From Nitrospira sp. (lineage in GTDB: Bacteria > Nitrospirota > Nitrospiria > Nitrospirales > Nitrospiraceae), in assembly GCA_015904045.1 (NCBI GenBank), contig JABMDG010000021.1:23450-46487 (forward strand): 23,038 nt of DNA, written 5' to 3'. How positions within the stretch are numbered: position 1 is the stretch's first letter; the number at the start of each line of letters is the position of its first letter. Shown piece by piece: positions 1 through 23,038 of this stretch. The position numbers were made by a program, and so were the translations under genes. Below the pieces are notes generated by a model that was not told the DNA's origin, did not search any database, and worked only from the letters and a program-made list of their open reading frames with translations.

Positions 1-37
1 CCATCAGCTATACGCTCTTCTCCTCTGTGGCCCGCCG

Positions 38-583
38 CTACTCCTTCACCGTGAAATGGACGCTCCGGTTCTTCTGCATACACTCGTTCGTATGTTCAAA
101 GCACAGCGGGCGATCCTTCCCGTAGCTTGTCGTCTTGAGGTCGAGGGACAACCCCAGGTGCTGGAGATAGGTTTTCACACTTCTGGCCCGGCGTTCACCC
201 AAGACGAGATTGTAGGCGGACGTTCCGATTTCATCGCCCCGGCCTTCGAGCAGTATGCGGGCGATGCCGCTGCTCTTCAACTGTCTCGCATTCGCTTCCA
301 ATACCGGTAACGCGTCGGCGCGGAGGCTGTCCTGATCGAAATCAAATAGTACATCCATCAGCAAGTCCTTGCCCGATTCAGCCTCGTGTTTGGCTGACAA
401 TTCGGAGCGGTCAGGACTGACGTTGCGAGCCGTCGCCTCTTTGATGGCCTGCTCCTTGATTCGTTCTTCTCCAGCCCTCCCTTCCTGACCGGTTCCCGAT
501 CCGGATAGGGATGAGCAGCCTTGCATCGCGAGCACGGCCATAATCGGTGCGCCAACAACCCATAACATTCGATCTTGTCGCAT
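38..583 (-). CDS. Pal/OmpA-type peptidoglycan-associated lipoprotein
   Basis: A 181-residue outer-membrane lipoprotein that probably ties the outer membrane to peptidoglycan. The start at 583 is preferred over an upstream in-frame start at 691: it follows a GGAGAG ribosome site and opens directly into a signal peptide (hydrophobic residues 7-20) ending at Cys23 (AMQGC, a loose lipobox). Residues 24-70 are a polar linker. Residues 73-180 are an OmpA C-terminal domain, with FDFDQDSL near 80, EGRGDE at 113-118 and YNLVLGERRA at 124-133, which hold the Asp117 and Arg132 expected to bind diaminopimelate, and NRSVHF near the end. The usual His in EGH is Arg114 here. It lies 41 bp after the aldo/keto reductase gene on the same strand, with no tol genes in view, so whether it is the true Tol-Pal component is unknown. 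Confidence 0.85.
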   Translation of the reverse strand: MRQDRMLWVVGAPIMAVLAMQGCSSLSGSGTGQEGRAGEERIKEQAIKEATARNVSPDRSELSAKHEAESGKDLLMDVLFDFDQDSLRADALPVLEANARQLKSSGIARILLEGRGDEIGTSAYNLVLGERRARSVKTYLQHLGLSLDLKTTSYGKDRPLCFEHTNECMQKNRSVHFTVKE

Positions 584-624
584 ATGTCCCCTCTCTCCTT
601 CAGATAATAAAGTGCGTACGGATT

Positions 625-1998
625 CTATAACGATGCGGCCAAGGCGGTCATCCGTTTGTATGCCTGGATGACATCCTTGAGCGGTTCCCACCTGAGTATT
701 GCCAATGTATCATCGACATAGTGTGGCGTTCGCATACCGTTCAGCACGCAGGTGACGCCGGGCGTCCAGGCAAGAATCCAGAGTGCTTTGCGAGAAAGAG
801 TACTCTGGCGACGTGCGTCCGGCAAGAGCGGGTCGAGTGCCTGCGCGATTGCAGTTGTGCGCGCGCGGCTGCGGTCGGTCGCTTCACGCCGCATCCCATG
901 GAGGAGGGCCAGCAGTTCAGGTACATACCGCTCGCGCCAGGCCTCCCATCGTTCCGATGGTTCTCCGGTCAAGTGGCGTGAAAGGGTTTGTATCGCCTGA
1001 TTGACTTGTGGGGCAATCATCTGGCGTTCAATTTGCTCCCAATGCTCAAGGCCTTGGATCTGTGGACGCACCCGCTGCAACTCTTGAGACCAATTGAAAA
1101 ACTCGGCCGGCGCCGTCCCTTGCTTGGCTTGCTGCATAGCCGGCGCAATCGAATCACGGTATTCTTGTTCAAGTGTGCCGACAGCGTCAAGCTGCCGGGC
1201 GATATCGATTGGCGCATCTTCATGGGGTAGGTCTGCCAAGCGCACGATCCCACTCTGTGGAGCGGGCATGGCGTTCAAGGGGCGATTCACCAACACAGCG
1301 ACCCCTGCTTGTTGCGCATATTCCAGCACGGTCTGACGGCCGGCGGCGCCCGTGTTGGCCGTCAATGCGGCTCCGGACTCAAACAGATTCATCGGCAGTT
1401 GCAGGACGCGGAAGTGATGGGTTTCCAGACCCGCCGACGTGGCAGCGGCTTGCGCTGCTTCAACCATGGAGGCGAGCGAGGTGGTTTCCGGACTTTCGGC
1501 CGGAGCGGTCACGGTATTGGATGAGACACCGTAGTACTGGAGCCGCCCCGCCGCCACTTGCGATTCGAAGTAGGTGAAGGCCTGCTCAAGCCGGCCATAG
1601 AATCGCGCGCGAAGCGCGGCCAGATCTTTCTCGCCGTGGTGCATGGCTTCCGACAAAAAGTATTCCGGATTGTGGAGAAGACAGACATCCAACGTGACCA
1701 GACCGAGGCGATCCAAGGATAGCGCCAGTTGATCCGCCAGGAATTCGGGATGAAGGCAGTGCCAGATGCCGTCTCCGTACTTGACCATGTCAGGATAGGG
1801 ACGCCCGGAGTGTTCTCTGGCTTCGGCTAGTTTCAAATTCTCCCCCTGCACGTAGCCGATCTTGGAGACAACGACGACTTCTTCGCGACGGAGTTCGCCC
1901 GAGGCGATCAGTTCCGCGAGCACAGTCCCGACGGCACGTTCGCTGTCACCGTCCATGTAGTTCGTTGACGTATCGATGACGTTGCAAGAGGCCCGCAA
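625..1998 (-). CDS. Aldo/keto reductase, N-terminally truncated
   Basis: A 457-residue member of the long aldo/keto reductase family (NADPH-linked TIM-barrel oxidoreductases). Counting from a TTG at 1998, the catalytic tetrad is visible: Asp9 and Tyr14 in IDTSTNY, Lys46 in VSKIGY and His109 in CLLHNPE. The C-terminal WTPGVTCVLNGMRTPHYVDD segment (spread over about residues 410-430) is the usual cofactor-side end. The first barrel strand with its glycine-rich LGxGT segment, normally 30-40 residues before the Asp, is missing. Homologous-looking sequence (EHRDALKKAL) continues upstream of the TTG but runs into an in-frame TAG at 2031-2029, which lies in a heptamer repeat. The gene is therefore probably a recently broken pseudogene or makes a shortened protein. 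The TTG start is only the first available one; AAGAAGG before it is a weak ribosome site. Confidence 0.75.
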   Translation of the reverse strand: MRASCNVIDTSTNYMDGDSERAVGTVLAELIASGELRREEVVVVSKIGYVQGENLKLAEAREHSGRPYPDMVKYGDGIWHCLHPEFLADQLALSLDRLGLVTLDVCLLHNPEYFLSEAMHHGEKDLAALRARFYGRLEQAFTYFESQVAAGRLQYYGVSSNTVTAPAESPETTSLASMVEAAQAAATSAGLETHHFRVLQLPMNLFESGAALTANTGAAGRQTVLEYAQQAGVAVLVNRPLNAMPAPQSGIVRLADLPHEDAPIDIARQLDAVGTLEQEYRDSIAPAMQQAKQGTAPAEFFNWSQELQRVRPQIQGLEHWEQIERQMIAPQVNQAIQTLSRHLTGEPSERWEAWRERYVPELLALLHGMRREATDRSRARTTAIAQALDPLLPDARRQSTLSRKALWILAWTPGVTCVLNGMRTPHYVDDTLAILRWEPLKDVIQAYKRMTALAASL

Positions 1999-2028
1999 GG
2001 CCTTCTTGAGAGCGTCTCGATGCTCGGC

Positions 2029-2056
2029 CTACTGGCTACTGACCACTTACCAATGT
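2029..2056 (-). repeat. Short heptamer array at the broken 5' end of the aldo/keto reductase
   Basis: Four consecutive seven-base units read ctactgg, ctactga, ccactta, ccaatgt on the plus strand. On the minus strand they resemble the GTCAGTG/GCCAGTA units of the array at 3508-3591. The in-frame stop that truncates the aldo/keto reductase (2029-2031) is formed by the first unit. The last unit merges with TACCA-ATG-TGGTA, a small dyad upstream of the malic enzyme start. Confidence 0.5.
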
Positions 2057-2091
2057 GGTAGGCTAGACCATAGGAGAGGACGCCAGCTCAC

Positions 2092-3525
2092 ATGAACGAC
2101 ACCGGTCCCTATTCCAATTACCGCCTGACAGTCCGGCTGGAGCTCGCGAATAAGCCCGGTGTCTTTGCCCGCGTGGCGGCGCTGCTGGCCGAAGAACAAG
2201 CCAATCTCGGCGCGGTTGATATCGTCTCGGCGACGAAAGCCGCCATGATTAGGGACGTGACTTTCGACGCGCAGAGCGAGGCGCATGGCAAGCAGGTGCT
2301 GGCCCGGCTTGCCGCGCTGCCTGATGTCACAGTGCTCTCGGCCTCCGATCGTATTTTTCTGCTGCATCTCGGCGGCAAGATTCGAGTGGAGGGGAAGATT
2401 GCGATCAGTACGCGGAACGTCCTCTCGATGGTCTACACGCCCGGCGTCGGCCGTGTCGCCCAAGCCATTGCGCAGGACAAGTCCAAAGCCTATGCGTTCA
2501 CCAGTAAAAGCAACAGTGTGGCGATCGTGACGGACGGGTCGGCGGTGTTGGGGCTGGGCAATCTCGGCCCGGAAGCAGCGCTGCCGGTAATGGAAGGCAA
2601 AGCGATGCTGTTCAAAGAGCTGGCCGGTATCGATGCCTGGCCGCTTTGCCTCAATACGCAGGACCCGGATGCGATCGTGCAGATCGTGCAAGGGATCGCG
2701 CCGGGATTCGGCGCCATCAATCTGGAAGATATCGGCGCGCCCCGCTGTTTTGAGATCGAGCGACGGCTGAAACAATTGCTCGATGTGCCGGTCATGCATG
2801 ATGATCAACATGGGACGGCTGTGGTCATCCTGGCGGCCCTCACGAACGCGCTACGGGTAGTCGGAAAGCGGATGGAGCAGGTGCGTGTTGTCGTCAACGG
2901 GCTCGGCGCAGCGGGCACGGCCTGCTGCCGAATGTTGCTGGCGGCCGGCGTGTCGCATCTGCTGGGCTGCGATAAGGAAGGCATCATCCTGTACGGTGAG
3001 GCTGAGCAATTGCGGGCGTGCCGGGCCGATCTCGCTGCTTGTCGTACTCCGGATAATCCGAGGGGGACGCTGCGTGATGCGCTGAAAGGTGCTGATGTGT
3101 TCATCGGCCTGTCAGTCGGGAATATTCTGAGCGCGGAGGATCTCGACGCGATGGCCACGGACCGGATCGTCTTCGCGATGGCGAATCCGGATCCGGAGGT
3201 CTCGCCGGATCTGGCCGCGTCGCACTGCCGTGTCTTTGCCACCGGACGATCGGATTATCCCAACCAGATCAATAATGCGCTCGCATTTCCAGGCATCTTC
3301 CGAGGAGCGCTCGACGTGCAAGCCGCCGAGATCAACGAGGCGATGAAGTTGGCTGCTGCCAATGCCCTGGCTCATACGATCCCCGAAGGCGCGGTGAGTG
3401 AGGATTACATTATTCCCAGCCTCTTTGACAAAACGGTCGTTCCAAACGTGGCCCACGCTGTCGCGGCGGCTGCTCGAGACACAGGCGTAGCGCGCCGGCG
3501 GAACAAAGCGAAAAGTGAAATGTGA
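2092..3525 (+). CDS. Malic enzyme with N-terminal ACT domain
   Basis: A 477-residue cytosolic oxidoreductase converting malate to pyruvate and CO2 with NAD(P)+. Residues about 11-85 form an ACT domain (LELANKPGVFARVAALL), a ligand-binding regulatory module absent from the simplest malic enzymes. The catalytic part follows: Tyr115 in VYTPGVG, Lys170 in MEGKAM, metal-binding Glu212-Asp213 in NLEDIGAP and Asp237-Asp238 in HDDQHGTA, then the Rossmann glycine motif NGLGAAG at 269-275. AGGAGAGG lies 12 bases before the ATG. The gene is monocistronic and divergent from the aldo/keto reductase. Its last codons (AKSEM and the TGA at 3523-3525) lie inside a tandem heptamer array, so the extreme C-terminus appears to be repeat-derived. 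Choice of NAD or NADP cannot be read with confidence. Confidence 0.93.
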   Translation: MNDTGPYSNYRLTVRLELANKPGVFARVAALLAEEQANLGAVDIVSATKAAMIRDVTFDAQSEAHGKQVLARLAALPDVTVLSASDRIFLLHLGGKIRVEGKIAISTRNVLSMVYTPGVGRVAQAIAQDKSKAYAFTSKSNSVAIVTDGSAVLGLGNLGPEAALPVMEGKAMLFKELAGIDAWPLCLNTQDPDAIVQIVQGIAPGFGAINLEDIGAPRCFEIERRLKQLLDVPVMHDDQHGTAVVILAALTNALRVVGKRMEQVRVVVNGLGAAGTACCRMLLAAGVSHLLGCDKEGIILYGEAEQLRACRADLAACRTPDNPRGTLRDALKGADVFIGLSVGNILSAEDLDAMATDRIVFAMANPDPEVSPDLAASHCRVFATGRSDYPNQINNALAFPGIFRGALDVQAAEINEAMKLAAANALAHTIPEGAVSEDYIIPSLFDKTVVPNVAHAVAAAARDTGVARRRNKAKSEM

Positions 3526-3591
3526 GGGGTGAGTAGTCAGTGGTAAGCGGCCAGTAGTGAGTAGCTAGTGGCGAGTGGTCAGTGGCGAAGA
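3508..3591 (+). repeat. Tandem heptamer array, left arm (about 12 units)
   Basis: Counting in sevens from 3508 gives gcgaaaa, gtgaaat, gtgaggg, gtgagta, gtcagtg, gtaagcg, gccagta, gtgagta, gctagtg, gcgagtg, gtcagtg, gcgaaga. The rough consensus is GYRAGTR, and every unit starts with G. The malic enzyme stop codon (3523-3525) is inside the third unit. It is the left half of an opposed pair with 3676-3738. Confidence 0.8.
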
Positions 3592-3641
3592 ACTCCCAGC
3601 ACGTCCGGGGCATCGGCTCTTGCTGTGGCCGTCATAAACAG

Positions 3642-3673
3642 AGAGGGAGTCTCCCTTCCCGAAGACTCCCTCT
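3642..3673. terminator. Perfect 11-bp stem-loop between convergent genes
   Basis: The arms agagggagtct (3642-3652) and agactccctct (3663-3673) are exact reverse complements around a 10-base loop. The hairpin sits midway between the ends of two convergent genes, malic enzyme and the DUF3501 gene, and midway between the two opposed heptamer arrays. There is no T-run on either side, so a bidirectional intrinsic terminator is plausible but not certain. It could instead be the core of a repeat element bounded by the arrays. Confidence 0.5.
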
Positions 3674-3675
3674 GC

Positions 3676-3738
3676 GATCACATCTTACTCTTCACCACCT
3701 ACCACCTGCTACGTGCCACTCACCCCTTACCCTCTCAC
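3676..3738 (-). repeat. Tandem heptamer array, right arm (about 9 units)
   Basis: Counting in sevens from 3676 gives gatcaca, tcttact, cttcacc, acctacc, acctgct, acgtgcc, actcacc, ccttacc, ctctcac. On the minus strand this is a run of GGTRAGT-like units, the same theme as the array at 3508-3591 but in the opposite direction. The sequence between the arrays (3592-3675) holds the perfect stem-loop and no gene. Confidence 0.75.
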
Positions 3739-3768
3739 GTCAGGCAGGTCCCGAAGCCCCTTCTGGCG

Positions 3769-4350
3769 CTAAATCCCACTGTGGTACAATGCGCACGTCT
3801 TATCAGCGGATGAGCTATGCCTTTTTCTACGAGCAAGTACATCAAGTTCCGCCAGGGAATGCAGACGCGCATCGGCAAAGGCTTCTTTCATCGCGGTTGT
3901 CGGCCGGAATCGGACGAAATGGACGGCGCTGATCTTGGTCTCATGGCTGTGGCCGCCCTCGAACTCCGCAAACACCTGCTCACCGTTCGCCGTGATCGCC
4001 AGCGTCTGGCCGCGATCCAGCCCCATGAACCGGTCGAGCCACTCTTTCATCTTCGCTTCTTCGGTAATCTCAATCAAGAGTGTCGCACGCAATTCATCCA
4101 ACCCGGGCAGCAGCTCATTATACACATCCAACTCGTCTTGCACTTTGGCGGGATCGATGATGCGCTCAACTCGAATCATCTCTTGAATCTGAAAGAGCAG
4201 CGTCTCCCGATTCTCAAATACCAGGGTGATCAAGGGACCGACGAAGATCCGCCGCTTCCGCTTCAGCTCGATAATACGGGCCCGAAAGGCTTCCCGTTGC
4301 CGTTCATAATCCTGCGTGGACAGCAAATCTTCCCGTACCAGTCGTTTCAT
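3769..4350 (-). CDS. DUF3501 family protein
   Basis: A 193-residue soluble protein of unknown biochemical function. It matches the DUF3501 pattern: an N-terminal helical part with YERQREAFRARIIELK and RRIFVGPLITLVFENRET (about 15-51), QIQEMIRVERI at about 54-64, an ELDVYNELLPG segment near 73-83 and a C-terminal beta region (AITANGEQVFAEFEGG). No metal-binding cysteine pairs or membrane segments are seen. The start has a GGAGG site seven bases upstream, and the gene begins 22 bp after the Fe-S protein gene, so it is the last gene of the rubrerythrin operon. DUF3501 genes usually travel with exactly these two partners, which points to a role in peroxide or oxygen stress. The last 25 residues (Lys/Arg/Ser-rich) do not look like a conserved end. 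Confidence 0.82.
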   Translation of the reverse strand: MKRLVREDLLSTQDYERQREAFRARIIELKRKRRIFVGPLITLVFENRETLLFQIQEMIRVERIIDPAKVQDELDVYNELLPGLDELRATLLIEITEEAKMKEWLDRFMGLDRGQTLAITANGEQVFAEFEGGHSHETKISAVHFVRFRPTTAMKEAFADARLHSLAELDVLARRKRHSSSADKTCALYHSGI

Positions 4351-4372
4351 TATGTTTCCTCCGCGTCACGCA

Positions 4373-5656
4373 CTACGAACCAGAAGAGGGCAACCCATAG
4401 GCATCGCGGACAATCTGAATCGGGTGGCGAGCTGCCTTGCCGCCCACGTGAGCCGACGCCCCGGCCTGATCCAATTGCAACCCGGCCAATGGACAGTCGG
4501 AAGCCACGAGATCGGCCGGTGCCTGTTCGATCGCGCGGACGGCCTTGGCCGCAATCTTCATCGACAGCGTGAAGAATTCCGTCTTGGCCGACCACGACCC
4601 ATCATGACCGGAACATTGCTCGATCACATTCACCTGCGCCCCGGCGCACTCCATCAATTCCTTAGACTTGAAGCCGATATTCTGATCCCGCAGATGACAG
4701 GGAATTTGATAGGCCACACGTCCGGGAGACACCGTAAAATCCGTCGCCAGCTGCCCCGCTTTCTTCATCGCCATCAGATATTCGCAGACATCGAACGTGC
4801 GATCCGCAACCTGCTTGGTTTGCTCGTCAGGCAGGAGTTCCGGATATTCGCGTTTGAGCATTAAACTGCAACTCGCCGTGGGCACGACGACATCATAACC
4901 TTGTGCAACCCACGGATGCAGCGACGCGACATTAGCCTTCACCGCCTCTTGAATACCCTGCGTGCCGCCGATTTCGAACTGGGGCATGCCGCAGCAGCGT
5001 TGTTCGGGCACCACGACATCGATTCCGTTTTTCTCCAGCACCTGGACTGTCGCCTTCCCGACATCCGTCGTCTGATAGTTCACCAGGCAACTGGCAAAGA
5101 GCGCGACTTTCCGGACCGGAGGCTCGGCCCGTTTTACCGGCGCGTGCCGGGCGAACCAGCGGGTGAACGTTTCGCCAGAAAAATGCAGCAGCTGCCGGTC
5201 CCGATGCACCCCCGCGACCAGTTCGACGATCCGGCGGATCAGGCGGCTCCCCAACAATCCATTCGTGATCGACGCCGTGGCACTGCCGAGTTTCCCGATC
5301 ATGTCTGTCATGACGAGCAATCGATCGCGCCAATGGACCCCGCGCTCCGCCGCCAGGCGTTTTTTCCATGCGACCATCAAATGTGGAAAATCGATCGCGT
5401 ACTGATGCGGCGGCGTGTAGGGACAGTGATTGAAACACAGTTTACAGTAGTAGCACTCATCGACGACGCGATGATGGTCGGCGGGCGACAGCTTGGCGAC
5501 GTCGCCCTCGTAGGCGTCGATTCGATCGAGCAAGGTATTGAAGGACGGGCACAGATTGAAACAGCGGCGGCACCCGTCGCAGATCTCGTAGATCCGCAAT
5601 GTATCTTTGTCCAGTTGGGCCGGATCGATCGGATTGATGAGACTGAGAGGCTTCAT
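4373..5656 (-). CDS. Heterodisulfide reductase/GlpC-like Fe-S protein (CCG domains)
   Basis: A 427-residue electron-transfer protein. Two [4Fe-4S] ferredoxin motifs lie at the N-terminus: Cys26-x2-Cys29-x2-Cys32-x3-Cys36-Pro and Cys68-x2-Cys71-x2-Cys74-x3-Cys78-Pro. Two CCG-type domains follow: Cys190, Cys221-Cys222-Gly and Cys263 in the first; Cys320-His, Cys348 (CSGHDGSW) and a later SDCP in the second. The second is degenerate, with CSG instead of CCG, as in GlpC-type subunits. No membrane helix is evident. It lies between rubrerythrin and DUF3501 genes on one strand, so it probably passes electrons to rubrerythrin, or uses them with it, in peroxide reduction. The physiological donor is not shown by the sequence. 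Confidence 0.9.
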   Translation of the reverse strand: MKPLSLINPIDPAQLDKDTLRIYEICDGCRRCFNLCPSFNTLLDRIDAYEGDVAKLSPADHHRVVDECYYCKLCFNHCPYTPPHQYAIDFPHLMVAWKKRLAAERGVHWRDRLLVMTDMIGKLGSATASITNGLLGSRLIRRIVELVAGVHRDRQLLHFSGETFTRWFARHAPVKRAEPPVRKVALFASCLVNYQTTDVGKATVQVLEKNGIDVVVPEQRCCGMPQFEIGGTQGIQEAVKANVASLHPWVAQGYDVVVPTASCSLMLKREYPELLPDEQTKQVADRTFDVCEYLMAMKKAGQLATDFTVSPGRVAYQIPCHLRDQNIGFKSKELMECAGAQVNVIEQCSGHDGSWSAKTEFFTLSMKIAAKAVRAIEQAPADLVASDCPLAGLQLDQAGASAHVGGKAARHPIQIVRDAYGLPSSGS

Positions 5657-5677
5657 GGGCGGGCTGACAGGAGCACG

Positions 5678-5758
5678 CAGCCGCCAGCAATCAGCTATCA
5701 GCCGTGAAGAACGACCTCTTCATGCTGATAGCTGACGGCTGAATGCCACAGGCTGTTA
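5678..5758. repeat. Opposed heptamer arrays between rubrerythrin and the Fe-S gene
   Basis: Left units: cagccgc, cagcaat, cagctat, cagccgt (5678-5705). Right units: gctgata, gctgacg, gctgaat, gccacag, gctgtta (5724-5758). The two arms share a perfect 12-bp inverted repeat, tcagctatcagc at 5691-5702 and its complement at 5724-5735, so the transcript can fold into a hairpin. The rubrerythrin stop codon (5756-5758) is in the last right-arm unit. In the operon this hairpin could reduce downstream expression or stabilise the rubrerythrin message. Confidence 0.75.
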
Positions 5759-6184
5759 ACTCTGCTTCAGGCCATCGAGCCCCTTCTGGAACCGATTGGC
5801 ATGGGACCGCTCGGCCTTCGCCAGCGTTTCAAACCATTCGGCCAGTTCAGGGAACCCTTCATCGCGGGCGGTCTTGGCCATGCCTGGATACATCTGGGTG
5901 TACTCGTAGGTCTCACCCTCGATGGCGGCCTTCAAATTCGCATCGGTGTTCCCGATCGGACTTCCGGTGGCCGGATCGCCGACTTCTTTCAAGAAATCCA
6001 AATGGCCGAAGGCATGGCCGGTTTCGGCTTCGGACGTATCGCGGAACAATCCGCCCACATCGGGATAACCCTCGATGTCGGCGCGCCGCGCGAAGTAGAG
6101 GTACCGGCGGTTAGCCTGCGATTCGCCCGCGAAGGCATGTTTCAAGTTGTCGTGGCTCTTGGTTCCCTTTAAATTCTTTCCCAT
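5756..6184 (-). CDS. Rubrerythrin-family diiron protein without rubredoxin domain
   Basis: A 142-residue four-helix ferritin-like protein expected to reduce hydrogen peroxide in the cytoplasm. The diiron ligands are all present: Glu21 in GESQANRRY, Glu54 and His57 in EAETGH, Glu91 in EGETYEY, and Glu125 and His128 in ERSH. There is no C-terminal CxxC rubredoxin domain, so electrons must come from another protein, most likely the Fe-S protein encoded next. The start at 6184 is chosen because GAGGAGG ends six bases upstream; the ATG at 6190 directly abuts that site. It is the first gene of the rubrerythrin / Fe-S / DUF3501 operon. The gap to the next gene (about 100 bp) is filled by the opposed heptamer hairpin. 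Confidence 0.92.
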
Positions 6185-6369
6185 GTTCATCCTCCTCGTT
6201 GTTCGAACGGTGTCGGCCTGCCGGAGAAGGTCCTCACGCACACCCAGACACCGATAAGATAACGCAGCTATCCTGACCGGTTCAAGGGTTTTTCTCGGAC
6301 ACCTGTGCTAGACTGAGCCGCGATTGGGCCGACAAATCTGTTGTCTGTGTGACTCCCTTCAAACACCCC

Positions 6370-6912
6370 ATGTCTGTTCGACTTCTGGTGCTCATCTTGA
6401 TCGTATCCGCGGGGTGTGTACACCGAATCGAGGTGAGCCCTCTCCCCATAAGCCCGGGTTCATCGACGATCTCCCGTCCTCTCCAGGTGACGGTCGGATC
6501 CCTGGCCTTGGAGGGTGCGGACCATCGGCCGGGAATTGTCCTGCTCGAATGGCCGACCCACAACCTCACTCAGGCGATCGTACGATATGCGCAGCAGCGG
6601 GGAACATTCAGCTCGGTCTCCGCCGGTTCTACCGATTTGAGGCTTCGCATCACCGCAAAGCTGGCCTTGGCCTCCCGGCAAGGCCGGTATCATTACCACA
6701 TGCGGTTGCAGGGGGAGATGAGCGAGGCGGATCAGCCGGTTAAGACCTATGTCAGCGAACAGACCGTGGCCGGATCAAGGGTTCGATGGGTGGCCGCTTC
6801 GGATCGCGACCCGATCGAAACGGCACTCCAACTGGCTTTGGATGACTTGTTCGGTTGGATCGAGGCCGATCGAATTCTGTATGTGGGGCAGGGAGAAGGG
6901 CCCTCACGTTAG
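6370..6912 (+). CDS. Uncharacterised lipoprotein
   Basis: A 180-residue predicted lipoprotein whose family I do not recognise. The N-terminus MSVRLLVLILIVSAGC is a short signal peptide with the lipid-anchored cysteine at position 16. An in-frame GTG at 6349 would add seven residues, but it only delays the signal peptide, so 6370 is preferred; neither has a clear ribosome site. The mature part has alternating beta-like stretches (LQVTVGSLAL, DLRLRITAKLAL, YHYHMRLQGEM) and a helix near the end (IETALQLALDDLFGWI). That layout resembles auxiliary lipoproteins of ABC-type envelope transporters or other small surface lipoproteins, but no diagnostic motif is visible. It stands alone, divergent from rubrerythrin and convergent with the MarR gene. 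Confidence 0.65.
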   Translation: MSVRLLVLILIVSAGCVHRIEVSPLPISPGSSTISRPLQVTVGSLALEGADHRPGIVLLEWPTHNLTQAIVRYAQQRGTFSSVSAGSTDLRLRITAKLALASRQGRYHYHMRLQGEMSEADQPVKTYVSEQTVAGSRVRWVAASDRDPIETALQLALDDLFGWIEADRILYVGQGEGPSR

Positions 6913-7006
6913 CAACGGCGTCGCGCTTCTCCTACCCAACCAGGCCCCCACAAACGACGCTTGGCTGGTTAGTTCACCAGAGATAGACCCCAACCGACCG
7001 GACACC

Positions 7007-7639
7007 TCACGCACTCTTCGCCTTGGTCTTGAGCACTTCGACATATTCCGGGCAATCGAGACGGATGGCCTGATCGCTGAAGGGTACGTCGAAATACCGG
7101 CAATGGTGCGGTTGGTCTCCACCCTTATGCGCGTTCGGAGCGAAATGCTGGCACGAGACGCACATCCGGGCGATGGGAATCTCCCCCTTCTGTTGCAACA
7201 CGCGGATAAGTTTCGCCAAGACGGTCAGCAGACTGACCTGTTCTTCAACCGACAGCTGTTGTGTGGCTGCGGCCAATAACTCCGGCCAGCCATCCTCCAC
7301 CCGGGCTGCTTTGGCACCCAAGGCGGTCAGGTGCACCATCACGATGCGTTGGTCTGGCTGCTCCTGACGCCGGCGCACAAGCCGTTTCTCCGCCAAGGTC
7401 CGAATGACCTCGGACGCCGTGGGCAGCTTGACCGTCAATTCTCGCGCAATCGTCGAGACGGTGGCCGCCTGGTTGTGACAGGTCTTGAGATAGCGCAACA
7501 CCTGGACCTGCAAGGGGCCAACCCCTTTCCGCCCCTGTCGCCGCCACGTACGGCTCTTCATCGCCAGCCCGATTTTTGAAAGCCCCGTGACCAACCGGTC
7601 AGGAAGGGGTTCTTGCTCGATCTTTTCGGCAGAAGACAT
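7007..7639 (-). CDS. MarR-family regulator with C-terminal Cys/His cluster
   Basis: A 210-residue DNA-binding repressor or activator. Residues about 12-150 form a MarR winged helix: VSTIARELTVKLPTASEVIRTL (61-82) is the helix-turn-helix, followed by the wing RRRQEQPDQRIVMVHLT (about 89-105). The unusual part is a tail carrying Cys160-x2-Cys163, His171, His178-His179-Cys180 and Cys196, spaced as for a bound metal or Fe-S centre. The start at 7639 has GAGGG six bases upstream; an ORF extension to 7708 lacks support. The gene lies downstream of a tandem USP gene, with a 9-bp stem-loop between them, so it is probably transcribed separately. The tail suggests sensing of redox state, metal or nitric oxide, but the ligand is not known from sequence. 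Confidence 0.88.
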   Translation of the reverse strand: MSSAEKIEQEPLPDRLVTGLSKIGLAMKSRTWRRQGRKGVGPLQVQVLRYLKTCHNQAATVSTIARELTVKLPTASEVIRTLAEKRLVRRRQEQPDQRIVMVHLTALGAKAARVEDGWPELLAAATQQLSVEEQVSLLTVLAKLIRVLQQKGEIPIARMCVSCQHFAPNAHKGGDQPHHCRYFDVPFSDQAIRLDCPEYVEVLKTKAKSA

Positions 7640-7650
7640 GGTACCCTCAC

Positions 7651-7667
7651 AATGTGTCAAACATGTT
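7651..7667. promoter_or_regulatory. Possible MarR operator before the marR-like gene
   Basis: aatgtgtcaaacatgtt contains a perfect 8-bp palindrome (aacatgtt, 7660-7667) and an imperfect dyad of ATGTGT and ACATGT centred on TCAA. It lies 12-28 bp upstream of the start codon of the MarR regulator. MarR proteins commonly repress their own genes from such dyads. No convincing -10/-35 pair was found around it. Confidence 0.3.
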
Positions 7668-7827
7668 AACGAACGAAAACTTGTGCAGTCTATTCTTCCT
7701 CTTCTCACTCGTCAAGCCTCCCCCTTTTTCATTTGCGATGGAGAGGAGGGCGGCCTTCGGCATTGAACCTGCCGTCGTATTTCGTTGGTGTCAGTTATTG
7801 CAGATTGGAGTCGATTTGGTGGACCCA

Positions 7828-7861
7828 GCCGTGCCCGGCCTGGCTGAAAGCAGGGCACGGC
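7828..7861 (-). terminator. 9-bp perfect stem-loop downstream of the tandem USP gene
   Basis: gccgtgccc (7828-7836) and gggcacggc (7853-7861) are exact complements around a 16-base loop. The hairpin begins about 28 bp beyond the USP stop codon on the minus strand and before the MarR gene. It is GC-rich and strong but not followed by a T-run. The rest of 7640-7888 (249 bp) holds no gene that I can support. Confidence 0.5.
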
Positions 7862-7888
7862 ACGCTTTCTCACGGAGATTCTGGTCTC

Positions 7889-8746
7889 TTATCGAACGAC
7901 GAGGACGGAGCACGTCGCATGTTGGACCACGCGAGTGGAAACGCTGCCGAGCAACGCACGGCCGATCGCCCCCAAGCCTTTGGCGCCGGTAACGATCAGA
8001 TCGACCTTCTCCTGCTTGGCCTCTGTGAGTATCTCATCGGCCGGCTTTCCCAACCTCATGGCCTCTTGTACCTGAAACCCGGCCTTCGCCACTTTGTCCA
8101 CGTAGCGCTTGACCAGCACTTTCCCTGATTCCCGCAGCTCCGGATATTTGAAGTACGGCATCACATGTGCCACGGTGACCATTACCGGATCGCGTTCGGG
8201 ACCATCGGGAGCCGGATTAATATTTCGGAGCAGAAACCGAAGCGCCTTGTCCGATGCCGCGGAGCCGTCGATCGCCAACAAAATTCGGCGCACGGGCCGG
8301 GGCGCCTCTCTCACCACCAAGATGGAACAGGGAGCATGATGAATCGCATAGTTGGACACACTCCCAAGCATGAAGCGATCCAGCGCGTCCAACCCACGCG
8401 ACCCGATCGACAGGAGATCGACGCCACGTTTGGCGTGCTTCATGAGCGTCGCCGTTACCCCACCCCGATCCACCACGACCGTCCCGCTCAAGCCGGATTC
8501 TCGCAACGCGTTTTCGGCTTCTTTCTTCGTCGCTTTCGCGCTCGCTTCCATCCGTTTGATCTCGACTTGGAGATACTTTTCCGTGCCCACAATCATGGGC
8601 TGAATCATGAAGGGCGCGCGCAAACCGGCGATGTCCACGACGTGCAGCGCTCGGACCACCGGCCTAACAGTAAACGGGATCAGCGCCGGCCATTCTACCG
8701 CCCACCGGCCGTACTTCGAGCCATCTGTGGCTGCCAACACTTTCAT
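7889..8746 (-). CDS. Tandem universal stress protein (two UspA domains)
   Basis: A 285-residue cytosolic protein of two UspA domains in tandem, about residues 1-147 and 150-285. Each ends with an ATP-binding loop of the G-x2-G-x9-G-S type: GSRGLDALDRFMLGS in the first and GAKGLGAIGRALLGS in the second, so both domains should bind ATP. The paired hydrophobic strands MKVLAATDGS and RRILLAIDGS mark each domain start. AAAGGA lies about nine bases before the ATG. Immediately upstream is a 125-bp nearly palindromic repeat ending 21 bp from the start codon. It is separate from the downstream MarR gene and from the other three USP genes, which lie 3-7 kb away. Confidence 0.92.
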   Translation of the reverse strand: MKVLAATDGSKYGRWAVEWPALIPFTVRPVVRALHVVDIAGLRAPFMIQPMIVGTEKYLQVEIKRMEASAKATKKEAENALRESGLSGTVVVDRGGVTATLMKHAKRGVDLLSIGSRGLDALDRFMLGSVSNYAIHHAPCSILVVREAPRPVRRILLAIDGSAASDKALRFLLRNINPAPDGPERDPVMVTVAHVMPYFKYPELRESGKVLVKRYVDKVAKAGFQVQEAMRLGKPADEILTEAKQEKVDLIVTGAKGLGAIGRALLGSVSTRVVQHATCSVLVVR

Positions 8747-8767
8747 GATGCGCGTCCTTTCGTCTTA

Positions 8768-8892
8768 CATGATGCTGAAAAAGTCCGCCAGCGGCGTTCT
8801 CGCATCGTTCAGAGGCTCAACGTACCGAAGCGTACGCCTCGCCTCTTCACTCGCTGCGGCCTTGCTGGACGGCCATTTTGAGCATCCTGCGG
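8768..8892 (-). repeat. Near-palindromic 125-bp element, copy 1
   Basis: Its reverse complement matches 18783-18908 over the full length at roughly 87 percent by eye, with a few short indels. The ends are imperfect inverted repeats of about 25 bp (gatgctgaaaaagtccgcc at one end and ggatgctcaaaatggccg read from the other), and the centre (gaggcgtac, gcttcg, gtacgttgagcctc) can close a hairpin. No transposase is encoded. It ends 21 bp before the tandem USP start codon, reading in the gene's direction. MITE-like or REP-like is the best label. Confidence 0.85.
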
Positions 8893-8940
8893 CTCTGACA
8901 CCGTCAGCAGCAGTTAACAGATTCCTAGGGTGTTTCATGT

Positions 8941-10230
8941 CTATACCGAGTTTTTCGCAACCTGCTGATGATTCAGCGCCGGGCCGATCACACCGGCAAA
9001 CCGCTTGCGGAACGATTCCGGCGACAGACCGGCGACCGCAGCACAACGGCCCAGCATGACCGGATCGGCAAGGTCTTCTTGCGTGAGTCGAATCATAAAT
9101 TGCCGGGCAATGTCATACGACTGGGAACCGACGTCCACCATGCGGACCTTGGTGCGCCCGGTGGTGGGGTCCACCATCTGCTTGAACGGAATCGGCGTGA
9201 ACCGCCCGTTCTGGATCGACACCATCGCCGCCGTCCCCCCATCGAGCAGGAACTGGGCGGCACAATAACCAAGATCTCGGGTGTAGTCGAGATCGAACGG
9301 TATCGGGTCTGCGCAGCGCAATTCGTAGCCGACGGCTTTGGCGACGATCGAAATGGGATGCCCCAGGGCGCTGAGTTCCTTCGTCACTTCCCGCCTGAGC
9401 AACGCCCCTACATCCACCTCCGACAAGCGCAGATGGCCGTGTTCGTCACGTGCGACTTGCTCCAGCCCTCCCAGATCTTGCTGGTCCAGGATTTCGATCA
9501 ACCCTTCCGCCAGCACCACCACGCCGTCGGTTCGGCCGTGGCTGAACCGCTTGATCACGGCGCCGACCAGCAAGTCCACCAACCGCTTCAGCCTCACGGG
9601 CCGCTCCGTGAATTCTTCCGGGATAACCGTCAACGTGGCGCCGGCGGCTTTCCCAATTCCAAGCGCCAGGTGGCCGGCCTTGCGCCCCATCGTCACGGCG
9701 AAATACCAGCGTGAGGTGGTCAGGGCATCGACCATGAGATTTTTGACAATCTCCACGCCGACATGCCGCGCGGTCTGAAACCCGAAGGTAGAAATCCCGT
9801 TGGGCAAGTCAAGGTCGTTGTCGATCGTCTTCGGCACATGGACGACCTGGATACGCCCCGCCGCCCGCTCCTCTAGTTTGAGCGCGGAAAAGGCGGTATC
9901 GTCTCCACCGATCGTGATGAGACGCGTCACGCCGAGGTTGATCAGCGTGGAGAGGACGTGGTCCAGATGCTCGACCTTCTTGGTCGGATTGGCCCGCGAC
10001 GTGCCGAGATAGGAACCGCCGCGAAAGTGGAGCCGGCTCACGTCTTCAATCGAGAGCGGCCGCACGTTTCCGCTGCTCCCCTCCATGAGCCATTTGAACC
10101 CGTCGAGAATCCCCAGGACATCGCAGCCGCCGAGAATACTGCGGATCGTCGCGGCGCCGATGACGCTGTTGATACCGGGCGCCGGCCCGCCGCCGACCAG
10201 AATCCCTATGATTGTCCGTTCGGATGCCAA
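8941..10230 (-). CDS. 6-phosphofructokinase, pyrophosphate-dependent type
   Basis: A 429-residue glycolytic enzyme phosphorylating fructose 6-phosphate. Family motifs: GGGPAPGIN at 13-21, GGDDT at 108-112, PKTIDNDL at 133-140 with catalytic Asp137, and MGRKAGHLA at 181-189. Two residues decide the phosphoryl donor: ATP enzymes have Gly at the positions filled here by Asp111 (GGDD) and Lys134 (PKTIDND), and Asp plus Lys is the signature of PPi-using enzymes. The reaction would then be reversible and serve gluconeogenesis as well. The start is a TTG at 10230 after an AAGGGGA ribosome site; the ATG at 10248 is followed at once by an in-frame stop. It lies 106 bp after the uncharacterised gene of the USP operon, and a plausible own promoter fits in the gap. 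Confidence 0.92.
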   Translation of the reverse strand: MASERTIIGILVGGGPAPGINSVIGAATIRSILGGCDVLGILDGFKWLMEGSSGNVRPLSIEDVSRLHFRGGSYLGTSRANPTKKVEHLDHVLSTLINLGVTRLITIGGDDTAFSALKLEERAAGRIQVVHVPKTIDNDLDLPNGISTFGFQTARHVGVEIVKNLMVDALTTSRWYFAVTMGRKAGHLALGIGKAAGATLTVIPEEFTERPVRLKRLVDLLVGAVIKRFSHGRTDGVVVLAEGLIEILDQQDLGGLEQVARDEHGHLRLSEVDVGALLRREVTKELSALGHPISIVAKAVGYELRCADPIPFDLDYTRDLGYCAAQFLLDGGTAAMVSIQNGRFTPIPFKQMVDPTTGRTKVRMVDVGSQSYDIARQFMIRLTQEDLADPVMLGRCAAVAGLSPESFRKRFAGVIGPALNHQQVAKNSV

Positions 10231-10292
10231 CCTGTCGTCCCCTTACATGCCCGCCCAGCAGCTTTCCAATCCCTTCATAGTCTGTGCATGGT

Positions 10293-10319
10293 TGTATACG
10301 CGATTTCGTCGAGAGGCAA
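10293..10319 (-). promoter_or_regulatory. Possible sigma-70 promoter of phosphofructokinase
   Basis: On the minus strand TTGCCT (10319-10314) and TATACA (10298-10293) are separated by 15 bp, in the 106-bp gap before the phosphofructokinase start. The -10 box is good; the spacing is shorter than the usual 17 bp. This is a by-eye match. Confidence 0.3.
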
Positions 10320-10336
10320 GTGCGGTGTGCGTCGGC

Positions 10337-11728
10337 TTACCCCGGCACTTCATCCAGCCCCACATGCGCGCGAAGCCGGTTATAATCGAACGCGGCCCGG
10401 CCCGTCCGTAGAAGGCCCGGATCGCGTCGGGCCATTTCGTCGATCAAGACGCCGACCGCGCCGCGCATCTCCGCAGTCGCGGCGGCATGACGCGGCGTCT
10501 GCCCGCCGAGCGAGCGATGGGGCTGATCCGACCATTCGAGATAGACCTTCTCCAGAAATTGGTTAAGGAGGGCACGGTCTTCGTCTGGTGTGACAACCAG
10601 GGTCAGCGACTCGTCCGACATCAATTCTCCCACCGACAATTGTCGAGCCGGCGGTGTCAACGTCTCGCCGCGGAAATGTAGCGAAAATCCCAACGAAGCC
10701 GCCAGCCGGTGCTTGATCCGGTCGAGCCGCTCCGGCCCGTCGCATTCCACAATCAGCTGGGAGGAGGTCAGCGTCAGCCGCGCCACGGTCGTCTCGGCCG
10801 GTCCGGCGGCCTCACGCTGGACCCAGGTCAAAGTCGGGGGAACACCATCGGCCGGCCCCCGGCTCGCCGCTGAACCGGCCGGTTGTTCCGATCGCAATTC
10901 CTCCATCTCCGACAACCGATCCGCAAACAACCGATACTCATGATGGTCGTACAGAGCCACGGCATAGAGATAGGGTTGTCCGTCAGGAGTACGGAAACGG
11001 ATATGCGCCACGGCATCCACCAAGGCATCCACACGCAGCTGCGCAAATGCCCAGAGGAGCATGTACCCATACCGCTTGGCAAACTCCTGCCATTCCCCCA
11101 GTGCGAAGGATCCGGAATTCATCTCCATCTCGCGGCGCCATTCTGCGGTCATCTCGAGCACCGCCCCGGCATCGGCGGAGGAGAGCACGATCCCACAACC
11201 GGCCCATACGGCTCGGCCAGCTTCCTGCCCGCCCGGGATACCGATGACCCGAGTCAGCAGCACATGCCCCGGCGCCACGGTTTTGGCGACCTCGCCACCG
11301 GGCAGCACGAACGTGGCTCCGTCACCCAGCGACCGTAACGAGAGGGCGTCGCTCAGCTTCGTCGACAGGGTTGGTTCCAACAGATCCATATAGGAATGTT
11401 TCAGCGGATCGAGCCATGCCCGTTCCTCGTTGGGAATATGCTCCGTGATGACGTCGCGCAGCTGTTCGATCAACGTCAGCTGCCCGTCTTCCGGATAGAA
11501 ATCGCAGAGCAGGGCGAGTTCGGCGAGTTCGGTTTCTTGGACGAGAGGCGCAACGATCCCCCCGGCGCCGCTTTGCAGATAGGGTCTCAGTGCGCGCGCC
11601 AGCGCCACCTCCCGCTGCACAGCGAATTCCGGTCTCAACGACAACGATTCGAGTCGCGCGAGCACCGCCTCGAGAGAGGGCGGGACCGGGGCCTGAAAGC
11701 CAGCTCCCCGTTCACTCGCGAGCTTCAT
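10337..11728 (-). CDS. Uncharacterised 463-residue protein
   Basis: I do not recognise this family securely. The protein is soluble, with no signal peptide or membrane segment. Visible parts: a helical N-terminal half with LALLCDFYPEDGQLTLIEQL (about 73-92); a small beta region around FVLPGGEVAKTVAPGHVLLTRVIGI, which resembles a nucleic-acid or ligand-binding barrel; a segment HIRFRTPDGQPYLYAVALYD; another beta segment LTLTSSQLIVECDGPERLDRIK; and a C-terminal WSDQPHRSLGGQTPRHA motif. The LGGxTPRxA tail is found in several groups of bacterial proteins near SEC-C or MbcA/ParS-like domains, but no SEC-C cysteines are present. It overlaps the DUF2934 gene by 17 bp and so is translationally linked to it within the USP operon. 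Confidence 0.7.
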   Translation of the reverse strand: MKLASERGAGFQAPVPPSLEAVLARLESLSLRPEFAVQREVALARALRPYLQSGAGGIVAPLVQETELAELALLCDFYPEDGQLTLIEQLRDVITEHIPNEERAWLDPLKHSYMDLLEPTLSTKLSDALSLRSLGDGATFVLPGGEVAKTVAPGHVLLTRVIGIPGGQEAGRAVWAGCGIVLSSADAGAVLEMTAEWRREMEMNSGSFALGEWQEFAKRYGYMLLWAFAQLRVDALVDAVAHIRFRTPDGQPYLYAVALYDHHEYRLFADRLSEMEELRSEQPAGSAASRGPADGVPPTLTWVQREAAGPAETTVARLTLTSSQLIVECDGPERLDRIKHRLAASLGFSLHFRGETLTPPARQLSVGELMSDESLTLVVTPDEDRALLNQFLEKVYLEWSDQPHRSLGGQTPRHAAATAEMRGAVGVLIDEMARRDPGLLRTGRAAFDYNRLRAHVGLDEVPG

Positions 11729-11936
11729 GGATTTCTTCCATGACTATTTCTTCCGCGTCGAGCCAATCTTTGAGTTGGTTGCCTTCCTGGCGGCCCCGCT
11801 GTTCCCACAACTCGTAGGCCTTGCGGGCGATCCGCTCCCACATCCCTTCCGGCAGTTCGATCGCCGTTCCGGTCGTCCCGGAGGCTGGCGAAAGCCGCTT
11901 CTTCGTTGCTCCGATTTTCTTTACGATGGCGCGCAT
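11712..11936 (-). CDS. DUF2934 small protein
   Basis: A 74-residue basic-then-acidic protein. The C-terminal half, IARKAYELWEQRGRQEGNQL followed by KDWLDAEEIVMEEI, is the DUF2934 signature (a helical hairpin with the AYELWE and DWLxAE motifs), whose function is unknown. The N-terminus is Lys/Arg-rich (MRAIVKKIGATKKRL). The start at 11936 has GAGGAG six bases upstream; an in-frame start at 11990 lies inside the end of the USP gene and lacks support. It sits 22 bp after the tandem USP gene and overlaps the next gene by 17 bp, so it belongs to the USP/cupredoxin operon. Confidence 0.8.
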   Translation of the reverse strand: MRAIVKKIGATKKRLSPASGTTGTAIELPEGMWERIARKAYELWEQRGRQEGNQLKDWLDAEEIVMEEIHEARE

Positions 11937-11958
11937 GGCAGGCTCCTCGGTTGGCGGT

Positions 11959-12921
11959 TTATTGGGAGATGGGTTGTGCCGTGAGTACACGACGATGGTC
12001 CGGGTGAAATTTTGGGCTTCGGACGGTCAGGACGGGGCAATGGGATTTTCGGAGCACAGATTCCGCGACGCTGCCGTAAAAAGCGTGCGATAAGCCGCGG
12101 CGTCCATGTGTCCCCATGACAATCATGTCGGCGGATCCGGTCCGGGCCGCCTCCAGAATGGAATCGTTCGGCAGGCCTCCGCGAAGGAGATAGCCGGCCT
12201 TCACTTGAGCAGAAGCCAGGGACGACACCAGGCCGTCGAGCCGTGATTTGATCGCCTCCCGCTGACGTTCCCGCTTATCAGGATGCGGAAACGAGAAATC
12301 GAGGCCATAGGACACCGGCTCCAGGACATGGAGCAATGTCAGAGACGCCTTTGCCCGCTGCGCCACGATGACCGCGTATTCCACCGCGTCGAGCGAGCAA
12401 TCGGAAAAATCGATCGGCACGAGGAGTCGTTCAATTTCCACCGGAGGCTGCTTGCCGCCGTCTTGTTCCGTCCTCGATCGCTCCATTCGTACGGCCAGCA
12501 CGGGACAGGGTGCGGTCCGAATGATCCGTTCCGCCGTGCTGCCCAACAGAACATGTTCGACGCCGGTCTTTCCGACAGTGCCCACGACAATCAAATCCGT
12601 ACCCTCAGCCCCGGCGGCCGCTAACACCTCTTCGCTCGGAATCCCCGTCGCAATCCTGGTCTGCACCACAGCTCCTCGCGCGACGGTCCGCTCTTTCAAC
12701 TCGACTAACCCTTGCGTAGCCTCCTTCATCAGTTCAGCCAAATACATGCGGTTTACTGGGTACTCCGGATCGAGTCCGGGAGGGAATTCCAACACACTCA
12801 TGACCGTGAGGGTCGCCCCCCAGGACGCAGCCAACGTGCACGCATAAGCCTCCGCCCTCTCCGCCGACCGCGATAAATCCGTTGCGAAGAGAATTCTCGG
12901 TCTCGCGCCCGATTCGCTCAC
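11959..12921 (-). CDS. Tandem universal stress protein (two UspA domains)
   Basis: A 320-residue cytosolic protein with two UspA domains. ATP-loop motifs are GTVGKTGVEHVLLGS in the first and GTHGRRGLSHAFYGS in the second; both keep G-x2-G-x9-G-S. The chosen start is GTG at 12921-12919, which overlaps the cupredoxin stop TGA (12920-12918) in GTGTGA, with GGAGG four bases upstream. The longer reading from a TTG at 12978 lies within the cupredoxin gene and adds a non-conserved charged stretch. The overlap implies translational coupling to the copper protein. The C-terminal 18 residues after the last strand are a non-conserved tail. Confidence 0.88.
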   Translation of the reverse strand: MSESGARPRILFATDLSRSAERAEAYACTLAASWGATLTVMSVLEFPPGLDPEYPVNRMYLAELMKEATQGLVELKERTVARGAVVQTRIATGIPSEEVLAAAGAEGTDLIVVGTVGKTGVEHVLLGSTAERIIRTAPCPVLAVRMERSRTEQDGGKQPPVEIERLLVPIDFSDCSLDAVEYAVIVAQRAKASLTLLHVLEPVSYGLDFSFPHPDKRERQREAIKSRLDGLVSSLASAQVKAGYLLRGGLPNDSILEAARTGSADMIVMGTHGRRGLSHAFYGSVAESVLRKSHCPVLTVRSPKFHPDHRRVLTAQPISQ

Positions 12922-13352
12922 ACGGCCTCCGTGCTCAAGATGAGCAATTCTCCGTTCATCGTCGGATGAATCGAGCAACGGAACTCATGCCGCCCCGGAC
13001 GAGTCAGATCGAACCGGATCGCTGCCTCGCGTTTAGGGTCGAGGAACACCCCGCCTACCCCTCGTCCGTAGACGATCACCCCGTCCTTTTCAACCTTCAC
13101 TGAGAGCCCCTCGAACATCGTCGAACCGAAATCGTGCCGCTCCGCGTCCTCGTTCCGTACCTTGATCACCGTCGGCAAGCCGAGACGCAACGGGCCCTGT
13201 TTCGTCACAAATTTGTAATCCTTGATCGTGACCTCCACCACCTGTTCGGATTGTGCCTCGGCGGCAGCATCCCCCTCTCTTTCCATCACTCCAGGCAAAC
13301 CGAAGATCAGGCCAAGGATCAGGCACGGGACCCACGTTCGCGCATGTGGCAT
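12918..13352 (-). CDS. Exported cupredoxin-like copper protein
   Basis: A 144-residue protein expected in the periplasm. Residues 1-22 form a signal peptide (hydrophobic WVPCLILGLIFGLPGVM). The beta-sandwich region 38-140 carries the four ligands of a type 1 blue-copper site: His73 in ERHDF, and Cys126, His129 and Met132 in CSIHPTM. Spacing is as in plastocyanin/azurin-like proteins with a short ligand loop. AGGAGG lies eight bases before the ATG. It sits between two USP genes, 19 bp after one and overlapping the other. It could carry electrons in respiration or buffer copper. Its pairing with cytosolic stress proteins is unusual. Confidence 0.85.
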   Translation of the reverse strand: MPHARTWVPCLILGLIFGLPGVMEREGDAAAEAQSEQVVEVTIKDYKFVTKQGPLRLGLPTVIKVRNEDAERHDFGSTMFEGLSVKVEKDGVIVYGRGVGGVFLDPKREAAIRFDLTRPGRHEFRCSIHPTMNGELLILSTEAV

Positions 13353-13371
13353 ATCGTTATCCTCCTGTTTC

Positions 13372-13872
13372 TCACATCGCTTTCCGCTGAACGGTCGACG
13401 CCGGCAGCGGTACGGTCAGCACAGGGCAGCCGGCAGTACGAACGACCTTTTCCGCCGTGCTGCCGAAGAAGATCTTGTCCACGCTGCCGGACCGACCTCC
13501 GTAACTGCCCATAACGACCAGATCGACTCTTCCTGTACGGGCGATTTTGGCGATTTCGACGAACGGAGATCCCTCCACGACCATGCGCGTGATAGAGATC
13601 TCCTTGGCATCCTCGGAGTCTATTAACCGGCGCACATTCAACCGGGCATGATGGCGCAGACGCCGCCGTTGTGCAGCGGCATCGGAGGGCACGGCCAGCA
13701 GGCCCAAGCGATTGAATGAGGCAAGAGCGCCCGTGTCAATCACGTGCACCACCGTCATGCTTGCCCCGCACAAACGCGCCATGTCACATGCAACCCGGAA
13801 GGCCTCATCCGAGCAAGGCGAGAAATCGACCGGCACCAGAATCTTCTTGAAGAGACCGTTGGTGTACCCCAT
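13372..13872 (-). CDS. Universal stress protein, single UspA domain
   Basis: A 166-residue cytosolic UspA protein and first gene of the minus-strand stress operon. The first strand KKILVPVDFSPCSDEAF and the final strands VDLVVMGSYGG and GCPVLTVPLP are typical. The ATP loop is GSYGGRSGSVDKIFFGS, in which the stretch between the second Gly and the last Gly-Ser is eleven residues rather than nine, so nucleotide binding may differ from the other USPs here. GGAG lies seven bases before the ATG. A good sigma-54-type motif lies 25-40 bp upstream. The next gene (cupredoxin) begins 19 bp downstream. Confidence 0.9.
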   Translation of the reverse strand: MGYTNGLFKKILVPVDFSPCSDEAFRVACDMARLCGASMTVVHVIDTGALASFNRLGLLAVPSDAAAQRRRLRHHARLNVRRLIDSEDAKEISITRMVVEGSPFVEIAKIARTGRVDLVVMGSYGGRSGSVDKIFFGSTAEKVVRTAGCPVLTVPLPASTVQRKAM

Positions 13873-13896
13873 ACAAATTCTCCTACCGGAAAACGG

Positions 13897-13912
13897 AGCA
13901 AGGCCGATGCCA
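13897..13912 (-). promoter_or_regulatory. Possible sigma-54 (RpoN) promoter of the USP/cupredoxin operon
   Basis: On the minus strand TGGCAT-CGGCC-TTGCT keeps the invariant GG and GC exactly ten bases apart and matches most of the TGGCAC-N5-TTGCW consensus. Transcription would start near 13886, leaving a short leader that just includes the GGAG ribosome site. An activator site would be expected further upstream, in 13930-14080, where a 10-bp inverted repeat lies at 14037-14070. Confidence 0.35.
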
Positions 13913-14036
13913 CAGGAGGACCACGAGCATATGGCCGTTAGCCTATGGCACGAGAGAGGAAATCAACGCAGGATTTAAGCAACTCGCTTCGGCCCTACAC
14001 CACATGCCACCAGCTCTCGGTCATCCAGAGGGGCTC

Positions 14037-14070
14037 TCTGCTACAGTGACCAATTACCCGCTGTAGCAGA
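14037..14070. repeat. 10-bp perfect inverted repeat in the divergent intergenic region
   Basis: tctgctacag (14037-14046) and ctgtagcaga (14061-14070) are exact complements separated by 14 bases. The site lies in the 353-bp gap (13873-14225) between the two divergent stress operons. It could be an operator or activator-binding site for either side, or a small hairpin. The gap holds no gene that I can support. Confidence 0.55.
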
Positions 14071-14083
14071 AGGCGCCACAGTT

Positions 14084-14170
14084 CGTGTCTCGTGAAACGT
14101 GAAGCGTGAACCGCAAAAGGTAACAAGTGGTGTTGTTTCAGGAATACCCTTCACGTTTTACGTTTCACGT
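14084..14170. repeat. Opposed heptamer arrays in the divergent intergenic region
   Basis: Left units: cgtgtct, cgtgaaa, cgtgaag, cgtgaac, cgcaaaa (14084-14118). Right units: ttcacgt, tttacgt, ttcacgt (14150-14170). The right arm is the reverse complement of the left with three mismatches in 20 bases, and 31 bases separate them. Same architecture as at 3508-3738 and 5678-5758, with a different unit sequence. Confidence 0.75.
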
Positions 14171-14225
14171 CTCCCGCCCCCCTATGGCACTGGACTTGCT
14201 GAAATCATCTCCGAGGAATCGAGAG

Positions 14226-14321
14226 ATGACACGCACGCAATGGCTATTGCTCGGAGCAGTGGGGTTGGGCCTGGCAATCGTGATCTACTTCATTTTCTTG
14301 TGTCCGACAGACTGTCAATGA
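14226..14321 (+). CDS. 31-residue single-pass membrane peptide
   Basis: MTRTQWLLLGAVGLGLAIVI and then a short hydrophobic run ending CPTDCQ. Residues 6-25 form one clear membrane helix, followed by a Cys-x3-Cys pair at the end. GAGGA lies eight bases before the ATG, and the stop codon is 22 bp before the MgtE-like gene, so it should be co-transcribed with the transporter. The same frame is open upstream to 14127, but those codons run through the heptamer array and are unlikely to be translated. I do not know a named family. It may be a regulatory subunit of the transporter or of the redox operon that follows. Confidence 0.5.
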   Translation: MTRTQWLLLGAVGLGLAIVIYFIFLCPTDCQ

Positions 14322-14343
14322 AGCATCGGTCCAGAGGGTCCAG

Positions 14344-15300
14344 ATGACGACCGCTGCGGAACTGATGACCGTGGACATTCCCAAGGGAGATCGAGGCCTC
14401 ACGGTCGGCGACATGGTCGCTACGCTCCGGCACCATACCTGGGAAGAAGTCGGCCACGTCTATCTGGTCGATGAGCAGGCTTCGCTGGTCGGCCAGGTAC
14501 CGATCGAACGATTGCTCCAAGCGGAAGAACGGACCTCCTTGGCTGAACTCGTAGGCCTTCCTCCGATTGAAGTGCTGCCTGGAGATCCCGCCGAGACCGT
14601 GGCATTGCGCGCGGTCGAACGTCACGACGCGGATGTGGCCGTCATCGACGGCCGCCGGAGGTTGTTGGGCGCCATTCCGATCGGACGGCTCCTGGCCCTG
14701 CTGCATGAGGAGCATGTGGACAATTTTTTACGGATGGGCGGCGTGAGCAACATCGACCATCTCCATCTGTCGCTCGCCGGACGGCAAACCTGGGCCGCCG
14801 TGCGTACGCGCATGCCCTGGCTGATGGTCGGCCTCGCAGGCGGCTTCTTGGCCAGCGGGGTGGCCTCAGCCTTCGAAGGTCCGCTCAGGCGGGAGATCGC
14901 CCTGGCGTTCTTTCTTCCTTTGGTCGTGTATATGGCCGACGCCGTTGGGACGCAAACCGAAACAGTCTTGGTTCGCCGATTGGCCTACGGAGACGTCCCT
15001 CTGTGGACACAACTAGCCGGAGAGGGATTGATCGGCGCGTCCATTGGCACCATCGTCGCCATCGTGGCCGCGGGGGGACTGTGGCTGTGGAACGGACAGG
15101 CGGTCTTGGCGGTGGTAGTGGGAACTTCGCTGGGCGTCACGGCGGTAATCGCCACCGTCATGGCCAGCATCCTGCCATTGGGGCTCGCACGCCTGGGTGC
15201 CGATCCGGCTTTGGCAAGTGGACCGGTGGCCACCGTGGTCCAGGACATTTTAAGTGTGGGAATTTATCTGCTGATTGCCACCGTGCTGCTTCCGGAGTGA
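14344..15300 (+). CDS. CBS-domain MgtE-like divalent cation transporter
   Basis: A 318-residue inner-membrane protein. Residues 1-130 hold a pair of CBS domains (GHVYLVDEQASLVGQV near 37-52 and ADVAVIDGRRRLLGAI near 96-111), which bind Mg2+ or nucleotide. Residues 157-318 form five membrane helices of the MgtE channel, with FFLPLVVYMADAVGTQTETV at 189-208 and ADPALASGPVATVVQDI at 286-302. The conserved Asp of the last motif (Asp301) corresponds to the pore metal site. Typical MgtE is about 450 residues; the N-terminal regulatory helical domain is absent and the CBS pair starts almost at residue 1. GAGGG lies six bases upstream of the ATG. It begins the plus-strand stress operon after the small membrane peptide. 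Confidence 0.87.
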   Translation: MTTAAELMTVDIPKGDRGLTVGDMVATLRHHTWEEVGHVYLVDEQASLVGQVPIERLLQAEERTSLAELVGLPPIEVLPGDPAETVALRAVERHDADVAVIDGRRRLLGAIPIGRLLALLHEEHVDNFLRMGGVSNIDHLHLSLAGRQTWAAVRTRMPWLMVGLAGGFLASGVASAFEGPLRREIALAFFLPLVVYMADAVGTQTETVLVRRLAYGDVPLWTQLAGEGLIGASIGTIVAIVAAGGLWLWNGQAVLAVVVGTSLGVTAVIATVMASILPLGLARLGADPALASGPVATVVQDILSVGIYLLIATVLLPE

Positions 15301-15347
15301 CACATGACGTCACGAATTGGTGACTCTCCCAACGGAGGATGATGGCG

Positions 15348-16211
15348 ATGAACCTCTTACTCGCAGTCGATGGGTCCGACCATTCTTATGAGGCGGTGCG
15401 ATCGCTCAAGTACCTAAGCCGCGCGAACGAACTGCACATCCTGCACGTGCTGGATGTCCCGACTCCGGCCTATCCGATGATGATGCCGGAAGTGTCGCAG
15501 GAACTCTACGAGACGGTCGAACGCAACATGCGAGAGGACGGCTCACGCCTGTTGGATCGAATCGTGTCGCTGCTCCCGATGGGGATCGGCCCGGTCACGA
15601 AGCACCTGGTCGTCGGATCCCCTGTGGATCACATCGTCACGTTGGCCGAACAACATAAGGTCGATCTGATTCTCCTCGGTACCCGCGGCCTCGGCCCGAT
15701 CAAAGAGCGGCTGGTCGGGAGTGTCGCGCATCGTGTGCTGACCTATGCCCCAGGCGCGAAACTGATCCTTCCCGGCCCGTTGAAAGCCCTGAACCAGGTG
15801 CTACTCCCGTTGCAGGGGACCTACGATGCAGCCCACGCCCTGCGCTTTCTCCAGGAGAAGCCGTTTCGTGAGCTGCCCACGATCACCCTCTTCTCCGTCC
15901 TGCCGCATACCAGACCGCCTTGGCCGATGGATGCTGCTTCGACCGAGCAGATGGAGGTCCATGCGCTTCGCCAGGCCCAAGACTTTCTCAACGACATCGC
16001 CGCCAAGCTCACCTCGCTGGGCTATCGAACCAAAGTGGCCGCTTCGTTGGGCACCCCCGTTGAAGGAATTACGCAGGAAGCGACGGCCTTAAATCCGGAC
16101 CTTATCCTCATGGGATCCCGCGGGCGTCATGGCGTAACACGCCTGGTGTTGGGCAGTGTCTCCCACGCCCTCTTGCACCAAGGACGCTACCCACTGATGA
16201 TCTTCGGCTGA
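15348..16211 (+). CDS. Tandem universal stress protein (two UspA domains)
   Basis: A 287-residue protein with two UspA domains, about 1-143 and 147-287. ATP loops are GTRGLGPIKERLVGS in the first and GSRGRHGVTRLVLGS in the second. Three in-frame ATGs (15339, 15342, 15348) follow a GGAGG at 15334-15338; only the third has normal spacing (nine bases) and begins directly with the first beta strand (MNLLLAVDGSD). It lies 47 bp after the MgtE-like gene and 17 bp before the FmdB gene, all on one strand. In sequence it is nearest to the tandem USP at 7889-8746 in layout, but clearly different. Confidence 0.9.
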   Translation: MNLLLAVDGSDHSYEAVRSLKYLSRANELHILHVLDVPTPAYPMMMPEVSQELYETVERNMREDGSRLLDRIVSLLPMGIGPVTKHLVVGSPVDHIVTLAEQHKVDLILLGTRGLGPIKERLVGSVAHRVLTYAPGAKLILPGPLKALNQVLLPLQGTYDAAHALRFLQEKPFRELPTITLFSVLPHTRPPWPMDAASTEQMEVHALRQAQDFLNDIAAKLTSLGYRTKVAASLGTPVEGITQEATALNPDLILMGSRGRHGVTRLVLGSVSHALLHQGRYPLMIFG

Positions 16212-16228
16212 CCAAGAGAGGATGAACC

Positions 16229-16393
16229 ATGCCGATGTACGACTACAAATGTTTGGACTGTGGCAAGGAATCGCTGATCGTCGTGACGTTGAAGGAGCAC
16301 GAACGGGGCGAGGTGGCATGTCCAGCCTGCGGCAGCAAGAAGTTGCAGCAACTGTTCAGCCCGTTTATTGCCCACACCACGAAAAAGAGTTAG
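16229..16393 (+). CDS. FmdB-type zinc ribbon protein
   Basis: A 54-residue protein beginning MPMYDYKCLDCGKE. The FmdB/CxxC zinc-ribbon pattern is complete: Cys8-x2-Cys11 in KCLDCG and a second CPACG pair (Cys31-x2-Cys34), followed by KLQQLFSPF, the usual end of this family. Members are small putative regulatory or metal-binding proteins of unclear role. GAGAGGA ends six bases before the ATG. It is tightly packed between the USP gene (17 bp) and the cytochrome c gene (4 bp). The family assignment is strong; the function is not known. Confidence 0.88.
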   Translation: MPMYDYKCLDCGKESLIVVTLKEHERGEVACPACGSKKLQQLFSPFIAHTTKKS

Positions 16394-16397
16394 CGCC

Positions 16398-16772
16398 ATG
16401 AATACGCAACTGTATCCCCGCCTCACGGGAGTTCTTCTGCTCCTCGCCTCGATGCCCCTCGCGGCATCCTCGCTCTACGCCCAAGACTATCCCCCTGATG
16501 CCGTGCGGGGGAAAGCGATCTACGCGCGTTACTGCCAAACCTGCCATGGGGACAGCGGCCATGGGAATGGTCCGGAAGCCGCGTCCTTGAAAGTATCCCC
16601 GGCGGATTTTCATCGCGTTCGGTCGTTCTTGAAATCAGATGAGGAGCTGCTGCGGACGATCGAGCACGGCATCGTTTTCAGCCCGATGCATTCCTGGCGC
16701 GGACAGCTCACCGATGGGGAAATGCAGGACGTGCTAGCCTATATCCGCCTCCTGTCGCAACAGGGACCATGA
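16398..16772 (+). CDS. Exported class I cytochrome c
   Basis: A 124-residue periplasmic haem protein. Residues 1-29 are a signal peptide ending SLYAQ. The haem attachment motif CQTCH is at 46-50 and the likely axial Met is Met97 in VFSPMHSW. The remainder matches small mono-haem cytochromes with GxxxDVLAYIRLL near the C-terminus. The start at 16398 is four bases after the FmdB stop and opens the signal peptide directly; an in-frame ATG at 16368 lies inside the FmdB gene. The ribosome site is weak, so translation is probably coupled to FmdB. Together with the cupredoxin across the divergent gap it suggests periplasmic electron carriers regulated with the stress genes. Confidence 0.9.
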   Translation: MNTQLYPRLTGVLLLLASMPLAASSLYAQDYPPDAVRGKAIYARYCQTCHGDSGHGNGPEAASLKVSPADFHRVRSFLKSDEELLRTIEHGIVFSPMHSWRGQLTDGEMQDVLAYIRLLSQQGP

Positions 16773-16796
16773 TCGTCGTACGTATCTCGTCAGCCG

Positions 16797-17378
16797 ATGG
16801 AGACTTTGACATCCAACGATGCCTTGCTCATCGCCGATATTCAGAGCGATTTCTTCCCCAGCGGCGCGCTCGGAATCAGTGGCGGTGGAGAGATCCTTCC
16901 AGTCCTGTCGAATTACATCCGCCGCTTCCAGGCCCGCCAGCTACCTATTTTTCTGACGCGCGACTGGCACCCTCCGAATCATTGCTCGTTTCGTGACCAG
17001 GGAGGCCCGTGGCCTATTCATTGTGTCGCCGGAACACCCGGCTCGTTGCCACCGGCGGGATTTGAAACTCCAACTTCGGCGGTGATTATTTACAAAGCCA
17101 TCGACCCGGACCGGGAAGCCTACTCAGCCTTTGACCGTACCGCCCTGGACCGCCATCTGCGAGCCCTCGGTGTCCGTCGCTTGTTCATCGGCGGATTGGC
17201 GACCGACTATTGCGTCATGCACACGGTCGCGGACGCCCTGTCACTGGGCTATGCTGTATGCCTGTTGCTGGACGGCATCAAGGCAGTCAACGTGCAACCG
17301 GACGACGGCCGGCGCGCTGAGCAGAACATGCTCCGCCTCGGAGCGGCTCCGGTCCGATTGGAGACACTCGCCGCATGA
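16797..17378 (+). CDS. pncA: Nicotinamidase
   Basis: A 193-residue isochorismatase-fold hydrolase converting nicotinamide to nicotinate. The catalytic triad is Asp14 (IADIQSDF), Lys100 (IYKAIDP) and Cys139 (LATDYCVMHT). The metal site is Asp56, His58 and His75 (RDWHPPNHCSF and WPIHCV). These spacings agree with the archaeal enzyme within a few residues. The start at 16797 has no clear ribosome site, and the gap from the cytochrome stop is 24 bp. The stop codon overlaps the pncB start in ATGA, coupling the two enzymes of the salvage route from nicotinamide to nicotinate mononucleotide. Confidence 0.93.
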   Translation: METLTSNDALLIADIQSDFFPSGALGISGGGEILPVLSNYIRRFQARQLPIFLTRDWHPPNHCSFRDQGGPWPIHCVAGTPGSLPPAGFETPTSAVIIYKAIDPDREAYSAFDRTALDRHLRALGVRRLFIGGLATDYCVMHTVADALSLGYAVCLLLDGIKAVNVQPDDGRRAEQNMLRLGAAPVRLETLAA

Positions 17379-18709
17379 ATCCCTCAAACAGCGCCCTGTT
17401 GACCGACCTGTACGAACTCACCATGGCCCAGGCCTACCGGGAGCAGGGTATGGAGGAACCGGCGGTATTCGAATTCTTTGTCCGCAAGCTGCCGCCTCAT
17501 CGGAACTTCCTCGTGGCGGCCGGGCTTGAGCAGGTCCTGGACTTTCTCTCCGGCCTGCAGGTCACACAAGAAGAATTGGCCTGGCTGGATCGGACGGGGC
17601 TGTTCAGGCCAGAGCTCCTCCGTTATTTGGAAACGCTGCGATTCATCGGTGACGTTGAAGCCATGACGGAAGGAACGGTCTTCTTTCCCCACGAGCCGAT
17701 TCTCCGCGTGGTCGCGCCGCTCCCGGTGGCTCAACTCGTCGAAAGCCGGATCATGAACCTGTTGAACTTCCAAACCATGGTCGCCTCAAAGGCCGTGCGG
17801 TCGGTCTTGGTGGCGAGTGGAAAACCGCTTATCGATTTTGGACTGCGCCGCGCGCACGGCGCCGAGGCCGGCCTGCTGGCCGCGCGGGCCAGTCATCTGG
17901 CGGGATTTTCGGGCAGCGCCACCGTGCTGGCTGGCATGGCTTACGGCATTCCCCTCTACGGCACCATGGCCCATTCCTTCGTACAGGCACACAAGGATGA
18001 GGTCCAGGCCTTCGAGCATTTCGCGCTGGCGCAGCCGGACAACGTCGTCCTGTTGATCGATACCTACGAGACGGAAACGGCTGCGAAGAAGGTCGTCTCG
18101 CTGGTTCCCTTGCTCACAGCCAAGGGCATCGCTGTGAAAGGTGTGCGACTGGACAGCGGAGATTTGGCCGATCATGCCAGGAAGGTCCGCCGCATCCTGG
18201 ACGAAGGAGGCCTGTCCCACGCGCAGATCCTTGCCAGCGGCAATCTCGACGAATATCGTATACACGCGTTGATTGACAGCCGGGCGCCGATCGACAGTTT
18301 CGCCGTTGGTACGGCCATGACCACGTCTTCCGATGCACCCGCGCTGGATTGCGCCTACAAACTGCAAGAGTACGCAGGCCGACCATGCCGTAAGCGCTCC
18401 GAAGGCAAAGCCACCTGGCCCGGCCGCAAGCAGGTCTACCGATCCTATGCGGACCGTGGCGGCTTCGACTACGACGTCCTCACGCCACTCAATGATCGCG
18501 GACAGGGTGAGCCGCTCTTGCATCCGGTGATGAAAGAGGGCCGCCGTCTCGCTCCTAGCCCGAACCTGACGGACCTGCGCGGCCATATGGCGGCGCAACT
18601 CGCGCGCATTCCTGAATCTCTGCGAACCATCGAGACCGCGCCAACCTATGAGGTGCGGATCTCGCCGGCCTTGCAGGCATTGGCCAAAGCGGTGGACCAC
18701 GGCCTCTAA
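17375..18709 (+). CDS. pncB: Nicotinate phosphoribosyltransferase
   Basis: A 444-residue cytosolic enzyme making nicotinate mononucleotide from nicotinate, PRPP and ATP. Signature stretches: LLTDLYELTMAQAY (8-21), DFGLRRAHGAEAG (154-166), GTMAHSF (196-202) with the catalytic phospho-His at 200, LLIDTYET, GVRLDSGDL and SGNLDEYRI (the phosphate-binding barrel strands). The C-terminal part KRSEGKATWPGRKQVYR is the typical lid region. It overlaps pncA by four bases (ATGA). It is the last gene of the plus-strand operon: a 221-bp gap holding a 125-bp palindromic repeat follows. Confidence 0.95.
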   Translation: MNPSNSALLTDLYELTMAQAYREQGMEEPAVFEFFVRKLPPHRNFLVAAGLEQVLDFLSGLQVTQEELAWLDRTGLFRPELLRYLETLRFIGDVEAMTEGTVFFPHEPILRVVAPLPVAQLVESRIMNLLNFQTMVASKAVRSVLVASGKPLIDFGLRRAHGAEAGLLAARASHLAGFSGSATVLAGMAYGIPLYGTMAHSFVQAHKDEVQAFEHFALAQPDNVVLLIDTYETETAAKKVVSLVPLLTAKGIAVKGVRLDSGDLADHARKVRRILDEGGLSHAQILASGNLDEYRIHALIDSRAPIDSFAVGTAMTTSSDAPALDCAYKLQEYAGRPCRKRSEGKATWPGRKQVYRSYADRGGFDYDVLTPLNDRGQGEPLLHPVMKEGRRLAPSPNLTDLRGHMAAQLARIPESLRTIETAPTYEVRISPALQALAKAVDHGL

Positions 18710-18782
18710 TGGGCTGCGGAAAAACTATTGGGGCCAGGTAGAAACTGTGACTGTGGAGGGTCTCGATCCGAGACAGGAAATC

Positions 18783-18908
18783 CCGCAGGATGATCAAGAA
18801 GGCCGTTAGCAAGGCCGCAGCGAGCGAAGGGGCGAGGCGTACTCAGTTCGGTACGTTGAGCCTCTGAGCGACGCGAGAACGATGCTGGCGGACTTTTTCA
18901 GCATCCTG
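18783..18908 (+). repeat. Near-palindromic 125-bp element, copy 2
   Basis: Begins ccgcaggatgatcaagaagg and ends ggactttttcagcatcctg; it matches the reverse complement of 8768-8892 along its whole length. It ends 22 bp before the pentapeptide-repeat start codon. The orientation and distance relative to the downstream gene are the same as for copy 1. The rest of the gap, 18710-18782, shows nothing recognisable. Confidence 0.85.
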
Positions 18909-18930
18909 CTAACACACAAAGGAGACACCG

Positions 18931-20361
18931 ATGACGAAAGCCTCTATACCGATGGTGCTGTTTGGGATTGTGATGTCCGTCGGACTCGCTGCCGCATCGT
19001 CCACGGCGACCAGCCCGTCGCAACCCGATCCGACCATCTCCGCAGTTCCTGCCTGCAAGAGCCCTTACAAGAAGAAGCCCGTCCCCGCCAAGGCACTGAC
19101 CGCCCTGGTGCATGCGCACGAACGATGGGTGGAATACCGAGGTAATCCGCAAGCCCGGCGCGCGGAGCTCTGCCAAGCCGACTTGAGCGGGGCCTTGCTC
19201 GTAGGCGCCAACCTCGAACGGGCCGAAATGGAAGGCGTCATCCTCCGGCGGGCGAATTTGAACTTGGCTGTGCTCATCCAGGCCAGTCTCGCCGGAGCCG
19301 ATTTCACCGGTGCGACCATGGAGGGCGCAAACGTGGCCGGAGCCGATCTTCGCCGCGCGACACTCACGCGTGCAAATCTTAATCGCATCATCGGCGACGA
19401 AGCGGCGCTCTTCGACGCCGTCCTCACCGGCGCCAAGCTGCGCGAGGCCACGTTCGAACGGGCCCAGTTCGAGGGCGCCGATCTCTCGTCCGCCGATATG
19501 ACCGGCGGCAACTTCGTCGAGGCCTATTTTTATGGGGCCTTACTCCGGAAGGCCGTCCTATCGGACGCTGATCTAATGGGCGCGGATCTGCGCCGCACCA
19601 CGCTGGCCGACGCAAACCTCTCGCGCGCCAACCTTCAAGGCGTCCTGCTCGACAACGCAAAACTTGAGCGGGCTCGGCTGATCGAAGCCGACTTGGAGAG
19701 CGCCTATCTGCCGGAAGCCAATCTGCGCGGGGCGAACCTACAGAACTCGATCCTGCGCGGCGCAGATCTACGGTTCGCTGATCTCTACGGCGCAGGCTTG
19801 CAAGAGGCGGATCTGGAAGGAGCCAATCTGGAAGAAGCAAGCCTGGCCAAAGCGAAACTGCGCTCGGCGAAGCTCCGCATGGCCATTCTCTACCATGCGG
19901 CACTGGATGAAGCTGACTTTGGAAATGCCTCCCTCACTCGCGCCGTCTTCATCGGCGCACGGGGCACACGCGCAGTCTTCACGAAGGCGGACATGGGCGA
20001 AGTCTACGGGCCGAAAGCCTTTCTCCGGCAATCGCGATTCGACAAGGCCAACTTGGAAGAGGCCAATCTTGTTGCGGCAGACTTGGGCGGCTCCAATTTC
20101 ACCGAGGCTAACTTGACTCAGGCGAATCTTCAGGAAGCCATCCTCCGGGATGCCGTGTTCGTCAAAGCCGATCTCACCAGCGCGCGCCTCGAGGCGGCGG
20201 ACATTCGGGGCGCGGACTTGCGCGGCGCGACTCTCACGTCTGTGACCGGATTGACTCAGGCGCAGCTTGATACCGCCTGTGTCGACGAACAGACCAAACT
20301 GCCGACCGCACTGACCAGACCCGCACCCTGCAGCACGACAAAGAAACAGACCAAGCCATGA
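18931..20361 (+). CDS. Exported pentapeptide-repeat protein
   Basis: A 476-residue protein. Residues 1-22 form a signal peptide (MTKASIPMVLFGIVMSVGLAAA), so the protein is probably periplasmic. From about residue 83 to 450 it consists almost wholly of A(D/N)LxX repeats (for example ADLSGALLVGANLERAEM), which fold as a right-handed quadrilateral beta-helix. The few non-conforming coils (around NRIIGDEAAL and GARGTRAVFTKADMGEV) may be loops. It ends with GLTQAQLDTACVDEQTKLP, a common cap. AAGGAG lies seven bases before the ATG. Its stop overlaps the hydrolase start (ATGA). Cytosolic pentapeptide proteins can mimic DNA, but an exported one of this length is more likely structural or a binding scaffold. 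Confidence 0.9.
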   Translation: MTKASIPMVLFGIVMSVGLAAASSTATSPSQPDPTISAVPACKSPYKKKPVPAKALTALVHAHERWVEYRGNPQARRAELCQADLSGALLVGANLERAEMEGVILRRANLNLAVLIQASLAGADFTGATMEGANVAGADLRRATLTRANLNRIIGDEAALFDAVLTGAKLREATFERAQFEGADLSSADMTGGNFVEAYFYGALLRKAVLSDADLMGADLRRTTLADANLSRANLQGVLLDNAKLERARLIEADLESAYLPEANLRGANLQNSILRGADLRFADLYGAGLQEADLEGANLEEASLAKAKLRSAKLRMAILYHAALDEADFGNASLTRAVFIGARGTRAVFTKADMGEVYGPKAFLRQSRFDKANLEEANLVAADLGGSNFTEANLTQANLQEAILRDAVFVKADLTSARLEAADIRGADLRGATLTSVTGLTQAQLDTACVDEQTKLPTALTRPAPCSTTKKQTKP

Positions 20362-21008
20362 CGCCTACGCACGAACATCGGGTCACGATCACAAGAGACG
20401 CGCTGTTCTTGGAAGGCATACTCGGCCTTCCTTCCTGCCCGAACGGCGTCGTCGTCTTCGCGCACGGCAGCGGGAGCGGACGATTCAGCCCACGCAACAA
20501 TTTCGTGGCCCGTCACCTTCAGCGGAACGGGCTGGCCACTCTGCTTCTCGATCTGCTGACCGAACACGAGGCCGATGACCGGCGCAAGGTGTTCGATATC
20601 GATCTGCTGGCGGATCGGCTCTTGCTGGCCAAAGCTTGGGTGGAAGCGGACACGCGCACGGCTCATCTCGGTGTCGGCTATTTCGGCGCCAGCACCGGTG
20701 CAGGCGCAGCCCTTCAAGCGGCCGCGCGAGAACCGTCTAACGTCAAGGCTGTCGTGTCACGAGGAGGACGGCCCGACCTTGCTGAACCTTACCTGCCGTC
20801 CGTCAGAGCCCCAACCTTGTTGATCGTCGGCGGCTGGGACGAGCCGGTCATCGAGATGAATCAAGCAGCCTACGAACTGCTGCCTTGCGAAAAGAAGCTC
20901 GTCATCGTCCCCGGCGCCACACACCTCTTCGAAGAGCCCGGGACGCTGGAACAAGTGGCGGAACAGGCGGGCAAGTGGTTTCAGGCTTATCTGAATCGAG
21001 TCGGATAA
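20358..21008 (+). CDS. Alpha/beta hydrolase (dienelactone-hydrolase-like)
   Basis: A 216-residue cytosolic alpha/beta hydrolase. The nucleophile is Ser112 in GYFGASTGAGA (GxSxG), with acid Asp161 in GGWDEPV and base His189 in GATHLFEEP, so the triad is complete. The oxyanion-side motif FAHGSGSGRFSPRN at about 34-47 is typical of this subgroup of serine hydrolases, often found near stress or phosphoribosyltransferase genes. No signal peptide. It overlaps the pentapeptide gene by four bases (ATGA), though the partner is exported and this enzyme is not. Substrate unknown. Confidence 0.88.
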   Translation: MTPTHEHRVTITRDALFLEGILGLPSCPNGVVVFAHGSGSGRFSPRNNFVARHLQRNGLATLLLDLLTEHEADDRRKVFDIDLLADRLLLAKAWVEADTRTAHLGVGYFGASTGAGAALQAAAREPSNVKAVVSRGGRPDLAEPYLPSVRAPTLLIVGGWDEPVIEMNQAAYELLPCEKKLVIVPGATHLFEEPGTLEQVAEQAGKWFQAYLNRVG

Positions 21009-21051
21009 CGAGAAGAGCCCATGCGGTGCGGGTTGGAGAAAGAAGAACTCC

Positions 21052-21348
21052 TCAGGCAGATATCCGTTCCCATTCTCTGGCACGAGCGGCGAAGGCATCT
21101 TTGTGTTGTGGCCAATCGTGTAGTGTTGCAGGATCGAAATCGGCACCGTTCGGCCACACCACGGTTCTGACCTCCGAATCAACGGCCACCTGGTTGAATA
21201 GCTGAAGATCCAGCAGCGGGCCGTAGAGTTCGCCTGCAAGAACCGGTTTGAGGTAAACGACCTGCTCCGTGTTGTCGGTAAAGCGCACGCGCAGCGTATA
21301 CGGTTCGACAATCTCGACAGCCTGCACCTGATAAATAGGATGATTCAT
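21052..21348 (-). CDS. DUF2442 protein, possible antitoxin-like partner
   Basis: A 98-residue soluble protein with the DUF2442 pattern: FTDNTEQVVYLKPVLAGELY in the first half and VRTVVWPNGADFDPATLHD at about 60-78. The function of the family is unknown. It lies seven bases after the DUF4160 gene on the same strand, with GGAG just upstream of its ATG. DUF4160/DUF2442 pairs recur in many genomes and have been suggested to be toxin-antitoxin-like modules; which member would be toxic is not evident here. Confidence 0.85.
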   Translation of the reverse strand: MNHPIYQVQAVEIVEPYTLRVRFTDNTEQVVYLKPVLAGELYGPLLDLQLFNQVAVDSEVRTVVWPNGADFDPATLHDWPQHKDAFAARAREWERISA

Positions 21349-21355
21349 CCTTCTC

Positions 21356-21625
21356 CTAGGTCAACGGCGCAATAGGCAACGGTTTGTGGCCGCCCTGCAA
21401 TCGATCCCAGTCGGCCATTAGTTCCGTCTGATGCAACTCGGCCCATGCCTCGACTAACCGTTGTTGGCGTTTCGGCAACGTCCCAGCCAGTATTTCCACC
21501 GGCTCAATTCCATACACCGCCACATGCTCTTGGTAGTACGCATGGAAGTGGGGTGTATGATGCGAAGCCTGAACCTCGACAAACATTCTGATGATAATTC
21601 CGAAGAACCGACACAGCTCAGGCAT
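21356..21625 (-). CDS. DUF4160 protein
   Basis: An 89-residue protein with the DUF4160 layout: MPELCRFFGIIIRMFVEVQ, then HHTPHFHAYYQEHVAVYGIE with the conserved PHFHA motif, then GTLPKRQQRLVEAWAELHQTE. The His cluster might bind metal. No clear ribosome site precedes the ATG at 21625. The pair with DUF2442 (seven-base gap) is compact, as expected for a small module. The function is unproven. Confidence 0.85.
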   Translation of the reverse strand: MPELCRFFGIIIRMFVEVQASHHTPHFHAYYQEHVAVYGIEPVEILAGTLPKRQQRLVEAWAELHQTELMADWDRLQGGHKPLPIAPLT

Positions 21626-21707
21626 CAGCGTATTCTACTCACTTGCCTCATGTGCCGCAATCAGAGCGCCTCCGACATAGGGTCATGTGCAAAAAATAGC
21701 TAATGCT

Positions 21708-22283
21708 CTACCTTACTAGGCGTTCATCTGTTGGAGGATCATCCTCGGCCATGACAATCTTTGCAATCTGCTTCGACTGCTTGAAGCACCAGAACGTGAA
21801 AAAAAACCGACCCAACATTCGGCCATAGTCTCGCACTAATCGTCGACGCATCAGCTGGCCCTTCGCAAAGATATGTCCCTGGCTTGCAGCTTCCTCGAAA
21901 TATGCGACGGCCTTTTCTTCATTCTGATTTACCCCTTTGCCAGATTGATAGCACCTCCCCAGCCTATATAGCGCAGGCAAATATCCCTCCGCCGCTGATC
22001 TCTCATACCACTCAATAGCTTTCCGATACTCTCCAATCCGGGCGTACATATCAGCCAGATCAAACCAAGCTACCGTTGAGCCTGACTGGGCTGCCAAGAG
22101 ATAATAGTGAATCGCCTCCTGAGGATTATTCCGAGCACAGAGCCCTTTATAGATTATCCAGCCGGCCCAACGGGCTGCATACTCATCACCTTGTTCAGCC
22201 AGCAACGCATACTGCGCCAAGGCGTCTTCATACCGCTTCTGGTCATACAACCGTGCCGCTTCCGCCAGCTGTTCAGAGGACAT
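21708..22283 (-). CDS. Sel1/TPR-repeat protein
   Basis: A 191-residue helical-repeat protein. Four Sel1-like or TPR-like repeats run from about residue 3 to 145: YEDALAQYALLAEQGDEYAA, PQEAIHYYLLAAQSGSTVAW, YRKAIEWYERSAAEGYLPAL and EEKAVAYFEEAASQGHIFAK. These form a solenoid for protein-protein contacts. The last 45 residues contain an aromatic stretch (MLGRFFFTFWCF) that might contact a membrane, followed by a charged tail. No signal peptide is seen. The gene looks AT-richer than its neighbours, which may mean recent acquisition. It is flanked by small accessory genes and has no evident partner. Confidence 0.85.
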   Translation of the reverse strand: MSSEQLAEAARLYDQKRYEDALAQYALLAEQGDEYAARWAGWIIYKGLCARNNPQEAIHYYLLAAQSGSTVAWFDLADMYARIGEYRKAIEWYERSAAEGYLPALYRLGRCYQSGKGVNQNEEKAVAYFEEAASQGHIFAKGQLMRRRLVRDYGRMLGRFFFTFWCFKQSKQIAKIVMAEDDPPTDERLVR

Positions 22284-22404
22284 AGTCCCTGGTTCCGGTT
22301 GATAGTCTTCTAAAACTTTAGCACAGGAGTGGCGATGCGAAATATGATTCAGGCAGAAATTGCAGGAATAGGTATCGAGAGAAGAGACTAGACCGAATTC
22401 AGGG

Positions 22405-22950
22405 CTATATATTGAGCAATTTTGCTCCCTTCACTGCCTTGAGAATCATCTCGGCCGCTTCATTCGCGGAAAGTTGTGTCGTGTCTATGACGAGTTCTGG
22501 CTTGAGCGATGCCTCATAGGGGTCTTGCAACCCTGGGACAGTCGTCGATTCACCCCGCTGACCTCTCCGATACGTCCCTTTGTAGTCGCGCTGCATGGCC
22601 AGTTCCAACGGACATTCCACCGCCACCTCGATGAAGCGGGGAATCAGGGTCCGGGCGAAATCCCGATAGGCCCGTCGATTGGCTGTCGCATCGAAGATTA
22701 CCGTTACTCCGTGCTCCACCAGTCTCGCACCCATGAATGCCAACGCGCGATAGAAGAGATCCCGCTCCTCATGCGAATAAGTCGGGGCTGGAGTGAGAAT
22801 GCGCCTGACGGCATCGGACTCCAGGACCTCGACCACGTAACCCAAGCCTTCGAGCTGAGGTCTCAGCGCCGCAACGATGGTGCTCTTGCCCGATGCAGGC
22901 AGACCGGTGAGCCAGATGGCAAACGCCTTTGAGGATTCGTCAATCGTCAT
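22405..22950 (-). CDS. cysC: Adenylylsulfate kinase
   Basis: A 181-residue enzyme phosphorylating adenylyl sulfate to PAPS with ATP, in sulfate activation. Walker A is GLPASGKST at 16-24; VLESDAVRRIL at 42-52 replaces the usual LDGD-xxR motif with ESD; FIEVAVECPLELAMQRDYKG and DPYEASLKPEL are the conserved core and lid. The start at 22950 lies within a heptamer repeat, so the first five residues (MTIDE) are repeat-coded and there is no clear ribosome site; the real start could differ slightly. No other sulfate genes are in the window. Because the LDGD motif is altered, a related P-loop kinase is a possible alternative. Confidence 0.85.
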   Translation of the reverse strand: MTIDESSKAFAIWLTGLPASGKSTIVAALRPQLEGLGYVVEVLESDAVRRILTPAPTYSHEERDLFYRALAFMGARLVEHGVTVIFDATANRRAYRDFARTLIPRFIEVAVECPLELAMQRDYKGTYRRGQRGESTTVPGLQDPYEASLKPELVIDTTQLSANEAAEMILKAVKGAKLLNI

Positions 22951-22971
22951 GGGTCATTCGTCAATCGTAAA
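22937..22971 (-). repeat. Heptamer array across the adenylylsulfate kinase start
   Basis: Five consecutive units on the plus strand: tcgtcaa, tcgtcat, gggtcat, tcgtcaa, tcgtaaa. The exact 13-base string attcgtcaatcgt occurs at 22935 and again at 22956, 21 bases (three units) apart. The start codon (22948-22950) is in the second unit. Confidence 0.65.
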
Positions 22972-23038
22972 CCCTGAAACAACGATGTGCTCTGAATACG
23001 AGGGGGCAAACGATCTGTCTCAATGTTTCGAATGACGC

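Follow-up and report, generated by a model that had tools for sequence, protein, structure and literature searches.

Opposed heptamer arrays at the end of a malic enzyme gene

The window, by which we mean the whole stretch of Nitrospira DNA analysed here (23,038 nucleotides), carries a malic enzyme gene whose end overlaps a pair of opposed arrays of seven-base units, set on either side of a short core that contains a hairpin. Further arrays of the same period lie elsewhere in the window. The features are listed below; genomes used for comparison are designated by G numbers.

2022..2054, minus strand: further heptamer array just 5' of the malic enzyme gene, where the alignment to G017 breaks
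2092..3525, plus strand: malic enzyme with an N-terminal ACT domain (Pfam PF00390, PF03949 and ACT families)
3508..3591, plus strand: left heptamer array, 12 units of GTNAGTN or GTGANNN type, lag-7 z 6.19
3592..3676, no strand: core of 85 bp, with related cores in G017 and G048
3642..3673, no strand: perfect 11-bp hairpin within the core, arms 3642-3652 and 3663-3673, 10-nt loop
3677..3739, minus strand: right heptamer array, 9 units, the left-array theme on the opposite strand, z 3.58
14084..14182, no strand: second opposed pair, built of CGTGAAN-like units at 14084-14118 and 14146-14182
22405-22950, minus strand: APS-kinase-like gene, its 5' end overlapped by the array at 22937-22968
22937..22968, plus strand: single array, GTCAWTN-like units, reaching into the 5' end of the APS-kinase-like gene

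The first-pass annotation had described twelve left and nine right heptamers facing each other, and both counts were borne out by units running in phase. Identity at a lag of 7 was found at 49 of 77 positions in the left array (shuffle mean 23.1, z 6.19), while lags 5, 6 and 8-11 gave only 12-23 identities; the nine in-phase units of the right array gave 31 of 56 (z 3.58, p 0.0005). The opposed arrangement stood as described, with one small correction to its limits: the right array in phase ends at 3739, not 3738. The spacer between the arrays measures 85 bp. When the left arm was compared with the reverse-complemented right arm, 34 ungapped identities were counted, where shuffles averaged 27.6 (p 0.009). 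The perfect 11-bp hairpin reported earlier was also present, and a hairpin scan of the core counted 13 pairs once two extra pairs in the loop were included. Because the arrays lie on opposite strands and point inward, either strand, and any transcript of it, can form one long stem-loop. RNA folding of positions 3508-3738 gave z values of -4.55 for the plus strand and -5.64 for the minus strand, with 0 of 200 shuffles as good.

The malic enzyme reading frame ends at 3525 and its stop codon falls within the left array, so that the array encodes the final codons of the protein, in agreement with the earlier remark that its end is repeat-coded. On the minus strand, the core hairpin gave two overlapping terminator-like matches (a GC-rich hairpin followed by a T run; shuffle mean 0.2), and on the plus strand, that of the malic enzyme, there was none between 3450 and 3900; this terminator test concerns the core and not the arrays. 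A sigma-70 scan of 3450-3900 found no promoter on either strand, including the gap after the array, and the window element had no Rfam match at gathering level. The second opposed pair behaved in a comparable way, with lag-7 z values of 5.2 and 4.9 for its arrays and a fold z of -5.5 for positions 14080-14185. Scanned with the settings W28/T20, the whole window yielded five arrays at lag 7, none at every other lag from 4 to 13, and one each at lags 14 and 15.

Period-7 arrays in the genus and beyond

Relatives of the same genus stand in for the window's own genome in all genome-wide statistics. The period-7 excess that the first-pass annotation had proposed to look for was seen in these relatives. 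Across 400 kb of G017, 13 arrays were found at lag 7 and none at lags 4, 5 and 10-13, with 1, 3 and 5 arrays at lags 6, 8 and 9, respectively. We also counted clusters, defined as any tetramer found three times at one fixed spacing. This gave 470 clusters at spacing 7 in G053 against 42-88 at spacings 5, 8, 10, 11 and 13; the corresponding figures for spacing 7 and other spacings were 84 and 6-24 in G017, 46 and 4-14 in G052, and 42 and 4-16 in G030. GTGA with its complement was the commonest of the 256 tetramers at period 7 in G053, and the preferred words of G017, G052 and G030 differ from it. No lag-7 excess was present in the 100 kb scanned from each of G022 and G058 (0 arrays). Exact 7-bp tandem units were thus found well above chance, in many copies and mostly in intergenic positions, and these arrays support the link to the heptanucleotide repeats known as STRR that had been drawn from the window alone.

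The pattern (GTGANNN)3GTGA was found in 62 of the 79 genus genomes (overlapping matches counted), with 165 matches in G053 where the reversed control had 15, and in 101 of the 245 genomes searched across the phylum. Reversed-control matches were equal or higher in some phylum genomes, which points to other heptamer families there. In some families of the phylum (genomes G084, G093 and G104), the reversed unit AGTGNNN outnumbers GTGANNN. The loci of 80 malic enzyme matches showed seven-base arrays in cyanobacteria, an acidobacterium, a Cohnella and others as well; at the 78 non-Nitrospira loci, lag 7 gave 25 arrays, more than the 3-8 found at lags 8, 10, 11 and 13 yet within the 18-29 range of the coding-prone lags 6, 9 and 12. 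One dense region was noted in G017, where five heptamer arrays or pairs are packed into 4 kb, inside an apparent nucleotide-sugar gene cluster (L128 3466-7311).

Orientation of the pairs and their placement in gene gaps

G053 is a single contig with a completeness of 99% and a contamination of 6%. The 62 GTGA arrays in 900 kb of this genome formed 26 close pairs, and all 26 were convergent (+/-), with none in the -/+, ++ or -- arrangement. Their spacers ranged from -1 to 41 bp and their loops looked unrelated by eye; two pairs have one right arm in common, beside apparent duplicated gene copies. GAGG pairs comprised 10 +/-, 0 -/+ and 8 same-strand neighbours in G030, and 3 +/- and 0 -/+ in G052. 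GTCA pairs were mixed (5 +/- and 3 -/+ in G053, 1 and 0 in G017, 1 and 1 in G052), an orientation that is not clean partly because GTGAC units contain TGAC.

Most elements in the sampled parts were intergenic, 9 of 12 in G017 and 31 of 36 in G053, the gene positions of the latter coming from simple gene calls made for this analysis. Co-directional gene neighbours flank 27 of the 31 intergenic G053 elements; 22 of these 27 start close to the upstream stop codon, from 18 bp ahead of it to 8 bp past it, and 23 end 1-27 bp ahead of the next start. Among the 24 G053 pairs assigned to a gap, 18 sit in a co-directional gap with less than 30 bp left over, a kind of gap that makes up 2.1% of the remaining intergenic bases. 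The gap of the window element itself is not tight, as the next conserved start (3818) is 78 bp away. Different units can occupy the same gap: between nusG and rplK, viewed by eye in 30 of the 77 matching genomes, G053 has a GTGA pair, G021 a TTGAATG-like pair, and a few genomes GTCAGCT-like pairs.

The malic enzyme junction and the core in relatives

The closest named matches of the window's malic enzyme were two Nitrospira records with 81 and 82% protein identity. The enzyme was present in 55 of the 59 genomes searched, with identities of 96% in G017, 95% in G048 and 91% in G001. A comparison of the junction with relatives, as had been suggested at first pass, showed the array to be missing from 28 of the 30 relatives read and present in the two closest, G017 and G048. 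The best lag-7 count (of 28) was 23 in G017, 21 in G048 and 20 in the window, and 9-15 at the other 28 loci. Most array-free relatives have, by eye, a gap of ~100 bp followed by a conserved downstream gene. The G017 junction element is orthologous to that of the window, with the same core and one heptamer unit fewer.

Upstream of the malic enzyme gene, G048 carries an array-core-array in which the window core is inverted, G017 carries two facing arrays and an apparent relic of the core end, and in the window there is one array; the G048 and G017 arrays differ there by about four units in length (by eye). Inversion of the malic enzyme gene was rejected as the cause of the core position in G048, since the genes on either side are in unchanged order. 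A third copy of the core, diverged and again accompanied by arrays, is found at a separate G017 locus (C2:320269). Found with its arrays at three different places in the clade, the core behaves as a dispersed unit. We rejected the idea that it is a multicopy repeat: a 106-bp search matched 3 of the 79 genomes, one of them by a 33-bp partial match (G034, E 0.0026). A core pattern allowing three mismatches matched in 53 of the 79 genomes, with 0 mismatches only in G017 (2 sites) and G048 (1 site), and the remaining matches listed, all with 3 mismatches, numbered 84 against 77 for the reversed-pattern control (hand count).

Two further observations concern the neighbourhood. The gene at 3818-3876, conserved after the malic enzyme gene in relatives, is truncated to ~59 bp in the window and passes into the DUF3501 gene of the minus strand (3769-4350); the array lies ~140 bp from this rearrangement break. 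On the other side, at 625-2054, G017 has an open frame of 1259 aa (L130 9299-13078), of which the window keeps only the part matching the far end (aldo/keto reductase region); the window-G017 alignment breaks at the array 2022-2054, and G017 carries 2.37 kb extra.

Turnover between close relatives and the cobalamin riboswitch arm

G052 and G030 are 96% identical across 152 kb of aligned blocks, and these blocks contain none of the arrays examined, 10 from each genome. In the collinear part only, 0 of 5 (G052) and 0 of 7 (G030) arrays were aligned, with ~62% of intergenic 40-bp windows aligned; this sample is one genome pair with few elements and arms that are not independent, and 8 of the 20 arrays fall outside the collinear part.

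One of the differences could be given a direction. At G052:C41:181842-181929, 88 bp with two facing arrays occupy a place where G030 has 9 bp. A cobalamin riboswitch (RF00174, 90.7 bits) spans this place, with the pair at the tip of a variable arm; the flanks in G030 are 99% identical to those of G052. The riboswitch query matched in 73 of the 79 genomes, and 12 loci, including that of G052 itself, were compared: among the 11 relatives, the arm tip is a 9-nt loop in eight and carries pairs of other sequence in G021, G017 and G047. Judged from these alignments, the 88-bp pair that replaces a 9-nt loop in G052 reads as a gain, polarised by the eight relatives. No target-site duplication was evident by eye at this site or at other sites that differ between G052 and G030. 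Rfam searches of five genomes (G052, G030, G021, G017 and G047) showed that the second cobalamin riboswitches of G052 and G017 also have pairs in the arm, and that of G030 has none. The arrays make up both sides of a peripheral stem in the cobalamin riboswitches of G052, G021, G017 and G047.

Along joined stretches of G030 and G052 (L316, L306, ~24-38 kb), at least seven G030 gaps have GAGGNNN arrays by eye, at which G052 has other arrays or none, and unit type seems clustered by neighbourhood. A separate dispersed hairpin-like element of roughly 100-200 bp was also noticed in both genomes (G030 joined stretch 100476-100686 and other gaps); at one gap it occupies the place of a G052 heptamer pair.

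Candidate makers of the arrays

We considered the possibility that the composite is a miniature mobile element, its arrays being terminal repeats, inserted in trans by a transposase or a RAYT-like protein. Both the presence of the core with arrays at three clade loci and the existence of filled and empty sites are consistent with this. On balance we hold it to be unlikely. The core has only two copies in G017 and one in G048, the other 77 of the 79 genomes giving one 33-bp partial match, and three-mismatch matches in other genomes are at control level; the loops of the 26 G053 pairs are dissimilar to the eye, and the polarised gain exchanged 88 bp for 9 bp with no evident target duplication. 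Y1_Tnp (PF01797), the transposase family examined, had 0 matches in G053, G017, G036 and G067, despite 165, 21, 68 and 44 pattern matches, respectively (G036 is 77% and G067 87% complete), and its gene counts were uncorrelated with pattern matches over the 79 genomes (Spearman 0.03). The earlier suggestion that the arrays bound a mobile unit finds support in so far as core and arrays behave as a dispersed unit, and none in the transposon sense. REP and REPIN sequences are intergenic palindromes able to form hairpins; they have a fixed, tagged form and are linked with a Y1 transposase (RAYT). Unlike these, the Nitrospira arrays have no fixed palindrome, and no link to a Y1 transposase was found.

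Gene counts of Ku and RVT_1 were likewise uncorrelated with pattern matches over the 79 genomes (Spearman -0.01 and 0.02). RAYT, Ku and reverse transcriptase were rejected as required makers, G053 having 0, 1 and 0 matches to them. Neither Ku nor RVT_1 was matched in G071, G036, G068 and G067 (G071, G036 and G067 being 77-87% complete), and the Ku-positive genomes G058 and G077 are without pattern matches.

Unit structure and folding

The G053 arrays that were found by periodicity and have GTGA in their consensus (239 units) departed from their own consensus in 6-12% of cases at positions 1-4 and in 26-31% at positions 5-7. A phase test on all period-7 arrays, made without motif choice, found no unequal conservation in G053 (p 0.86) or G017 (p 0.71) and gave p 0.07 and 0.11 in G052 and G030, so that the claim of position-dependent conservation is limited to the GTGA family. 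Conserved words at a fixed spacing raise the possibility that the arrays are paired sites at which a DNA- or RNA-binding protein recognises a four-base word once per 7 bp, with selection preserving both word and geometry. The better conservation of positions 1-4 and the rank of GTGA and its complement at period 7, both in G053, agree with this idea, and heptamer pairs in Geobacter are annotated as global regulator sites in the part of that report drawn on here (PMC2700814). It nonetheless seems improbable to us, as the preferred word varies by genome and locus (GTGA, GAGG, GTCA, GTNAGTN) and regulator sites would not be expected to turn over so quickly between ~96% identical genomes.

Plain replication slippage of neutral intergenic DNA, with hairpins that have no role, would fit the difference in unit number between orthologs (window and G017) and the existence of perfect arrays such as (GTGAAGC)n in G296. 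It would not lead one to expect the exceptionless convergence of the GTGA sample or variation that depends on position in the unit, and likeness was no higher between neighbouring units than between distant ones (0.577 against 0.612). A slippage-driven process, one of the origins entertained at first pass, is thus at odds with the GTGA arrays when taken alone, and we give it little credence in that form.

Arms of the same element resembled each other more than swapped arms did at positions 5-7, with a likeness of 0.543 against 0.462 in register (p 0.0015), and likewise at the best shift (0.605 against 0.545, p 0.01). Minimum free energies of the 26 G053 pairs ranged from -23 to -51 kcal/mol, and five elements from four genomes gave fold z values of -4.1 to -6.2. 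Sense and antisense folds of the G053 pairs did not differ (p 0.71), nor did real arms pair significantly better than swapped ones (p 0.16); these two results give no sign of selection at the RNA level.

Discussion

Taken together, the data lead us to favour, with a probability of roughly 0.55, the reading that the window feature belongs to a widespread class, that of convergent heptamer-array hairpins, which are born or replaced whole by replication-linked fold-back and slippage and are kept where an RNA hairpin is tolerated. In these hairpins, a degenerate 7-bp unit (GTGANNN, GTCANNN or GAGGNNN; GTNAGTN in the window) is repeated in two short arrays that face each other on opposite strands. 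Fold-back template switching at the hairpin tip may copy one arm onto the other, and slippage may gain or lose 7-bp units. The hairpin would survive at sites where it does little harm, for instance immediately behind a stop codon, ahead of a ribosome-binding site or at the end of a riboswitch's variable arm. Arrays similar in sequence could swap the DNA between them, and we infer that the core reached its three places by exchange of this kind. Each hairpin would then be born as a unit by host replication, and fold-back combined with slippage appears to be the most economical account of origin. Fold-back alone does not account for the GTGA arm always being the 5' arm. Any benefit, for example in protecting or separating operon messages, is hypothetical.

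Very unlikely, in our view, is an unrecognised telomerase-like host activity that would extend 3' DNA ends by GTGANNN-type heptamers where DNA is broken or forks stall, both break ends being extended before joining, or one folding back, to give 5'-GTGA...core...TCAC-3'; it would yield products convergent on either strand with unrelated cores and a few bases replaced and, if true, would explain the strict polarity left open by slippage and selection. No candidate gene was found, however, and the numbers of RVT_1 and Ku genes do not follow the arrays over the 79 genomes.

The fold-back and slippage reading can be set beside heptamer repeats known from other bacteria. Arrays of GGGAATC in Xanthomonas lie near stop codons on the coding strand, are paired convergently 70 times in one genome and 75 times in another, and vary in length between orthologs, according to the sections used here of Rehm et al. 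2015 (PMC4692102). On the same sections, the opposed pair itself is not new, contrary to the earlier description of a distinct composite; the Nitrospira arrays share the convergent pairing (in the window and in 26 of 26 pairs of G053). The Xanthomonas unit is nearly fixed and G-quadruplex-capable (GGGNATC), and 83% of its sites are also found in a second species (PMC4692102), whereas the Nitrospira unit is degenerate, differs by species and locus and shows fast site turnover in the one pair compared; its GTGANNN and GTNAGTN units have no regular runs of three G by eye. Convergent pairs also arise where the units lack regular G-runs, and this speaks against quadruplexes being their common cause.

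A second parallel is the P6b element of the Nostoc tRNA-Leu intron, where Class I and Class II repeats flank a stem, seven-nucleotide repeats are gained and lost, and one repeat class is replaced wholesale by another, as set out in the parts cited from Kaasalainen et al. 2015 (PMC4476775). Arrays in Nitrospira also form a peripheral hairpin of a structured RNA, here the cobalamin riboswitch; unlike the single locus in one intron described in those parts, they occupy many gene gaps as well as the riboswitch arm. Geobacter metallireducens has sites of tandem heptanucleotide repeats in classes that are mostly paired, one paired class having the consensus MTYCTGA and GGACCGG being a separate family of 49 elements (PMC2700814, in part). 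Paired tandem-heptamer sites are thus common to both organisms, those of Geobacter being interpreted there as regulator binding sites. STRR heptanucleotide repeats occur in filamentous cyanobacteria such as Calothrix (as cited in PMC4692102); they are tandem heptanucleotides like those of Nitrospira, and an opposed pair around a core is not described for them in that portion of the text. The portion consulted of a sequence-pattern survey (PMC4060949) does not mention Nitrospira, that of PMC5854607 has nothing relevant to the Nitrospira arrays, and among the best-ranked matches in the mostly open-access literature naming Nitrospira no title concerned such arrays. On the parts of these sources considered here, facing heptamer pairs and repeat stems are already known elsewhere, and the Nitrospira form is a variant with degenerate units that are, by eye, mostly free of G-runs.

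As hairpins are gained and lost as whole units between close relatives, their origin is open to direct study, and Nitrospira makes the birth of a hairpin from 7-bp units testable: it offers a polarised gain, genomes with more than 100 pattern matches and several unit types in one genus. The insertions in cobalamin riboswitches, in addition, offer a function that can be measured.
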